Below the pieces are notes generated by a model that searched no databases, was not told the origin of the DNA, and saw nothing but the letters and a program-made list of their open reading frames with translations. A stretch of 64,000 nt of DNA, taken from NCBI GenBank assembly GCA_022823725.1, contig JAJEHL010000017.1:1-64000 (forward strand), given 5' to 3'. Shown one piece after another: positions 1 to 64,000 of this stretch. The DNA comes from Candidatus Latescibacterota bacterium (lineage in GTDB: Bacteria > Latescibacterota > UBA2968). The number at the start of each line of letters is the position of its first letter. Within the stretch, counting starts at the first letter, position 1. The translations under genes were made by a program, and so were the position numbers.

Positions 1-2
1 GT

Positions 3-141
3 CTGATCGGCGCCTTGTGTATGGAGTGGTCTGAAGAATGGATCACCGGCAGACGCTATCTGGACATGAGGTATTTAAAACAGAATCTCTGACCCCTATT
101 TCACGGAGCTACAATTTTACAGAACTTTTTGGACTTGACCC
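3..141 (+). mobile_element. 3' end of an IS256-family (mutator-type) insertion sequence, partial
   Basis: A frame open from the window edge (3-92) ends in TGA and encodes about 29 residues with the words LIGALCMEWSEEW and TGRRYLDM. This is the usual C-terminus of IS256/mutator DDE transposases, which carry a (E)EWxTGRRY-like tail. The 49 bases after the stop, ending near GACTTGACCC at 132-141, look like the terminal inverted repeat of such an element, but the other end lies outside the window. The element sits directly upstream of the cas promoter. The rest of the transposase is not visible, so whether it is intact cannot be said. Confidence 0.7.
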
Positions 142-158
142 ATTCTGTCTGAAAAAAT

Positions 159-187
159 TTGACATTTTGAGCAAACTTTAGTATCAT
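159..187 (+). promoter_or_regulatory. Predicted sigma-70 promoter of the cas operon
   Basis: TTGACA (159-164) and TATCAT (182-187) are separated by exactly 17 nt, a near-consensus housekeeping promoter. Transcription would start near 194, about 48 nt before the cas6 ATG at 242. It begins only 18 nt after the putative end of the IS256 element. The transcribed leader contains a 10-bp inverted repeat, AAAATTTTTA (197-206) and TAAAAATTTT (222-231), just before a weakly marked start codon. Confidence 0.6.
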
Positions 188-241
188 AGATCAATGAAAA
201 TTTTTAATTGATAATTTTATGTAAAAATTTTAGGTTTTTTT

Positions 242-910
242 ATGCTTGAACTATCTTTCACCGAATACCAATTAAGGCTTTCTCGTGAACTATCTCCGAA
301 CGAGACTCCCCAGCTTCGTGGTTTTTTCGGCAATGCTTTTGCAGATCAAGTTTTGCTCCACAATCACAAGGAAGATGGAACCTTTGTATATACTTATCCC
401 CGCGTTCAGTTCAAGATATTGAACAAGCAGGCAGTATTAATAGGATTGGATGAAGGCAGCGATTTGCTGACTCAATTGTGGCTGGAAGTAGATCAAACCA
501 AACTAGGGGTAGAAACTCTTGCTGTTCAGGAGTCCACAGTTCAAAAACGGCGAGTTGAAATTGGAGAATGCAAGAAAATGGTGACATACCGATTTCTGAC
601 GCCTTGGCTAGCACTAAACCAGAATAATACACATCGATATCGCAGGATGTCCAAAGCCATAGACCGTTGCCACTTACTTGAGCGAATTCTTGTGGGAAAT
701 TGCCTCTCTTTTGCCAAGTCATTTCGCCACACCGTGACTTTGAGGTTACAAGCTGACTGTTCGAAATTGCGTCCGGTAAACCGCCGCTTAAAGGGTATTA
801 CAATGCAGGGATTTATGGGTTTATTCTCTGTAAACTTTCTTTTTCCGGATAAGGTAGGCATCGGAAAATCCGTTTCGCGCGGGTTTGGCACTGTGTCACG
901 TATCATATAG
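242..910 (+). CDS. cas6: CRISPR-associated endoribonuclease Cas6 (type I-B)
   Basis: Cas6 cuts the long CRISPR transcript inside each repeat and leaves an 8-nt repeat tag on every crRNA. The 222-residue product has the usual Cas6 length. It ends with the glycine-rich loop region GIGKSVSRGFGTV, the hallmark of the C-terminal ferredoxin-like domain in this family. It is the first gene of the cas operon and cas8b follows after 26 nt. I cannot assign the catalytic residue, since Cas6 active sites vary. The start codon has only a weak ribosome site (AGG then a T run), so expression may depend on the upstream inverted repeat. The repeats in this window end in ATTGAAAC, the tag expected from such processing. 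Confidence 0.85.
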   Translation: MLELSFTEYQLRLSRELSPNETPQLRGFFGNAFADQVLLHNHKEDGTFVYTYPRVQFKILNKQAVLIGLDEGSDLLTQLWLEVDQTKLGVETLAVQESTVQKRRVEIGECKKMVTYRFLTPWLALNQNNTHRYRRMSKAIDRCHLLERILVGNCLSFAKSFRHTVTLRLQADCSKLRPVNRRLKGITMQGFMGLFSVNFLFPDKVGIGKSVSRGFGTVSRII

Positions 911-936
911 GACTCAAAAACTCAAAGGAGCGAACC

Positions 937-3009
937 ATGATAGTTGAAGATTTGATCCGGATGGGCCTGCCTTTACTGGAAGGCGATATGGATGCCAAGG
1001 AAATCCTAAAGTTGATTTCCAATGTGCAAGACCAAAAGGTGAAAAATTTCTACCGCCATGTCATTGTAGTAGAAATTTCAAACAATATGCAACCTACAGC
1101 CTTCTATCAAATATGGGGGCAGGAAACCGAAGAAGGAAAAAAAACGGATTTTGTCCCCAATATAGAGCGGGCAGTGGGAGCACCTTTTGTGTTGCCACAG
1201 GGAGGAAATCCCATCCATCCGCAAGGCATATACGGTGTTGCAGCGTATCCTTGTTATGATCGGCACATACATGCATTTAGCGAATCACCGGAGGAAGTAG
1301 CCAGCTTTCTCCATGGTCGATTAGAAAGAACTCCGGCCGTAGATCTTAGCGAGGACCTCATTAAAGAGGTGGCAATCTCAGTTAATCAAACCGTTTTGGA
1401 AATGGTTCAAACCAATGAAAAGACTAAAATGCTAGGTGTTCTGATCTTGTCGGACATGCGAGGAGCGGATGCAGCTTATAAATACAAAGAACAGGCTTCA
1501 GAAAATCATATCGGCCATAGCCAACTTTTTCAAAACAGATACATCCAACCTGACCACAGTCGAGTCCTAGAGCTTTTCTGGATGGCCAAGTTGCAAGAGG
1601 GTTCAGAAAAGGGAGAGCGCGAAGGAGTTTGTACATTCTGTGGGAAGGATGCCCAGCTCGCTACAATCTACTGCAAGTCTTGGCCTTGGTATCTACCTAC
1701 TTGGACCTGCCCTCTGCCTCAAGGGGGCAACGAAAAGATGATGGTCGAAGGCATTGGAAGTTGTCCCGATTGCTATAAAGCCCTCGTATATGGGGCCTGC
1801 CTTTTTGAAAAATTTACTCAACCTGTTCAGCATTTACTGACCAGAGAGATTTTTTCGCCAGTATCCAACCGCGAGGGCATTCGCCAGATTGCACGTAAAA
1901 AGATCAGTGATTTTCCTACGATTCGAGGAAGCGGGTTGCTTCTTCCCATCTTGGATAGGGTTTTTGAGGATAATGAAATCAGAGAAGAGTTTGCAGAAAA
2001 TATTGTAAGCCTGCTCAAGCCACCTGCAAAAGACAGAATGTTAGATCGGTATATTGATTCTGTAACCGGGTTTGAATACTTTTTGCCTGATGAAGTTGAG
2101 GCTGGTGACTACCGGCTCAGTCTTATCTACTATTCAGGCGATGCGGGCAAAGGCGACATTCACCTTCGCGCCTATATTGAGGATGTCATTCCATCTACGA
2201 TAAAACATTTGAAATCAATGACGGAGGATACCGCTGATATTGCCCACCAGTTACTTCGAGCGATATACCCTAATGCCAACGAGCAACAAACGGCTAACAA
2301 TCATCGTCGGTATCGGTCTTTGCCCTATATGTTAGCCAGAGGATATGGTGGCCCATACGTTTGGGACCAACTTCAGGCTGTCCTTCACCGACAGCCCCTC
2401 AGTCTTCGGTTACCCATTCGGAACGTGGCGGAACGGCTTCGGAGTATTACACCGCGATACCCGGATTCGCGTAATGAAATACATGAGGAAGTGATCTTTT
2501 ATTTAACATTTTTGGAATTTTGGGTAGAGTATCAGTGTAAACTTTTAAACGGAGGAGATCAGGATATGGCTATGCGGCCTTGGAAGAAGTTGCTACAAGT
2601 TATTTTTCAGCATCCTGTTGATCAGGTACAGCTTGAATCTTCGGCTGAGCTTGGTTTTGCCTGCGGTGCTGTGATGCGTCAATTCAGCAGACAGTATTTT
2701 GCCGTGACGGAGAAAGATTACCTCAAGCAAAGAGTGCTGACATTTGGAAGTGACCTCACGCCCGAGAAAGTTTGGAGACAAGGGATCAAGCAGATTTTTG
2801 AAGTGGCACCAAGATATGAAAACCTGAACTTGGGGGAAGATTTTCCCCAGAGACTGGGCGTCGTGCTTACGGAATATGACCGTCTAAAGCAGGAGATAGA
2901 GAAGAATAAAGACGAATTTATGGCATCCTTCTGGGCAGGCCACAGCCTTCAGGGATACGACAGACCCAGAGTTCAAAAACAGACCGAAACAGCAAACCAG
3001 CCTGAATAA
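937..3009 (+). CDS. cas8b: Cascade large subunit Cas8b (Csh1 / TM1802-like)
   Basis: Large subunit of the type I-B interference complex, expected to contact the PAM and help recruit Cas3. The 690-residue length and the position between cas6 and cas7 fit the Csh1/TM1802 group. Two CxxC pairs (C232/C235 and C276/C279, in CTFC and CPDC) form the zinc-ribbon insert typical of Cas8b. A clear ribosome site (AAAGGAG) precedes the ATG. Sequence divergence between Cas8 families is high, so the b subtype rests on the zinc-finger pattern and the Csh2-type cas7 next door. Base composition is more AT-rich than the housekeeping genes further along, as is usual for transferred cas loci. Confidence 0.8.
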   Translation: MIVEDLIRMGLPLLEGDMDAKEILKLISNVQDQKVKNFYRHVIVVEISNNMQPTAFYQIWGQETEEGKKTDFVPNIERAVGAPFVLPQGGNPIHPQGIYGVAAYPCYDRHIHAFSESPEEVASFLHGRLERTPAVDLSEDLIKEVAISVNQTVLEMVQTNEKTKMLGVLILSDMRGADAAYKYKEQASENHIGHSQLFQNRYIQPDHSRVLELFWMAKLQEGSEKGEREGVCTFCGKDAQLATIYCKSWPWYLPTWTCPLPQGGNEKMMVEGIGSCPDCYKALVYGACLFEKFTQPVQHLLTREIFSPVSNREGIRQIARKKISDFPTIRGSGLLLPILDRVFEDNEIREEFAENIVSLLKPPAKDRMLDRYIDSVTGFEYFLPDEVEAGDYRLSLIYYSGDAGKGDIHLRAYIEDVIPSTIKHLKSMTEDTADIAHQLLRAIYPNANEQQTANNHRRYRSLPYMLARGYGGPYVWDQLQAVLHRQPLSLRLPIRNVAERLRSITPRYPDSRNEIHEEVIFYLTFLEFWVEYQCKLLNGGDQDMAMRPWKKLLQVIFQHPVDQVQLESSAELGFACGAVMRQFSRQYFAVTEKDYLKQRVLTFGSDLTPEKVWRQGIKQIFEVAPRYENLNLGEDFPQRLGVVLTEYDRLKQEIEKNKDEFMASFWAGHSLQGYDRPRVQKQTETANQPE

Positions 3010-3027
3010 AATTTAAAGGAGAAAAAA

Positions 3028-3996
3028 ATGGATGGAAATCCGATTCACAGCGGCGAAATTCTGTTTGTCAAATGTGTTAAAGATGGTATTCCCAACCGGG
3101 ATCCCCTGCGCGAAAGCGACGCACGTCGAATCTTTGGAGAGGAAGACGGACGGATTTCACTCTCGGACGTCAGCATCAAGCGTGATGTTAGAGATTATGT
3201 TTTGGCTCGCTATCCAGATGGTGGCGAGAACAAATCAATGTTTGTTTTTTGCCGGGAGGAGCGCACGGATGGAAACAAGTTGCTGGGTAGGGAGAAACTT
3301 GCGACAACCATTCTTGAAAGGGCCGAGCGGGATGCTGAGAAAGACCTTCGGGATGCGTTGCTTACTTCGGCCTTTGATATGCGCGTTTTTGGGGCAGTTT
3401 TCAGCGTAAAAAAGAAGAGCTTTAATCAGGTTGGCCCTGTTCAGTTTGGTTGGGCACATTCCCTTCATCCCGTAGAAACCAAGTATGTCCAGGGGACAGT
3501 CGTGATGCCTTCTAAGGACACTGAGGTGACGGACACAGGTGAAGAAGAGGGTAAGGGGCAAGGTACTATATGGACGAGCTATACTTTGCCGTTTGCTCTT
3601 TTTTTAATGCCTGGTGTGATAAATGCACAGATTGCAGGCGATACTATGATGAGTGAAGAAGATGTTGAGGTACTGCTTGAAGGACTTTGGAAAGGTACAA
3701 CACATCGGCAGGCACGAGGGCGGGGGATCCAGCAGCCATTATTTTTACTTCACGTTGAATACAAGGATCCTTTTGACCGGATTGGATTTTTGGAAGAAGG
3801 ATTGAAGATTGAGCCTGGACGAGATGCTTGGCAGGGAGAAAATACCCCATCTTCGCTGGAAGAAATCAAGCTGGATGTAGAAAAATTGGCTGAGATTTTG
3901 AATGCAAACGAAGGTAAGATCAGGCGCATTCGACTCTGGCAACATTCTGGACTTCAAGGCACTGGAGAACTCCCTGGTGAAAAAATGACCATGTAG
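3028..3996 (+). CDS. cas7: Cascade backbone protein Cas7 (Csh2-type)
   Basis: Cas7 forms the helical backbone that coats the crRNA spacer. The 322-residue protein opens with GEILFVKCVKDGIPNRDPLR, matching the Csh2/DevR-type start in which an N-P-x-x-D-P word follows a first beta strand. It later has the RRIF and RGIQQPLFLLHVEYKD segments typical of type I-B Cas7. A strong AAAGGAG ribosome site lies before the ATG at 3028. The gene sits 18 nt after cas8b and 13 nt before cas5, so translation is probably coupled along the operon. No truncation or frameshift is seen. Confidence 0.85.
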   Translation: MDGNPIHSGEILFVKCVKDGIPNRDPLRESDARRIFGEEDGRISLSDVSIKRDVRDYVLARYPDGGENKSMFVFCREERTDGNKLLGREKLATTILERAERDAEKDLRDALLTSAFDMRVFGAVFSVKKKSFNQVGPVQFGWAHSLHPVETKYVQGTVVMPSKDTEVTDTGEEEGKGQGTIWTSYTLPFALFLMPGVINAQIAGDTMMSEEDVEVLLEGLWKGTTHRQARGRGIQQPLFLLHVEYKDPFDRIGFLEEGLKIEPGRDAWQGENTPSSLEEIKLDVEKLAEILNANEGKIRRIRLWQHSGLQGTGELPGEKMTM

Positions 3997-4009
3997 TGAG
4001 GACTTCAAT

Positions 4010-4720
4010 ATGAGTGTATTAGCATTTGAGTTACGCAGTAACATGGCTCATTTCCGAAGACCGGATACCATGGGGACACATGCCAGCTATCCCTTTATCA
4101 CACGGACAGCACTGCATGGTTTAATAGCTTCGATTCTTGGACTTGAGTTGCTACCGGAATCTCCTCGTTGCGGTATCCGGCTTATACAGCCCGTCCGTAC
4201 GGTAGCGCACGAAATGAGTATGCTTGGAAAAGGTTGGATGGGTAGCAGTGGGCAGGAATTCAATCGACCCACGGCAATTGAGATTGTGGTGAACCCACAT
4301 TATCGAGTCTATTATCAGGGGGCTTTGCAAGAGGAACTGGAAGGTCGGCTCAAGGAGGGACGTAGCCACTATCACACATATCTGGGAAGCGCGTATTGTT
4401 TAACATTTCCAGCTTTCCACGCTTCCTATTCAGATACTGAAGTCAAGTCTCTGACGCCGTTAGGACATGAGAATATGACCTGTGTATCTGTAGTTCCGAG
4501 TGAGACAGTCTCCCGACTAATGCCCCAAGATGAAGATGAATATGCCCGTGTGGGAGGGATTCTTTACGAACATCTCGGAAATCGCCGTTTTGAGGGATCA
4601 ATCAGCTTGATCTATGAAGTGCAGGGAGGGCCGATTACGTTCACACCCGTTGCAGCTTCGGATACAGACAAATGGTCTTTTCTGGATTTGCCAGATGAAG
4701 GAGTCGTATGCCTATGGTAA
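4010..4720 (+). CDS. cas5: Cascade subunit Cas5 (Cas5h-type)
   Basis: Cas5 caps the 5' tag of the crRNA in the type I complex. This 236-residue protein starts with FELRSNMAHFRRPDTMGTHA followed by TRTALHGLIASILG, the N-terminal pattern of Cas5 (first strand, then the alpha helix with the T-x-x-x-x-x-GL/IAS word). It is complete, lies between cas7 and cas3, and its last 13 nt overlap the start of cas3. The overlap and tight spacing support one transcript from the promoter at 159. Confidence 0.85.
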   Translation: MSVLAFELRSNMAHFRRPDTMGTHASYPFITRTALHGLIASILGLELLPESPRCGIRLIQPVRTVAHEMSMLGKGWMGSSGQEFNRPTAIEIVVNPHYRVYYQGALQEELEGRLKEGRSHYHTYLGSAYCLTFPAFHASYSDTEVKSLTPLGHENMTCVSVVPSETVSRLMPQDEDEYARVGGILYEHLGNRRFEGSISLIYEVQGGPITFTPVAASDTDKWSFLDLPDEGVVCLW

Positions 4721-7146
4721 TACCTTTTGACCGGTGCATCGCTCGACCAGATAACAAAGATGGACAGAAGAATCTTCTTCGGGACCATCTTGTAGAGGTA
4801 GCCACTGCATGTGGCTCTGAAAAAGGGAATTATGAAGAGCGTATCGCATTCTTAGCGGGTCTTCTGCACGATGTGGCTAAGGCGTATGCGAAGTGGCAAT
4901 ATTATATACGGGAGGAACTTGAAAAAGGCCCTCCCCACGCACCATTAGGCTCTGCATTATTCGCTTATTGTGCCGAAAGTCTAATCAAAATCTGGCAGAT
5001 TGATAGAATAGCCCGCTTAAAGCTTTACGATCTAGCTTTAGATTGGACCCGAGTGATCTATGACCATCACGGGCAATTGGACGATCTGGAAGGAGATACC
5101 CCTTGGGATCAAAGTGGTGCAAGAAATTATTTTGCTGAAGTTTTATATGGCTGTGATACGGATGGCATTTTTGATTTCATCGTTTCACACTTCCCGGGTA
5201 TTCAGGTAGATCGGAAAGGGTTTGAAAAATGGTTAAAGACATTTCCTGACCAATGGGAAAAACGTGTGCGGAGAGACCGAGGAAAGCAATTGATGCGTAT
5301 GCTTCGAGAAGCCAATGACTCCGCCAAAATAAAAACACACTTCGCTTTGAGTATTCCTCGAATTGCAGCACAGCTTGTTGCAGCAGACCGATATCATGCG
5401 GGGGATCTGCATAAGGCCAATTTGAGTGTTTCGGATGCCAAATATGCACTCCAAAGACTATTGGAAGCCTGTAAAAAAAAGGCCCAAAAAGCCTTAGAAG
5501 AAGGTGCCGATCCATTACTGGTTAGCCATCGCCAAGCTGTTCAAGAAAAAGCACTTAGAGAGTATTTACAACATTCTCAGAATTTTTTTTATTCCTTAAA
5601 ATTGCCTACTGGTTATGGAAAAACGTTGTCGGCTTTGAGAATTGCATTAACCGCGTGTGCTTCTGGTCAATATCAGCGAGTTATATATGTGGCACCTTAT
5701 CTTTCTATTCTCTCTCAGAATACAGAAGAAATTTCAGAAACAACGGGATTAGAAGCCATACAACACCATCATCTTTCGCTCGCAGAATTGGACGACGATG
5801 AAGTAGAGGTTACAGAGACTTGGCAAACGCCTATTTTGACAACAACGTTCAATCAGTTTTTTCGAGCGATTTTTCCTCGTCGAGCACATCAGTGTCTGAG
5901 GATTGAGGCACTTAAAAATGCCTTTGTAATTATCGATGAACCTCAAATTATCGATTTAAATGCTTGGAATATATTTCTTCGTATTCTTAGCATAGTGGCA
6001 GAAGATTGTTCATTTCAGGTATTATTTTCTACAGCTACACTACCACCAGTGGAAGAAGGTATTTTACATTCTGTCATTCCCCTTGCACCTAAAATTAAAA
6101 TAGTCGGACGGTACGATATTTGTATGCAGCCAGATATTTGGAAAGAAGCTGATGTTGCAAAGATGGCCATTAAAACTATAAAAAAAGCAAAAAGTGTAGC
6201 GCTTATCATGAATACAGTACAGGACGCCGCAAGAGTCTATAAACGAATCAAAGAATCGAAAAAATTGAAAGATGTAGAGGTATTCTGTTTAACCGCGTTG
6301 ATGTTGCCAGCACACAAGGCCAAAGTGATTCAAAAAATCAATAAAAGCCTAAAAAAAGGGAAACGTGTAATAGCTGTCTGTACACAGATATTAGAAGCAG
6401 GTGTAGATCTAAGTTTTCAAGTAATTTTGCGAGCACTTCCAATTTTTCCGTCTATCACTCAGGCTGCAGGCCGTGCGAATCGACATGGGGAAGGAGAACG
6501 AGCCAAGGTTATAGTGTTTGAATTTGTGCGTGAAGATGGAAACCTCAGTCGATCATGGGTCTATCGCGATAAGAACTTAACAACGCAAACAGATCGTTTA
6601 TTGGAACAATATACAAGCGATGTTTTGCCAGAAGAAAATCTCGTCTCAGAACTGGATCAGTATTATCGAACTTGTTGGGATGTAAATAGCTATACTGCCC
6701 TATTACAGAACAAAGTTGAAAAGGCGGCTCATGGGAAATGGTCTGAACTTGCGGGGATTCAACCTTTTGTCTCTGGCCCTCCAACAGACAATGTGTTTGT
6801 CAACCAGCCTATGGATGAACTAAGTGGTGCAATGCAACGCCTACAAGCTCATTTTGCGCCCGAGGGTTGTAATCAATTACTTGATAGATTCTTGGATTGG
6901 AAATTTCGTAAAGATTTAAATTTCCTTGAACGTAAACGTTTATCTGCTCTCTTTCGACAATACTTGGTTCCTGTAAATAGGAAAATTGCAATTGATATTG
7001 GAGAGCCGCTGGTGCCGATGGACGAGATAGAAAATGAGGAAGATAGCGCATTGTGGAGACTGATAAATGCAGAGGACTACTGTTCAGATACCGGTTTTGC
7101 ACACCTATTAGCAACAGATGAACAACAAATCATTGCGATTTTTTAA
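4708..7146 (+). CDS. cas3: CRISPR-associated nuclease-helicase Cas3
   Basis: Cas3 is recruited to Cascade-bound targets, nicks the displaced strand and degrades it. The 812-residue protein has both expected parts. An N-terminal HD nuclease carries H54-D55 in LLHDVAKAY. A superfamily 2 helicase carries Walker A PTGYGKT near residues 300-308, the variant motif II DEPQ near 410, motif III FSTATLPP and motif VI QAAGRANRHG. It overlaps cas5 by 13 nt. The C-terminal end lies just 16 nt before a 72-nt copy of the cas1 5' region, which marks a rearranged junction; cas3 itself appears intact. Confidence 0.92.
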   Translation: MPMVIPFDRCIARPDNKDGQKNLLRDHLVEVATACGSEKGNYEERIAFLAGLLHDVAKAYAKWQYYIREELEKGPPHAPLGSALFAYCAESLIKIWQIDRIARLKLYDLALDWTRVIYDHHGQLDDLEGDTPWDQSGARNYFAEVLYGCDTDGIFDFIVSHFPGIQVDRKGFEKWLKTFPDQWEKRVRRDRGKQLMRMLREANDSAKIKTHFALSIPRIAAQLVAADRYHAGDLHKANLSVSDAKYALQRLLEACKKKAQKALEEGADPLLVSHRQAVQEKALREYLQHSQNFFYSLKLPTGYGKTLSALRIALTACASGQYQRVIYVAPYLSILSQNTEEISETTGLEAIQHHHLSLAELDDDEVEVTETWQTPILTTTFNQFFRAIFPRRAHQCLRIEALKNAFVIIDEPQIIDLNAWNIFLRILSIVAEDCSFQVLFSTATLPPVEEGILHSVIPLAPKIKIVGRYDICMQPDIWKEADVAKMAIKTIKKAKSVALIMNTVQDAARVYKRIKESKKLKDVEVFCLTALMLPAHKAKVIQKINKSLKKGKRVIAVCTQILEAGVDLSFQVILRALPIFPSITQAAGRANRHGEGERAKVIVFEFVREDGNLSRSWVYRDKNLTTQTDRLLEQYTSDVLPEENLVSELDQYYRTCWDVNSYTALLQNKVEKAAHGKWSELAGIQPFVSGPPTDNVFVNQPMDELSGAMQRLQAHFAPEGCNQLLDRFLDWKFRKDLNFLERKRLSALFRQYLVPVNRKIAIDIGEPLVPMDEIENEEDSALWRLINAEDYCSDTGFAHLLATDEQQIIAIF

Positions 7147-7162
7147 CGAAATATCGCGGGAA

Positions 7163-7234
7163 AACATTTTGCAACTCGTACTCAACACTTATGGCGCGTA
7201 TTTGAGTCGGCGGGGGGAATTGTTTCAGGTCAAG
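7163..7234 (+). repeat. 72-bp direct repeat, copy 1: orphan fragment of the cas1 5' end
   Basis: These 72 bases are identical to 8340-8411, the first codons of the real cas1. In the matching frame they read LQLVLNTYGAYLSRRGELF and then run into unrelated sequence. Weaker similarity continues a few bases on both sides. The copy lies 16 nt after the cas3 stop, where cas1 would be expected in a standard operon. This suggests that the segment 7235-8339 with the DUF3800 gene was inserted and the cas1 start was duplicated in the process. Confidence 0.9.
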
Positions 7235-7304
7235 ATGCAGGGGAAAATAGACGGCGAGAATCTTGGCGTCAGCGAAGGCGACAACGCACATAACAGAGCG
7301 TTTT

Positions 7305-8168
7305 ATGGAGAATAAACCGTTGCAAAAGAAACAGACTTCAATCCGTTATTATTTTATAGATGAAGGCGGAGATAGCACGTTATTCTCCAGCAAAGGCAAG
7401 GTCTTGATCGGCACATCGGGGTGTTCTCGATTTTTTATACTCGGCCTATTGGATGTGCCTGATCCAGCCACATTACACCATGCTTTAGAGGACCTGCGGG
7501 TGCGGCTGATGAACGATTCATATTTCAAAGATGTGCCATCCCTGCAAGCAAAGGTTCGAAAAACAGCACTTGCCTTTCATGCCAAAGACGATTTGCCCGA
7601 AGTGCGACGAGATGTTTTTCGGATTTTACGCGACACTGAAGGATTGCGCTTCTTTGCTGTGGTTGCTGACAAATGGCGCGTGCTGGACTATGTTCGCCAA
7701 CGAAATGAAAGCACTTCTGACTATCGCTATCACCCCAATGAACTTTACGATTATCTGATAGGGCGTTTGTTCAAAGAAAGACTACATCAGGACAGTAGAT
7801 ATCATATTATCTTTTCAAAACGAGGTCGGTCCAACCGCACCGCCGCCTTGCGTCAGGCACTCGAAACTGCCCGGGACCGTTTTGCCAAACAACAAAACGT
7901 AATAGATAATACGTCCTTAAAAGTATCTGTGTCAATTCCGCAAGAGCAGGGCGGTTTACAAGCTGTGGATTATTTCGTCTGGGCTTTACAAAGGCTCTAT
8001 GAACGCGGTGAAGATCGATATGTGAAGTATCTGTGGCGGGCTTTTCGGATCGTACACGATATCGATGACAGACGTGAGGCAGGCTATGGTGTGTATTACA
8101 CACAAAAAAAACCGCTCAATGTAGCGGCTTTGATGTGGCGAGAAAATGATAAAAAGCCAGGGATATAG
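7305..8168 (+). CDS. DUF3800 domain protein inserted between cas3 and cas1
   Basis: DUF3800 proteins are widespread, often found near mobile and defence genes, and thought to have an RNase H-like fold; their biochemical role is unsettled. The signature YFIDEGGD (usually Y-x-D-E-S/G-G) is at residues 16-23 and the C-terminal helix word LQAVDYFVWALQR is present. I chose ATG 7305, giving 287 residues. An in-frame TTG at 7263 would add 14 residues but has no better ribosome site. The gene is not part of standard type I-B modules. It is bracketed by the 72-bp cas1 duplication, so it is probably cargo rather than a Cas protein, though it shares the operon direction. Confidence 0.8.
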   Translation: MENKPLQKKQTSIRYYFIDEGGDSTLFSSKGKVLIGTSGCSRFFILGLLDVPDPATLHHALEDLRVRLMNDSYFKDVPSLQAKVRKTALAFHAKDDLPEVRRDVFRILRDTEGLRFFAVVADKWRVLDYVRQRNESTSDYRYHPNELYDYLIGRLFKERLHQDSRYHIIFSKRGRSNRTAALRQALETARDRFAKQQNVIDNTSLKVSVSIPQEQGGLQAVDYFVWALQRLYERGEDRYVKYLWRAFRIVHDIDDRREAGYGVYYTQKKPLNVAALMWRENDKKPGI

Positions 8169-8339
8169 GATTGCGCGAACCGCAGCCCGGCAATCACACG
8201 GCTATGGAGCCGAATTTCGTCCGCTGGCAATTCTATTATAACCAATACCATAAAAATGTCAAGTTTCAAGTTTTACACCACCAAATTTGTTTTGTGAACG
8301 CTTGTGATGAACAGGCGTGATTCAGTATTATCCCAGGAG
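8169..8339. other. Non-coding segment with a small stem-loop after the DUF3800 gene
   Basis: About 170 bases without a gene. A perfect 5-bp stem, CGGCT (8199-8203) and AGCCG (8208-8212), closes a 4-nt loop. It is followed by AT-rich sequence. The stem is too short and lacks the T run needed for a confident terminator call. This segment belongs to the inserted DUF3800 cassette and could hold its outer boundary. Confidence 0.35.
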
Positions 8340-8411
8340 AACATTTTGCAACTCGTACTCAACACTTATGGCGCGTATTTGAGTCGGCGGGGGGAATTGT
8401 TTCAGGTCAAG
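8340..8411 (+). repeat. 72-bp direct repeat, copy 2: functional cas1 5' end
   Basis: This is identical over 72 bases to 7163-7234, with the copies 1177 bp apart. This copy contains the probable TTG start of cas1 at 8346 and continues into the complete gene. Confidence 0.9.
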
Positions 8412-9359
8412 GTGAAGGATCAATCGACTGAAATTTCCGCTCGCAAAGTGCGCTCTATTCTCATCTCAACGGGTGCGGCGTTTTCGTCAGATGCGGTGCA
8501 ACTTGCCGTGGAGAAGAATATCGACATCCTCTTTCTCGACAAATACGGCGATCCCTTTGGTCGCGTGTGGCACGGCCGACCGGGTTCGACAACAGCCATT
8601 CGGCGGCAGCAACTCGCAGTGGCGCAAACCGACCTCGGCGTACAACTCGCCCTCGGCTGGATCGGGCGCAAATTCGACAACCAGATCGCATTGCTCACGC
8701 GCATGCGCGACCGGCGTACGCGGCTTTCAGCACCGCTTACTGAAGCCATCGGAAGTCTCAAAACCCTCAAAGAGCAAACGCAGGACCTCGCGAGCAATAC
8801 ATGTGCTGATACGGAGACAAGCAGTATCGACACCATGCGCCAGAGCTTGCTCGGTCTTGAAGGTCGCGCTGGGCGCACCTATTGGGAGGCCGTATCCCTG
8901 CTATTACCCGTCCATCACCGCTTTGAAGGTCGCAGCCGCAACCCGGGCAAAGACCCTTTCAACTGTCTGCTCAATTACAGCTACGGCATGCTTTACGGCA
9001 TCGTTGAACGCGCCTGCTTGCTCTCGGGACTCGATCCCTATATCGGCTTTATCCACACCGACCATTATAACAAGCCGTCTCTCGTTTTTGACCTCATCGA
9101 ACAATATCGCATCTGGGCTGACGAAACCGTTCTCGGCCTCTTTTCAGCGCGAAAAATTAAACAAGACCAATTCGACAAATTAAAAAACGGCCTCACCCTG
9201 AACAAAGAGGGCAAAGCCGTACTCATCCAGACATTTACCGACTATCTCGACACAGCCATTCGCTATCGAGGGCGCAACATCACACGGCGAGACAGCATCC
9301 AATTTGACCTGCACCGCATTGCAAATGATCTGTTACCACAAGACATAAACGAGGAGTAA
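8346..9359 (+). CDS. cas1: CRISPR adaptation integrase Cas1
   Basis: Cas1 forms the integrase core that inserts new spacers at the leader end of the array. From the TTG at 8346 the protein has 337 residues and starts MQLVLNTYGAYLSRRG, the usual Cas1 N-terminus. The AGGAGA at 8335-8340 is ideally spaced for this TTG, so I prefer it to the upstream in-frame ATG at 8304. Catalytic metal ligands are visible as E172 (GLEGRAG), H237 (FIHTDHY) and D249 (VFDLIE). cas2 follows after 7 nt. Full length with no sign of damage, despite the duplicated 5' end upstream. Confidence 0.92.
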   Translation: MQLVLNTYGAYLSRRGELFQVKVKDQSTEISARKVRSILISTGAAFSSDAVQLAVEKNIDILFLDKYGDPFGRVWHGRPGSTTAIRRQQLAVAQTDLGVQLALGWIGRKFDNQIALLTRMRDRRTRLSAPLTEAIGSLKTLKEQTQDLASNTCADTETSSIDTMRQSLLGLEGRAGRTYWEAVSLLLPVHHRFEGRSRNPGKDPFNCLLNYSYGMLYGIVERACLLSGLDPYIGFIHTDHYNKPSLVFDLIEQYRIWADETVLGLFSARKIKQDQFDKLKNGLTLNKEGKAVLIQTFTDYLDTAIRYRGRNITRRDSIQFDLHRIANDLLPQDINEE

Positions 9360-9366
9360 CCAACCC

Positions 9367-9672
9367 ATGAAATCCGATGAATCTCTTACATGGATACTCT
9401 ACGACATTTCTAACGACAAAAGCCGCCGACATGTGGTCAAAGCCTGTAAAGAAGCCGGACTTTATCGCGTTCAAAAATCCGTCTTTCTCGGCACGGTCAA
9501 ACACAACCGCCTGGACGAACTTTCAATGCGTATTGAAGACCATATCGATGAGGAAACCGACAGCGTGTACATCTTCCCTATGTGCGCGATGGACTTTCGC
9601 AAAGTGATCCTGCAGGGCCAGGCATTTGACCAGAAAATGGTTACGGACGATGTGAGGAGCATGTTCCTGTGA
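9367..9672 (+). CDS. cas2: CRISPR adaptation protein Cas2
   Basis: Cas2 dimers bridge two Cas1 dimers during spacer integration. The 101-residue product has the ferredoxin-like start WILYDISNDKSRRHV, with the conserved aspartate after the first strand, and the later VQKSVFLG segment typical of Cas2. A good ribosome site (GAGGAG) precedes the ATG. Its TGA overlaps the GTG of cas4 by 4 nt (GTGA), pointing to translational coupling. Confidence 0.9.
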   Translation: MKSDESLTWILYDISNDKSRRHVVKACKEAGLYRVQKSVFLGTVKHNRLDELSMRIEDHIDEETDSVYIFPMCAMDFRKVILQGQAFDQKMVTDDVRSMFL

Positions 9673-10265
9673 GCGATACCGAAACAACCATCATGATCAC
9701 ACCGTCGGAGGTGATTGAACATATCTATTGTCCGCGTTTTACGTATTATATGAATGTGCTCAACATTCCGCAGTTTGAAGACCGCCGATTCAAAGTGCTC
9801 AAAGGCCGTGAAGTCCACAAACGCCGCGAACAAGAGAATCGATTTTATCTACGCAAGAAAATCGGCGTTGTTGACCGCGATCTCAATGTGTATTTGGCAT
9901 CGCCCAGTCTCGGCGTGCGCGGGGTTGTAGATGAAGTCTTGACTTTGGAAGATGGCAGTCTTGCGCCTCTGGATTATAAATATTCACCCTATCGCGAGCA
10001 CGCTTTCAAAACCCATCGCATCCAAATCATACTCTATGGGCTATTGGCTCGCGAAGTCTATCAAAAGCCCGTGTCCCGCGGATATATTGCCTACATTCGC
10101 GGAGGAAGTCGCCTGGCAGAAGTCCCGATAGGAGAGGCAGAAGAAATCACCGCACAACAAATTGTGGCTGAAATTCTCGACATTATTCAAACCGGACGAC
10201 TGCCCAAAAAGACACCTCACCGCAACAAATGTAGTGACTGTTGCTACAAAAATATTTGCGTATAA
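9669..10265 (+). CDS. cas4: Cas4, RecB-like Fe-S exonuclease for spacer selection
   Basis: Cas4 trims prespacers and helps select PAM-proximal ends. The 198-residue protein has the four cluster cysteines expected: C21 near the start (HIYCPRF) and C188, C191 and C197 in CSDCCYKNIC. Between them are the RecB-type motifs GVVDEV and LDYKYS with the metal-binding aspartates and lysine, then the QIILYGLLA helix. GTG start inside the cas2 stop. It is the last cas gene and the CRISPR leader follows directly. Confidence 0.9.
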   Translation: MSDTETTIMITPSEVIEHIYCPRFTYYMNVLNIPQFEDRRFKVLKGREVHKRREQENRFYLRKKIGVVDRDLNVYLASPSLGVRGVVDEVLTLEDGSLAPLDYKYSPYREHAFKTHRIQIILYGLLAREVYQKPVSRGYIAYIRGGSRLAEVPIGEAEEITAQQIVAEILDIIQTGRLPKKTPHRNKCSDCCYKNICV

Positions 10266-10436
10266 GAACAACAATGGTGTAATCCATTGAAAATCAATAT
10301 GTTAAGAAAGTTCCATTCTGCAAAGGAGAGCAAAATGTCTATGTTTAGAAGTGAAAAAGGCGTATTAAATCGAGATTTTGTCTGTCAGTCAATTCGCGTA
10401 ACCTGTTGTCGTTTCAAACGATATACATAAAATGCG
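10266..10436 (+). promoter_or_regulatory. CRISPR leader
   Basis: This AT-rich 171-nt stretch lies between cas4 and the first repeat. It is the leader because the uniform repeats are on this side and the decayed ones at the far end. A perfect palindrome, TCGTTTCAAACGA (10409-10421), lies 15 nt before repeat 1 and contains GTTTCAA, the complement of the repeat's 3' end. The leader also contains a 31-codon ORF (10335-10430). I could not pick out a single confident -35/-10 pair. Confidence 0.75.
10335..10430 (+). CDS. Possible 31-residue ORF inside the CRISPR leader
   Basis: ATG at 10335 is preceded by AAAGGAGAG with good spacing and the frame runs to TAA at 10428-10430, six nt before the first repeat. 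The peptide begins MSMFRSEKGVLNRDF and ends CCRFKRYT. Its C-terminal part is basic and contains three cysteines. No family is recognised. It may be a chance ORF, or a remnant of a gene whose 3' part was replaced by the array. The strong ribosome site is the only positive evidence. Confidence 0.3.
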   Translation: MSMFRSEKGVLNRDFVCQSIRVTCCRFKRYT

Positions 10437-11716
10437 CCTCAGAAGGATATTCCACTACAACAAGGATTGAAACTCTGTGCGCTCCTCGATAGAGGTCTTG
10501 TCATCATCCTCAGAAGGATATTCCACTACAACAAGGATTGAAACATCGACCACCTGGACACATCGCGTTCCCGGTGGAACCTCAGAAGGATATTCCACTA
10601 CAACAAGGATTGAAACGGGATGATCCGCGATACCAGTATCTGCACCTGGAGCTGACCTCAGAAGGATATTCCACTACAACAAGGATTGAAACCATACAGG
10701 GCGCCTGAATCTGGTATAGTGGATAAGCCTCAGAAGGATATTCCACTACAACAAGGATTGAAACACAGCATTTTCTACCGATAAGATGGTGCCAAAGCTT
10801 GCCTCAGAAGGATATTCCACTACAACAAGGATTGAAACAAGGGCCCGGTAGAAATACGGCATTATCGCAAGCTCCTCAGAAGGATATTCCACTACAACAA
10901 GGATTGAAACTCGAAGAATCGATTAAACGCTGTGCCCAGATTGCGCCTCAGAAGGATATTCCACTACAACAAGGATTGAAACTGAACAAAAAAAGCAGTT
11001 TTACGACGTGCTTTAGGTCGCCTCAGAAGGATATTCCACTACAACAAGGATTGAAACTCTGCCAAGCGGTAGATCTGGGGATTAATAGCATTGGGCCTCA
11101 GAAGGATATTCCACTACAACAAGGATTGAAACCGAAAATTATGTCATTCGGCACCCCTGTCACCCTGCACCTCAGAAGGATATTCCACTACAACAAGGAT
11201 TGAAACATGTCTTGCATATCGGCATCGATGCCGAATTTCGCCTCAGAAGGATATTCCACTACAACAAGGATTGAAACGAAAAATGCTGCAAGAGGTAGGG
11301 AAAGCCTGAGAGGGCCTCAGAAGGATATTCCACTACAACAAGGATTGAAACTTACAGACGTGTCCAGGTGGAGCACCTGGCGAACACCTCAGAAGGATAT
11401 TCCACTACAACAAGGATTGAAACAGGTTAATACTATAGAGGATGAGCCGGAGGAGGAGACCTCAGAAGGATATTCCACTACAACAAGGATTGAAACTCTT
11501 TATTCGAGAGCATCTAAAAGACCTTGAGACCACCTCAGAAGGATATTCCACTACAACAAGGATTGAAACACCAAGCTTACTTCGAGGCCGACCACTTCAA
11601 GCGCGACCTCAGAAGGATATTCCACTACAACAAGGATTGAAACACATAGGGTGGTCGATGATTCATACAGATGAGCCTGCCTCAGAAGGATATTCCACTA
11701 CAACAAGGATTGAAAC

Positions 11717-11821
11717 ATGATGCTGGTATCATTATTGACGCATCTGCTAAGATCTACGACGGTCTCGACCCATTAGAGAAAAAGGCGCAGCTAATCGCTG
11801 ACGCCATTGGCCTGATGGTAG
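11717..11821 (+). repeat. Abnormal 105-nt spacer
   Basis: Repeats 18 and 19 are 142 nt apart, exactly twice the shortest unit (71). No trace of a middle repeat is visible. The insert is open in one frame and reads like protein (DAGIIIDASAKIYDG, then LEKKAQLIADAIGLMV), so it looks like one contiguous piece of foreign coding DNA. Confidence 0.9.
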
Positions 11822-12558
11822 CCTCAGAAGGATATTCCACTACAACAAGGATTGAAACCACCAGAAGCGGGTGGCATCACGCTCTCGGTCATCCCCTCAG
11901 AAGGATATTCCACTACAACAAGGATTGAAACATCGACCGCCTGGCCGCATCGCGTTCCCGATAGACCTCAGAAGGATATTCCACTACAACAAGGATTGAA
12001 ACAAGCTCGAGCAAATCATCGAGTACGACGGCGATACATACCTCAGAAGGATATTCCACTACAACAAGGATTGAAACCGAAAGCTACGCAAATTAGAACG
12101 CCTAAAAAACGCGCCTCAGAAGGATATTCCACTACAACAAGGATTGAAACGCAAGCCGAATTGTACGCTTATACTTCCCAAGCCGACCTCAGAAGGATAT
12201 TCCACTACAACAAGGATTGAAACCGCATCTGGCGGGATCAACAAGCGCAAAGCGGGCTGACCTCAGAAGGATATTCCACTACAACAAGGATTGAAACACC
12301 CACAGAATGACTGCATTCTGGACGATCCCAACCTCAGAAGGATATTCCACTACAACAAGGATTGAAACTCCTGTGCTCGGTTCCCCGTTTGCACAGGACA
12401 ATTTTCCTCAGAAGGATATTCCACTACAACAAGGATTGAAACCCATTATAGTCATATCCTGAATTGTAGTTCCTGCGATCAACCTCAGAAGGATATTCCA
12501 CTACAACAAGGATTGAAACGCAAGCACTGGATAGAGGAAAGCGAGTGTCCCTTTCTAT

Positions 12559-13034
12559 TCTCAGAGGTATTCCAACACAACAAGGATTGAAACATTGCCT
12601 CAAGCGCGTCAACCATCGCGCGGCCCTATTCTCAGAGATATTCCAATACAACAAGGATTGAAACGCCGTTGCGCTCGGGATCCCAGCGAGAAGACTCAGG
12701 AGGAATTCAGAAGTACATTCCACCACAACAAGGATTGAAACGACAGAGAGCGCGGTTTAACTATCCTCTGGCACATTATTCAGAAGTACATTCCACCACA
12801 ACAAGGATTGAAACGGCACATCACCAAACGGCGACGGCAACGCTCACATCCTTCTCAGAGGTATTCCAATAAAACAAGGATTGAACTGCATTTTGATTGT
12901 GTTCTCCGTGAGAATTTCGGATATTCTCAGAGGCATTCCAATAAAACAAGGATTGAAACAAATCAGACGTACACCAACGCCGGGCTGGGTCTGGAAATGC
13001 TCACATCAGTATTCCACCAAAACAAGGATTGAAC
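12559..13034 (+). repeat. Seven decayed CRISPR repeats at the trailer end
   Basis: Starts are at about 12559, 12630, 12705, 12778, 12853, 12925 and 13004. The 5' half drifts in groups (CTCAGAGGTATTCC and TTCAGAAGTACATTCC forms). The 3' half ACAAGGATTGAAAC is kept except in the copies ending at 12886 and 13034, which have lost one A (GATTGAAC). These are the oldest units and may give poorly processed crRNAs. Confidence 0.9.
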
Positions 13035-13646
13035 CTTGCGTTGCGATCCGTTTTACCATATTCTTATTTTTTTCGTATGGTGCTATACAGACTCGATGTT
13101 GTCTCATACCTTCCCGATTGGGAACAAAGGCAGCATACCCTACAGACCTTGCCTAATATTGCTGAAACACGTACTATATAATCGTTTGGGTAACGTTTTC
13201 AGGTACTATACATGTCCAATGGTTCGGACACTTTTCGGTAGATTTTTACACAGCCAAAAATCCTAAGTTTATATAAAACAAATATTTATAGAACGGTCTA
13301 TTTTTTTATCAAACTCAGGGTGCAGACCTAAGTTTGAAATAAAATATCTGGCCTCATCTAACTTGTTGATTTCAAAGAACCTTCTACAGCCCAAAACTGT
13401 CCGAAGTATTGATGTCTGGATAGGTTAGAAAAAAAAGCGCAAAGATAAACACGGCAGATAAAGATTTATGGCTTCACTACGAACATTTTTAGACGCGTAA
13501 TAGCATGCTTGACATGGACATGTCCCCCTGTTATTTTGCTCAAAATCAGCATAGTATAATTATTCGCAAAATGCGGTATATAGGGCCATTACCGAACTAT
13601 AAAATGAAAAAATTATGGTCAAAAGCGTACAGGTGGAGGTAAAAGC
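13035..13646. other. Gene-poor stretch between the array and the ATPase operon
   Basis: About 610 bases of AT-rich sequence with no convincing gene. Short open frames exist but lack ribosome sites and recognisable content. The only structured signal is the promoter candidate at 13509-13537 near the right end. It probably marks the end of the acquired CRISPR block. Confidence 0.5.
13509..13537 (+). promoter_or_regulatory. Predicted promoter with an internal palindrome
   Basis: TTGACA (13509-13514) and TATTTT (13532-13537) are 17 nt apart. The spacer contains the perfect 10-bp palindrome GGACATGTCC (13516-13525), placed where a repressor would block polymerase. An 8-bp palindrome AGCATGCT (13502-13509) overlaps the -35 edge. 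The site lies 110 nt upstream of the ATPase gene at 13647 and could control the ATPase/STAS operon. Confidence 0.45.
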
Positions 13647-14522
13647 GTGAAAATTACTCTGCCGTCGTCTATCCGTCATGATCGGCAAGGCTTTGAAACA
13701 TTTGTTCGCCTCTATGCACAAACCAAGGATTGTTTTTATGACAATATTGAAATTGACATGGGGAGAACGACCTGGTTCGACGCCGATATGTGCGCGACAT
13801 TTGGCGCAATACTCTATAATTTAGGTGCAGAACTGAATACCGTCAGATTGACAAATATCCCTCATAAAGTTCAAAGTATTCTTTCCAGAAATGGTTTTCT
13901 CAGTCACTATGGACGAAATAAAATTCCAGACGATTGGGGATCAACCATTACCTACCAACGATTTGATACCAAAGACGATCGCTTTTTTTCTGGCTATATT
14001 GAATATGAGCTTATACATCGTTCCGAGATGCCCAAAATGTCTCCGGGATTACTAAAAAAATTTCGTGAGAGCATTTTTGAGATATTCAGCAATGCCGTTT
14101 TGCACTCCCGTACTAAGAGGGGAATTTTTAGTTGCGGACAATTTTTCCATAGACGAAAAAAACTTGATTTTACAGTAGCTGATCTGGGGGTGGGTATGCG
14201 CCAAAATATAAAAGCTCATACAAGACTTGACCTGTCTCCAGAAAAAGCGATTAAATGGGCAACTGAGGGCAATAATACGACCAAGAGTGGCAATGTACCA
14301 GGTGGGTTGGGATTGAAATTGCTCCGTGAATTTATTGACTTAAATCGCGGCTGTATTCAGATCGTTTCGGATGCCGGCTATTGGCAACGTAAAAATGGAC
14401 AGACTCTTACGGCAAAACTAAGTGAACGATTTCCCGGCACGGTGGTAAGTGTAGAAATAAATACAGCGGATACAGCGTCCTATGGCCTTAGTTCCGAAAT
14501 AAATGCAGCAGATATTTTTTAG
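13647..14522 (+). CDS. STAS-like and GHKL ATPase domain protein
   Basis: This 291-residue protein has a STAS-like N-terminal part (about residues 1-100; IEIDMGRTTWFDADMCATFG) followed by a histidine-kinase-type ATPase fold. The N box is ESIFEIFSNAVLHS, the G1 box DLGVGM and the G2 box PGGLGLKLL, so ATP and magnesium binding should be intact. No phospho-acceptor histidine domain or receiver is present. Such proteins occur paired with a small DUF4325/STAS-like protein, as here, in a manner reminiscent of anti-sigma-factor kinase and antagonist pairs. Function is inferred only; a switch or defence-regulator role is possible. The next gene starts 10 nt downstream. Confidence 0.75.
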   Translation: MKITLPSSIRHDRQGFETFVRLYAQTKDCFYDNIEIDMGRTTWFDADMCATFGAILYNLGAELNTVRLTNIPHKVQSILSRNGFLSHYGRNKIPDDWGSTITYQRFDTKDDRFFSGYIEYELIHRSEMPKMSPGLLKKFRESIFEIFSNAVLHSRTKRGIFSCGQFFHRRKKLDFTVADLGVGMRQNIKAHTRLDLSPEKAIKWATEGNNTTKSGNVPGGLGLKLLREFIDLNRGCIQIVSDAGYWQRKNGQTLTAKLSERFPGTVVSVEINTADTASYGLSSEINAADIF

Positions 14523-14532
14523 AGGGATTACC

Positions 14533-14859
14533 ATGCAAAAAAATATTGAAATTTCATTATTTGAAGTTGTAGGCAGTCCCTTGTGCGTAGCTTCCGGAGA
14601 TGGGCAGAAGGTCTATGACCGTCTTGAATCTGGGCTAAAATCTGGCCATAGAGTTGTACTCTCATTCCACAATGTTACGACTTTGACCTCTGCATTTTTG
14701 AATGCAGCAATTGGGCAGCTATATGGAACATTTGACAGCGAACAAATCCGTTCTCTTTTAGAGGTGAAAGATATAGAACGAGATGATCTGGAGCTATTGA
14801 AGCGTGTCATTGAGACGGCCAAGCAATATTTTCAAGATCCGGACAAAGAAAATAGATGA
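14533..14859 (+). CDS. STAS-like DUF4325 protein
   Basis: This 108-residue partner of the ATPase upstream carries the conserved VVLSFHNVTTLTSAFLNAAI segment of DUF4325, a STAS-like family, with T/S residues where STAS antagonists are phosphorylated. I chose ATG 14533 because AGAGGG precedes it by six nt; an in-frame ATG at 14503 overlaps the upstream gene and lacks this. The two genes probably form one unit. The 3' end overlaps in another frame with what is left of a PIN-domain gene. Confidence 0.7.
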   Translation: MQKNIEISLFEVVGSPLCVASGDGQKVYDRLESGLKSGHRVVLSFHNVTTLTSAFLNAAIGQLYGTFDSEQIRSLLEVKDIERDDLELLKRVIETAKQYFQDPDKENR

Positions 14860-15016
14860 CCTCCTGAATGATTATGCTACTGGTTCTTACGATTTTAACG
14901 ATCAGATGATAACCGATTTGTGTAAAAGAAAAGGATTGAAACTGATCACCAATGACGGTGATTTTAAAGGTCAAGGCATACCTATTCTAACTGCAAACAA
15001 CAGGTTATTACGTTAA
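14804..15016 (+). pseudogene. C-terminal remnant of a PIN-domain protein
   Basis: The open frame encodes DFNDQMITDLCKRKGLKLIT, then NDGDFKGQGIPILTANNRLL and a stop. This is the last third of a PIN nuclease domain, with the acidic residues of the D-x-x-D and T-x-D-x-DF motifs kept. The N-terminal two thirds are absent. The frame runs upstream only as a shadow of the DUF4325 gene and has no proper start, so a deletion probably joined the two. PIN genes do occur next to ATPase/STAS-like pairs, so this may have been a third partner. The 12-nt word AAGGATTGAAAC inside it matches the CRISPR repeat by chance. Confidence 0.55.
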
Positions 15017-15039
15017 TTTTATGAGGCGATATTGGTAAC

Positions 15040-15150
15040 ATGAACGACAACAAAGATGGATTCGTGGGCGGGTTTATCAAAGGCTTTTGTGTCGTCTTTT
15101 TCGGCGGATTGATAGTGCTCGGCATAATCATTATTCTTCTGCTGGCTTAA
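15040..15150 (+). CDS. Tiny membrane protein (36 residues)
   Basis: ATG at 15040 opens a 36-residue frame: a polar start (MNDNKDGFVGGF) followed by one long hydrophobic helix (CVVFFGGLIVLGIIIILLLA) running to the C-terminus. GAGGCG lies upstream at rather long spacing. Composition matches a genuine single-pass peptide better than random sequence. It ends 3 nt from the end of the convergent AsmA-like gene. No family assigned. Confidence 0.45.
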   Translation: MNDNKDGFVGGFIKGFCVVFFGGLIVLGIIIILLLA

Positions 15151-15153
15151 AAC

Positions 15154-16185
15154 CTATTTTAGTTTCACCGACACCTCTGGTGCGCTTGCCGAGCCGGTAA
15201 TATTCACCCGTATGGGAATGGATCTGCCCAGGCGAAACCCGGCAAATTGAAGAGGCACTTCCACATCCAGCACATAATCCAACAGTCCATCCGACGTGCT
15301 CTTACCGTTCACCTGACAGGCCATATCTGAAGCAGTGAACTTTGTCCCATCGAGAATCATCTCATCGCCCTGCACCTGAAAAGCTACGGTCACATCTTTG
15401 AGCTGAATCTCATCGGCAGGTAGCAAACCCCATTGTGCCAGCGGGTGCAATAACCGCTGCAAAAAAGCCCACTTCACAATACGCCCCTCGGCCATGTCTG
15501 CGGTACCACTCACATCTGCACCTGAAACCTGAACCATCATGTCAACCGCACCGTAAAGCGGAATATCCCAACCAATCGAACGCACCACCTGTTCTGCCTG
15601 GGCATTTGCAAGCGACACAGACCCATCCCACGCGCCGTTATCCCACACCAGATCACCCGTGAGCGTACCCTCGCACACCTGCCCCTGAATAGAGCTCAGA
15701 TTCACACGCCCATCCTCGACCTGCAAAGCCGCCTCCAAATGATCAAAAACAACTTTAATGCGTCTCAACCACAACGTACCATCCTGAAACCGGACGCGAT
15801 CTATAGATAGAATTGGCGCATCTTCGGCATCGCTCTGCTCACCCGTCCTAGGCATCTCACCTCTCAGCACCAATGCGCCCAAACTCGACAACAACTTCCA
15901 CCGCGACATATACACCTGTGCCTGCTCCGCGACCAACAAAGGATCAGAACCATCCCCATCTACCACCCTTAACTCCGAAATCAAAACGCCATCAGACAAC
16001 CCCCACTCTATACGGTCGAACATCACCTCTCGGCCCAAAGCCGACGACAAACGCGGTTGCACAATCGTCTTTAACCGCTGCGGCGTCACATACCAGTACG
16101 CACTCGCGGCCACAACAATCAGAACCGCCAGGCTAATTGGGAAGAACCATTTGAGAAAACGAATCATCAGAGGCATTTTTTTCAT
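15154..16185 (-). CDS. AsmA-like protein
   Basis: This 343-residue protein has one N-terminal membrane helix (FPISLAVLIVVAASAYWYV). It is followed by a beta-rich periplasmic part with the repeated GRVNLSSIQG, GTLTGDLVW and VNGKSTSDGLLDY patterns of AsmA/TamB-like proteins. These are thought to help move phospholipid to, or assemble, the outer membrane, which suits a diderm host. It is the last gene of a minus-strand unit of three; its start overlaps the S66 peptidase gene by 4 nt. No damage seen. The exact substrate is unknown. Confidence 0.6.
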   Translation of the reverse strand: MKKMPLMIRFLKWFFPISLAVLIVVAASAYWYVTPQRLKTIVQPRLSSALGREVMFDRIEWGLSDGVLISELRVVDGDGSDPLLVAEQAQVYMSRWKLLSSLGALVLRGEMPRTGEQSDAEDAPILSIDRVRFQDGTLWLRRIKVVFDHLEAALQVEDGRVNLSSIQGQVCEGTLTGDLVWDNGAWDGSVSLANAQAEQVVRSIGWDIPLYGAVDMMVQVSGADVSGTADMAEGRIVKWAFLQRLLHPLAQWGLLPADEIQLKDVTVAFQVQGDEMILDGTKFTASDMACQVNGKSTSDGLLDYVLDVEVPLQFAGFRLGRSIPIRVNITGSASAPEVSVKLK

Positions 16186-17072
16186 AGATCAAATTCCAAC
16201 ACATCCCGTACAATCCTGACACCCAGACCTATCGGCAACACCCGTCGCGCTTTGCCATGCCCATACGGCAAACCGCAAAAAACCGGGCAGGATACCCGCG
16301 CAACAAAATCATCAATCACATCTTCGACTCGGCCCTCTGTCTCGCGCTCGGGTTCGCAATCCACAAACTCGCCAAATACCACACCTGCAACCCGATCAAA
16401 CACCCCGGCCATCGCCAACTGATTCAGCATCCGATCCACGCGATATGGCGGCTCATTTACATCCTCTATCACCAGCACCGCGCCGTCCAGTACTGGCAAA
16501 AACCGCGTACCCACCAGCGACGCCACCAGCGACAAACACCCCCCAAGTAGCGGGCCATTCACCGCGCCACCGCGCAGAGGCGTTAAACCAACGCCCTCAA
16601 ACCGATGCGAACACACCGCCGCCCACAATGCCTGCTCTGTCTCCTGGTCAACGCCATCCGCCATCACATCCGAACACAGCAAAAACCCGGAAAACGTCAC
16701 CAATCTGGTTCGCGCAAAAATCGCCAACTGCAACGCCGTCGTATCGCTCAGCCCCACCAGCGCCTTTGGATTTTGGGCAATAGACGCCCAATCCAAAAAT
16801 TCCAAAATGCGGGCAGCTCCATACCCGCCGCGCGCGACAAAAATACCCTTCACATCCCCATCGGCAAACATCGCATTCACATCATCTGCACGCGCCCGAT
16901 CTGCCCCCGCCAGGTACCTGTCCCGCGCGTAAAGCGACGCGCCCTCGCGCACGTTAAACCCCTTCGCGCGCAAAAACGCCAGCCCGGGGGCCAACCGCTC
17001 GCGCTCAAAAGACCCGGACGGCGCAATGATGCCAACGGTATCGCCGGGTTGCAATTCAGGAGGTAATCTCAT
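16182..17072 (-). CDS. Muramoyltetrapeptide (LD-)carboxypeptidase, S66 family
   Basis: S66 peptidases remove the terminal D-alanine from murein tetrapeptides during cell-wall recycling in the cytoplasm. The 296-residue protein shows the N-terminal GDTVGIIAPSG start, the nucleophile S109 in GLSDTTAL, the glutamate in VIEDVNEPPYRVDRML and the histidine in LPYGHG, so the Ser-Glu-His triad is complete. No signal peptide is seen, consistent with a recycling role. It overlaps its neighbours by 4 nt on both sides, between an AsmA-like gene and a Mur ligase, so a cell-envelope operon is likely. Confidence 0.85.
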   Translation of the reverse strand: MRLPPELQPGDTVGIIAPSGSFERERLAPGLAFLRAKGFNVREGASLYARDRYLAGADRARADDVNAMFADGDVKGIFVARGGYGAARILEFLDWASIAQNPKALVGLSDTTALQLAIFARTRLVTFSGFLLCSDVMADGVDQETEQALWAAVCSHRFEGVGLTPLRGGAVNGPLLGGCLSLVASLVGTRFLPVLDGAVLVIEDVNEPPYRVDRMLNQLAMAGVFDRVAGVVFGEFVDCEPERETEGRVEDVIDDFVARVSCPVFCGLPYGHGKARRVLPIGLGVRIVRDVLEFDL

Positions 17073-18457
17073 CGCACCCTGCTCTCAATCTGAGATAATA
17101 TATCTCTTGCAAAAACCGTCAGCGAATCATCCCGCGCACCCATTACGATAATGCGATCACCATCCCGCGCCTCTTCGACCAAACGCGCAACAATATCCTC
17201 ACGCCTTTCAATATACTCAGCCCGTCGCCCAGCACGCGCAATCTGATCGATCAAATCCCCCGACGAAATATCCTTTTGCGCTGTTCCCCCAGCATAAAAA
17301 ATCTCCGACATAATCACCAGATCATCCGCATCCATCCCATTGACAAATGCCGAAATCAGCCCACCCATCAAAAACCGCGTTGGCCCAAACCCATGCGGTT
17401 GAAACACCGACAACACGCGCCCAGGCTGCGCCTTTAACGTTGCCAAACTCGCGGCAATTTTATCCGGATTATGTGCAAAATCATCGATCACCGTCACCCC
17501 CTGCGCCTTGCCCACCACCTCCAACCGCCTGCCAATCCCCCGAAAATCACCCAATGCCTCTGCCCCATCCCGCACGCTTATCCCAAGCACCCCACAAGCG
17601 GCAATAGCCGCCGCCGCATTGGCAACATTGTGCTGCCCAGGCACGCGCAACCGACAAGCCTGCCCATTGACAACACACCGCGATCCATCGGGCAACAACG
17701 CGACATCGGCAGCATGCACATCTGCCCCTTCGCAATCCACCCCAAAAGTCACCCGCCGCTTCACCCCCTGCGTCAACGCCATCGACCGCTCGCACACGCG
17801 ATTTACCACCACTGCCTCTCTTGCCCGCGCGCAAAACGCCTCAAAAAGCGACTCTAACTCTGCCATCGGCTTGTGATCCAGCGAAATATTCGTCAACACC
17901 GACACCGTCGGCTCGTACAGCGCAATCGTTCCATCGCTCTCATCAGCCTCAATCACCACCAACTCGGCATCCCCACACAGGGCATTGCCCAACCGCGGAG
18001 GCTGCACCACATCGCGCATCATCCCCCCATTGATCACCGTGGGATCGCGCCCAGTCCTATTCAAAATATGCCCAATCATCCCCGTCACCGTTGATTTTCC
18101 ACTCGTCCCCCCCACAGCAATCCCCGTTCCCCGATGAAAGAGGTCCGCCAGCACTTCAGCCCGCTTGCGAATAGCAATACCGCGATCCAGCCCTGCCTGT
18201 ACATCTAAAATCGTCGGCTCGACCGCACTCGACACCACCAGCACATCCACATCTGCATCCACGCCCGACCCATCCTGCGGAAACAACACCACCCCAAGCG
18301 CCTGTAACCGCGCGTACAAATCCGCATTCTGTCCCTGGTCATAACTGCGATCTGACCCGCGCACCGCATGGCCTTGATGTAACAGCACCTGTGCAATAGC
18401 ACTCATGCCACTGCCACCAATACCGCAAAAGAAAAAAGTTTGTCTATTCATTCCCAA
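17069..18457 (-). CDS. Mur ligase, MurC-like (UDP-MurNAc:L-alanine ligase or recycling ligase)
   Basis: ATP-dependent ligase of the Mur family, 462 residues. The N-terminal Rossmann region FFCGIGGSGMSAIAQVL and the end of the central domain (EADESDGT, LTNISLDHK) match MurC. The P-loop reads GGTSGKST rather than the GTHGKTT of standard MurC. The C-terminal words GIGRRLEVVG and DDFAHNPDKI are shared by MurC and the recycling ligase Mpl. Because it is coupled to an LD-carypeptidase-type recycling gene (S66 peptidase, 4-nt overlap), an Mpl-like or other recycling role is possible. I therefore leave the symbol blank. Confidence 0.75.
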   Translation of the reverse strand: MGMNRQTFFFCGIGGSGMSAIAQVLLHQGHAVRGSDRSYDQGQNADLYARLQALGVVLFPQDGSGVDADVDVLVVSSAVEPTILDVQAGLDRGIAIRKRAEVLADLFHRGTGIAVGGTSGKSTVTGMIGHILNRTGRDPTVINGGMMRDVVQPPRLGNALCGDAELVVIEADESDGTIALYEPTVSVLTNISLDHKPMAELESLFEAFCARAREAVVVNRVCERSMALTQGVKRRVTFGVDCEGADVHAADVALLPDGSRCVVNGQACRLRVPGQHNVANAAAAIAACGVLGISVRDGAEALGDFRGIGRRLEVVGKAQGVTVIDDFAHNPDKIAASLATLKAQPGRVLSVFQPHGFGPTRFLMGGLISAFVNGMDADDLVIMSEIFYAGGTAQKDISSGDLIDQIARAGRRAEYIERREDIVARLVEEARDGDRIIVMGARDDSLTVFARDILSQIESRVR

Positions 18458-18654
18458 TCGCCAATATCTGAAAGCTACGTAATATCCGTTAGAAAATTAT
18501 ACGTTCTTATACCCTTTTTGACAACCGTCCCGGCATCATCATGCCGCGTCGCCCTTATGTTGCGCTTTTCACCTCGCGCATTTTCCCGTATATTCCTGAC
18601 GAACATACACAACAAAAATGAACGCATTGCCCCTACAACCTGAAGGAAATTTTC

Positions 18655-19797
18655 ATGGAAGGCATATATCGCTTCGTTCTCACCGATGTCGAGCGCGCAC
18701 GCTGGACCGAATCGTGGGCCATAGATGAATCCACCTTGCCACTTGGCACAGAACACACATGGCGCGTGCAAAAAACCGCCCTCAAGGGCGGCGTACAAGA
18801 CGGCGTTGATCTCATTGAAATCGACAACGGGGCACTCTCTATATTCATCGTCCCCACGCGCGGCATGGGAATATGGAAAGGCACTTATCGCGGCATACCC
18901 CTGGGCTGGGAATCGCCCGTGCGCGACCTCGTCAACCCGGCCTTTATCGAACTCAACGACCGGGGCGGCCTGGGCTGGCTCAAAGGCTTTAACGAATGGA
19001 TCGTGCGCTGTGGCCTCGACAGCAATGGCGCACCCGGCAGCGACATCGTAATCGACAACAACGGCAACGAAGCCGAAGTCTTTGTCCCCCTGCACGGCAA
19101 AATCGCCAACATACCCGCGCGCCATGTCGAAGTGCAAATCGACCTGACACCGCCCCATCGCATCACCGTATTGGGTATCGTTGATGAAACCATGATGTTT
19201 GGTCCTGCGCTGCGCCTCACCACAGCCATATCGACCGAACTCGGCAGCAACAACTTCACCATAGCTGATCAAGTCACCAACCTCAACGACAAACCCGCTG
19301 AAATGCAACTGCTCTACCACTGCAACTACGGCGCCCCCATCCTCGAAGAAGGCGCATCCATCGCAACACCGCACAAAACCGTCTCTCCACGCGACCCACG
19401 CGCAGAGGAAGGCATCGACACGTTCGACAAATGCCTCGGCCCCACCCCGGGTTATATTGAACAAGTTTATTTTTACGAACTTGCTGGCAACAGCGAAGGC
19501 AACACATCTGTCCTGCTCAAAAACGCCGAAGGTGACCTCGGGGCTTCGCTCCACTACGCCCTCAAACAAATGCCGTACTTTACCCTCTGGAAAAACACCG
19601 CAGCAACCCGGGATGGATACGTCGTGGGCCTCGAACCCGCCACCAACTATCCCAACGCCAAAAGCGTTGAACGCGACGCCGGACGCGTCATCACACTCAA
19701 CAGCGGCGAAACCCAGCACTGCGACCTCACCATCGCTGTTCACGACACAAAAAGCAGCGTACAGGCCGCAGAGCGTGAAATCGAACAAATGAAATAA
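18655..19797 (+). CDS. DUF4432 / aldose-epimerase-like protein
   Basis: This 380-residue protein is of the galactose mutarotase-like superfamily, close to DUF4432. Recognisable words are VPTRGMGIWKG, the histidine-containing LLYHCNYGAP and VGLEPATNYPNAK with the glutamate used as base in mutarotases. The probable role is epimerisation or binding of a sugar, perhaps a sugar acid; the substrate is unknown. A ribosome site AAGGAA precedes the ATG. It is divergent from the Mur operon (197 nt apart) and the YkgJ-like gene follows after 15 nt. Confidence 0.75.
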   Translation: MEGIYRFVLTDVERARWTESWAIDESTLPLGTEHTWRVQKTALKGGVQDGVDLIEIDNGALSIFIVPTRGMGIWKGTYRGIPLGWESPVRDLVNPAFIELNDRGGLGWLKGFNEWIVRCGLDSNGAPGSDIVIDNNGNEAEVFVPLHGKIANIPARHVEVQIDLTPPHRITVLGIVDETMMFGPALRLTTAISTELGSNNFTIADQVTNLNDKPAEMQLLYHCNYGAPILEEGASIATPHKTVSPRDPRAEEGIDTFDKCLGPTPGYIEQVYFYELAGNSEGNTSVLLKNAEGDLGASLHYALKQMPYFTLWKNTAATRDGYVVGLEPATNYPNAKSVERDAGRVITLNSGETQHCDLTIAVHDTKSSVQAAEREIEQMK

Positions 19798-19812
19798 GAA
19801 CAGGACTTTCCC

Positions 19813-20154
19813 ATGCCCAGAACCTTTGGCAAAATGTGCGAACAAGCCATAGGCAAAGTGCGACGCTTTTTACTGATGCGATTTCGCAAAGCCTATGTCG
19901 TGCAACAAGAAAAAAACCGACAGGGAGAATGCAACCAGTGTGGCAACTGCTGTGAACTCCTGTTCAAATGTCCGTTTCTCATCAAAAATGACACCGGAGA
20001 TACCCTCTGTAGCATCTACGAAAACCGCCCCAAACAATGCGCGGCATTTCCAATTGACACGCGGTGTTTATCAGAAGTTGACTTCGACTGCACGTACACC
20101 TTTGGCACAGAGCCTGCCGTGTTGCAGATAGACAACGTAAAAAGTGAAACATAA
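19813..20154 (+). CDS. YkgJ-family cysteine-cluster protein
   Basis: This 113-residue protein has the CNQCGNCCELLFKCPFL motif and the later YENRPKQCAAFPID, the cysteine pattern of the YkgJ/UPF0153 family, believed to bind iron or zinc. The N-terminal 30 residues are basic (KVRRFLLMRFRK). The molecular role is unknown. It probably shares a transcript with the DUF4432 gene. A GC-rich hairpin element (20171-20188) follows it. Confidence 0.75.
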   Translation: MPRTFGKMCEQAIGKVRRFLLMRFRKAYVVQQEKNRQGECNQCGNCCELLFKCPFLIKNDTGDTLCSIYENRPKQCAAFPIDTRCLSEVDFDCTYTFGTEPAVLQIDNVKSET

Positions 20155-20170
20155 GAGACTTTCGACGGGC

Positions 20171-20188
20171 GGGCACAGGAGCCTGCCC
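20171..20188. repeat. Short GC-rich palindromic element
   Basis: GGGCA (20171-20175) pairs with TGCCC (20184-20188) around AGG/CCT. The wider words GGGCGGGC and CCTGCCC also appear in the hairpin at 40209-40243, which suggests a dispersed palindromic repeat family rather than a gene-specific signal. No T run follows. Confidence 0.4.
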
Positions 20189-20229
20189 TACAACGGAACC
20201 GAAAACCGCCTTCTCGCGTCATAAAAACC

Positions 20230-20892
20230 ATGCGCCATTTCTACCTCTTACTCCTGATAATTTCAGCACCCAGCCTGGCCCAATTGCAAGAGCCGCCCGC
20301 GGCATTCACCATCGCGCGCCTCAAATACGACGGCGGCGGCGACTGGTACAATGGCCCAACAGAAATCCCCAACCTGCTCGCGTTTATCAGACAACACACG
20401 CCCATCCGCACCGCCGAACAAGAAGCCCAGGTCGCGCTTACCGACGAACACCTCTTTGCCTATCCCGTTCTATTTCTCACAGGACACGGCAACATCCGAT
20501 TCTCCGAAGAGGAACTGCGGCGCTTGCGCCTCTATCTCGAACGCGGCGGATTTCTCTTCGCCAACGACGACTACGGCCTGGACGAATCCTTTCGCAGGGA
20601 ACTCAAACGCGCATTCCCCGACAAAAAACTCGTCCAATTGCCCCCGTCTTTTGGCCTCTTCAAGACACCATTTCACTTTCCAAACGGCTTGCCAAAAATC
20701 CACGAACACGACGGTGACCCACCTCAGGCTCTGGGTCTATTTCACGAAGACCGCCTGATCGTCTTTTACAACACGAGCAGCGACATCGCCGATGGATGGG
20801 ATGATCCCGACGTACACAACGACCCGCCCGAAAAAAGACAAGAAGCCCTCAAAATGGGCACCAACATCATTGTCTGGGCGCTAACGCATTGA
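20230..20892 (+). CDS. Exported DUF4159 protein
   Basis: This 220-residue protein has a cleavable-looking signal peptide (LLLLIISAPSLAQ) and the DUF4159 pattern: FTIARLKYDGGGDWYNGP, LTGHGNIRFSEEEL and YLERGGFLFANDDYG, then RELKRAFPD. The fold is glutamine-amidotransferase-like, but function is unknown. In several FCB-type phyla DUF4159 genes stand next to MoxR, DUF4175 and TPR genes. Here DUF4175 follows after 10 nt and MoxR lies beyond the island, so this is the first gene of an interrupted envelope operon. Confidence 0.75.
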   Translation: MRHFYLLLLIISAPSLAQLQEPPAAFTIARLKYDGGGDWYNGPTEIPNLLAFIRQHTPIRTAEQEAQVALTDEHLFAYPVLFLTGHGNIRFSEEELRRLRLYLERGGFLFANDDYGLDESFRRELKRAFPDKKLVQLPPSFGLFKTPFHFPNGLPKIHEHDGDPPQALGLFHEDRLIVFYNTSSDIADGWDDPDVHNDPPEKRQEALKMGTNIIVWALTH

Positions 20893-20902
20893 CCACTGTC
20901 TC

Positions 20903-23900
20903 ATGACCTCACACTCAGCACATCAAAAACTCACCCACCGCCTCACAAGACTGCGCACCCTGCTCGCGGCGAATCGGGCACTAACAGGCGTGGGCCTCGC
21001 GCTGATATTTATCCTCAGCGCGGGCATTGCCCTCGTCATCCTCGAATCGATATTCTACCTGCGCCCAATCCTCAAAATTGTCTTAGAGAGTTTGTGCGCC
21101 CTGTGCCTCTTATACCTGCTCGCCCGCTTCTGCATCATGCCATTTATCCGCCCGCCCAGCCTGGACCAGATGGCACTGCGCGTGGAACAACACTTTGGCG
21201 GCCTCCAGCAACACCTGATCAACGCGCTCCAACTGTGGCGACAAAGAGACCGTGAAGAACACGCCACCGCACTCGTCGATGCCGCAATCATCCAGGCAGA
21301 ACGCGCCACACAGCATCTTCCGTATGAAAAACTCATCAACCGCAAACCACCTATCCGCGCAGCCACGGCAGTTGTCGTACTCGCCCTCGTCGCGCTCTTG
21401 CTCCACGCGGGTTGGCCCACAGCTTTATCCGGCGCAGCCCAACGCCTCACAAACCCGCAAACCCCATACACCCGCCCCGCAGACACGTACATAATTTTGC
21501 AACCGGGCAATGTCGAAATCATCGGCGGGGAACCCCTTACACTCACCGCACAATTTGCGGGCATTGTTCCGCGCACTGCGCGTCTCTATATCCGCGAAAA
21601 AGGCGTACAAACGTGGGCTTCCTTTGCCTTGCCTGTCAAACAAGCGGGCGCATCTCATCACTTTCCCAATATTACGCGATCCTTTGACTACCGCCTATCT
21701 GCCCACGACGCGCAAACCCCCACCTACACCGCAACCGTACACCCGCGCCCCATTGTCACGCGCATCTCGCACCGCGACCGATTTCCGCCGCATACAGCCA
21801 TGCCCGACCGCATTGAGCAACAGGGCGGCGACATAATTGTACCAACCGGCACAGAAATCTCATTGACCATCGAAGCCAACAAACCCCTCGAATCGGCCTC
21901 GCTCGTATTTGACGACGCAACCGAATTACCCGCCGCAGTATCTTCATCGCTTGCACAGACGACCCTGACAGTCAAAAAAGATGGACGCTATCGCGTACAC
22001 TTGCGCGATCACCAGATGATCGCCAACAAAGACCCCGTAACCTATCGCATTGTCGCGCTACCCGATCAACCGCCCGACGTGCGCCTGTTGCGCCCGGGAC
22101 AAGACATCGACCTCACAGAATCGATGCGCGTCTCCCTCGTTGCCGAAGCCTTTGACGACTACGGCATCTCGCGCCTGCAACTCAGATACCAGAAAGACGA
22201 CGACACAGACCACATCCTTCCAATTATCACAACACCCGGGCGCGAAATTGAGACATCCTATCACTGGGACATGTCCAACCTCGACTTGCTACCGGGCGAT
22301 CAAATCACCTACAGAATCCGCGCTTACGACAACAATCCCAGGCCCTCTTATGGGGAAACAGCTACCTTTACAATTCGCATGCCCAGCCTGTTTGAAATCC
22401 ATCGAGAAGCGGACAAAACACAGCGCGAAAGCATCGACGAGATCGAAGCCGTGCAACAACGCGGGCGCGAACTCGACACGCGCCTCAAAGAACTCGCCCG
22501 CGATATGCTCTCCAAAGACAATCTCGATTGGCAGGAAAAACGCGAACTCGAAAAAGCGCGTCAAACGCAGGAAAAACTCTCCGAACAAATTGAATCCACA
22601 GCCGAACAACTCGAACGCGCACTCGACCGCCTGCAAGAAAGCGGATTGCTCGAAGACGATACCCTGCAAAAACTCGAAGAACTACAAACATTGCTCTCGC
22701 AAATCCGCACGCCAGAACTCGATGATGTCATGAAAAAACTGGACGAAGCCATCAAAAGTACCGATGCAAACATGGTGCGCGAAGCCCTTGAACAATTTCA
22801 GCAAGAGCGCGAAAAATTCCGCGAAACCCTCGACCGCACCCTCGCCTTACTCCAGCGCGTTCAACAACAACAAACCCTCGACGCGCTCAACCAAAAACTC
22901 GAAGAACTCGCCCATGCTCAGGATCAGATCACGCAAAATATCGAACGCGAACCCGCCGAAGAACTCGCCCGCCGCCAGACGCGGATCGCCCGAGACACCG
23001 AACAATTGCACACAGAACTTCAACAGGCAGCACAAAAAATGGACAGTCCCACCGATGGCGATCTCGACCAAATCGCCAATACAATGAAAAATAAACAACT
23101 CACCCCCCGCATGGATCAAGTGCGCCAGAACCTCGCCCAGGGGCAACGACAAAGTGCGCGCTCAGGTAGCGACTCTCTCGCCCGGGATTTACAAAACCTG
23201 AACCAGAGACTCGCGCAGACCCGGCAGCGTTTTATCCAGCGCCAAAAAGAAGAAATCGCCAGAGAACTCAACCGCGTATTGCACGATCTCCTCACCTTAT
23301 CCCAGGCACAGGAACGCACGGCACAGCGCGCCAATGAGGCGGGAAGCCGCGATGACACCGCGCCCCTCGCGCTGGACCAGGCGCGTGCGATGACCGGGGC
23401 ATCGCGCATGGCACAACGCCTGATGGACGCCTCGCAAAAAACCTTCTTCATGCCCCCCAGCGCACAGGCAGCTCTCGGTCAGGCCCTGAACAAGATGGAA
23501 GGCGCTGCCGAACAACTCAACGCGGGCAATGCCAGTCAAGCGGCTCAACTCGCCCGCGAAGCCATGGGAGAAATCAATCGCGGAGCCATGATGGTACAAA
23601 ACGCACTGGGACAACTCGCCTCGTCAGAATCGGGCACGGGCTTTGAAGAAATGATGGCGAAAATGGCCCAACTCGCACAACAACAGGGGGAACTCAACGC
23701 CCAAACTGAAAATCTATTTGGGCAATCCGGACAAAGCGGCCAACCCTCGTGGCAAAAACTCGCGGCTCAACAGCGCGCCATACAGGACGCGCTCAATGCC
23801 CTGCGCGGCGAATTGGCACGGCAACAGCGCGAAATGCTCGGCGACCTGGGCAAAATTGCCAGCGACATGCGTGAAACCGCGCGCGAACTTCTCCAACGCC

Positions 23901-24193
23901 GGGTCGCCCCCCAAACCCTCATGCGACAGCGACAAATCCTCTCCCGTATGCTCGACGCCCAGCAGGCGATGAGATCGCGCGGAAAAAGTAAAAAAAGACA
24001 GGCGCGCACGGGCGAAAATCTGACCTATCGCGGACCGGGATCGCTCCCCGCAGATTTAGGAGTAGCCGACAACCCCCTGCGACTTATGATGCGCGACGCC
24101 CTCAAAGAAGGGTATTCACCCGAATATCAGGCCCTCATCCGGCGGTATTTTGAAAACTTGATTGAAGATGCGAAAAAGACAACGGACAAATAG
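20903..24193 (+). CDS. DUF4175 membrane protein with a long coiled-coil region
   Basis: This 1096-residue protein has two N-terminal membrane helices (GVGLALIFILSAGIALVILE and the ILKIVLESLCALCLLYLLA region) and a third near residue 155-170. Ig-like beta segments follow. From about residue 490 to the end it is almost entirely glutamine- and glutamate-rich heptad-like helix. This layout matches DUF4175 family proteins. It probably acts as a large periplasm-facing scaffold with the MoxR ATPase and DUF4159 proteins. The next gene overlaps its end by 26 nt. Complete. Confidence 0.75.
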   Translation: MTSHSAHQKLTHRLTRLRTLLAANRALTGVGLALIFILSAGIALVILESIFYLRPILKIVLESLCALCLLYLLARFCIMPFIRPPSLDQMALRVEQHFGGLQQHLINALQLWRQRDREEHATALVDAAIIQAERATQHLPYEKLINRKPPIRAATAVVVLALVALLLHAGWPTALSGAAQRLTNPQTPYTRPADTYIILQPGNVEIIGGEPLTLTAQFAGIVPRTARLYIREKGVQTWASFALPVKQAGASHHFPNITRSFDYRLSAHDAQTPTYTATVHPRPIVTRISHRDRFPPHTAMPDRIEQQGGDIIVPTGTEISLTIEANKPLESASLVFDDATELPAAVSSSLAQTTLTVKKDGRYRVHLRDHQMIANKDPVTYRIVALPDQPPDVRLLRPGQDIDLTESMRVSLVAEAFDDYGISRLQLRYQKDDDTDHILPIITTPGREIETSYHWDMSNLDLLPGDQITYRIRAYDNNPRPSYGETATFTIRMPSLFEIHREADKTQRESIDEIEAVQQRGRELDTRLKELARDMLSKDNLDWQEKRELEKARQTQEKLSEQIESTAEQLERALDRLQESGLLEDDTLQKLEELQTLLSQIRTPELDDVMKKLDEAIKSTDANMVREALEQFQQEREKFRETLDRTLALLQRVQQQQTLDALNQKLEELAHAQDQITQNIEREPAEELARRQTRIARDTEQLHTELQQAAQKMDSPTDGDLDQIANTMKNKQLTPRMDQVRQNLAQGQRQSARSGSDSLARDLQNLNQRLAQTRQRFIQRQKEEIARELNRVLHDLLTLSQAQERTAQRANEAGSRDDTAPLALDQARAMTGASRMAQRLMDASQKTFFMPPSAQAALGQALNKMEGAAEQLNAGNASQAAQLAREAMGEINRGAMMVQNALGQLASSESGTGFEEMMAKMAQLAQQQGELNAQTENLFGQSGQSGQPSWQKLAAQQRAIQDALNALRGELARQQREMLGDLGKIASDMRETARELLQRRVAPQTLMRQRQILSRMLDAQQAMRSRGKSKKRQARTGENLTYRGPGSLPADLGVADNPLRLMMRDALKEGYSPEYQALIRRYFENLIEDAKKTTDK

Positions 24194-25997
24194 AATTTGG
24201 TTTTTTCGAGGTAGTTGCTATATCGCCATCCTCCTCTTATTCGCGGGGATTGCCACCGCATCTACCGAGCAGATCAACGCCGCGATCCAGCGTGCGATAG
24301 CCCTTGAAGCCAAAAAGGACTTCACAAGCGCGATCCACATCTACCGCGGCCTCTACATCCAGCATCCCCATCGCGCCGACCTTCTCATGCGCCTCGAATC
24401 CGCACTATCGCGGGCGGGCAGGCATGACGAAGTCGCTGCGCTGTTGCGCCAGCGTCTGTCGTCTGTTCCAAACGATAACAACGCGCGCCTTCGCCTGGGT
24501 ATCGCCCTCTTTGAACTGGGCCAAATAGATTCCGCAGCCGCATCCTGGGAACCTCTGCTCCAGAAGGCGACGACCACACATCCCTTTGCCATCGTAGCCG
24601 ACCGCTATCGCAAGCGCAACCTCGACAAACGCGCCGAACAGATCTATCGCCGAGCGAGAACCACACTTAAAAAAACAACGCTTTTTGCCCGCGAACTCGC
24701 CGAACTCGCCGAACGCCGCGCCCATTATCCCGACGCTGTGCGCGAATATCTAATCTGGATTCAGCAAAACCCACAGTACCGCACACACGTTGAAGCGCGC
24801 CTGCGCGATTTTGCCCAAAACGGCGACCAGCACGCCGAGATCTTTGCCCTCCTCTCATCGCCCAGTGATCAAACCCATCTCAGTCTGCTGATCGAATACG
24901 CCCTGCCCGCTGGATTTGTCGCGCAAACACTCGACCTTTTGCTCTCGCCCAACGCGCCCACAGAAAATAACTGGAATTATCTGTTCCGCATTGCACACTA
25001 TGCCCTCGACAATGAAAATCCCACAACCGCCATAGCTGCTTATCGTGCGATATGCGACCGCGCAGACCGTCCCGACCTTATGGCGCGCGCACAATTGGGC
25101 CTGGGCAAAGCACATCAGCTTGCAAACCGCCCCGCCGATGCACAGACCCACTACAGCGACCTCATCACCCGTTATCCCAACCGCGCAGAGGCCGACGAAG
25201 CCCGCTTTCTCGTGGGTCTCATCTTGCGCGACCACCTCAACGACGCCGCAGGTGCCCAACAGGCATTTCAAAACCTGATCCAGACCCATCGGCGCAGCAC
25301 CTGGCGATACAAGGCACTATTTGCACTCGCCGAAGGACATCTACAGGCGAACAGCACAGATAAGACGCGGAACATCTACCACCAGATCATCGCCGAAAGA
25401 GCAACCGCCTCCGAAGCAACCGAAGCCCGCTTTCGCCTCGCCGAATTGCATTTTCTAACAGACCAGATCGACAAAGCACAAACCCTGCTCAACGCTGTAC
25501 TCAAAACACATCTCAACCGCGACATCATCAACGACGCCATTGCCCTATCCGCGCTATTACAAGAAGGCCAGCGCGCAGACGCAACCCTGCTCAGCGCGTA
25601 TGCGAATGCCTGCCTCAAGCTGCGCCAAAAAGATCAAAACGGAGCATTGCGCGCTTTTGAAGCCCTTCACCTCGCCCATCCGCAATCCTTTCTCGCGGAT
25701 CGCTTGCTCGACCATCAGGCAAAAATATACGCTGACCAGAAACGCTATCCACAAGCCCTTCAGACCTATCGCAAACTCATCGCCACGCAACCCCATAGTC
25801 CGCTTTCTCCCGCCGCATATATCGCACAGGGCGCGATCTACGACAAATACCTCGGACAATATTACGACGCGCAAAAAATCTATGAAACCCTGCTCGTCAA
25901 CTATCCCCTGAGCCTCGAAGCCGACATAGCCCGCGAGCGATTGCGAAACCTCCGGCAAAAAATCCAGATTCTCGAAAAAACAAAGGAAGCGGGATGA
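24168..25997 (+). CDS. Exported tetratricopeptide-repeat protein
   Basis: This 609-residue protein (ATG 24168) has a signal peptide or membrane anchor (CYIAILLLFAGIATAST) followed by a run of TPR units. Visible helix pairs include AIALEAKKDFTSAIHIYRGL, ALFELGQIDSAAASWEPLL and YPQALQTYRKLIATQPHSP. Such outer-membrane-lipoprotein-like TPR proteins act as assembly scaffolds. It overlaps DUF4175 by 26 nt. Its stop codon TGA (25995-25997) lies within the 17-nt word AAAGGAAGCGGGATGAA, which is the left edge of the inserted island. The natural next gene starts at the matching word near 40356. Confidence 0.75.
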   Translation: MRKRQRTNRIWFFRGSCYIAILLLFAGIATASTEQINAAIQRAIALEAKKDFTSAIHIYRGLYIQHPHRADLLMRLESALSRAGRHDEVAALLRQRLSSVPNDNNARLRLGIALFELGQIDSAAASWEPLLQKATTTHPFAIVADRYRKRNLDKRAEQIYRRARTTLKKTTLFARELAELAERRAHYPDAVREYLIWIQQNPQYRTHVEARLRDFAQNGDQHAEIFALLSSPSDQTHLSLLIEYALPAGFVAQTLDLLLSPNAPTENNWNYLFRIAHYALDNENPTTAIAAYRAICDRADRPDLMARAQLGLGKAHQLANRPADAQTHYSDLITRYPNRAEADEARFLVGLILRDHLNDAAGAQQAFQNLIQTHRRSTWRYKALFALAEGHLQANSTDKTRNIYHQIIAERATASEATEARFRLAELHFLTDQIDKAQTLLNAVLKTHLNRDIINDAIALSALLQEGQRADATLLSAYANACLKLRQKDQNGALRAFEALHLAHPQSFLADRLLDHQAKIYADQKRYPQALQTYRKLIATQPHSPLSPAAYIAQGAIYDKYLGQYYDAQKIYETLLVNYPLSLEADIARERLRNLRQKIQILEKTKEAG

Positions 25998-25998
25998 A
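25975..25998 (+). repeat. Left edge direct repeat of the accessory island
   Basis: Six A, one base, then AAAGGAAGCGGGATGAA. This matches 40337-40360 at 23 of 24 positions. It contains the TPR stop and an overlapping ATG (ATGA). Confidence 0.85.
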
Positions 25999-26047
25999 AA
26001 CACCTATCACACCCGGTGAAATTCTCCTGGAGGAGTACGCACCATGA
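25994..26047 (+). pseudogene. Truncated 5' end of a higA-like antitoxin gene
   Basis: ATG at 25994 opens [17 protein letters not shown] and then stops. This is nearly the same as the start of the full HigA at 30493 ([18 protein letters not shown]), with high nucleotide identity over about 40 bases. The rest of the gene is missing. Its TGA overlaps the lipase ATG at 26044, and its GGAGGAG (26029-26035) now serves as the lipase ribosome site. It could therefore act as a 17-residue leader ORF for the lipase. Confidence 0.7.
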
Positions 26048-26886
26048 GCCTGCCCGTCGTCCTCGCCCACGGCATCGTTCCCTTTGACGCGCTCTACCGG
26101 CCGCTCATCCAGGCGGGGCTACGCAAGTTCTTGCGCCCGCCGGACAAATGCGACTACTTTAGCGGGATCGCCAGCCACCTCGAAAACCACGGCTACACCG
26201 TCTTCGCCCCCCGCGTCCCCTTCGCCGCCGACGTGCATAAGCGCGCCCAGGTCCTGAAGCACCGCGTCGAAGTCATCCTCAAACGCACCGGAGCCGACCG
26301 CGTCCACGTAATCGCCCACAGCATGGGCGGCCTTGACACTCGCCACATGATCGTCGATTTCGACATGGCCGACCGCGTCGCAACGCTAACGACCATCGGC
26401 ACGCCGCACTGCGGCACCTCCTTCGCCGACTTCGGCCTTGCCAAAGCGGACTGGCTGATCGGCTTCACCGGCACCTTCGGCCTCAACATCGAGGGCTTCC
26501 GCGATCTCAGTACCAAAGCCACCGCCGCCTTCAACGCACGCGCGCTGAACGCCGAGGCACAAAATCCCGTCCGCTATACCACCTACGCCGCCCACCAATG
26601 CTATGAACGGATATTCACCCTGATGAAGCCGTCCTGGAAAGTCATCGCCGAGCGCGAAGGCGCCAACGACGGACTGGTGCCCGTGGCCTCGGCCGCATGG
26701 ACCGACAAGTTGGGATCGAAGACCGTGCGCCAGGAAGCCTTTCCCGTCCCCGCCGACCACCTCAACGAGTTGGCCTGGTGGGACCCGTGCGAATTGCGCG
26801 ATCCCCGACAAGCGAGAAAGTCATTCAAGGCCGAAGTTCGCGACGCCTACCTCAAAATGGTTCGCGATGCCGAGCAGATCGGTTGA
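26044..26886 (+). CDS. Alpha/beta-hydrolase, triacylglycerol-lipase-like
   Basis: This 280-residue lipase-type hydrolase has the nucleophile elbow AHSMGG (S93), probable acid D209 (GANDGLVP) and histidine H239 (PADHLNE). The N-terminal VVLAHGIVPFD carries the oxyanion-hole HG. No signal peptide is present, so it may be cytoplasmic. It is clearly richer in GC than the surrounding island genes, which hints at a separate origin. It starts inside a truncated higA and ends 11 nt before the helicase start, within the same direction. Lipases and phospholipases can be effectors in defence systems, but nothing here proves that role. Confidence 0.75.
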   Translation: MSLPVVLAHGIVPFDALYRPLIQAGLRKFLRPPDKCDYFSGIASHLENHGYTVFAPRVPFAADVHKRAQVLKHRVEVILKRTGADRVHVIAHSMGGLDTRHMIVDFDMADRVATLTTIGTPHCGTSFADFGLAKADWLIGFTGTFGLNIEGFRDLSTKATAAFNARALNAEAQNPVRYTTYAAHQCYERIFTLMKPSWKVIAEREGANDGLVPVASAAWTDKLGSKTVRQEAFPVPADHLNELAWWDPCELRDPRQARKSFKAEVRDAYLKMVRDAEQIG

Positions 26887-26902
26887 AAGGAAGCGGGATG
26901 AA
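26886..26902 (+). repeat. Internal copy of the 17-nt island repeat
   Basis: AAAGGAAGCGGGATGAA is identical to 25982-25998 and 40344-40360. Here it supplies the ribosome site and ATG of the helicase gene, as each copy does for its own downstream reading frame. Confidence 0.85.
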
Positions 26903-29900
26903 ATCACAGAATTCCCACAAGCAAAAAGACAAACATATTCTGGACAATCGCCTCAATACAGTCGTCGATTATCTGCGCGGACATCTGCCCACCGCAGAGA
27001 TATTTCGACTGGTATCGGCGTATTTCACCATTTACGGCTACGAAGCCCTGCAAAACGAATTGCACGGTATAAAGGACGTACGCTTTCTCTTTGGCGATCC
27101 GGCATCGGTTGGCGAAGTAGATCCCAGTGAAAAAACGCAAAAATCTTTTGACTTAATTGAGGGGCAGCTCTCGCCGAATCACGCATTGCAGCAAAAATAT
27201 CTCGCGCAACAATGCGACAAATGGGTACGCAGCAGAAGGGTCAAAATTCGCTCTGTCAGCAAATCCAATTTTTTGCACGGCAAAATGTACCTCACCGAAT
27301 CTGAAAACGGCGGCGCAGCAGTGGTCGGCAGTTCCAACTTTACCCGCAGCGGTTTGGGCTGTGGCACAAGTGCAAATGTGGAAATCAACCTGGCGACTGA
27401 CGACGCGGAAACACGCGCTGAACTCAGCACCTGGTTTGACGACCTGTGGGCAGACGAAGAATTGACCAGCAATGTAAAAAGGGACGTGCTGAGCGCACTG
27501 GCGCGAATCGGTCAAGACCATGCGCCAGAATTTATCTATTACAAAACGCTATACGAGTTGTTCCGCGAAGATATAGAAGATAGACAAAGGGGCGAAAGCC
27601 AACTGGAGGATACACACCTTTATGATACCCAAATTTGGAACGCGCTGTACGATTTCCAGAAAGATGGAGCCAGAAGCGTTATCGGTCGCCTGTTGCGACA
27701 CAATGGGTGTATCTTAGCCGACAGCGTGGGATTGGGAAAGACCTACACGGCGTTGGCGGTGATCAAGTTCTTTGAATTGCGAAATGAGCGGGTGCTGGTC
27801 TTATGCCCCAAAAAACTGCGCGAAAACTGGGCATTGTATCCGGCGTATAACTTCCATACCAATAATCCTTTCGACGATGATCGCTTTAGTTACACGTTGC
27901 TATCGCATACCGATTTGTCTCGCAATAGCGGAGCAGTCGGCGATATCGATCTGGCAAATTTCAACTGGCGCAATTTCGATCTGGTGGTTATCGATGAATC
28001 CCATAACTTCCGCAATGAATCAAAACCTCGCTTCGATGATGACGGCAATATTCGCCATAGCCGCTACTCGCGGTTGTTGGAAGAGGTGATCAAAGAAGGC
28101 ACCCAAACCAAAGTACTGATGCTTTCAGCCACCCCGGTCAACACCTCGCTTATCGACCTGCGCAATCAAATCTATCTGATGACCGAAAAGCGCGAGGATG
28201 TATTCCGAAACAGCTTGGGCATTGGACATATCGGAACCTTACTGGGACGGGCGCAAAAGGCGTTTAAGGCATGGGAGAATAATTCAACTACAAAAAGAGA
28301 CAAGGCCGAGTTATTAGATAACCTGGGTGCTGATTTCTTTCATTTATTGGGCGGCGTCTCCATCGCCCGCTCGCGACGACAGATCAAGACGTTTTACGCC
28401 AAGGAAATGGATAGAATCGGCAGATTTCCCACACAGCGGGCACCGGATAATGTCTATCCACAAACCGACATAAGAGGCGATCTTTCCTATCGAGATTTGG
28501 CCAATCAGATAGGTCAATTCGCCCTATCTATCTACCGCCCATCCAGCTATGTCATCAGCGCAGAGGCAAAGAAACGGCTGGCAGACGAAAAAAAACAACT
28601 GCGGTTCAATCAAGCAGACCGCGAGCGCTTTCTCATCGGCATGATGCAGACAAACTTTCTCAAACGTCTGGAGAGTTCTGCACATGCATTGACGAAAACA
28701 CTCGAGCGTACCATCGGTAAAATAAACGATCTATTAGAAAAGATAGGTCGCTACGAGCAGATGCCAGCGATACAGGATGAACAGGCCGATATACTGCCCG
28801 ACGAAGATGACGAAGACGAAGAGTTTCTCATCAATCGGGCACGCACTCCCTACCATCTGCGAGAATTGGATTTGCCTCGCTGGAAAAAAGACTTACTAAA
28901 AGACAAACAAACCCTCACAGCAGCCTGGGAAAAGGTCGGTGCTATCACACCGCCACGAGATGACAAGCTCAAAACCATTCGGGAACACATTCAGGGGAAG
29001 GCACAAAATCCGACGACTGATCAGGACGGCAAGATCAATCGCAAGATGCTGGTATTCACCACCTTTAAGGATACGGCGGAATACCTTTACGAAAATTTGA
29101 CAGAGTTGGCAAAAGAACACAGATTGAACATGGCAATGGTATCCGGCGACGCGACACGCACCACTTTCGGCACTAACGACTTCAACACCATCCTGACCAA
29201 CTTCGCCCCACATGCACGCCAGCGCAGCAACGGCGTGGCTGGAGAAATTGATCTGCTCATTGCTACCGACTGTATTTCTGAGGGACAGAATTTGCAAGAC
29301 TGCGACACCGTGCTCAACTACGACATTCACTGGAATCCCGTACGCATCATCCAGCGCTTTGGACGCATTGACCGCATTGGCAGCCGCAACCGATCCGTGC
29401 AGATGATCAACTACTGGCCCACCAAAGACATGGACGCCTATTTGCGCCTGCAAAGCCGCGTAGAAGCACGCATGGCCCTGGCAGACGCAGCTGCCAGCGG
29501 TGATGATGACCCGTTGAACGACTACGCCTTTGAAGAAGCGCAAATGGAACTCAATTTCCGCGACGAGCAATTGAAGAAATTGCGCGAAGAAGTGCTGGAC
29601 TTTGACGAGTTATCCGACGGCGTCGCCATGAGCGATTTCACCCTCGATTACTTCTTTGCCCAATTGTTGCGATATTTAGAAAAAAACAAAGCAGAACTGG
29701 AGGCAACGCCCTATGGAGCCTATGCCCTGACCGATGGCGAGAGCGATTCCACAAGGCCGGGCGTGATATTCTTCCTGCGCCAGCGTAACGCCAGCGAGGA
29801 TAAGCGAGAAAAAGTAGCCAGCCCAATTCATCCTTATTACGCCGTGTATATCCGCGATAACGGCGACATTCGCTACGGCTGTGCCAATGCCAGACAAGTG

Positions 29901-30188
29901 CTGGAATTGTTTGAATCCGCAGCCATTGGTAAAACCGAGCCACTGCAAAAACTCTGCGACCAGTTTGACCACGAAACCCAAAATGGCAAGGATATGGCCC
30001 GCTACGACCAATTGTTGGACAAGGTAATGAAGCACATCAACAGGGCAAACACCTCAACGCAGATCCAGCAACTGGGCATTCACGGTCCACGCGATATTAG
30101 ATTACCTGTAAAATCTGAAAATACTACCGACGATTTTGAGTTGGTAACATGGTTGATCATCCTCGACTCGGGGATGCACACACCATGA
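26898..30188 (+). CDS. PLD-domain SNF2-type helicase
   Basis: The 1096-residue protein starts at ATG 26898, chosen because AAAGGAAG precedes it. The N-terminal third is a phospholipase D-like nuclease domain with HGKMYL (H127) and GSSNFTRSG. Then comes an SF2/SNF2 helicase: DSVGLGKT near residue 275-283, VIDESHNF near 365, LSATPVNTS, and the C-terminal [12 protein letters not shown] and [11 protein letters not shown] motifs. Helicases of this build accompany Eco57I-type methylases in restriction-like loci, and this one lies upstream of such a methylase. DISARM and BREX core genes are absent. Its TGA overlaps the higB ATG. Confidence 0.85.
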
Positions 30189-30463
30189 TTCAATCCTTCT
30201 CAAACCGGGATACTGAAGAACTATTCTACTCCGAACACAACCGCCGTTTTGCAGCTATATCTCGCGTTGCATTGCGAAAATTGATACAAATGAATCAGGC
30301 TCGCACACTCAGCGATCTCGCTGTTCCGCCGGGTAACCGTTTGGAAGCTCTCAGGGGCAATCTGTCGGGCTTTCACTCTATCCGGATCAACGACCAATGG
30401 CGTATCGTCTTTCGGTGGACGGATTCCGGACCGGCGGAAGTAGCTATCGTTGACTATCATTGA
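30185..30463 (+). CDS. higB: HigB/RelE-type toxin
   Basis: The 92-residue product from ATG 30185 (ATGA overlap with the helicase stop) has the HigB pattern: [35 protein letters not shown] and QWRIVFRW, ending VDYH. HigB cuts mRNA on the ribosome and is blocked by HigA. The toxin gene comes first, as is usual in higBA. The start is fused to the end of the helicase gene, so toxin production follows helicase transcription. Confidence 0.85.
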
Positions 30464-30492
30464 CAACCCTTATAACCTTATATGGGGCAATC

Positions 30493-30792
30493 ATGAAAAC
30501 AACCATCACACCCGGTGAAATTCTCCTAAAAGAGTACCTCAAACCAATGGGAATTTCGCAGAATGCCATGGCCCGCGCCATCGGTGTTGCGCCACAAACA
30601 ATCAACGAAATCGTTCACGCCCGACGTTCGATCACGCCAGCCATGTCAATCCGCTTTGGCGCCTTCTTCGGCCAGTCCGACGAATTTTGGCACGGACTTC
30701 AGGTCGAGTGCAACTTTCGCAAACTGGCCAGCGAAAAGCAGCGGCTTACCGCTGGCATCCGCCCGGCTTCAACCCTGAGCCACGTAACTTAA
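30493..30792 (+). CDS. higA: HigA antitoxin, XRE-family DNA-binding protein
   Basis: This 99-residue protein starts [20 protein letters not shown] and contains a helix-turn-helix ([20 protein letters not shown]) followed by [17 protein letters not shown], the standard HigA layout. It neutralises HigB and usually represses its own promoter. It follows higB by 29 nt. A damaged relative of its first 16 codons lies at the left island border (25994). Confidence 0.88.
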
Positions 30793-30859
30793 CCACATTC
30801 CGCGTGATTCCATATTGCCGATTAAATCCCGAAATGAACTGGACCTGTGAGGAACAGGC

Positions 30860-32497
30860 ATGAACAATGATGACCTCAAAGAGCGCATTCGAGTTGCTTT
30901 GACCGATATGCCCAACAAAAATTTTCTATTGGCGACCAGAGATATTCTCGATGTTCTTGGGTATCAGAGCGAACGCATAATAGAACTCTCAGGTGATCCA
31001 GAGGACTTCATCCAGCAATTTCCTGCCCTAAACGAAAACACCAGTACTGAACAGACATTCCGCAAGCACATCCAATCCATACGCATCGTCTTTCAGATGA
31101 CAAATGATGAAATCGTCTCAGCCAATCAGCAGGCACCTGGGCTTAGGGCTACTTCCCGTAAGGAGGGCCGGCAGAAAAGCATTCTTTTCTTCGCCGTGGA
31201 ACTGAAAGAGAACAACTACGCCCCGGGGATATATGACGAATTTACGCGGGAGATCGATAAGCGAATAATCTTGCCAACCGTGGTTTTCTTCCGCGCTGGA
31301 GCACACTTGACCGTCGCGGTTATCGGTCGCCGTCCGCATAAGCTCGATGATAGCCGTGATGTGCTGGAGCGCGTCACGTCGTTGAGCAAGGATATTCCTT
31401 TAGAAAATCCGCGCCGTGCCGATATCGACATTTTTTCTCAGCTATCGCTGCCGGAGTGCGCCAAGTGGATGAAATCCAATGCCAAGCCGCACAACTGCGA
31501 AGGTTTGCTAGCTGCCTGGCTTGCCAAGCTGGACACCACAGAGCGCAACCAGAAGTTCTACCGATATACGTCCGACTGGCTTGAACAGGCGGTGTCTGAG
31601 GAGAAATTCCCAGAAGGGGAAGAGAACAATCTACGACTTTACTTCGGCGATGTCGTGGAGTCCACACCCCTTTCGAGGGAGCGCGAAGTAGAACTGGCCG
31701 ACCGCATCAAAAATGGCGATATGCGCGCCCGTGATGAAATAATCCAAGCGAATTTGCGCTTTGTCATTAACGTGGCCAAGAAATACCAGAATCGCGGGCT
31801 GCCCCTCTCGGACTTGATTAGTGCTGGCAATCTCGGGCTGATTACGGCGGCTGACCGCTTCGATGGGACGAGGGGCAACAAATTTATTACCTATGCGGTC
31901 TGGTGGATTCGACAATCCATTCTACAAACACTCGACGAGCATGTGCGTCTCGTGCGTCTCCCCGCTAACAAGGCCAGCTTGCTCAGGGAGATTTCCAAAG
32001 CCTCGTACAAACTGGGTCAAGACTGGGTTAGTGAGCCTGACATAGAAGAAATCGCCGCCGAACTCGAAGTCCCAGCCGAAGAGGACATAGAGGAAATCGC
32101 CGCCGAACTTGAAGTCCCAGCCAAGAAAATTCAAGAAACTATCCTCAGCGACTTCGACGTGTACTCGCTCGACGAATTCCTCACCGACGACAACCGCAGC
32201 TTGCTTGACACCTTGACCGATAACACGACAACTCCCCTTGACGCCGACATCTTACGCAAATCAGCGCTGACACAAGCCTTAGGGCTTCTCAAAGAACACG
32301 AATCGCGCGTTATCACGCTCTATTTTGGCCTTGATGACAACGGACCTCTAACGCTCAATGAAATCGGCGACATGATGAATCTCACGCGCGCACGCATTCA
32401 CCAAATCAGGAATCAAGCACTCAGCAAACTGCGCCGTCGAATGAGTTACCAAGCGCTGGAGACGCTGATTACATGGCCCAATAAGATAAACTATTGA
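30860..32497 (+). CDS. Fusion of a methylase-type N-terminal domain with a sigma-70 factor
   Basis: This 545-residue protein has two unrelated halves. Residues 1-252 are homologous to residues 1-252 of the downstream methylase: shared words are ELSGDxEDFIQQ, AVELK (E114-L-K116, a possible ExK nuclease motif), RRPHK and the LLAAWLxKLD region. Residues 258-530 form a full sigma-70 factor: region 1.2 with 2.1 (YFGDVVESTPLSREREVELA), region 2 (ISAGNLGLITAADRFD), region 2.4 (FITYAVWWIRQSI), a region 3 with a 15-residue internal duplication, and region 4.2 (LTRARIHQIRNQAL). The junction is in one uninterrupted frame with a ribosome site (GAGGAA) before the ATG. Polymerase binding and -10 recognition look intact, while -35 recognition differs from the house sigma (TRARIHQI against TRERIRQI). 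Confidence 0.9.
   Translation: MNNDDLKERIRVALTDMPNKNFLLATRDILDVLGYQSERIIELSGDPEDFIQQFPALNENTSTEQTFRKHIQSIRIVFQMTNDEIVSANQQAPGLRATSRKEGRQKSILFFAVELKENNYAPGIYDEFTREIDKRIILPTVVFFRAGAHLTVAVIGRRPHKLDDSRDVLERVTSLSKDIPLENPRRADIDIFSQLSLPECAKWMKSNAKPHNCEGLLAAWLAKLDTTERNQKFYRYTSDWLEQAVSEEKFPEGEENNLRLYFGDVVESTPLSREREVELADRIKNGDMRARDEIIQANLRFVINVAKKYQNRGLPLSDLISAGNLGLITAADRFDGTRGNKFITYAVWWIRQSILQTLDEHVRLVRLPANKASLLREISKASYKLGQDWVSEPDIEEIAAELEVPAEEDIEEIAAELEVPAKKIQETILSDFDVYSLDEFLTDDNRSLLDTLTDNTTTPLDADILRKSALTQALGLLKEHESRVITLYFGLDDNGPLTLNEIGDMMNLTRARIHQIRNQALSKLRRRMSYQALETLITWPNKINY
32039..32128 (+). repeat. 45-nt in-frame tandem duplication in the sigma region 3
   Basis: Two 45-nt units (32039-32083 and 32084-32128) differ at only two synonymous positions over their first 39 nt. 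They encode DIEEIAAELEVPA twice, the helix-turn element of sigma region 3. The house sigma at 44102-44962 has one such element (EEEIAEELDIPVEQV). Confidence 0.9.
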
Positions 32498-32618
32498 ACG
32501 CCGCGATTGGCGAGTGAAGTTCCGAAATGAGAATGGTCAGGCGGCTGAAATGAACTATATAGACTATTATTGATGGGAGCGGAAATATGGAAATGTATAA
32601 TCCTCTGGAGCAGGTCCA

Positions 32619-35600
32619 ATGAGTAGCGATTTTCAAACAAAGCAACAGATTTCATCGACTCTGGCAACGATACCTGATAGCGATTTTCTGGCGGCGACTA
32701 AAGATCTATTGGCAGTTCTCGGATACAGGAGCGAGCGCACGTTGGAACTTTCAGGCGATATAGAGGACTTTATCCAGCAACTTCCCGCCCCAACCCAGCA
32801 CACCAAGACCGAGCAGGATTTCTGTGAAAACGCCCAATCCGTGCGGTTCATTTTTCAGCTTACCAGCGATGAAATCGCCTCCAGCAATCAACAGATGATA
32901 AATTTTGAAGCGACCTCTTTTGACACTGGAAATACAAGTAGTTTTATCTTTTCTGCCGTAGAACTGAAGAACGACACCTACGCTCGTGGGCATTACGCGC
33001 AATTCACCCGCGAGATCAACAAGCGCTTGAGTCAACCGTCCGTCGTACTTTTCCGTACCACATCCAACCTGCTCACCCTCGCCTTTGTTCACCGCCGCCC
33101 ACACAAGCGCGATCCCAACCGCGATGTGATGGGTAGCGTGTCGCTGATCCGAGAAATTGATCCCACCGATCTACATCGCGCCCACTGGGACATCCTTGCG
33201 GAATTATCTCTGCCTAATCTTTTGTCGTGGATGGACGTCAACAACCAGTCGCACAACTTCGGTGGCTTGCTCGCCGCGTGGCTGGACAAACTGGATACCC
33301 AAGAACTCAACCGTCGATTCTACCGGGATTTGTACAACTGGTTTGAGCGTGCTATTGAAGAAGCCTCTTTCCCCAAGAATCAGACGCAAACCATATCATC
33401 AGAAGAACATGTCATTCGCCTTATTACTCGCCTGTTATTCGTCTGGTTTATCAAAGAAAAGGGGCTGATCGTCGAGGACCTGTTCATTAAGAATAAGGTT
33501 CGTGACCTGCTTAAAAATTACGACCACGAAACCGGCGACTCCTATTACCGCGCTGTGTTGCAAAACCTGTTTTTCGCTACCTTGAACACCGAAATTGACA
33601 AGCGCCGTTTCAGCAAACAGAACCGTGCCGACCACCGCAATCCTTCCGTGTACCGATACCGGGAAGAGATTGACGACCCCGACAGCCTGATCAAATTGTT
33701 CGAACAAACGCCCTTCATCAACGGCGGTCTGTTTGACTGCCTGGACAGCTTTGAAGGCGTTAAGGCAGGTGGCACTCGCATCGATTGCTTTACCGACAAT
33801 CCCGCCCAGCGCCGCGACTATTCCATCCCCAACCACCTATTTTTTGGTAAGAATGGACTGATCACCTTATTCAAAAATTACAAATTCACGGTGGAAGAGA
33901 ACACGCCCATAGAGCAAGAAGTCGCACTCGATCCCGAACTGCTCGGCAAGGTGTTTGAGAACCTACTGGCGGCTTATAATCCGGAAACGCGCGAAACAGC
34001 CCGCAAGCAAACCGGCTCCTACTATACCCCGCGCCCCGTAGTGGACTATATGGTGGAAGAGGCTTTAATGGCGTCACTGGTGGAAAAATGTCAGCCGACC
34101 GATGGCGATGTAGAGTACTGGCAAGATCGCTTGCGTTATCTGCTGGATTATGAGGACGCATTCGACGACGCTAATGATCTTTTTGAGGAAGAAGAAGCGG
34201 AAGACATTGTGCGAGCGATTGCAGACATCAAAGTTCTGGACCCCGCAGTTGGTTCTGGTGCGTTTCCCATGGGCATGCTGCACAAACTCACTCTGGCGTT
34301 GCGGCGGCTTGACCCCGGCAACAAACGCTGGGAAGCGCTACAAAAAGAACGCGCCAGAGCAAAGGCAGACGCGGCGTTTGAGACCCAAAACCAACAAGAA
34401 CGCAATGCCGAATTGCTGGAGATTAGCGAAACCTTCGAGCGGTATTCGGGAGACTTCGGTCGCAAGCTCTATCTGATCCAAAACAGCATCTTCGGCGTGG
34501 ACATTCAGCCCATCGCCTGCCAAATTGCCAAACTACGCTTTTTCATTTCGCTGGCAATTGAGCAAGAACAAGATGAGGATGCCGACAACTTCGGCATCAA
34601 GCCCCTACCAAATTTAGAGACACGCTTTGTCGCCGCAGATACGCTGATCGGTTTACAGCTATCCGAAGCCAGATCTCTACTTCAAGATGACACTGTACAG
34701 CAATTGCTAAAAGAAATTGAGGCGATTCGCGAAAAGTATTTTCTCGCAAACAACCGACCGCAAAAGCTTCAATACACCCGCCAAGAGCAAGCCTGCCGTG
34801 ACCAATTGGATCAAGCACTAACAGCACAAAAAGAAGAATGGGCAGCGCGCCAGCAACGGGACATAGACGAAAGAGTTGCCCGGATTCCCAACCCGAAAGA
34901 CAGAGAAAAATTACGTGAAAATGAACTAAAAAAGTATAGTCTGCGCGAAAAACGTTTCGACGCCAGTCTTGAGGCCGCACGGAAAGTCGCACACTGGAAA
35001 CCTTACGACCAAAACGCCAAAGCAGACTGGTTTGAGTCCGAATACATGTTCGGCATAACCCGCGGATTTGACGTGGTCATCGGGAATCCACCGTATATCC
35101 AATTACAAAAAAACAGAGGGGAATTGCGCCGCCGTTACCAATACGCTGCCTTTGAAACCTTTGCCTCCACCGGTGATATCTATCAGCTTTTTTACGAAAA
35201 AGGCTGCCAACTGCTCACACCACAACGCGGTTTGCTGTGCTACATCACTTCCAATAGCTGGCTGAGAGCAGAGTACGGCAAATCTACACGCCGTTACTTT
35301 GCCGAGCAACAGACACCATTACAATTGCTGGAAATGGGCAAGGACATTTTTGAAAATGCTATCGTTGACACCAACATACTGGTAATGCGCGGAGGCAAAA
35401 GCAATGAGACCGGCAAGGCGGTAGATATGGACCGCTTACCCGATAAAAACTTCCCGCCCTCCGAGCACCTATGGGGTACATTTCAACCACAGAGTGAAAA
35501 GCCCTGGAGCGCACTTTCAGCCATAGAGCAACCCATTATGGACAAGATGGAAACCATTGGGGTGCCGCTGAAAGAGTGGGATATATCCATTAACTACGGA

Positions 35601-36332
35601 ATTAAGACTGGTTACAACAAGGCTTTTATCATAGATAATCAGACTAAGGAGAGATTAATTATCCAAGATCCTAAATCTACTGAAATCATTAGGCCAGTGT
35701 TGCGAGGAAGGGATATTAGCCGTTACAAGGCTAACTGGGCGGGACTGTGGTTGATTGACACTCATAATGGATACGGCGATGTTTCCTCTGTTGATATTGA
35801 CGACTACCCGGCCATCAAAAGCCATCTGGACACATTCTACCTAAAACTGGAAAAACGCTACGATAAAGGCAGAACACCTTACAATCTCCGTAATTGCGCT
35901 TACCACGCAGAGTTTTCCAAAGAAAAGCTAATCTGGATGGATCTGACGGAACGAGGACGATTTGCCTATGATATGGATGGCCTGTTTTGCTTAAACACGG
36001 CATTTATTATGTCAGGTCCATCGATCAAATATTTATGTGCCCTGCTTAATTCTAATCTGATAACTTGGTTTATGAGAAACACTGCCATGAATTCTGGAAT
36101 GGGTGTTACGAGATGGATTAATGCTTCCGTAGAATCAATCCCTATTCCGAAAATCACTGCAGCAGAGCAACTTTCGTTCATCCGATTAGTTGACCGTATC
36201 TTGAAGGCTAAAGCCTCTAACCCAACAGCCGATGTTAGCGAACAGGAGGCAGAGATAGACCGGCTAGTCTACGCCCTCTACTATCTGGACGAAAAAGAAA
36301 TCGCTGCGGTAGCGGTAAAAGACAAATCCTGA
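32619..36332 (+). CDS. Eco57I-type adenine-specific DNA methylase (restriction-modification or defence)
   Basis: The 1237-residue protein has an N-terminal domain with AVELK (E115-L-K117, possible nuclease motif), shared with the sigma fusion just upstream. A helical linker follows. The N6-adenine methylase core has motif I DPAVGSGAF near residue 545 and motif IV NPPY near 823. The C-terminal TaqI-like specificity region is about 960-1220. This arrangement fits type IIG or PglX-like enzymes. Residues 1003-1011 (FIIDNQTKE) are encoded by a 27-nt sequence repeated in inverted orientation at 37105-37131 within a spare tail, so the last 226 residues look exchangeable. Ribosome site: GGAG before the ATG. 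Confidence 0.88.
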   Translation: MSSDFQTKQQISSTLATIPDSDFLAATKDLLAVLGYRSERTLELSGDIEDFIQQLPAPTQHTKTEQDFCENAQSVRFIFQLTSDEIASSNQQMINFEATSFDTGNTSSFIFSAVELKNDTYARGHYAQFTREINKRLSQPSVVLFRTTSNLLTLAFVHRRPHKRDPNRDVMGSVSLIREIDPTDLHRAHWDILAELSLPNLLSWMDVNNQSHNFGGLLAAWLDKLDTQELNRRFYRDLYNWFERAIEEASFPKNQTQTISSEEHVIRLITRLLFVWFIKEKGLIVEDLFIKNKVRDLLKNYDHETGDSYYRAVLQNLFFATLNTEIDKRRFSKQNRADHRNPSVYRYREEIDDPDSLIKLFEQTPFINGGLFDCLDSFEGVKAGGTRIDCFTDNPAQRRDYSIPNHLFFGKNGLITLFKNYKFTVEENTPIEQEVALDPELLGKVFENLLAAYNPETRETARKQTGSYYTPRPVVDYMVEEALMASLVEKCQPTDGDVEYWQDRLRYLLDYEDAFDDANDLFEEEEAEDIVRAIADIKVLDPAVGSGAFPMGMLHKLTLALRRLDPGNKRWEALQKERARAKADAAFETQNQQERNAELLEISETFERYSGDFGRKLYLIQNSIFGVDIQPIACQIAKLRFFISLAIEQEQDEDADNFGIKPLPNLETRFVAADTLIGLQLSEARSLLQDDTVQQLLKEIEAIREKYFLANNRPQKLQYTRQEQACRDQLDQALTAQKEEWAARQQRDIDERVARIPNPKDREKLRENELKKYSLREKRFDASLEAARKVAHWKPYDQNAKADWFESEYMFGITRGFDVVIGNPPYIQLQKNRGELRRRYQYAAFETFASTGDIYQLFYEKGCQLLTPQRGLLCYITSNSWLRAEYGKSTRRYFAEQQTPLQLLEMGKDIFENAIVDTNILVMRGGKSNETGKAVDMDRLPDKNFPPSEHLWGTFQPQSEKPWSALSAIEQPIMDKMETIGVPLKEWDISINYGIKTGYNKAFIIDNQTKERLIIQDPKSTEIIRPVLRGRDISRYKANWAGLWLIDTHNGYGDVSSVDIDDYPAIKSHLDTFYLKLEKRYDKGRTPYNLRNCAYHAEFSKEKLIWMDLTERGRFAYDMDGLFCLNTAFIMSGPSIKYLCALLNSNLITWFMRNTAMNSGMGVTRWINASVESIPIPKITAAEQLSFIRLVDRILKAKASNPTADVSEQEAEIDRLVYALYYLDEKEIAAVAVKDKS
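35625..35651 (+). repeat. 27-nt inverted repeat, copy in the active methylase
   Basis: Perfect inverted match to 37105-37131. It encodes FIIDNQTKE in frame, while the flanking sequence differs much more between the two copies. Probable crossover site for tail exchange. Confidence 0.9.
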
Positions 36333-36390
36333 GTAAATTAAATGCTAAATAGTGTAAAAACATAGTTTTGTGAGCTGTCATGTGGATTGT

Positions 36391-37185
36391 CTATAGTAAA
36401 GGTTGCTCTTCTACTGCGGAGATCTCCGCCCCCGTCAGTCCATACAATTCGTAAACCCGCAGGTCAATCTCGGCTTCTGTAGCTGATACATCGGCATTCG
36501 AATCAGTCGCTCTAGCCGTCAGGATATGCTCCATTAGTTCGATAAACCTGTACTGATCCCCCGCTGATAATTTGGGGATGGGAATTGTTTCAACATACGC
36601 TTTTTTCCATTGAAATGTTCCCATACCCGATGTTGGTGCTGTCTTTTGGAGAAACCAGCGTATCAAATTGGTATTCAGTAATACGCAGAGATATTTGATG
36701 CAGTCACCAGTCATCATAAATGATGAGTCCAAACAATATAGCCCCCTGTCATCGTAGGCAAAGCGTCCATTATCAACCAGTGTGATCCACACCAATTTTT
36801 CTTTTTCAAATTCTGCGTGGTAAGCGCAAGTATCCTGTAATTCGTACCAAGCATGTGTAGTCTTTTTTCTGGACTTTGTGCCATTCGAAAGGGTTCTACC
36901 CGACTGTTCTAACCTCGCTTTGCCAAAAGACAGCAAATGCCTTTTCACTTCTGGATAATCATCAATGTTGAGCCCAATAGCAGGAAATGTTGCTATCAGC
37001 CAGAGTTTTGTACTTTCCCAATCAGCTTGATACCTCTGAATATCCCTCCCTCTTAAAACTGGCTTAATAACCTCAGCCGACTTCGGATCTCTTTCAATCA
37101 GTGCCTCCTTAGTCTGATTATCTATGATAAAGGCCTGATTATACCCGGTTAAAACTCCTCGGTAAATGGATAAACTCCTTGATAA
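36391..37185 (-). pseudogene. Silent, inverted alternative specificity tail of the methylase
   Basis: Read on the minus strand, an open frame runs from about 37185 to a stop at 36391 with no start or catalytic domain. It begins SIYRGVLTGYNQAFIIDNQ and has TKEALIERDPKSAEVIKPVL, RGRDIQRYQADW and IPIPKLSAGDQYRFIELM, all homologous to the end of the active methylase but clearly diverged. Beyond the shared FIIDNQTKE it gives 237 residues. The frame is intact, so it is a donor cassette rather than a decayed gene. A second identical patch of 18 nt exists (35894-35911 against 36812-36829). An ATG at 36948 could in principle yield a 185-residue fragment. Confidence 0.85.
37105..37131 (-). repeat. 27-nt inverted repeat, copy in the silent tail
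   Basis: Exact reverse complement of 35625-35651, in the same reading frame (FIIDNQTKE). Inversion of 35652-37104 would place the silent tail on the active gene. Confidence 0.9.
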
Positions 37186-37259
37186 TATTTTTTATCTCTG
37201 ACTATTTAGATCTACAGTTTCAATTTCATACAGTCCAAATCAATTCTCAGGAGTTCAAA

Positions 37260-38252
37260 ATGACATCATCTTCTCAGTCTGATGCAATCAAAATAGACTT
37301 TTATAGCGAGGTGGTTTCATCCGCTTTAGCGGACAATACCCGTATCGCCTATGACAAAGGTTGGTCTTGTTTTAGCGATTATTGTGACTCTCAAAATATC
37401 TGCTCCTTATCTGCCACGCCAAAAGACATTGCTAATTTTATTATTGAACTGGCGACACGTCCCAGACCGTCAAGTGGAAAAATACTTTCTATGGGTACGG
37501 TAGTTTTATATCGAAGCGCAATCAATAGGAAATATGTTGAGTTAGGAATCCCATCTCCCACTAACCATCCTAATGTCAATGCCGTTGTGAAAGGACTTGC
37601 GCGGCTTAGAGGCACAGCCAGCCGTCAGGTGAAGGCGTTAAGAGAGTATCACATCAAAAAAATGCTGAACATATGCGACCTGACGGCAAACCAAGCAGGG
37701 AAAAAATTAATCTGCCTACGGGACGCCGCAATTATTGCTATTGGATTCGCTGGCGCACTTAGGCGATCAGAGATATGTGGACTTACAACTGATGATATTG
37801 AAATCATACCATCCCCAGATGGTCTAAAAAAAATGTTTCTCTATATTCGCAAATCAAAGACGGATCAAGAAGGAAAAGGGCATAAAATCGCTATACCGGG
37901 GGGTAAATACTTAAAACCTATAAAAAGGCTGCAAGATTGGTTGGAGGCATCAGGAATTACTGATGGACCAGTATTCCAGACAATGAGGCGTGGAGGCACA
38001 CTGCGAGGCAAATCGATGCACCATTCGGATATTCCCCGCTTGGTTAAATATTATGCAAAATTAAGCGGCTTAGACGAGAAGGAGATATCAGGACATTCAT
38101 TAAGGGCTGGTTTTGTTACCAGCGCGGCTTGTCACAATGCTCGCTTAGATAAAATAATGGAAATCACCAGGCATACAAATCCCTCAACTGTAATGAAATA
38201 CATCCGCGATGCCGATTCGTTCACAGATCATGCCGGTGAAAAATTTTTGTAG
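37260..38252 (+). CDS. Tyrosine recombinase (phage-integrase family)
   Basis: This 330-residue recombinase starts at ATG 37260, after CAGGAG. The N-terminal core-binding domain (ADNTRIAYDKGWSCF) is followed by the catalytic domain with R168 (GALRRSEIC), a lysine in IRKSKTDQ, the HSLR box (H279, R282), H305 (TRHTN) and Y314 (MKYIRDAD), so it should be active. It lies directly beside the invertible cassette and is read away from it. In BREX loci, recombinases next to inverted pglX copies drive phase variation, which suggests the same job here. It may instead be the integrase of the island. Confidence 0.88.
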   Translation: MTSSSQSDAIKIDFYSEVVSSALADNTRIAYDKGWSCFSDYCDSQNICSLSATPKDIANFIIELATRPRPSSGKILSMGTVVLYRSAINRKYVELGIPSPTNHPNVNAVVKGLARLRGTASRQVKALREYHIKKMLNICDLTANQAGKKLICLRDAAIIAIGFAGALRRSEICGLTTDDIEIIPSPDGLKKMFLYIRKSKTDQEGKGHKIAIPGGKYLKPIKRLQDWLEASGITDGPVFQTMRRGGTLRGKSMHHSDIPRLVKYYAKLSGLDEKEISGHSLRAGFVTSAACHNARLDKIMEITRHTNPSTVMKYIRDADSFTDHAGEKFL

Positions 38253-38415
38253 AGGGAAAAAAAATGTTCGAAATATTAAATTTCTTTTAAGTGTTAAACT
38301 GCTCCTTTGGTATATTTGTGCATCATTAAAAATTATACATTCCCAACATCCCACAAAAACTGGATAAGCATTGTTTAAAAAATAACCAGTAGAAGCATGG
38401 GAAGGTACTGAAACC

Positions 38416-39585
38416 ATGATCCTAAGAAAATGGCTATTCGACGGGGGAAACCTTAGATATGTCCTCCAAGACCAAGGTCAAAAGATTCGTAATGAAATCA
38501 ACTCTCTCAGCGAAAACCAGATACTCAATACTTTAGAAGATGACCTTTGCAACTACTTTTTCGAGAAATACAAAGTAGAAACACTCCAAATTGATGAATC
38601 GCAGATCCAAATGGATTACAGTGCTTATGCAACGGGAATCAGAATCACGTTTTACATACCGTTCACCGGTGACCGGAATCTATTCGAGCAAAAGCCATCT
38701 ACGTTCAGTCCCAACCCACCACGCGCATACGTGGGTGAGAGTGAGATCGTAATGACCTACGAGCGGACAACCTATGAAGCTGATCAAATTGAGGGTGAGT
38801 TCAAGTCTGAACTGGAGAGATTAAAAAATTACCTGAAATGGATAGAGCAGGATATTACGCCATTCAACTCATCAATTCGCGAAACAGCATCTCAAGAGAT
38901 CAGCATCAGACGAGAGAAAATACTCAAGAATAGAGATCTGGTAGAGAAGATAGGTTTCCCGCTCCGACGTAGGCAAGATACGCCCGATACCTATATCGCG
39001 CCGCAAGTGAAACGGGTCATCACTCCAAAACTTCCGCCTGTATCCACTGCCCCCTACAAACCGGAACCCACACTGGATATGCAAGAGTACGAACATATCC
39101 TGTCAGTCGTTTCGAACATGGTCATGGTTATGGAACGTAGCCCCAAGGCTTTCAGAGATATGAACGAAGAGGATCTGCGGCAACACTTTCTCGTACAGCT
39201 CAATGGCCAATATGAAGGCCAAGCCACAGGCGAAACCTTCAACTTTGATGGCAAGACTGACATCCTGATCCGCGTAGATGGTAAAAACATATTTATCGCT
39301 GAATGCAAATTCTGGAAAGGTCCAAAGGCATTTAAAGAATCCATTGATCAGTTACTGAGTTACTCTACCTGGAGGGATACGAAGACCTCCCTTCTCGTGT
39401 TCAACCAAGATGCCGAGATGTCCACTGTCCTCAAGAGGATACCTGAAGTAGTTAAAGACCATCCTAAATACAAATCAAACCGGGACTATGACTCAGAGAC
39501 TGGTTTTCGGTACATACTCAGGCATCGCGATGACGCAAATAGGGAAATCGTGCTCACAGTACTCGTCTTCAATATTCCTGTATGA
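38416..39585 (+). CDS. Predicted PD-(D/E)xK nuclease-like protein of the island
   Basis: This 389-residue protein has a C-terminal segment DGKTDILIRVDGKNIFIAECKFWKG (residues roughly 278-302), which fits the D...ExK core of restriction-endonuclease-like folds. The following ESIDQLLSYSTWRDTKTSLL fits the helix after it. The N-terminal half (residues 1-230) is not recognised and includes a possible helical pair around 120-150. It probably cleaves or binds DNA, but this rests on the motif alone. It stands downstream of the recombinase, separated by 163 nt that hold no gene, and the small gene at 39701 may be its partner. Confidence 0.6.
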   Translation: MILRKWLFDGGNLRYVLQDQGQKIRNEINSLSENQILNTLEDDLCNYFFEKYKVETLQIDESQIQMDYSAYATGIRITFYIPFTGDRNLFEQKPSTFSPNPPRAYVGESEIVMTYERTTYEADQIEGEFKSELERLKNYLKWIEQDITPFNSSIRETASQEISIRREKILKNRDLVEKIGFPLRRRQDTPDTYIAPQVKRVITPKLPPVSTAPYKPEPTLDMQEYEHILSVVSNMVMVMERSPKAFRDMNEEDLRQHFLVQLNGQYEGQATGETFNFDGKTDILIRVDGKNIFIAECKFWKGPKAFKESIDQLLSYSTWRDTKTSLLVFNQDAEMSTVLKRIPEVVKDHPKYKSNRDYDSETGFRYILRHRDDANREIVLTVLVFNIPV

Positions 39586-39700
39586 CCTCAAGTCTTAGCC
39601 ACATACTACCAGGATAAAAAAGGGGGGAAAACTAAGGTGAAAACTGTAGACGAGTTTACCAAACCCTCTCTGTGAAGTATATTTTAGAAGGTAAAATCTG

Positions 39701-40147
39701 ATGAGCACACATTGGTTGGCTATTCAGAGTTTCCAACAAAGTCAAGAAATCCTGTCTGCTATCAACACCCTGTCCATTCACCGTAAATTGACGGACAAGG
39801 GGTACCTTGATACGAATAGAAAAGAATCTGCAGAACAGGCGAGAGAGACCCTTGTAGCTTTTTTTCAAAAACTGGATAAGATCGTTCAAAATATTGAAGA
39901 TGGACATCGAAAGCCTATCGTGGGTGTAGATACTCGGTTTCGGCATCTGGCAGAAAACTACGTCCAGGCAAAACGCGCTCAATCTCACTCCCCATTTCTC
40001 GAACTTTCTCTTTCTCAAGTCAGGAATTTGTTCTATTCCGAAAACTTCGAAGACCGTAGCAAAGTCCTGGCAGTACTGGTGGCATTTCGTGAACTGTTAG
40101 AAGAACATGTGGGTGTTGATGCGAAGCGGTTGCTGGGAGATATCTAA
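39701..40147 (+). CDS. Small helical protein, unknown
   Basis: A 148-residue soluble, mostly alpha-helical protein (ESAEQARETLVAFFQKLDKI; DRSKVLAVLVAFRELLEEHV). No family recognised. AGAAGG precedes the ATG. It is the last gene of the island, 116 nt after the nuclease-like gene and same strand, so it may be an accessory or inhibitor of that protein. Confidence 0.6.
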   Translation: MSTHWLAIQSFQQSQEILSAINTLSIHRKLTDKGYLDTNRKESAEQARETLVAFFQKLDKIVQNIEDGHRKPIVGVDTRFRHLAENYVQAKRAQSHSPFLELSLSQVRNLFYSENFEDRSKVLAVLVAFRELLEEHVGVDAKRLLGDI

Positions 40148-40208
40148 TTACGCAATGTGTGACTTCAAAATCGCCACAAAATAATGCCGACAAACAGATA
40201 TAAGAAAA

Positions 40209-40243
40209 GCCTGCCCCCCGTATAAAAACACTACGGGGCGGGC
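40209..40243. repeat. GC-rich hairpin near the right island border
   Basis: The arms 40209-40222 (GCCTGCCCCCCGTA) and 40232-40243 (TACGGGGCGGGC) pair along about 12 bp with a bulge, around a 9-nt A-rich loop. It could stop transcription from the island, although only a weak T tract follows, or be a dispersed palindromic element like that at 20171. Confidence 0.5.
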
Positions 40244-40277
40244 TCTGCATGATTTTGAGCAGGGGCAAAACCACTGG

Positions 40278-40302
40278 ATTGCGGCTTACACCCTGCCGCA
40301 AT
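40278..40302. repeat. Second hairpin near the right island border
   Basis: ATTGCGGC (40278-40285) and GCCGCAAT (40295-40302) form a perfect 8-bp stem with a 9-nt loop, followed by GACAAG. The form resembles bacterial REP-like elements (GGATT...AATGAC). Confidence 0.55.
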
Positions 40303-40336
40303 GACAAGTGCTATTCCTATCGTCTCAGGAAACACC

Positions 40337-40360
40337 AAAAAATAAAGGAAGCGGGATGAA
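40337..40360 (+). repeat. Right edge direct repeat of the accessory island
   Basis: 23 of 24 bases match 25975-25998. It contains the ribosome site and ATG of the gene at 40356, which in the uninterrupted operon would overlap the TPR stop as ATGA. Confidence 0.85.
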
Positions 40361-41699
40361 GTCAAAACGAGAAAATAAAAAACATACCCATTTCACACTT
40401 CATACTTCACTCTTCACACTTTTCACCCTCGCCCTCCTCATCCTAACAACACCATCCGTCTCCCCAGCGGCGATTGGTGGTGGGAGTGCGAACGTCGGCA
40501 AAATACTCATCTCCATGGACGTATCGCAAACCGATCATCTCAAAGCCTACGGCATTGCGTATTGGGCATTGCAGCAGGGTCATCCCGTCGAATGGTTGCT
40601 CAACTACCGCGGCGGCTCCTTCCTCATCGACAACCACGAAACCATCGCGCGCGAAGCCCGAATACGCGCCGTCTCCTTCCAGGCCATCTCAGCCGCGCAA
40701 GCCACGCGCATCTACGCCGACATTGAATCCGGCAACATGAACCGCATGCGCCTTGAAAAAGCCCCCCGCATCGCGGTCTATACCCCCCCGCACAAACAGC
40801 CCTGGGACGACGCCGTCACACTCGCCCTCACGTATGCGGAAATCCCCTATACCACCTTGTGGGACGAAGAAGTCCTCATGGGCAAACTCGAAAACTTCGA
40901 TTGGCTGCACCTGCATCACGAAGATTTCACGGGACAATACGGCAAATTTTATCGCAGCCACGGACACACCCTCTGGTACCGGCAACAACAAGCCGGATTT
41001 GAAACCCTCGCCCGCAAACTGGGCTTTGCCAAAGTCTCGCACCTCAAAGGCGCAGTTGCACAGGCCATTTACAACTACGTCGCACAGGGCGGATTTCTCT
41101 TTGCCATGTGCTCTGCCACCGATACCTTTGACATTGCCCTTGCAGCGCGCGGAATCGACATCGTCGATAGCGTTTACGACGGCGACCCCGCAGATCCACA
41201 GGTGCGTCAAAAACTCGATTTCTCGCGCACCATTGCCTTTGAAAACTTCAACCTCGTTATGGACCCTCTCGAATATGAACACGCCGACATTGACCTGTCG
41301 CCCATTGAAATGAGCCAGATCAAAAATGCCGATATCGACGCCTTTTCACTATTTGAATTCTCGGCAAAATACGACCCCGTACCCACCATGCTCACGCAAA
41401 ACCACACGCCCATCGTCCCCGGCTTTTTGGGCCAAACCACCGCCTTTCGCAAAAACCGCATCAAAAAATCCGTCACCATCATGGGCGACATCCCGGGCAC
41501 CGATCACGTCAAATACATCCACGGCAACATCGGCAAAGGCACATTCACATTTTATGCGGGACACGACCCGGAAGACTATCAGCACTTTGTCAACGACCCG
41601 CCCACACAACTCGCACTGCACAAAAATTCGCCGGGCTATCGCCTCATCCTCAACAATATTCTCTTCCCGGCGGCGAAAAAGGAAAAACGCAAAACATAA
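40356..41699 (+). CDS. Exported conserved protein of the MoxR/DUF4159 operon
   Basis: The 447-residue product from ATG 40356 has a long signal peptide (FTLFTLALLILTTPSVSPAA). The mature part has IGKILISMDVSQ-like and LKAYGIAYWALQQGHPVEWL segments, then APRIAVYTPP and WLHLHHEDFTGQ, suggesting a glutamine-amidotransferase-like fold. Homologues in databases often carry the misleading name asparagine synthetase B. No catalytic triad could be assigned. MoxR follows after 13 nt. The gene was probably directly downstream of the TPR gene before the island entered. Confidence 0.6.
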   Translation: MKSKRENKKHTHFTLHTSLFTLFTLALLILTTPSVSPAAIGGGSANVGKILISMDVSQTDHLKAYGIAYWALQQGHPVEWLLNYRGGSFLIDNHETIAREARIRAVSFQAISAAQATRIYADIESGNMNRMRLEKAPRIAVYTPPHKQPWDDAVTLALTYAEIPYTTLWDEEVLMGKLENFDWLHLHHEDFTGQYGKFYRSHGHTLWYRQQQAGFETLARKLGFAKVSHLKGAVAQAIYNYVAQGGFLFAMCSATDTFDIALAARGIDIVDSVYDGDPADPQVRQKLDFSRTIAFENFNLVMDPLEYEHADIDLSPIEMSQIKNADIDAFSLFEFSAKYDPVPTMLTQNHTPIVPGFLGQTTAFRKNRIKKSVTIMGDIPGTDHVKYIHGNIGKGTFTFYAGHDPEDYQHFVNDPPTQLALHKNSPGYRLILNNILFPAAKKEKRKT

Positions 41700-41712
41700 G
41701 AAAGGAACCAAA

Positions 41713-42699
41713 ATGCCCGAAGCATCACCTCACGAAGACCTCCAAGCTGTTGAACAATTAAAAACCGCGTATGACCAGATCGTAGCCGAAATTGGCAAAG
41801 TAATCATTGGCCAGCGAGAAATCGTCGATCAGCTCCTCATTGCCCTCCTCTGCGGAGGTCATTGTTTGCTCGTCGGCGTACCCGGCCTGGCCAAAACACT
41901 CCTCATCAGCACCCTCGCGCGCGCCCTCGACCTGTCCTTCAGCCGCATCCAATTTAACCCCGACCTCATGCCTTCGGATATCACGGGTACAGAGCTCCTC
42001 GAAGAAGACCAGACCACCGGACACAAAGCATTCCGCTTTGTCAAAGGTCCTTTATTTGCCAACATCATCCTGGCAGACGAAATCAACCGCACCCCACCCA
42101 AAACCCAGGCCGCCTTATTGCAGGCCATGCAAGAACACGAAGTCACCGCCGGAGGGGGAACCTTTCGCCTCGAAGAACCGTTCTTTGTCCTGGCCACCCA
42201 AAATCCCATCGAACAAGAAGGCACCTATCCCCTGCCCGAAGCCCAACTCGACCGCTTCATATTTAACCTGTGGATCGATTATCCCACCAAAGAAGAAGAA
42301 CGCGCCATTGTCAAAGCCACCACAGGTTCCCAAACCCACGACGTGCAACCCGTAATCAACGCCGAACAAATCCGCAACCTCCAGCAACTCATCCGCAAAG
42401 TCCCAGTAGCCGATCACATCGTAGATCACGCGGTGGATCTCGTCCGCAAAACCCGCCCTCAAAACGCAGACACATCCATCGGCAACATGCTCAGATGGGG
42501 TGCCGGCCCGCGCGCCTCCCAATGCCTCATCCTGGGCGCCAAAGCGCGCGCCGTACTCAGCGGACGCTTTGCACCCTCTATAGACGACGTATCTTTTGTC
42601 GCCAAACCCGTGTTGCGCCATCGCCTCGTCACGAATTTCAATGCCGAAGCCGAAGGCATCACCCCGGTCGATCTCATCGATCAATTGTTACAAGAATAG
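41713..42699 (+). CDS. moxR: MoxR-family AAA+ ATPase
   Basis: This 328-residue AAA+ ATPase has Walker A GVPGLAKT, Walker B ILADEINR, sensor-1 region LATQNPIEQEGTYPLPEAQLDRF, and an arginine finger in that same region. MoxR proteins act as chaperones that mature partner proteins, often with DUF58 and von Willebrand-type proteins; here the partners are probably the DUF4159/DUF4175/TPR set. Start ATG 41713 follows AAAGGAACC. An upstream extension of the frame overlaps the preceding gene and is not coding. Confidence 0.9.
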   Translation: MPEASPHEDLQAVEQLKTAYDQIVAEIGKVIIGQREIVDQLLIALLCGGHCLLVGVPGLAKTLLISTLARALDLSFSRIQFNPDLMPSDITGTELLEEDQTTGHKAFRFVKGPLFANIILADEINRTPPKTQAALLQAMQEHEVTAGGGTFRLEEPFFVLATQNPIEQEGTYPLPEAQLDRFIFNLWIDYPTKEEERAIVKATTGSQTHDVQPVINAEQIRNLQQLIRKVPVADHIVDHAVDLVRKTRPQNADTSIGNMLRWGAGPRASQCLILGAKARAVLSGRFAPSIDDVSFVAKPVLRHRLVTNFNAEAEGITPVDLIDQLLQE

Positions 42700-42727
42700 T
42701 AGGTACTGGTTTCAAACCCGTACCTAC
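42699..42727. repeat. Long perfect-type palindrome between moxR and murD
   Basis: GTAGGTAC (42699-42706) and GTACCTAC (42720-42727) flank GGTTT/AAACC, giving 13 paired bases with one T/C mismatch. It overlaps the moxR stop codon and ends 19 nt before the murD start. It could attenuate transcription into murD or be a dispersed palindromic repeat. Confidence 0.65.
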
Positions 42728-42746
42728 TGACACCTGGAGACCTCCC

Positions 42747-44120
42747 GTGAACTTAAAAGGCCAGCGCGTCACAGTAATGGGATTGGGATTATTTGGCGGG
42801 GGCGTGGGAGCAGTGCGTTTTCTGCTACGCAAAGGCGCGGTGGTGACGGTGACGGACTTGCGCCCTGAAAAAGACCTGCGCGATTCGGTGTGCGCCCTGA
42901 AAGGATTGCCCATCGCCTTTGTGCTGGGGAGGCACGAAGAAATAGATTTCCAGAACGCAGATTTAATTGTCGCCAACCCCGCAGTGCCCCGGTCATCGCG
43001 ATACTTGAAAATCGCAGAATCTGTGGGCGTGCCCATCACATCGGAAATCTGTCTATTTGTCGAACGCTGTCCCGCGCCCATAATCGGCGTAACGGGCAGC
43101 AGTGGCAAAACGACGACAACCTCGCTCATAGGAGAAATGCTCAAGCGAAAGGACGAACGCACGCGAATCGGTGGCAATATTGGCGGATCGTTACTGGATG
43201 AATTAGACCTGCTACAAGCCGATATACCCATCGTACTGGAATTATCGAGCTTTCAACTCGACCGATTGGGGGATTTGCCGTGGAGTCCCCACATCGCCGT
43301 TATAACCAATTTTGCGCCAAATCACATCGACATACACGGATCTCTACAAGCGTATCGAAAAGCCAAGCAGCAAATCGTCAGACACCAGACAAAAGGCGAT
43401 TGGACAATTGTCAACGGGGAAGATGCCGAAGTGTCTCGTTGGGCGGGCGCAGGTCAGCGGGTGGTATTTGCCGTTGAAGGCGAAGGGGATGTATTTGTTC
43501 GCGAGGGAAAAATTCAACACACAATCGGTGGCGATGTGAGATCCATCTGTTCTGTAGATACCATATCTTTGCGCGGTCGGCACAACCTCGCCAACGCACT
43601 ATCAGCCACGGGTGCAGCGGTCATAAGCGGCGTACCTGAAGAAAATATCGCCGACGTATTGCAGACATTTCAGGGAGTACCGCACAGATTGGAGCAGGTC
43701 GCAGAAGTGAACGGCGTTCTCTATGTGAACGATTCAATAGCCACGAGTCCCGATCGCACGCGAACAGCACTCATGGCTTATGACAAGCCGATCGTGCTGA
43801 TAGCAGGCGGCTACGATAAAGGCATTGCTTATGACAATTTGGGAGTAGCGATAGCGGAAAAAGTCACACATCTGATTGTGATGGGCGACACTGGGGACGC
43901 GATTGCGGCACCAGCAAAAGGGAAAACCAATATTCACCGCGTAGAAAATTTGGAAGAAGCGATGGGTTGCGCGACAGGTCTCGCACAAGCTGGCGATGTG
44001 GTATTGCTATCGCCAGCATCGGCGAGCTACGACCAGTTTCGCAATTTTGAAGAGCGCGGTGAGCGGTTTCGAGAATGCGTGGAGAAATTGAGGTGTAATA
44101 TTCACGCATCTTCTGCATAG
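42747..44120 (+). CDS. murD: UDP-N-acetylmuramoyl-L-alanine:D-glutamate ligase MurD
   Basis: MurD adds D-glutamate in cytoplasmic peptidoglycan precursor synthesis. From GTG 42747 (GGAGA six nt upstream) the protein has 457 residues, the normal length. Motifs: VMGLGLFGGGVG, ATP loop GVTGSSGKTTTTSLIG, ELSSFQLD (typical of MurD), APNHIDIHGS, GRHNLANALS, and NDSIATSPDRT with AGGYDKG at the end. Not next to other mur genes of the main pathway. Its 3' end overlaps the convergent sigma gene by 19 nt. Confidence 0.92.
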   Translation: MNLKGQRVTVMGLGLFGGGVGAVRFLLRKGAVVTVTDLRPEKDLRDSVCALKGLPIAFVLGRHEEIDFQNADLIVANPAVPRSSRYLKIAESVGVPITSEICLFVERCPAPIIGVTGSSGKTTTTSLIGEMLKRKDERTRIGGNIGGSLLDELDLLQADIPIVLELSSFQLDRLGDLPWSPHIAVITNFAPNHIDIHGSLQAYRKAKQQIVRHQTKGDWTIVNGEDAEVSRWAGAGQRVVFAVEGEGDVFVREGKIQHTIGGDVRSICSVDTISLRGRHNLANALSATGAAVISGVPEENIADVLQTFQGVPHRLEQVAEVNGVLYVNDSIATSPDRTRTALMAYDKPIVLIAGGYDKGIAYDNLGVAIAEKVTHLIVMGDTGDAIAAPAKGKTNIHRVENLEEAMGCATGLAQAGDVVLLSPASASYDQFRNFEERGERFRECVEKLRCNIHASSA

Positions 44121-44962
44121 GGCATCAGCTTTCGTCCGCGCGTGGGATGGCGCAATTTTCGGAGTGCTTTTTCTTTTATTTGACGAATCCTTTCGCGCGT
44201 CAGGCGAAATTGCTTACCAATTTCTTCGAGTGTCATCTCCGTGCCGCCGCCCAATCCAAAATAGAGTCGGATGACTTTTTGCTCGCGTTCGTCAAGGGTA
44301 CTCAAAGCACTTGAGATCTCATCTCTCAGGGTATTTCGCAGCGTCATTGCATCCGGCGGCTCTTGTGAGTTGTCGGGCATCATTTCAAGAAGGCTATTTT
44401 CTCCATCGCCAAGAGACGTATCGAGAGACAATGTGCGCTGCCCACTCGTGAGAATATCCGTAACCTGCTCCACCGGAATATCCAATTCTTCGGCAATTTC
44501 TTCTTCCGCAGTGCGCGTCGAAGGCTCTTGCTTCTGGTTGTTTTTACAGCGAGATATACGCCTGAGCAATTCCACGCGATTTAGTGGAAGGCGCACGACC
44601 CTGGCGTGTTCCGCCAGAGTTTGTAAAATAGATTGGCGAATCCACCAAACAGCATAAGAGATAAACTTAAACCCTCTCGTCTCGTCAAAACGCTCTGCCG
44701 CTGTGATCAAACCGACGTTTCCCGCGCTGATGAGATCCACGAGAGGCACACCCTGATTTTGATATTCGTAGGCCACAGTGATCACAAAGCGCAGATTGGC
44801 TTCAATGAGTTTTGCGCGCGCTTTCTGATCGCCCTCGCGAATGCGAACAGCGAGTTCAACTTCCTCTGCGGAAGACAGAGGTTGAGACGAAGCTACATCT
44901 TCGAGGTAGTGGTGCAGTGCATCTTTGGGGACACCTTTGGCTGATGTAGGCAAAGCAATCAC
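44102..44962 (-). CDS. Sigma-70 family RNA polymerase sigma factor
   Basis: This 286-residue sigma factor has regions 1.2 (YLEDVASSQPLSSAEEVELA), 2 (ISAGNVGLITAAERFDETRG), 2.4 (FISYAVWWIRQSI), 3 and 4.2 (LTRERIRQIKEKAL). It is RpoD/SigA-like but lacks a long region 1.1, so it is either a compact primary factor or a group 2 factor. GTG start at 44962. The island fusion protein at 30860 has a related sigma part, which makes this a useful internal reference. Confidence 0.88.
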   Translation of the reverse strand: MIALPTSAKGVPKDALHHYLEDVASSQPLSSAEEVELAVRIREGDQKARAKLIEANLRFVITVAYEYQNQGVPLVDLISAGNVGLITAAERFDETRGFKFISYAVWWIRQSILQTLAEHARVVRLPLNRVELLRRISRCKNNQKQEPSTRTAEEEIAEELDIPVEQVTDILTSGQRTLSLDTSLGDGENSLLEMMPDNSQEPPDAMTLRNTLRDEISSALSTLDEREQKVIRLYFGLGGGTEMTLEEIGKQFRLTRERIRQIKEKALRKLRHPTRGRKLMPYAEDA

Positions 44963-45017
44963 CTCATTAAAGAGAAAGTAAAGGGGTTATTAAGTTTTGT
45001 TTATTAAACGCCCTGAG

Positions 45018-45045
45018 TATATAGTGATTTTACCACAAGAGTCAA
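45018..45045 (-). promoter_or_regulatory. Predicted promoter of the sigma factor gene
   Basis: Read on the minus strand, TTGACT (45045-45040) and TATATA (45023-45018) are 16 nt apart, about 55 nt upstream of the GTG start. Confidence 0.5.
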
Positions 45046-45060
45046 GAAAAAAACACACAG

Positions 45061-45570
45061 CTACCATATCTCAATTTGGCTGGCCGCGACGGTTTTGCAA
45101 TCAGTGGAAAATGTAAATGTTGCCCTGACGCACTTATTCTCCAATATGTATGGATACCAATAGGTAGCATCATCCCACATCGTATCAAAGGGCAGGTGAT
45201 CAATTTCAAACCATACAGGGCGTATTTCCCCTGTTTCCGTCGGCTCGCCCTGCCACCTGCGCCCAATAAAAATACGGGTTGTGAGACTCCATTTGGGACG
45301 GGCGGGAAAATAAAACGTCAAATGCCCGGCATCTACCAGGTCCCGAGGCGACATCACAACGCCTGTTTCTTCACGCACTTCGCGCACAGCGGCTGCACGC
45401 ACCGTTTCGCCTGGCTCGATTTTCCCGCCAATACCCGTGTATTTCCCTGCGCCAAACCCGCGTTTTTTGTAGCCGAGCAAAACATGGGTTATGGGATCGT
45501 CCCCCTGCTTACCCCCGCAGGGGCAGGCTCTCACGAGCAGTATCAGCGTGGTGTGATTCTCGATACGCAT
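45061..45570 (-). CDS. Nudix hydrolase, MTH1/MutT-like
   Basis: This 169-residue Nudix enzyme has the box GGKIEPGETVRAAAVREVRE followed by ETG, complete with all metal-binding glutamates. The context FGAGKYTGIGGK and LPFDTMWDDATYWYP resembles MTH1-type enzymes, which remove oxidised purine nucleoside triphosphates. The probable role is nucleotide-pool sanitation. It follows the oxidoreductase gene on the same strand after 4 nt, so they may be cotranscribed. Confidence 0.85.
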   Translation of the reverse strand: MRIENHTTLILLVRACPCGGKQGDDPITHVLLGYKKRGFGAGKYTGIGGKIEPGETVRAAAVREVREETGVVMSPRDLVDAGHLTFYFPARPKWSLTTRIFIGRRWQGEPTETGEIRPVWFEIDHLPFDTMWDDATYWYPYILENKCVRATFTFSTDCKTVAASQIEIW

Positions 45571-45574
45571 GCGA

Positions 45575-46543
45575 CTACGGAATCAACAGCACTTTCCCCG
45601 TAGTCTGCCGACCTTCGAGGTGGTTATGTGCTTCAGCCGTATTTTCAAGCGGATGCTCTTCGCCAATACGCACATCCAGTTCGCCAGCTTGAATCCAACC
45701 CATAACCTCGCGGGTACGCTGGAGATATTCTTCGCGGGTCTGCGTGTAGCTATTGAGCGTCGGACGCGTGAGATAAATAGACCCTTTTTGCGAAAGGAGC
45801 AGGGGATCAATCGGCGGAACCGGCCCGCTGGCATTGCCAAAAAAGACCATATAACCGCGCGGTTTGAGACAATTTATGCTCTTCTCCCAGGTGGCTTTGG
45901 CAACGGAATCGTAAACGACCTCGACGCCCTCGCTGTCTGTGAGACTCAAAACTTCGCTCTCAAAATCCCGTTCGGTATAAAGAATAATATCATCGGCACC
46001 AGCCCCCCGTGCCAGAGCCGCTTTTTCTTCGGTAGATGTGGTGCCAATAACCCGTGCCCCGCGCATTTTTGCCATCTGCACGAGCAAAAGGCCAACACCC
46101 CCTGCCGCTGCGTGGACGAGGCAGGTATCGCCTTCTCGAACCGAATAGGTACTGTTGACCAGATAATGCGCGGTCAGCCCTTGCAACATCACCGCGGCTG
46201 CGGTTTTGGTAGCGACATCTGAAGGAATTTTGACCACCTCGACTTCGTCTGCGACAACTTGCTCGGCATAAGAACCCGCCACACTTTTCCATGCCACGCG
46301 ATCGCCCTCAGCCAAATCCGAAACCCCTGCGCCCACCGCGTTCACGATGCCAGCGCCTTCCAGGCCCAGCGTCAACGGCAAATCCAGAGGATAGAGACCT
46401 GTGCGGTGATAAGTATCGATAAAGTTGACACCCGCAGCTTCTATGGTAATCCGCACCTGCCCCTCGCCCGGATCTGCTACGTCAACATCCTCAAAACTCA
46501 AAACTTCTGAACCACCGTATTGCGATATGCGAATAGCTTTCAC
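45575..46543 (-). CDS. qor: Zinc-independent quinone oxidoreductase (Qor-like)
   Basis: This 322-residue medium-chain reductase starts at GTG 46543, chosen because AAGGAGA lies just upstream and homologues begin (M/V)KAIRISQYGG. Motifs: GVNFIDTYHRTGLYP, the NADPH loop AAAGGVGLLLVQMAK, and FGNASGPVPPIDP. The structural zinc cysteines of alcohol dehydrogenases are missing, as expected for NADPH:quinone reductases. Full length. Confidence 0.88.
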   Translation of the reverse strand: MKAIRISQYGGSEVLSFEDVDVADPGEGQVRITIEAAGVNFIDTYHRTGLYPLDLPLTLGLEGAGIVNAVGAGVSDLAEGDRVAWKSVAGSYAEQVVADEVEVVKIPSDVATKTAAAVMLQGLTAHYLVNSTYSVREGDTCLVHAAAGGVGLLLVQMAKMRGARVIGTTSTEEKAALARGAGADDIILYTERDFESEVLSLTDSEGVEVVYDSVAKATWEKSINCLKPRGYMVFFGNASGPVPPIDPLLLSQKGSIYLTRPTLNSYTQTREEYLQRTREVMGWIQAGELDVRIGEEHPLENTAEAHNHLEGRQTTGKVLLIP

Positions 46544-46642
46544 CCGAATCTCCTTTTGATGAGAATAAGAATCCTTTGACAAAAACGGCGTTTTCAAAGT
46601 ATATAGATATTACCCTGATTAGGCAATAGGAGGATAGAATAT

Positions 46643-47626
46643 ATGTTATCACAGCAAAATATGGAAATACAGTACCGCGCCGTTCGAGAAAACGCGGGGA
46701 TATTCAACCGCAGCAAGCGGGGCAAAGTGCGTGCAGAAGGCGCGGATTGTCTGAGATTTTTGCACGGCATGGTGACCAATACCGTTGAATCCCTCGCCGA
46801 AAATGAAGGCAATTATGCCGCAGTCACATCGGCGCGGGGCCAAACGCTATTAGATATTTGGGTCCATCGCTTACAAGATTGTATCTATATGGAAACAGAA
46901 CCGGGACTTGCGACAAAGTTAATTGAAACCCTGGACCGCTATCTGATCGCAGATGATGTCGCACTATCGGACGAATCCGATATCTGGGCCATTTGGGGAG
47001 TACAGGGTCCCGCAGCCCTTGAACTGGTCGGTCGAGTTGTTGGGCACATACCTGCCGACCTGCCTGAACACCACACGGTTGTACGCGCATTTGGCGGCGC
47101 CCCAACCTGGGTCACAGCGCGGTCATACACGGGCGAACCGGGCGTTGATCTCCGCATTGCACAAGACCACACCGATTCATTGCGGCGGGCACTCGTTACA
47201 GCGGGGGGAACGCCAGTCGGATGGCAAGTAGAAGAAATATTGCGGGTCGAAGCCGGTATTCCCCGTTATGGCACCGAAATCGATGAGTCAGTCGTGCCCC
47301 TCGAAGCTGGTTTAAATCACGCAGTCGATTTTGACAAGGGATGCTACATTGGGCAAGAAGTAATCGCCAAAATGCACTTTCGAGGACGTCCTCGCCGCTA
47401 TCTAACGGGCCTAATCGGCAATACGCCTGTTTGTGGCAATATCACAGTCAACGATAAAATCGTCGGACGAGTAACCACATGCGTAAAATCGCTCCACCTC
47501 AATCGCGCGATCGCCCTTGCCATCATCCGCCGGGGCTATCACGAGGCAGGACAGCGCGTGCTACTGGATGACGGCTCAGAGGCCGAAGTGGCCAACTTGC
47601 CATTTACAGCAAACCGCTTGACTTAA
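46643..47626 (+). CDS. ygfZ: YgfZ/GcvT-family folate-binding protein
   Basis: The YgfZ (IBA57/CAF17) family uses tetrahydrofolate to help build or repair Fe-S clusters in enzymes such as MiaB. The 327-residue protein has the signature KGCYIGQE with its essential cysteine and the fold of GcvT (GVQGPAALELV). It is followed after 26 nt by folB and folK, and miaB, lipA and queG lie in the same window, a coherent folate and Fe-S context. Divergent from qor. Confidence 0.85.
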   Translation: MLSQQNMEIQYRAVRENAGIFNRSKRGKVRAEGADCLRFLHGMVTNTVESLAENEGNYAAVTSARGQTLLDIWVHRLQDCIYMETEPGLATKLIETLDRYLIADDVALSDESDIWAIWGVQGPAALELVGRVVGHIPADLPEHHTVVRAFGGAPTWVTARSYTGEPGVDLRIAQDHTDSLRRALVTAGGTPVGWQVEEILRVEAGIPRYGTEIDESVVPLEAGLNHAVDFDKGCYIGQEVIAKMHFRGRPRRYLTGLIGNTPVCGNITVNDKIVGRVTTCVKSLHLNRAIALAIIRRGYHEAGQRVLLDDGSEAEVANLPFTANRLT

Positions 47627-47652
47627 CAAATGGAATTGTAAATATTAGCACC

Positions 47653-48012
47653 ATGACACAAGACGTACTGAGAATAAAAAATATAGCTTTTTACGGCTAC
47701 CATGGCCTGTTTGAGGAAGAGGCCAAACTCGGTCAAAAATTTGAAGTTGACGTAGAAATCTATGGCAATTTCAGGGGATTTGCACGCAATAATACGCCTC
47801 GGGCCGTAGATTATCCGCGCGTCTGTAAAATAGTCGAGCAAGTGGTGACAGGCGAGCGGTTCGGCCTCGTCGAAGCCCTGGCAGACCGCATCGCTGACGT
47901 TTTGCAGTCGGAACTGGGACTGGCAAAACTCCTCGTGCGAGTGCGCAAACCCAATCCACCGGTCCCCGTCAATTTCGATGGCGTTGAAGTTGAAGTGAGG
48001 CGCGAAACGTGA
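47653..48012 (+). CDS. folB: Dihydroneopterin aldolase FolB
   Basis: Splits 7,8-dihydroneopterin to 6-hydroxymethyl-dihydropterin in folate synthesis. The 119-residue protein has the start RIKNIAFYGYHGLFEEEAKL with the substrate-binding glutamate, and the catalytic lysine in VRVRKPNPPVP. Its stop overlaps the folK GTG by 4 nt. Confidence 0.9.
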   Translation: MTQDVLRIKNIAFYGYHGLFEEEAKLGQKFEVDVEIYGNFRGFARNNTPRAVDYPRVCKIVEQVVTGERFGLVEALADRIADVLQSELGLAKLLVRVRKPNPPVPVNFDGVEVEVRRET

Positions 48013-48512
48013 CCTACATTGGCATTGGCGCGAATTTGGGAAATCGAGAAAAAACGCTCCAGGATGCGACGGATATTCTGGATGCAAAACCCGAAATCGC
48101 CGTTGTCGCTGCCTCTGCAGTCTATGAGACCACCCCGATCGGAGTGGTTGATCAGCCGTATTTTCTCAACGCAGTTCTGCAAATCCATACCAGTCTCTCC
48201 GCGCGAAGTTTATTGAATTGTCTATTGGCAATAGAGCGCGAATTTGGTCGCGTGCGCCAGACGCGGTGGGGACCGCGCACCCTGGACCTCGATATTTTAT
48301 TTTATGGCGATACCGTCATCAACCAGCCGGGCTTGCAGGTGCCACACCCACACTTGCACGAGCGCGCATTCGTCCTGATACCGCTTTGCGACCTCAAACC
48401 CGATCTCAAACATCCCGTTTTAGATCAATCGATTCAATTTTTGACCGATTCCCTGGGCATGGATTTGCCCGTGCGAAAAATTGAAGGTCTCAATTTAATG
48501 AACAAAAAATAA
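48009..48512 (+). CDS. folK: HPPK, 2-amino-4-hydroxy-6-hydroxymethyldihydropteridine pyrophosphokinase
   Basis: Next step after FolB: transfers pyrophosphate from ATP to hydroxymethyl-dihydropterin. 167 residues; GIGANLGNRE at the start, TPIGVVDQPYFLNAV, and the signature RWGPRTLDLDILFYGD with metal-binding aspartates, then PHPHLHERAFVL. GTG start coupled to folB. Confidence 0.93.
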   Translation: MTYIGIGANLGNREKTLQDATDILDAKPEIAVVAASAVYETTPIGVVDQPYFLNAVLQIHTSLSARSLLNCLLAIEREFGRVRQTRWGPRTLDLDILFYGDTVINQPGLQVPHPHLHERAFVLIPLCDLKPDLKHPVLDQSIQFLTDSLGMDLPVRKIEGLNLMNKK

Positions 48513-48529
48513 GGCCAGGGGATTTAGCA

Positions 48530-49183
48530 TTGCGATATATAGCTATTGAAGGAGTAACAGGTGTGGGCAAAAGGCGTTTGGCTCGCCTTTTGGGGCGTCG
48601 TCTCAATGCCCGTCTGATGCTCGAAGAACCCGAAGAAAATCCCTTTTTGCCTTTGTTCTATGAGGCTCCTGATCAATATGGCTTTCAAACTCAGGTCTTT
48701 TTTATGCTAAGCCGCTATCGGCAACAACAAGAACTACACCAGATGGATTTATTTGAAGAAGCCGTGGTCAGCAATTTTATTTTTCATAAAGATCGCATCT
48801 ACGCCAATGTGACACTCAATGATACGGAATTTGCCCTCTATGAGCGGCTGTCCGAAACATTGAGCGAAAAACTTCCCCGTCCAGATCTGGTGATTTATTT
48901 GCAAACCACAGTCAATCACCTGATGCGGGGTATAAGACGCCATGAACGCGGATATGAAAGAGAGATAACAAAAGAATACGTCTCGAAGTTACTGGAAGCT
49001 TATAACCAGTTTTTCTTTCATTATTCGATAACACCGCTACTCGCAGTTAATGTATCGGAGGTCGATTTTGAAAACCGCCCAGAACATCTGGAGGATTTAC
49101 TGGCACAAATCAAATCGCCGCCATCCGGAACCCGTTATTATCGACCAGCGCATATGAAAGCTGACAACACGAGGCAGACCTGA
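48530..49183 (+). CDS. Deoxynucleoside-kinase-like protein with an unusual P-loop
   Basis: This 217-residue protein of the deoxyadenosine/deoxyguanosine kinase family starts at TTG 48530. The start RYIAIEGVTGVGKRRLARLL, the QTQVFFMLSRYRQQQEL helix, and the DRIYANVTL and LPRPDLVIYLQ words match the family. The P-loop ends GKRR where family members have GK(S/T), so the magnesium-coordinating hydroxyl is lost. It may still bind nucleotides, or be active in a modified way. Homologues often sit between folK and panB, as here. Confidence 0.8.
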   Translation: MRYIAIEGVTGVGKRRLARLLGRRLNARLMLEEPEENPFLPLFYEAPDQYGFQTQVFFMLSRYRQQQELHQMDLFEEAVVSNFIFHKDRIYANVTLNDTEFALYERLSETLSEKLPRPDLVIYLQTTVNHLMRGIRRHERGYEREITKEYVSKLLEAYNQFFFHYSITPLLAVNVSEVDFENRPEHLEDLLAQIKSPPSGTRYYRPAHMKADNTRQT

Positions 49184-49186
49184 CTT

Positions 49187-50038
49187 ATGGGATCGCGGAT
49201 ACAACCAGAAACCCTCCCGCTGATGAAACAACGAGGCGAACCCATTGCGATGTTGACCTGTTACGATCATCCAACGGCTGTTTTTCAAGATGCTGCGGGG
49301 GTCGATGTCATCTTTGTGGGAGACTCGGTTGGCGTCAATGTGTTGGGATATAAAAGCCCACAGCAGGTGACAATGGATGATATGCTCCACCACACGCGCG
49401 CGGTGCGACGCGGAGTAGTGAGTGCTCTATTGATGGCGGATTTGCCCTATCGATCTTACGAAACGCCAGAGCAAGCATTGGAAAATGCGCAACAATTGGT
49501 TTCTGCTGGTACCGAAGTGGTTAAACTCGAGGGGGGGCGCAATATAACGCCCCAGGTTGAGGCACTCGTCGCCGAGGGCATTCCCGTGGTTGGGCATGTG
49601 GGCTACACGCCTCAAACGCGCACGGGTAAGCGTCCCGTGTTTGGCGATCGCGCCGAAGAAGCACTCGATGTCGTGTATGATGCCGATGCATTGGCGTCTG
49701 CTGGCGCGCTGGCCGTAGTTTTAGAATGTGTGCCCGAGCGCGTCGCCGAAGTCGTGACCAAAAGGTTGTCCATGCCAACCATTGGAATTGGTGCCGGGCG
49801 TGTATGCGATGGACAGGTGCTGGTTGCACACGATATGCTGGGCGTTTACAAAAGCCATTATCGGTTTGTCAAAACATACACCGCTCTCAAAAGGGTAATG
49901 CATGAGGCTTTTGCAGACTATGTCGCAGATATCAAGGCACGCCGTTTTCCAGAAGACAAACACCGTTTTAAGATCAAGAGCGCGGAACTGCGCCGATTTA
50001 AAGCGCGGATAGACGAATCCACAGATGAACGCAGATGA
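49187..50038 (+). CDS. panB: Ketopantoate hydroxymethyltransferase PanB
   Basis: Transfers a hydroxymethyl group from methylene-THF to 2-oxoisovalerate, the first committed pantothenate step. 283 residues; MLTCYDHPTA, FVGDSVGVNVLGYK, KLEGG, GHVGYTPQ and IGIGAG with the following DGQVLVAHD are all present. Its last codons and stop lie inside a 10-nt tandem repeat (50022-50047), so the C-terminus STDERR may be recently altered. Confidence 0.95.
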   Translation: MGSRIQPETLPLMKQRGEPIAMLTCYDHPTAVFQDAAGVDVIFVGDSVGVNVLGYKSPQQVTMDDMLHHTRAVRRGVVSALLMADLPYRSYETPEQALENAQQLVSAGTEVVKLEGGRNITPQVEALVAEGIPVVGHVGYTPQTRTGKRPVFGDRAEEALDVVYDADALASAGALAVVLECVPERVAEVVTKRLSMPTIGIGAGRVCDGQVLVAHDMLGVYKSHYRFVKTYTALKRVMHEAFADYVADIKARRFPEDKHRFKIKSAELRRFKARIDESTDERR

Positions 50039-50047
50039 ACGCAGATG
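50022..50047 (+). repeat. 10-nt tandem repeat across the panB stop
   Basis: CAGATGAACG occurs twice in tandem, then CAGATG. The panB TGA (50036-50038) falls in the second unit. Confidence 0.85.
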
Positions 50048-50060
50048 TATAGGGGCGTGT

Positions 50061-50082
50061 AGGGCGAAAAAATTTTCGCCCT
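50061..50082. repeat. Palindrome between panB and panC
   Basis: AGGGCGAAAA (50061-50070) and TTTTCGCCCT (50073-50082) are exact complements around two bases. It could end transcription on either strand or be a dispersed element. Confidence 0.6.
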
Positions 50083-50112
50083 ATTATTTCGCAGATTCGC
50101 CAAGAGCATGCT

Positions 50113-50967
50113 ATGGCCGTAAAAATTATAAAAACCGTCCGCGAAATGCACTGTGCAGCAGATAGTATCCGACAGGCGGGCCTGCGTATTGGGCTTGTAC
50201 CCACAATGGGATATCTGCACAAAGGACATCTCAGTCTCGTACGCCAGGCATTAAAAGTAGCAGATCGGATTGTGGTAAGCATTTTTGTCAACCCGTTGCA
50301 ATTTGGTCCCACCGAAGATCTCGCGGCCTATCCAAGAAACCTGGATCGGGATCTGAAATTGCTCGACCAACACGGCGTGCATCTCGCATATTTGCCCGAT
50401 GAAAAAGAAGTATATCCCGGAGACTTTGCGACATCGGTGCGCGTGGCAAAGCTGACCGATAGGCTGTGTGGCGCAAGTCGTCCGGGGCATTTTGAAGGTG
50501 TGACAACAATCGTCACCAAACTATTTGCTGCGGTAAAACCCCATGTAGCTGTCTTTGGACAAAAAGATGCACAACAAACAATAGTCATTCAACGCATGGT
50601 GCGCGATCTCAACCTGGACGTGGAGATACTGATGGCCCCCACAGTGCGCGAAGCGGACGGATTGGCGATGAGTTCGAGAAATGCTTATTTAAGTGCTGAA
50701 GAACGGCGGGAAGCCCCCGCGCTTTACCGCGCATTGATGGTGGGGCAAAAAATGATCGGTCGGGGCGAAAGGCGTACCCAAAGGGTCATTGAAGCCATGC
50801 GCGATGTCATTGAACCTCAACGCTGTGCAGAAATCGACTATATCGAAGCCGTCGATGCAAAAAACCTCACACCTGTTGCCGAGCTAAAAGATTCCATCTT
50901 ATTGGCCGTGGCTGTGCGGTTTGGCAATGCACGCCTGATAGACAACGCACTGGTTCACATCAAATGA
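50113..50967 (+). CDS. panC: Pantothenate synthetase PanC
   Basis: Joins pantoate and beta-alanine using ATP. 284 residues; VPTMGYLHKGHLSLV with the nucleotide-binding HxGH, FVNPLQFGPTEDLAAYPR, FGQKDAQQ, and MSSRNAYLSAEER are all intact. It follows panB after 74 nt that contain a palindrome. No aspartate decarboxylase gene (panD) is in the window. Confidence 0.95.
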   Translation: MAVKIIKTVREMHCAADSIRQAGLRIGLVPTMGYLHKGHLSLVRQALKVADRIVVSIFVNPLQFGPTEDLAAYPRNLDRDLKLLDQHGVHLAYLPDEKEVYPGDFATSVRVAKLTDRLCGASRPGHFEGVTTIVTKLFAAVKPHVAVFGQKDAQQTIVIQRMVRDLNLDVEILMAPTVREADGLAMSSRNAYLSAEERREAPALYRALMVGQKMIGRGERRTQRVIEAMRDVIEPQRCAEIDYIEAVDAKNLTPVAELKDSILLAVAVRFGNARLIDNALVHIK

Positions 50968-51036
50968 TTTCCCTTTATGTATATCAAGTTATTGTAAGTA
51001 TTTATGTTATATGAAACAAATGGCTTGTATAAGGAC

Positions 51037-51065
51037 TTGACGCCCTTATGGGAGTTCATTATATT
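51037..51065 (+). promoter_or_regulatory. Predicted sigma-70 promoter of the sod operon
   Basis: TTGACG (51037-51042), 17 nt, TATATT (51060-51065). Transcription would begin about 50 nt before the superoxide dismutase ATG. Confidence 0.6.
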
Positions 51066-51121
51066 TTGATTTCCGACTCAGTAATGCTATCGCTATTCAT
51101 CTCTAAACAAGGAGTTTCAAA

Positions 51122-51733
51122 ATGGCATACGAATTGCCCGACCTGCCCTATGCTTATGATGCACTGGAGCCGTATATTGACGCGCGGACCATGGAAATTC
51201 ACCACTCCAAGCACCACAATGCCTACGTGACCAATCTCAATGCCGCACTTGAGGGGCACGACGATCTGGCAAATCAATCTATTGAGAGTTTGATCACCAA
51301 TCTGGACAGCGTGCCAGAAGATATCCGCACGGCTGTTCAAAACAACGGCGGCGGCCATGCCAACCACAGTTTGTTCTGGACAATTATGAGCCCCAATGGC
51401 GGTGGTGGGCCAACAGGTGCAGTCGCCGATGCCATTGTCGCCGATTTGGGCGGCATGGAAGCTGCGAAGGAAACATTTGTCACCGCTGCGACAACGCGCT
51501 TTGGCAGTGGGTGGGCCTGGCTTGTGGTCAAAGACGGCAAGCTCAATATTTTGAGCACTGCCAACCAGGATAATCCGATCATGACAGATGATGGAACGCC
51601 CATTCTCGGTCTCGATGTATGGGAACACGCTTATTATCTCAAGTATCAGAATTTGCGTCCCGATTATATTGAAGCCTGGACCAACACAATTAACTGGGAC
51701 GAAGTCAATCGCCGTTACGCGGCTGCGCTGTAA
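51122..51733 (+). CDS. sodA: Superoxide dismutase, Fe/Mn type
   Basis: Converts superoxide to hydrogen peroxide and oxygen. 203 residues; metal ligands are the histidine in [13 protein letters not shown], the histidine in [10 protein letters not shown], and D and H in [28 protein letters not shown] is typical. The Mn-type pattern is more likely, but metal choice cannot be settled by sequence. A strong ribosome site (AAGGAG) precedes it, and a peroxiredoxin follows after 22 nt to remove the peroxide. Confidence 0.93.
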
Positions 51734-51755
51734 GTTTTTCCAAAGGATGTGAGAA

Positions 51756-52235
51756 ATGGGTATTACTGTAGGTGATCATGCACCAGATTTTACGCTAAAA
51801 TCAAAATCTGGTGACGATATGAACGATATTTCTCTGAGCGATTACAGAGATGAAAAAAATGTCGTAATCTTATTTTTTCCACTCGCTTATACCGGCGTCT
51901 GTACCGATGAAATGTGTTCGGTCAGCGGTGGTTTGGCCGATTACGACGCACTCGATGCACAGGTTTTGGGCATCAGTGTGGATAGTCCCTTTGCCCAGGA
52001 AGCATGGGCAGAAAAAGAAGGTATTACCATTCCCCTGCTCAGCGATTTCAACAAAGAAGTCAGCGCGGCTTATGGATCGCAATTCGAAGACCTGATTGGA
52101 TTTAAGGGCGTGGCAAAGCGTTCTGCTTTTGTCGTAGATAAAAGCGGTGTGGTGCGCTTTGCTTCTGTGTCCGACGATCCAACCGAGTTGCCCGATTTTG
52201 ATGCGATCAAAGCGTGTTTGCGAGCGTTGAGTTAA
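51756..52235 (+). CDS. Peroxiredoxin, AhpE/BCP-like
   Basis: A 159-residue thiol peroxidase with peroxidatic cysteine in FFPLAYTGVCTDEMC and the start GDHAPDFTLKS. A second cysteine lies four residues after the first, and another at KACLRALS near the end, so resolving chemistry is uncertain. Probably cotranscribed with sod, giving a two-step oxidant defence. Confidence 0.9.
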   Translation: MGITVGDHAPDFTLKSKSGDDMNDISLSDYRDEKNVVILFFPLAYTGVCTDEMCSVSGGLADYDALDAQVLGISVDSPFAQEAWAEKEGITIPLLSDFNKEVSAAYGSQFEDLIGFKGVAKRSAFVVDKSGVVRFASVSDDPTELPDFDAIKACLRALS

Positions 52236-52246
52236 TGGAGGCAGTT

Positions 52247-52573
52247 ATGGTTCGCGTCACAGAAAACGCAGCGGGAAAAATCAAAGAACTCATGGACCGA
52301 GACGGACGTCCCGAAGATCACGGTTTGCGCCTGAAAGTGATCGGCGGCGGATGTTCTGGCCTTCAATATCAGCTCGATTTCGATGAGACAACCCGCACAG
52401 ATGACAGCGTAATCGAAGCCTATGGCATTCGGGTTTTTGTCGATATGAAAAGTGCGCTCTTTTTGACAGGCACTGAATTGGACTACGACGATGGCCTGAT
52501 GGGAACGGGATTTCGATTTAACAATCCCAATGCCAAAAATCAGTGTGGATGTGGGGAATCGTTCAGCGTTTGA
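52247..52573 (+). CDS. A-type Fe-S carrier (ErpA/IscA family)
   Basis: A 108-residue scaffold or carrier that delivers Fe-S clusters. The ligand cysteines are in GGGCSGLQY and QCGCGESF. Start ATG 52247 after GGAGG; a longer in-frame start overlaps the peroxiredoxin and is unlikely. Goes with ygfZ, IscU-like, lipA and miaB genes nearby. Confidence 0.9.
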   Translation: MVRVTENAAGKIKELMDRDGRPEDHGLRLKVIGGGCSGLQYQLDFDETTRTDDSVIEAYGIRVFVDMKSALFLTGTELDYDDGLMGTGFRFNNPNAKNQCGCGESFSV

Positions 52574-52603
52574 ACATCTTTTTGTAGAAATGCCAATGTG
52601 CAG

Positions 52604-52637
52604 AAGGGAGGGGTCGTCTCGCGATTCCTCCCTTTTA
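52604..52637 (+). terminator. Intrinsic terminator after the sod-prx-erpA unit
   Basis: AAGGGAGG (52604-52611) pairs with CCTCCCTTTT (52627-52636). An 8-bp stem with 15-nt loop is followed by T residues. The further 220 bases to the RNase Y start hold no convincing gene. Confidence 0.65.
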
Positions 52638-52854
52638 GGTCCTTTAAAATATTGGGTGGATTAACTGAATCATATCGCTTTGTGACAGCTTCTGAGGAAT
52701 AAAAACGCATGACGTCTATTTTTTACTTACTTCTTCTTGTTTGCGATGCGTTATACGCATCGGCGCAGTTTGTGCAGAAACTTTTTGGAGACATCTTCAA
52801 ACGCACCTGCGCTATGGATATAAAACCGGATTTGAATTTTGACAGGAGGCTCCA

Positions 52855-54543
52855 ATGGACATGCTATTTCAGGGAGCTTCAATGGCAACGAACATTATCA
52901 TCTATCTGGCAGTTGCCATTGCCCTTATTACGTTTGGAATCGGGTGGTTTGTTAGCACCCGCATTAGAGATCGAAAAATGCGAGATATTGAGCAACAAGC
53001 AGAGAAACGCGCAATCAAACTCGCGAAACAGGAAGACCGAGATCGCAAGACAGCTTTTTTAGAAATTAAAAATAGCTGGTATGAAGAAAAGGCAGAAATT
53101 GAAAAGTCTTTTGATGAAAAACAACGTGCTTTAGATCGCCGGAACGATGAATTACACGAACAAGAGGCACGCCTCACAAAACAGGCTGAGGTCGCAAGCC
53201 AACGCGAAAAAACTTTAACCCGGCGGGAGCAAGAAGGAAGTCAAAAAGCCGTCCGTTTGGAAAAACGAGAACTGGAACTGACCGATATTCTCGATCAGCA
53301 ACGGTCGCAATTGGAGCGTATTTCGGGCATGAGCGCAGATCGCGCCCGCGAAATGCTGCTCGAAAACATCCGAAATTCACTGCGGCAGACAGCTGCAAAT
53401 ATCGGCCGAGAAATTATCGATCACGCCAGGGAACGAGCCGACCGCGAAGCTAAGAAAATTCTGGCACAGGCAATAGAACGCTGTTCCACCGACCAAACCG
53501 TTCAATCATCCATATCGGTCGTCACATTGCCCGATGATCATATCAAGGGGCGGATTGTCGGCAAAGAGGGACGCAATATCATTGCTTTTGAAGCGGCCAC
53601 CGGTGTGAAAGTCATTGTAAACGATACACCCGAGGCGGTTGTCTTATCCAGCTTTGATCCGGTCAAGCGCGATGTGGCACGCCTGTCCATGGAGCAATTG
53701 GTGCGCGACGGGCGCATCAATCCAAGCCGCGTTGAAGCGGTTGTTGCCAATTGCGAAAAAAAGATCTACTCACTCATTGCCGAAGAAGGCCGTCAGGCAG
53801 TGCGCGAATTGGGTATTGAATCATTGCACCCAGAACTGGTCAAACTGGTCGGGAAGCTCAAGTACCGCACGAGTTATGGGCAAAGCGTTTTGGGGCATTC
53901 CAAAGAAGTGGCTTTTCTGGCCGGTGCAATGGCAGCAGAATTGGGCATGGACGAAAAACTCGCGCGGCGATGTGGGCTATTGCACGATATCGGCAAAGCC
54001 GTGGACCAGGAACTCGAGGGAAAACACACCGATATTGGTGCGCATCTGGCTGGCAAATACGGCGAGGGCAAAGAGGTTATCAACGGCATTTTTTATCACC
54101 ATGGCGAGGCAGAGGCTACCACCCCACTTTCGTTTTTGGTCAAAGCAGCCGATGCGATTTCTTCATCGCGGCCCGGCGCTCGGCGAGACGATGCCGAAGG
54201 GTATATCAAACGGGTGCGAGATTTAGAGGAGGTGGCGCAGGCTTTCGATGGTGTGCGCGATGCTTATGCCATCAATGCCGGACGCGAAGTGCGCGTGCTG
54301 GTCAATGCCGGGCACGTGAACGACGAACAGGCCAAAGATCTGTCCTTTGCCATTGCCGAGCGCATTCGCGAGGAAATGACCTATCCGGGCGAGGTTCAGA
54401 TCACGGTAATTAGACAAACAATTTCCACAGATTGGGCGGGCCGCTCTGGCAAACGCATCCCGCGCAGTCGGGGACGACGCTACGGTCGGCGCGGGCGCAA
54501 TAGCAATTACCGCTCGGGATCTTCTACAAAGGCCAGCGCGTAA
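52855..54543 (+). CDS. rny: Ribonuclease Y with a basic C-terminal extension
   Basis: Membrane-anchored endonuclease that starts mRNA decay. 562 residues: N-terminal membrane helix (IIIYLAVAIALITFGIGWFV), long charged coiled coil to about residue 215, KH domain (HIKGRIVGKEGRNIIAFEAA), then HD domain with CGLLHDIGK and YHHGEAE. After the usual end near VIRQ there are some 40 extra residues rich in R, G and S (RSRGRRYGRRGRNSNYRSGS). ATG 52855 follows AGGAGG. IscU-like gene follows after 4 nt. Confidence 0.93.
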   Translation: MDMLFQGASMATNIIIYLAVAIALITFGIGWFVSTRIRDRKMRDIEQQAEKRAIKLAKQEDRDRKTAFLEIKNSWYEEKAEIEKSFDEKQRALDRRNDELHEQEARLTKQAEVASQREKTLTRREQEGSQKAVRLEKRELELTDILDQQRSQLERISGMSADRAREMLLENIRNSLRQTAANIGREIIDHARERADREAKKILAQAIERCSTDQTVQSSISVVTLPDDHIKGRIVGKEGRNIIAFEAATGVKVIVNDTPEAVVLSSFDPVKRDVARLSMEQLVRDGRINPSRVEAVVANCEKKIYSLIAEEGRQAVRELGIESLHPELVKLVGKLKYRTSYGQSVLGHSKEVAFLAGAMAAELGMDEKLARRCGLLHDIGKAVDQELEGKHTDIGAHLAGKYGEGKEVINGIFYHHGEAEATTPLSFLVKAADAISSSRPGARRDDAEGYIKRVRDLEEVAQAFDGVRDAYAINAGREVRVLVNAGHVNDEQAKDLSFAIAERIREEMTYPGEVQITVIRQTISTDWAGRSGKRIPRSRGRRYGRRGRNSNYRSGSSTKASA

Positions 54544-54547
54544 TTCC

Positions 54548-54922
54548 ATGTCTGACGGTTATTCCAGGGTTGTGCGGGATCACTTTGAACATCCCAGAAA
54601 TGTCGGCGCATTGGACACCCCCGATGCAATTGGATTTGCGGAAAATCCAGCTTCAGGCACAACCTTATCCCTGTATCTTGCCATCAAAGACGGCATTATT
54701 GACCGCGCTCTTTTCCGCGCGCAGGGATGTGCTGCAACCATTGCTTCGGGATCTGTGCTCACGGAATGGGTGATTGGCAAAACGCCCCATCAAGCTTGTA
54801 AAATCGCTCGTGCCGATATCGAGACCGCGCTTGACGGCTTGCCCCCCACGCGAAAACACGCCGCTGATCTGGCAGTAGATGCCGTTCACAATGCACTTGG
54901 CAAACTGGCTCGTCAGACCTGA
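54548..54922 (+). CDS. IscU/NifU-like scaffold lacking two of three cluster cysteines
   Basis: 124 residues with the IscU/NifU fold: VRDHFEHPRNVGALDTPDA, NPASGTT, AQGCAATIASGSVLTEWVIG and LDGLPPTRKHAADLAVDAV. In true scaffolds these read NPxCGD, GCxxxxASSS and KxHCSxLA. Here the first and third cysteine and the aspartate are replaced and only the middle cysteine remains, so normal cluster assembly is not expected. It may be a carrier, regulator or a decaying copy. Followed by a strong terminator. Confidence 0.8.
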   Translation: MSDGYSRVVRDHFEHPRNVGALDTPDAIGFAENPASGTTLSLYLAIKDGIIDRALFRAQGCAATIASGSVLTEWVIGKTPHQACKIARADIETALDGLPPTRKHAADLAVDAVHNALGKLARQT

Positions 54923-54930
54923 GAATCGCG

Positions 54931-54965
54931 GGGCAGGGCATTGTTGTGCCCTGCCCTCTATTTTT
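54931..54965 (+). terminator. Intrinsic terminator before queG
   Basis: GGGCAGGGCA (54931-54940) and TGCCCTGCCC (54947-54956) form a perfect 10-bp stem with a 6-nt loop, then TCTATTTTT. Confidence 0.8.
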
Positions 54966-54976
54966 GGAGTACCTGC

Positions 54977-56104
54977 ATGACCCATCGGATTAAGGACGCG
55001 GCGCGGCGTTTGGGATTTAATCCCGTAGGGATTGCATCTGCAGATCCCCCGCAACACTGGGCATTTTATCAAAAGTGGTTGGGGATGGGCTACGCAGGCG
55101 AAATGGGGTATTTGGCACGCAATCTGGATCGGCGGTCAGATATTCGTCAAATCCTTCCAGACGCCAAATCAGTACTGTGCGTGGGTCTCAATTATCAGCC
55201 CCATTCCGATAGGTCTGATAATGGCGGTGCGCCTGAAGGACAAATTGCGCGTTATGCGCGTGGCGATGATTACCACATCGTCATGAAAGATCGCTTATTT
55301 GAATTACTGGCCGAAATCCAAAAAATAGAACCCTCTGCTGAGGGGCGGGTCTATGTCGATACCGGGCCTGTACTGGAGCGCGATTTCGCCGCCCGAGCCG
55401 GGCTGGGCTGGTTTGGTAAAAACACCTGCTTGATTGACAAAAGCCGCGGGTCCTGGTTTTTTTTGGGTGAGATTATTCTAAATCTCGATCTCGAAATCGA
55501 TCGCCCACAACCCGATCACTGCGGCACCTGTACACAGTGCCTGGATGCGTGCCCAACAGATGCTATTCCAGAACCTTATGTCGTGGATTCGCGGCGGTGT
55601 ATTTCCTATTTGACTATTGAATTGAAAGGCGCTATTCCGCGGGATTTGAGATCGGATGTGGGCAACTGGGTATTTGGATGCGATATCTGTCAGGAAGTAT
55701 GTCCCTGGAATCTCAAACACGCAAAACCGACTTCTGAAAATGCTTTTCAAGCGCGCGAGGGTTTGAATGCGCCCGCGCTGACCGACTTGCTGCACATGGA
55801 TCAAGAGACTTTTTCAAAGCGTTTTAAAAACAGCCCGATAAAACGCGCCAAACGGCGTGGATTATTGCGCAATGTTGCCGTGGCATTGGGCAATGTGGGA
55901 GGCAAATCCGAAGTTCCCGCCCTAACAGATGCCCTGAAAGATGACGAGCCGCTCGTGCGGCAACACGCAGCCTGGGCACTGGGCAAAATTGGAGGCGGGC
56001 GAGCGGGACGGACACTCGACAAAGCACTGATGTATGAACGCGATGCAGAAGTAATCAAAGAGATGCGTTTGGCAAGAAAAAAAATAAAAGGGAAACGAAC
56101 GTGA
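54977..56104 (+). CDS. queG: Epoxyqueuosine reductase QueG
   Basis: Last step of queuosine tRNA modification, cobalamin dependent. 375 residues from ATG 54977 after TTGGAG. DTGPVLERDFAARAGLGWFG and KNTCLI contain the catalytic aspartate region. Two 4Fe-4S motifs are CGTCTQCLDACP and CDICQEVCPWN. The C-terminal HEAT-like repeat (DDEPLVRQHAAWALGKIGG) is present. TGA overlaps the GTG of miaB. Confidence 0.93.
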   Translation: MTHRIKDAARRLGFNPVGIASADPPQHWAFYQKWLGMGYAGEMGYLARNLDRRSDIRQILPDAKSVLCVGLNYQPHSDRSDNGGAPEGQIARYARGDDYHIVMKDRLFELLAEIQKIEPSAEGRVYVDTGPVLERDFAARAGLGWFGKNTCLIDKSRGSWFFLGEIILNLDLEIDRPQPDHCGTCTQCLDACPTDAIPEPYVVDSRRCISYLTIELKGAIPRDLRSDVGNWVFGCDICQEVCPWNLKHAKPTSENAFQAREGLNAPALTDLLHMDQETFSKRFKNSPIKRAKRRGLLRNVAVALGNVGGKSEVPALTDALKDDEPLVRQHAAWALGKIGGGRAGRTLDKALMYERDAEVIKEMRLARKKIKGKRT

Positions 56105-57471
56105 GCGCATTGCTCGATATCGAATTAGACGGTCGCACCGTACAAACCGAGATACCTGTCTCGCCCGTGTCTGGGCAAAAGGTTTTTATCGAGACATACG
56201 GTTGCCAGATGAATGTATCGGATACAGAACTGATGCTGGGCATATTGAAGCAATCGGGCTATACCTCTGCCCATCGTCCAGAAGATGCCGACGTCATTGT
56301 GCTGAATACCTGTGCGATACGCGAACACGCCGAAGAGCGAATAAGGGGCAGATTGGGACAATTGCGCAGGCTGAAGTATCGGCGTCCAGACCTGATTATG
56401 GGTATATCGGGGTGCATGGCCAAGCATGTTTCAGAATCCCTGATGAACGACGCGCCATACCTCGATCTCGTCGTGGGGCCAGATTCGTATCGGCGACTCC
56501 CCGAACTCATTGCCGAAGCGCGTGGCGATTCAGCTCTGGACGTGCGTTTGGATCGCGGCGAATATTATATGGATATCGATCCTTTGCGCGAAAAGGGCAG
56601 CAATGCCTGGATCACCATTATGCGTGGATGCGACAAGTTTTGCACGTTCTGCATTGTGCCCTACGTGCGCGGCAGAGAGCGTAGCGTGCCAGCGCGCGAA
56701 ATTGTCAGACAAGCTCGTGCCGCTGCCGATGCGGGATTTCGAGAAGTCACCTTATTGGGCCAAACCGTCAATTCTTATCGCGATGGCACCTGCGATTTTG
56801 CCGATCTGCTTTCGATGATAGCGCGCATAGACGGCATTTCCCGCATTCGTTTTACCTCGCCTCACCCGAGTGACTTCTCTGAAAAATTCATTGAAACCAT
56901 GGCGCGTGAAAAGAAAATTTGTCGCTTTATTCATTTGCCTGTGCAGTCCGGATCAAACCGCGTTTTAGAAGCGATGAAGCGCAGCTATACGGTCGAAGAT
57001 TATCTCGCCCTGGTCGATGATTTGCGCAACGCAATGCCGGATCTGTGTTTGAGTACGGATATTATCGCCGGCTTCTCTGGCGAAACACAAACTGACTTCG
57101 AGGCTACGTTGACATTAATGGCGCAGGTGCGTTATGACTCCGCATTTATGTTTAAGTATTCCGCGCGAAAAGGCACAGTCGCCTTCCGCGAGATGCCCGA
57201 TACGGTATCAGAAGAGGAAAAGGGGCAAAGGCTCGAAACCATTATTGCACAACAAAATCGCATATCTGAAGAAATCAATGCGACTTATATCGGTCGCACC
57301 CTCGAGGTTTTGGTACAGGGAAATGCCCGCAAAGGCGAGGGTTTGGCCGTGGGAAAATCCGATGGTTTCAAGACGGTCGTATTTCCCCGAGAGGGCATCG
57401 CAGACAACGCGATAGCCGATGTCGAAATTACCCAAACGACCCTGCGCACACTGACCGGGCGGAGGGTGTAA
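56101..57471 (+). CDS. miaB: tRNA methylthiotransferase MiaB
   Basis: Radical-SAM enzyme adding the 2-methylthio group to i6A37 of tRNA. 456 residues: N-terminal cluster cysteines in [17 protein letters not shown] and GISGCMAK; radical SAM motif [27 protein letters not shown]-terminal TRAM domain. GTG start coupled to queG; the last base of its TAA is the first base of the lipA ATG. Confidence 0.95.
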
Positions 57472-58355
57472 TGAATGGTTTGATGGACATAAAAGCACCT
57501 CCTGTACACCGCAGGCGCCTGCCCGAATGGTTTCGCGTACCAGCCCCGGGAAGTGAGGGGTACCGCGCATTGAAAAACTTAATGCGCGGGTTAAATCTCC
57601 ATACAGTCTGCGAAAGTGCGCGCTGTCCCAATATCGGCGAATGCTGGAACTCGGGTACTGCGACATTTATGATTTTGGGAGATGTGTGTACGCGGAGTTG
57701 TGGATTTTGCGCGGTGAAAACCGGCCGCCCTGAGAGCCTTGATACCGAAGAACCCGAACGGGTCGCCGAAGCCGTGCAGACGATGGGATTGCGGCATGCA
57801 GTAGTCACCTCTGTGAATCGCGATGAACTCCCGGACGGGGGCGCACGCATTTTTGCCGAAACGATATGTGCAATTCGGCGGTTGTGCAGACACACAAAGG
57901 TCGAAGTCTTGATACCAGATTTTCAGGGCAATTGGCGGGCATTGCGCGTGGTCATAGAAGCAGCACCCGATATCTTAAACCACAATGTCGAAACCGTGCC
58001 GCGCCTGTATAAAACCATGCGTCCCCAGGCAAAATACGACAGGTCACTAACACTTTTGAAACGAGCCAAAGCAATGGGACGCGGTATGCCCACCAAGTCG
58101 GGTATTATGGTCGGCGCTGGTGAAACCATAGTCGAGGTGCGTCAGACGATACGAGATATCGCAGGTTGCAAAACAGATATTCTCACAATAGGGCAATATC
58201 TACAACCATCTGCCCAACACGTTCCTGTGGCGCGCTTTTACCATCCCGATGAATTTTTGGATCTCAAACAATTCGCGCTCACACTCGGTTTTCGGCATGT
58301 CGAATCCGGTCCACTGGTGCGCAGTTCCTACCATGCCGCCGATCAAGTGACTTGA
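57471..58355 (+). CDS. lipA: Lipoyl synthase LipA
   Basis: Radical-SAM enzyme inserting two sulfurs into octanoyl groups. 294 residues with auxiliary cluster cysteines ([13 protein letters not shown]), the radical SAM motif [21 protein letters not shown], and the C-terminal RSSYHA with the conserved serine. Coupled to miaB (TAATG). No lipB in the window. Confidence 0.95.
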
Positions 58356-58440
58356 TAATCCTTGATTCCATTCTCTCAACTCTTTATACTGTCTTAAATT
58401 CCAGCCGGGGAATTGTTGTATATACACCTGGAGGATCGTT

Positions 58441-59814
58441 ATGCGTTTCATAAAATGGTATGTGGCGCTGGTTGCCACCTGTTTTTGGGCAACGGCTTAT
58501 GGGCAAGAGGATATGCCAATATATCGAGATATGCCTTTGCACTCAAAAGGTGAGTTGCGCGTTTTTGCCGAAACTGCCGCATTTCGGGGACCCCAAAACC
58601 TCACGCGCCTGGAAATCTATACATTAATCGATGCGCGACAATTGCAGTTTGTACCCGAAGACGGCAAATACGTATCCCAAATTGACTTTGAGCTTTCTAT
58701 GCAAGATTCCGCGGGAAATCCCACAGTACAAGAGTTGTGGACGCGAAATGTTTCGGTGGAAAATATCCGAGAATTGAAACAGGATGGCGCGCTAGTACGC
58801 GATATCATCGCCCTTGATATCGCGCCAGCCCCCTACAAAATGACGCTGACGGCCGAAGATATTTACGGAGATATTTCAGGTACCTGTGAAGGAAATATGC
58901 GCGTGCGTCGTTTTGAGGGCACGGAGTTGGTCGTAAGCGATGTGATATTCGCTTCGGAATTAAAAAAAGCTGAATCTGCCGGGCGCTTTGTCAAAAATGG
59001 ATGGCGTGTCGTGCCCAATACAACGCGGTTCTTCCGCACAGGTAAGCCGATTCAGATCTATTTTGAGGTTTACAACTTCAAGGCCATGCCCAACAACCCC
59101 AATGATTCATTTGTCCTGGGATACAGTCTGCTCGACACCGCCGATGTCGTTGTCAAATCGTATCCGGCGAAGCGATTGATCAAGCCCGGCGAAAGCGTGG
59201 TAAAAACAGAAATCCTGGAAACAGAAGGACTATCTGGCGGCGCGTACGATTTACAAGTCGAGTTATTTGATCGCGGCACGCGCGAACATGTGCGGCACAA
59301 ACGCAAAGTTTTTCTCCTTTCAGATGAAAATGAAAACCCACAATTGACCGAGGCGCAACAGGAGCAATTGCGATATTTTCAAACCATTCATCACATTGCG
59401 TCTGAAAAAGATCTCTCCCTGTACGAGTCTTTGCCAACACAGGCGACGAAAATGAAATTCCTCTACGCATTTTGGAAGAAGTTGGATCCAACCCCGGGTA
59501 CGCCCTTAAATGAACGGCTTCAAGACCATATAAATCGCATGAAATACTCTGATGATACGTTTACATCGCAGCCGGGCAAGCGGGGATCGGATACGGATCA
59601 AGGGCGTGTTTATGTCAAATACGGACCGCCCAGCGAGCGCGACTATACCACATCGGCTTCGATAGGAAAAGCCATAGATACCTGGACTTACGAAAAGTCG
59701 GGACGATATATTTTTGTATTTTTTGATCGCCGTGGAACCGGCGTTTACGAATTGGTACATTCGACCATGTCGGGTGAAATCTACAATCCCGATTGGCAAA
59801 GCACAGCATTTTAA
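58441..59814 (+). CDS. Exported GWxTD-domain protein
   Basis: 457 residues with a signal peptide (WYVALVATCFWATAYG), a beta-rich middle part and a C-terminal GWxTD-type domain: LDPTPGTPLNE, SDTDQGRVYVKYGPPSER and IFVFFDRRGTGVYELVHST. The usual GWxTDRG is changed to GSDTDQG. The domain is largely found in FCB-type phyla; function is unknown. GGAGG lies before the ATG. The next gene starts 9 nt later. Confidence 0.8.
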   Translation: MRFIKWYVALVATCFWATAYGQEDMPIYRDMPLHSKGELRVFAETAAFRGPQNLTRLEIYTLIDARQLQFVPEDGKYVSQIDFELSMQDSAGNPTVQELWTRNVSVENIRELKQDGALVRDIIALDIAPAPYKMTLTAEDIYGDISGTCEGNMRVRRFEGTELVVSDVIFASELKKAESAGRFVKNGWRVVPNTTRFFRTGKPIQIYFEVYNFKAMPNNPNDSFVLGYSLLDTADVVVKSYPAKRLIKPGESVVKTEILETEGLSGGAYDLQVELFDRGTREHVRHKRKVFLLSDENENPQLTEAQQEQLRYFQTIHHIASEKDLSLYESLPTQATKMKFLYAFWKKLDPTPGTPLNERLQDHINRMKYSDDTFTSQPGKRGSDTDQGRVYVKYGPPSERDYTTSASIGKAIDTWTYEKSGRYIFVFFDRRGTGVYELVHSTMSGEIYNPDWQSTAF

Positions 59815-59823
59815 AGGATATTG

Positions 59824-62800
59824 ATGGATCCTCGATTTACATTTGAAAAAGGCACGGGCATTTTTACAGGCAATGAATTGATTGTCAAGGGTAGCCTCGA
59901 AGGCGGCATGGGTTTGATGACGGGATATCCCGGCTCACCCGTGGCAGAAGTATTTGATGCAGCAGAGCGCATTCGCGAGTTGTTGGTGGAAAAAGGCGTG
60001 ATGGTGCAAATTGCCAACAACGAGGCTCTGGGGGCTGCGCGTCTCAATGGGGCGCAGATGGAATCTATTCGCGCCATCGCGGTAATGAAAAGCGTGGGCG
60101 CGCATGTCGCTTCAGACGCGCTGGCACTGGGCAATATGGCCGGAACGGGTGAAGGCGCTGCTGCAGTTGCTGTATTTGGCGATGATACATGGTCTGAGGG
60201 TACACAAGTGCCCGCGGATTCTCGCTTTATCGCCAAACATCTGTACATGCCCGTATTTGAACCCAGCACCTTTCAGGAAATGAAAGACTGGATCAAAGTC
60301 GCCTTTGAATTGTCGGAAAAAACCCGGCTTTATATCGCCTACCTCGTGACATCCAATCAGGCAGATGGCGGGGGCACAGTTGAAGTACACGCAAACCAGT
60401 TTCCCGAAAAAACATTTAACCACCCCATCCGCCTAGATCCACAGACGATTTCTCCAGATGATCGCGTCATTATCCCACCGCATACCGTAATTAAAGAAAA
60501 GGAGGTCCTCGAGCAGCGTTTTCCCAGGCTGCTCACCCTCGCAAAAGAATACGAGTTGAATCGAATTTTATATCGGCCAGACTCTGGCAAAAAGCGGATC
60601 GGCTTTGTCACCAGCAGTTTGGCCTATTGTTATTTGGAACACGCGCTCAATATGGTTGGGTTGGGTGGTAGTATTCCCATTTTGAAATACGGGATTACGT
60701 ATCCGATTGATTCGGAGATTTTGCGCGAATTTACAAATATGGTCGATGAAATTTACGTGGTGGAAGAAAAACGCGGCTTTCTGGAAGAACAAATTGCCAC
60801 TGCTTTGCAAAACCTGTATCAAGCCGGTAAAACAAATGCGTTTCGGATATGGGGCAAGCGCTTTCCCAATGGACGCGGTTTTCCCGACAGTTGTGGCCTG
60901 AATCCGAGCATCGCGCTCAATGTGCTGGCTCCAGTGTTGAAATCACTCGACGACCCCACAGTCCCCGTAGATGCCGAGCGCATCGATACGGTTGTCGCCT
61001 TGATGGCGCAGACAGAGACCTATGACCTGAGTGCATCGGTTCGCACACCCTCGTTTTGTCCGGGCTGCCCGCACCGCGATTCAGCCAGTGTGCTGGACAA
61101 GATGATCGACGATTTTCAAGATGGCGATTACATGCGGCGCAAGCACGGCACAGATTCGATGGATCTGATTTTTCACGGAGATATTGGATGTTACTCCCTG
61201 TTGAAATACGAGCCATTTAACCGCCTGATGCACAACTTGTCGGGAATGGGACTCGGCGGCGGCACGGGTGCGGGTATCGATCCTTTTATCGATAACAAAC
61301 AACTCGTATTCATGGGCGATTCGACATTTTTCCACAGTGGAATATCGGCGATCTCCGATTCGATTAAACACGGGCAAGATATTACATACATCATTTTAGA
61401 CAATAAGACCACGGCAATGACAGGGCATCAGCCCACGCCAGGAGTAGATATTGACCTGATGGGACGCCCGACCTTTGCCCAGGATATTGAACAGATCGTG
61501 AGCGGTTTGGGGGGCGGTACAAACGGCCCGGTGATGGTCGCCCGCATGAATCCGGCAAACCGGGAAGCGTATCGCGATGTCCTGGAGCAGGCACTTCTAA
61601 AAGACGGCGTCAAAATTGTCATTGCCGACAAAGAGTGCGGCATCACATATCACCGTCGCGAGCGCGCAGAGCAGATACAGGCCGTTCGAGACAAAGGATT
61701 TCTGCCAGAAGAAACCCACATCAACATCACGCCAGAAGTCTGCGAATATTGTCTGGAATGCACACAAGCAACCGGATGCAGCGGCTTGACCGTAGAAGAA
61801 TCGCTTCACGGTCCAAAAGTCGCGACCGATCTGTCCTTGTGCGTTGCAGATGGCGCGTGTACAAAAGTCGAAGTTGCCAATGGCGATAAAACGTGTCCCT
61901 CTTTTGAACATCTGACAATTCACCGATCGCGCGCGCCCGAAGTGCAAACCGAATCGATAAATCTATCAAATATTCCCGAACCCAAATCCCGCGACTTTGA
62001 TACAGCGTGGTACGCGTATGTGGCCGGCGTAGGCGGCATGGGCATCAATACCATTTCTGCGATTATTGCCGTTGCAGGCGCAAAGCAGGGATATACCGTG
62101 CGCTTCACCAATAAAAAAGGCCTGGCTATCCGCAACGGCGGTGTGTATTCGCACGTCAGTTTTACCAAAGACGAGCGGGTGATTTCACAATTGACGCCCT
62201 ATGGACATGCAGACTTGCTCTTGGGATTGGATATTCTGGAGGCCGTGCGCGGTTTAGACCCAAATGGAACCGGCCGCGTGGGTAGCCCACAGCGCACCAC
62301 AGCCGTCGTGGAAACCGGCAAGCGCGAGACCATTTTGTCGATGATTGGACGAGACGATTTTGATACAGATCACCTGGAGGATATGTTGCGGCGTTATACC
62401 AACCCCGACACGTATTTTGGGATGGATCTCGGCGAAATCTCCGAACGATATCTGGGCAATAAAATCTATGCCAATAGCATCTTGTTGGGCGCGGCATTTC
62501 AACGGGGAGCACTGCCCCTCACGCTGGAAAATATCCGGTGGGCGATGAAGCAAAATATCAAATCAAATGAACTCGAAGCCAATCTCAAAGCATTTGAGAT
62601 GGGGCGCAAAGCCGCGCTGGATCCCGATGCATTTTTCAAACCCAAACTCGCAACCACATACAGGGACCTCATTGACGATAAAGCGGAAATTTTGACAAAA
62701 ACGCGGAGCGACAAATTGGCCGAGACCTATCGCACCCTCTCAGAGACAGTCGCCGACTGGTCACTTGCCGACGCGACAAAATTGCAATTTGCCCTCGGCG

Positions 62801-63429
62801 TTTACGACCTCATTCAATGGGGCGGCCTCGAATACGCGCAGTCTTATGTCGTCCGCGTAAAAAGGATTTACGACCGCGATAATGCCCAATATCAGTATCG
62901 CGCAACCGATGCTGTGGTGCGCTTTCTCGCCCGTGTGATGGCCTATAAAGATGAAATCTATGTGGCCCATCTGTTGACGAGCGAAGAAAAATATCGCCGC
63001 GATCGCACGCGATACGATGTCGATCAGAGTCGCGGCGACCGGATATCTTACAGGCATTTAACCCGCCCGCATTTCACCGTGCTGGGGTTGGACATCAAAT
63101 TCGATATTCAAACCCGCGACTGGATGCTCAATCTCATGAAGCGCGCGCGTTTTTTACGCAGGCTACCGGCCTGGCATCGCGAAGAAAAAAACTACCGAGA
63201 CTGGTATATCGATCTCGTAGATAATTTTGATTTTGACAGTACAGAGCGATACGATACTTATGTGAAAGCACTACGCCTGCCCGACGATGTGCGGGGCTAC
63301 CGCGAGGTAATCTGGCCCAAAATGGCCGCCGCAAAAAAGATGGCAAACTACTGGCTCAATGACAAAGGAACACCCCCCAAACTCGACCGCGAGGTCCTCG
63401 ATATTGAGCCTGTGGTGGAAAACGCTTAG
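59824..63429 (+). CDS. Fused indolepyruvate ferredoxin oxidoreductase
   Basis: Oxidatively decarboxylates aryl (or related) 2-oxoacids to acyl-CoA using thiamine diphosphate, passing electrons to ferredoxin. About 1201 residues. Alpha part at the start (MTGYPGSPVAEVFD); ThDP-binding CPGCPHRD and GDSTFFHSGI; cysteines CEYCLEC and onwards for a cluster; the gamma-like domain from about residue 735 (AGVGGMGINTISAIIAVAGA). Fusion of IorA- and IorB-like parts in one chain is known. ATG 59824 is preferred to TTG 59821 given AAAGGA. Confidence 0.9.
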   Translation: MDPRFTFEKGTGIFTGNELIVKGSLEGGMGLMTGYPGSPVAEVFDAAERIRELLVEKGVMVQIANNEALGAARLNGAQMESIRAIAVMKSVGAHVASDALALGNMAGTGEGAAAVAVFGDDTWSEGTQVPADSRFIAKHLYMPVFEPSTFQEMKDWIKVAFELSEKTRLYIAYLVTSNQADGGGTVEVHANQFPEKTFNHPIRLDPQTISPDDRVIIPPHTVIKEKEVLEQRFPRLLTLAKEYELNRILYRPDSGKKRIGFVTSSLAYCYLEHALNMVGLGGSIPILKYGITYPIDSEILREFTNMVDEIYVVEEKRGFLEEQIATALQNLYQAGKTNAFRIWGKRFPNGRGFPDSCGLNPSIALNVLAPVLKSLDDPTVPVDAERIDTVVALMAQTETYDLSASVRTPSFCPGCPHRDSASVLDKMIDDFQDGDYMRRKHGTDSMDLIFHGDIGCYSLLKYEPFNRLMHNLSGMGLGGGTGAGIDPFIDNKQLVFMGDSTFFHSGISAISDSIKHGQDITYIILDNKTTAMTGHQPTPGVDIDLMGRPTFAQDIEQIVSGLGGGTNGPVMVARMNPANREAYRDVLEQALLKDGVKIVIADKECGITYHRRERAEQIQAVRDKGFLPEETHINITPEVCEYCLECTQATGCSGLTVEESLHGPKVATDLSLCVADGACTKVEVANGDKTCPSFEHLTIHRSRAPEVQTESINLSNIPEPKSRDFDTAWYAYVAGVGGMGINTISAIIAVAGAKQGYTVRFTNKKGLAIRNGGVYSHVSFTKDERVISQLTPYGHADLLLGLDILEAVRGLDPNGTGRVGSPQRTTAVVETGKRETILSMIGRDDFDTDHLEDMLRRYTNPDTYFGMDLGEISERYLGNKIYANSILLGAAFQRGALPLTLENIRWAMKQNIKSNELEANLKAFEMGRKAALDPDAFFKPKLATTYRDLIDDKAEILTKTRSDKLAETYRTLSETVADWSLADATKLQFALGVYDLIQWGGLEYAQSYVVRVKRIYDRDNAQYQYRATDAVVRFLARVMAYKDEIYVAHLLTSEEKYRRDRTRYDVDQSRGDRISYRHLTRPHFTVLGLDIKFDIQTRDWMLNLMKRARFLRRLPAWHREEKNYRDWYIDLVDNFDFDSTERYDTYVKALRLPDDVRGYREVIWPKMAAAKKMANYWLNDKGTPPKLDREVLDIEPVVENA

Positions 63430-63537
63430 GCGCTCTGCAAAACAAAACGAGATTTTCTTGAATCAAACGCTTTGATTGGTTATATTCCGCATTCGCAATT
63501 TTCTAAATAAAACGCATACTTATAAGGAGGATGTATT

Positions 63538-64000
63538 TTGAGCACCAATGACTGGAGAACACACAACGAATCGGGCAGCAAGCGCGTCGTCGTAACCAAA
63601 GAATTGCCCGGCGACCGCTGGCTTGAGATTCTCACCGCTGCTGATTGCCGCGTAGAGATTGGCACATCGACGGAAATTTTGAGTGTCGAAGAGATCGCAG
63701 AAAAAATCGGCGATCAGTGTGACGGAGTGATCGGACAATTGACGGAAAAATGGGGCGAAGAACTGTTTACCGCCCTCAAAAATGCGGGAGGCAAAGCGTA
63801 TTCCAACTATGCTGTGGGATACAATAATGTGGATGTTGGCATAGCGACAAAATACGGCATTCCAGTGGGCAATACGCCCGGCGTATTGACCGAGACCACC
63901 GCGGAAATGGCCATCTCCCTCACCTTTTCAGCCGCGCGGCGGGTAATCGAAGCCGACGCTTTTATGCGCGCCGAAAAATATCACGGCTGGTTGCCCACGC
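63538..64000 (+). CDS. Hydroxypyruvate/glyoxylate reductase, plant HPR1-like (partial)
   Basis: The gene is cut by the window end. A TTG start at 63538 lies 7 nt after AAGGAGG; the ATG at 63531 opens only a 6-codon frame. The readable 154 residues include SNYAVGYNNVDVGIATKYG and NTPGVLTETTAEMA, matching D-isomer-specific 2-hydroxyacid dehydrogenases and most like the peroxisomal NADH hydroxypyruvate reductase of plants. The NAD-binding GxGxxG part lies beyond the window. Confidence 0.85.
   Translation, partial: MSTNDWRTHNESGSKRVVVTKELPGDRWLEILTAADCRVEIGTSTEILSVEEIAEKIGDQCDGVIGQLTEKWGEELFTALKNAGGKAYSNYAVGYNNVDVGIATKYGIPVGNTPGVLTETTAEMAISLTFSAARRVIEADAFMRAEKYHGWLPT

Follow-up and report, generated by a model that had tools for sequence, protein, structure and literature searches.

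Genes of the locus and architecture of the fusion

The analysed window is a stretch of 64,000 nucleotides of Latescibacterota DNA, and the genes from the helicase to the methylase lie on its forward strand. The first gene of the system (26898–30188) encodes an HKD (PLD) nuclease–SNF2 helicase of 1096 amino acids, which was recognised by Pfam and by the PADLOC model C3a139 HKD+Snf2 (5e-113). It is followed by a HigB/HigA-type toxin–antitoxin pair assigned by Pfam (30149–30792), by the gene of the N-sigma fusion (30860–32497), by the scar of a second HigBA pair (32498–32621), and by the gene of an Eco57I-type N6-adenine methylase (32619–36332; Pfam and PADLOC). The methylase has the same N-domain as the fusion and a TaqI_C specificity domain, and its translation contains the motifs DPAVGSG and NPPY. 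In the window, a lipase/hydrolase-like gene (26044–26886) separates the helicase from the host gene upstream of it; this gene is missing from two of the other loci with the fusion (G002 and G004).

The fusion is encoded by an open, clean frame of 545 residues. Residues 1–252 (30860–31615) derive from a methylase N-terminus and, as the original prediction had noticed from the letters of the window, match that of the adjacent methylase; the identity is 51% (E 1e-73). The C-terminal part (31616–32497), which had been described there as a complete sigma factor, indeed carries Sigma70 regions r1.2, r2, r3, and r4 within residues 258–525, each above its Pfam cut-off, and aligns with bacterial SigA/RpoD chains in the PDB (2e-46). 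With regions 1.2–4 above the Pfam cut-offs, the fusion belongs to the sigma-70 family as an RpoD-like member.

The N-domain matched no Pfam model above the cut-off. Its match to DUF4391 reached 20.5 bits against a cut-off of 29.9, which leaves it outside this family as defined, and a weak DUF4391 match recurred in 33 of the 42 N-domain members (6e-7 at best). The AlphaFold2 model of the domain is of fair confidence (pLDDT 83.6), but no similar structure was found among PDB or viral structures; no catalytic motif is evident, and the ExK-like 'VELK' is not conserved. In the model of the full-length fusion (pTM 0.46), the position of the N-domain relative to the sigma half is too poorly defined to be read. 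The prediction had assigned domains of this kind to Eco57I/PglX enzymes at large, which proved too broad: the N-domain was found in one methylase subfamily, paired with HKD-SNF2 helicases. A standalone DUF4391 gene beside the helicase, which would suggest docking, was not found in the relatives.

The scar in front of the methylase consists of a toxin C-terminus followed by the first antitoxin codons, and its stop overlaps the methylase start. It is conserved between distant copies in four genomes, with a mean column identity of 84% over the four loci. The toxin remnant matches only toxins of the RelE/ParE family, and the short peptides of the scar gave no match in Pfam. The 121-bp gap had also been considered as a conserved promoter; this was rejected, since the gap is the scar. 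Meanwhile, the HigBA pair between the helicase and the fusion is confined to the genus of the window, being found in G004 and as HigA alone in G002; it is absent from G027, G016, G017, and G040.

Distribution and origin of the fusion

Seven copies of the fusion were found (in the window, G002, G004, G016, G017, G027, and G040), all of them in Latescibacterota. The near-copies come from metagenome-assembled genomes labelled Latescibacterota or Gemmatimonadetes/Gemmatimonadota; the kinship table assigns them to the same class as the window, from which we infer that the whole group is Latescibacterota, and we name it so. Five of the six further copies are intact, so that with the window six genomes, from three families, carry an unbroken frame, and the G004 copy is truncated in its sigma half and accompanied by a broken helicase. 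Because this architecture recurs six more times in other genomes, an assembly or recombination artefact was ruled out, and the fusion of a methylase N-domain with an RpoD-like sigma is real and conserved.

The same HKD-SNF2 helicase type precedes the fusion in 7/7 copies, and the methylase gene lies 3' of it in all six copies in which the contig continues (the G004 contig ends). The predicted setting, an Eco57I-type methylase with an SNF2-PLD helicase, holds for the copies found. The prediction had also named what would speak against it, namely a lack of other fusions, an artefact at 31610–31640, or a dN/dS near 1, and none of these was observed. In G027 and G040, the fusion can start at a second in-frame ATG, where it overlaps the end of the helicase gene, including the stop, by 4 nt, and this position is the one held by the methylase gene in the loci without a sigma.

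The fusion is dispensable, as a locus with the same helicase subtype (G008b) lacks it and has an apparent MazEF-like pair in its slot. Other accessory modules found in this slot are toxin–antitoxin pairs or an AIPR protein. In G002, an AIPR family protein is encoded between HigA and the fusion (L023:6568–8259); AIPR proteins belong also to MZA-like defence systems.

No sigma was present at the 25 related loci of other phyla (Chloroflexota, Pseudomonadota, Thermodesulfobacteriota, Stahlbacteria, and others), 23 of which showed the helicase within the sequence covered. The basic unit outside the phylum is the helicase and the methylase without a sigma. Among 31 loci from a genome scan by short patterns, which could miss distant fusions, none outside Latescibacterota carried one, and none was found in plasmids, phages, or viral contigs.

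In phylogenetic trees, the fused N-domains form one clade (100/99) within the methylase N-domains of Latescibacterota, and the fused sigma halves likewise group together (99/99), nested in the solo sigmas of another family (f4); the G040 copy branches first in both. As judged from these trees, the fusion arose once, the N-domain coming from a Latescibacterota methylase and the sigma half deriving from one of the solo sigmas that occur across family f4. The closest solo relatives of the sigma half are those of f4 (about 450 bits), the solo sigma of the window itself reaches 324 bits, and the genome of the window holds no solo counterpart as close as those of f4. By this comparison, the sigma half is foreign to the genus of the window.

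The synonymous divergence between the window and G027 is 0.46/0.48 for the fusion, 1.61 for the helicase, and 1.5–1.9 for the methylase. Because the dS of the fusion lies so far below those of its neighbours, the gene appears to have passed between lineages and to have been kept, and the sequences indicate that its transfer into the genus of the window was a later event. Since the HigBA scar is similarly conserved, the fusion and the scar appear to have moved together.

A solo RpoD-like sigma is encoded 12 kb away on the reverse strand (44102–44962), and a near-identical copy lies downstream of the G002 locus. It is not the parent of the fused sigma.

Proposed role and selective constraint

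The best, though tentative, explanation is that N-sigma is a regulatory subunit of a restriction-modification-like system composed of the HKD-nuclease/SNF2 helicase and the Eco57I-type adenine methylase, its methylase-derived domain linking sigma activity to the helicase/methylase complex. The N-domain would dock on the partner of the methylase N-domain, most simply the helicase, and the docked domain would gate or localise the attached RpoD-like sigma. The promoters read by the fused sigma would then switch depending on whether the complex is free or occupied, and N-sigma would act like a control protein of restriction-modification systems, supplying a sigma rather than a repressor or activator. 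Because N-sigma occupies the place of the methylase and carries its domain, it may compete with, or report on, the docking of the methylase on the helicase. From the gene order, it is plausible that the shared domain binds the partner of the methylase. The helicase of the same type beside all seven copies, the methylase adjoining wherever the contig continues, and the helicase-overlapping methylase place held by the fusion in G027 and G040 argue for the regulatory-subunit reading, and so do the single-clade trees and the transfer with retention. The locus without the fusion, G008b, counts against it.

The N-domain alignment also speaks against this reading. Four residues that are invariant in 35/35 methylase N-domains (N133, H185, H188, and L229) are replaced in 6–7 of the seven fused ones, indicating that some methylase-specific function was lost in the fused domain. 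The G040 copy retains three of them (N133, H188, and L229), so it looks like an intermediate.

The sigma half has changed as well. A tandem 15-residue repeat of region 3 (EIAAELEVPAEE) occurs once in the solo relatives and at least twice in most fused forms, with two copies in the window and several in G040. Region 2.4 is near-identical to that of a solo f4 sigma (e.g., L078), and as the −35 helix is mostly kept, the fused sigma may read the promoters of the solo sigma. A promoter scan of the locus gave no enrichment and did no better than shuffles, which weighs against a regulatory subunit. In region 4.2, the window copy has TRARIHQI instead of TRERIRQI; an intact TRERIRQ is needed for ordinary promoter recognition, not for membership in the sigma-70 family. 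On the window branch, region 4 has accumulated five amino-acid changes against a single silent one. Two of the five, E511A and R514H, fall in the helix that in RpoD contacts the −35 element, so recognition of this element by the window copy may be shifting or disappearing.

These substitutions count against the regulatory-subunit reading and would be explained if the sigma half were a handle on RNA polymerase, with the N-domain bringing the helicase-nuclease to the places where transcription starts on invading phage or plasmid DNA and promoter specificity of minor importance. Such a tether would account for the −35-helix residues lost in the window and for the milder change of region 2 (two amino-acid and four silent changes on the window branch), and it fits the weaker constraint on the sigma half. 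However, TRERIRQ is intact in the other five copies with region 4, which favours a regulatory subunit instead, and a precedent is not known to us; we consider a tether unlikely.

The dN/dS values (Nei–Gojobori) were 0.20–0.36 for the N-domain and 0.19–0.31 for the sigma half, showing that both halves are under purifying selection. Being well below 1 in both halves, these values indicate that the fusion family is functional by this measure, which again agrees with a regulatory subunit. Meanwhile, the solo parent sigmas gave 0.01–0.05, a constraint several-fold stronger than that on the fused sigma half and one more point against this reading. The original prediction that both halves look conserved is thus borne out for the family but needs correcting for the window copy, given the 5:1 ratio of amino-acid to silent changes in its region 4.

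This ratio, the weaker constraint relative to the parent sigma, the truncated fusion and broken helicase of G004, and the absence of the fusion from G008b are what would be seen if a chance fusion had been carried along by recombination at the operon and were decaying, having no selected function. The dN/dS of both halves, however, stays well below 1 over long distances, and frames are intact in six genomes of three families, with transfer between the families, which makes such a by-product improbable. We find it still more doubtful that the N-domain silences the sigma and, once the defence complex has engaged DNA, sets it free to compete with the house sigma, so that the cell or its prophages are arrested: the foreign sigma half in the genus of the window (about 450 bits to f4 against 324 to its own) and the toxin–antitoxin pairs or AIPR protein in the same slot elsewhere would suit such an abortive switch, but it is compatible with the regulatory-subunit reading and hard to tell apart from it.

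Taken further, the regulatory-subunit reading describes a restriction-modification-like defence with its own sigma, aimed by a duplicate of the docking domain of the methylase, in which the output of RNA polymerase depends on whether the restriction complex is occupied or engaged. We hold this fuller version to be possible but somewhat unlikely. If true, it would represent a new class of link from DNA restriction to transcription, and it hints that the N-domain, a poorly understood part of the widespread HKD-SNF2/Eco57I system, is a docking module.

Relation to known systems and other elements of the locus

The regulation of restriction-modification systems is known to proceed via repressors, C proteins, antisense RNA, and promoter methylation. 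A sigma wearing the domain of the methylase itself would be a different principle of control. The control (C) proteins are small regulators encoded together with restriction and modification genes; unlike N-sigma, they are helix-turn-helix DNA binders and not sigma factors. The solo f4 RpoD-like sigmas are closest to the sigma half and share the −35 helix with most fused copies, but they have no N-domain, carry one copy of the region-3 repeat, and are under much stronger constraint. The neighbouring methylase resembles Type IIG/Eco57I/PglX enzymes in its Eco57I catalytic and TaqI_C domains, whereas the fusion has the N-domain only, without the catalytic domain.

Defence-associated sigma factors already exist. 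As a sigma encoded within a defence operon, MzaA from the MZA (mzaABCDE) anti-phage system (PMC9523054) comes closest. MzaA, too, is a long protein that ends in an RpoD-like sigma, and its models in PADLOC and NCBIfam recognise the sigma half of the fusion. However, only the sigma part aligns (positions 430–659 of the 683 of the PADLOC profile), and the NCBIfam model NF041931 gave 195.9 bits, from the sigma part only, against a cut-off of 800, so the fusion is not an MzaA by this model. Its neighbours are a helicase and a methylase instead of recognised MZA proteins, and no mzaBCDE partner was seen among the profiled neighbours in the window.

The Type-2 BREX-related (BR) systems share with the window an HKD-nuclease/SNF2 helicase and an N6-methylase; in their description, a DUF499 ATPase accompanies these two, as does DUF3780 in 98% (PMC12839542). 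Neither DUF499 nor DUF3780 was matched by the window proteins scanned, which are a subset of the neighbouring ORFs, and a text search of the same paper (PMC12839542) returned no sigma fusion. In text searches of the open-access literature, no paper on the joining of a sigma to a methylase domain turned up, and this fusion suggests an unstudied tie between gene expression and the state of a restriction-type defence.

Downstream of the fusion, the segment 38416–39585 strongly matches the PADLOC candidate defence family PDC-S54 (1e-151). The segments 35584–37172 and 37179–38252 include a second methylase specificity domain in the opposite orientation (36391–36948, 58% identity), bounded by inverted arms of 156 nt (71%), whose core, about 27 identical bases, preserves the reading frame. 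The domain and its arms adjoin a tyrosine recombinase, and the arrangement looks like an invertible, phase-variable specificity cassette. A similar layout, with arms of 51 nt, is present at the locus L033 (G001).

Follow-up and report, generated by a model that had tools for sequence, protein, structure and literature searches.

A probable nested inversion that exchanges the specificity domain of a Type IIG-like restriction-methyltransferase in a Latescibacterota bacterium

Introduction

Does a methyltransferase gene of a Candidatus Latescibacterota bacterium, probably a sponge symbiont, exchange its C-terminal end by DNA inversion, and if so, at which site and by which enzyme? The question is raised by a stretch of 64,000 nucleotides, here called the window, in which a first-pass annotation had noted a 27-nt inverted repeat, a homologous tail on the opposite strand and a neighbouring tyrosine recombinase gene. 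It had proposed recombinase-driven inversion at the repeat, and had cited hsdS and BREX pglX as known cases of phase variation by inversion.

Phase variation of pglX by inversion is known, and Type II restriction-modification systems are reportedly among the gene-altering inversion families newly predicted by Milman et al. in 2023. Inversion of hsdS is well known (PMC5903667, PMC4948785), and the BREX phase variation mentioned in PMC6326788 involves a homopolymer tract. Domain movement by recombination at repeats has been described for Type IIG S genes of Helicobacter pylori, where the S subunit is separate, TRD1 and TRD2 move within one gene and the machinery is unknown (PMC3077401).

In the present study we describe the locus and its relatives in other genomes. 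We consider it likely that the locus undergoes programmed, nested DNA inversion, which swaps the C-terminal part with which a Type IIG-like restriction-methyltransferase recognises its target.

Results and Discussion

The enzyme and its class

The gene lies at 32619-36332 on the forward strand and encodes 1237 amino acids. Its product matches REase_MTase_IIG in PADLOC (4.8e-143) as well as the Pfam families Eco57I (4.8e-35) and TaqI_C (4.4e-15), and carries the methylase motifs DPAVGSGAFPMG and NPPY. A gamma-type amino-methylase core, the Eco57I signature and a TaqI-like specificity domain are thus found in a single chain, and these domain matches make the enzyme Type IIG-like, with an Eco57I methylase fused to a TaqI_C specificity domain. 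Residues 1-255, for which there is no Pfam nuclease match, contain a VELK motif that is by eye compatible with PD-(D/E)xK. The predicted model of residues 441-1237 (mean pLDDT 87) is similar to CamA, M.BseCI, BrxX/PglX, MmeI and BpuSI. Residues 1-991 form the fixed part of the protein and residues 992-1237 the exchangeable part.

The enzyme is neither an hsdS nor a PglX, and the first-pass reading is corrected on this point. Like BREX pglX/brxX, the gene encodes a single-chain adenine methylase with a C-terminal specificity domain of, as modelled, similar fold. Unlike them, it reaches only 71.7 bits with NCBIfam BREX_1_MTaseX, far short of the PglX cut-off of 500, and no other BREX gene (pglZ, brxC etc.) was recognised among the neighbours scanned at 26.7-39.6 kb.

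Two homologous tails in inverted orientation

The active exchangeable tail (35592-36332, forward strand) has the hinge NYGIKTG and a specificity half of type alpha. The silent tail, on the opposite strand at 36391-37167, lacks a start codon and is stop-free down to 36391, with 258 open codons followed by a stop; its hinge is YRGVLTG and its half of type beta. The C-terminal part of the silent tail matches Pfam TaqI_C (3.8e-11), and a predicted model of this tail alone (pLDDT 74) is like the specificity domains of M.BseCI and CamA.

The 27-nt repeat, referred to below as site II, occupies 35625-35651 on the forward strand in the gene arm and 37105-37131 on the reverse strand in the silent arm. 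The first-pass description of it was accurate throughout: one copy is the exact reverse complement of the other (27/27), both read FIIDNQTKE in frame, and inversion in silico keeps the frame open, yielding 1248 amino acids instead of the present 1237 and swapping the 226 residues after the repeat for 237. The tails are also, as had been noted, homologous in protein and diverged in DNA. Outside the repeat, codons for identical residues match at only 56 of 123 positions (46%), against 9 of 9 inside it; pooled over eight loci with a tyrosine recombinase, the counts are 46/53 in the repeat and 382/848 in the rest (Fisher P = 1e-9). The window, and relatives likewise, hold a silent, homologous, inverted tail that is in frame on inversion.

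The recombinase and its association with silent arms

A tyrosine recombinase, likely the invertase, is encoded at 37260-38252 on the forward strand. Its ATG at 37260 is indeed 129 nt from the 27-nt repeat and gives a product of 330 amino acids; an in-frame TTG at 37179 is a possible alternative start. The protein matches Phage_integrase (4.6e-15), and its nearest solved relative is Cre (2.4e-9). The motifs ALRRSE, KSKTD, GHSLR, TRH and Y-IRD are kept across 13 aligned relatives, and the catalytic R, K, H-x-x-R, H and Y of a tyrosine invertase are present together with a short core identical in both sites (see below). A reading of the recombinase in the same-genus genome G031 as broken was rejected, the stop being placed directly before a start codon.

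A genome scan yielded 79 loci that encode a relative of the Type IIG-like enzyme, many of them apparently in MAGs of sponge association. The survey of downstream regions was limited to loci with at least 2.5 kb downstream. In four of these, a second, inverted tail is accompanied by a recombinase with 58-60% identity to that of the window; two have the tail without this recombinase, 53 have neither, and none has the recombinase without a tail. With the window added, the association of tail and recombinase has a Fisher P of 4e-6 for loci that are not fully independent; P values across loci in general overstate independence, the loci sharing ancestry. The search for the recombinase itself covered the bacterium's own phylum, Chloroflexota and one order of Gammaproteobacteria (∼870 genomes). 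All 12 relatives at 57-66% identity adjoin a silent arm, and no member of this subfamily was found away from silent arms in these ∼870 genomes. By comparison of genomes, this arrangement, with a recombinase of 57-66% identity, recurs in about a dozen genomes from at least three phyla. Three of these loci (L062, G288 and G176) have conserved tails and recombinase but heads with only 27-41% identity to that of the window over much of their length, so the tail pair and the recombinase behave as a module. No further copies of the cassette were found in the bacterium's own genome. Low G+C was considered as a sign of import of the module and rejected, as free-standing tails are also G+C-poorer than their heads.

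It is very improbable that the recombinase is a mobile-element integrase located by chance beside a duplicated tail. Tyrosine recombinases with ∼36% identity, annotated as integrases, are indeed common on plasmids, where only such distant relatives were found, and a 47% identical relative from Thioalkalivibrio sp. HK1 is not beside a tail. However, recombinase position and orientation are constant in loci of several phyla, at 71-281 nt from the core, and the 57-66% subfamily occurs nowhere else in the ∼870 genomes searched. No relatives of the recombinase were found in viral contigs. The Thioalkalivibrio gene (L138, G072 C23, 5502-6443) encodes a 45-47% identical recombinase, with no specificity tail detected nearby.

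An 8-bp core as the likely crossover

When the gene arm is aligned with the recombinase arm of the same locus, homology starts at a core of 7-8 bp, and the left flanks are unrelated. In the window this core, TATCCATT, lies at 35584-35591 on the forward strand in the gene arm, where it codes I-S-I (residues 989-991), and at 37165-37172 on the reverse strand in the recombinase arm, where its outer side is non-coding. The two copies, here termed site I, each lie 33-40 nt beyond the outer end of the 27-nt repeat, and the homology between the arms extends ∼12 codons beyond the repeat, ending at the identical core.

Over seven core positions in 10 loci, the gene arm equals the recombinase arm at 69 of 70 positions, compared with an identity of 0.67 between loci, and none of 20,000 shuffles was as high. 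On comparison of these loci the core therefore covaries, being kept between the arms in 10/10 while differing from locus to locus. The same 10 loci have no within-locus identity excess at the left flank or the hinge. Protein constraint fails to explain the identity of the core, because the recombinase-arm copy is non-coding on its outer side.

Site I is likely to be the recombinase crossover, and the 27-nt repeat is unlikely to be where the recombinase mainly acts; we infer from the alignments that the recombinase acts at site I. The original proposal is thereby modified: inversion driven by the recombinase and swapping the tail is well supported by the shared architecture, the reversed relative, the open frames and the presence of both hinge arrangements among relatives, whereas the crossover would move from the 27-nt repeat to the 8-bp core. 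With a crossover at the core, the invertible segment would be 35584-37172, and ∼257 residues would replace ∼246.

The sequences next to the core are consistent with this assignment. L008 and L066 have matching half-sites to the left and right of each core, with GATA-N8-TATC at the gene and AGTT-N8-AAC(T) at the recombinase. Those of the window and G031 are recombined (GATA-N8-AACT and AGTT-N8-TA[T/C]C), as would be expected of the product of an exchange at the core. The dyad centred on the core is weak, and spacers of 6, 8 and 10 score alike, so its spacer length is not fixed. As pairing of half-sites within their own site shows no excess at the recombinase arm (P = 0.87), the dyad provides a weak argument only.

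Orientation and reciprocal exchange in related genomes

The opposite orientation was sought in relatives and found in the same-genus genome G031, in which 1.27 kb (window 35622-36877) is reversed relative to both flanks. The tails of the two genomes are reciprocally matched in the comparison, with crossed values of 0.66 and 0.69 against 0.50 and 0.51. Because the block is reversed from 35622 yet the hinge types are the same, the join between the window and G031 arrangements is placed at site II. Between L008 and L066, the first specificity half is crossed (0.76 vs 0.56) and the second is uncrossed (0.70 vs 0.45), the crossed part being only the stretch between sites II and III (see below). Both orientations are thus seen between related genomes (window against G031, and the hinge arrangement among loci), and the window assembly has a single orientation. 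Switching would presumably be ongoing in the source strain.

A silent tail that is a one-way gene-conversion donor, or a dead duplicate left by an old rearrangement, with no programmed switching, would also fit the one orientation of the source assembly, and gene conversion likewise keeps short blocks identical. We regard this explanation as highly unlikely, since exchange between the relatives is reciprocal rather than one-way and the recombinases are intact. The silent frames are also open in 11 of 12 loci, and 240 unconstrained codons would rarely be stop-free.

Three fragmented assemblies bear on programmed inversion as well. The two contigs of G022, one with the gene and one with the recombinase, break off precisely where their common 24-nt site II ends and carry opposite hinges, the pattern expected of a mixed population that recombines at site II; in G067 the corresponding contigs end at or shortly after site II. 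The gene contig of G042 stops inside a 39-nt identity at site II, and the following contig opens 6 nt ahead of a 49-nt identity at site III. These ends are suggestive of a branching assembly graph caused by both orientations, although strain variation or coverage might equally produce them. G042 also has a damaged core and hinge in its recombinase arm (L137, C64, ∼1219-1290), and this locus may be locked. In G031, the enzyme gene appears to be interrupted near codon 667 by a probable insertion sequence, inside which both contigs end (L135 and L134; C77 and C101).

Probable inner exchange points

Site III is a perfect inverted pair of 18-nt repeats at the CAYHAE motif, where the first half of the specificity domain gives way to the second (gene arm 35894-35911, forward strand; silent arm 36812-36829, reverse strand). 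A within-locus identity excess was found in the region of site II (0.86 vs 0.72, 10 loci), and a smaller one at the CAYH block of site III (P = 0.0006). From these identities and the exchanges described above, sites II and III look like further exchange points of a nested system, at which exchange would proceed either by the recombinase or by homologous recombination. Both may be sites of passive homologous recombination or gene conversion, because the 27-nt repeat is absent from L008 and L066. That the 27-nt repeat has no role was considered and rejected in view of G022 and G031.

If homologous recombination at sites II and III were the whole explanation of the tail exchange, the recombinase would be a passing mobile element or a relic. 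This is in keeping with the nature of both sites, which are short identical coding stretches with no obvious recombinase-site structure, and with the exchange at these blocks between the window and G031 and between L008 and L066. We nonetheless consider it unlikely: the recombinase subfamily is confined to silent arms (12/12; 0 in 53 checked loci without an arm), the 8-bp core, identical between arms in 10/10 loci, is too short for homologous recombination, and two loci without the tyrosine recombinase carry a serine recombinase in its stead.

Hinge type did not significantly predict tail sequence (P = 0.12 and 0.06), which fits a decoupling at site II. Either hinge (NYG or YRG) occurs with either first half (alpha or beta) in active genes of the relatives, which gives four combinations: N-alpha in the window, N-beta in G031, Y-alpha in L008 and Y-beta in L066, L023 and L062. 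The pairing of alpha with beta is not an absolute rule, because G176 has beta in both tails.

A serine recombinase variant

In two distant loci, L042 (Anaerolineales) and L044 (Planctomycetaceae), the gene that comes after the inverted tails encodes a serine recombinase (Resolvase matches of 5.6e-36 and 1.7e-34). Homology between the arms starts ∼170 nt further upstream in these loci, at AGCGTTT..., with 13 and 23 nt identical, and the silent tail of L044 is broken in the frame read. Judged by these two loci, the same tail swap seems to have been adopted by different invertases.

Proposed mechanism and significance

In the programmed inversion that we favour, the Cre-like tyrosine recombinase would cut and rejoin DNA at the 8-bp core, at the first strand of the specificity domain. 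A segment of 1.59 kb would flip, and the silent tail would be joined in frame to the fixed part, which holds the methylase and the putative nuclease. Exchange at sites II and III would mix the hinge, first half and second half between the two copies. A more elaborate version, which we put forward tentatively and hold to be somewhat short of an even chance, is a combinatorial shufflon in a single-chain Type IIG enzyme, with three nested points, independent assortment of hinge, first half and second half, and independent adoption of the swap by tyrosine and serine recombinases. If so, up to eight active proteins could be made from one silent partner.

Like known invertible specificity loci, this one has a silent inverted specificity segment adjoining the expressed one, inverted repeats in coding sequence at more than one position and, as is often the case, a tyrosine recombinase nearby. 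It differs from them in that one Type IIG-like polypeptide would contain nuclease, methylase and specificity, in its one silent partner, and in an 8-bp core that varies between loci. It resembles the Helicobacter pylori Type IIG S genes (PMC3077401) in altering specificity via recombination at repeats, and is unlike them in having a silent partner and a dedicated recombinase. A literature search of partial coverage found nothing on recombinase-driven Type IIG inversion, nor this enzyme subfamily with a recombinase, core site, nested points or serine variant.

Inversion would be expected to change the DNA motif that is methylated and restricted. With the putative nuclease, methylase and specificity in one polypeptide, the specificities of restriction and modification should therefore switch jointly, and after a switch the bacterium's own genome would be open to cutting for as long as the new sites lack methylation. 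The means by which self-cutting is avoided would then become a question for experiment. Because the 7-8 bp core varies and its neighbours are conserved, the loci offer a series of recombinase sites provided by nature. Several lineages, apparently sponge-associated ones among them, carry the module, which would cause the phage defence and methylomes of uncultured symbionts to vary within a population.

Neighbouring genes

The sequence at 38416-39585 encodes a 389-aa protein with no Pfam match, whose sole match is the PADLOC candidate PDC-S54 (1e-151). On the other side of the locus, 26697-30188 encodes a PLD and SNF2 helicase protein (PADLOC C3a139, 6e-113). Between this gene and that of a sigma factor lie a HigB-like toxin and then a probable HigA-like antitoxin. 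The helicase and toxin/antitoxin neighbourhood is possibly one defence island. Over its first ∼255 residues, the sigma-70 factor (30860-32497) shares 51% identity with the Type IIG enzyme's N-terminal domain, and a VELK motif is common to both. L014 and L018 have the same sigma-70 fusion upstream of the enzyme gene; in L019, L020, G022 and G042 a homologue of the N-terminal domain is encoded upstream. A transcription factor with a restriction-enzyme domain is unusual.
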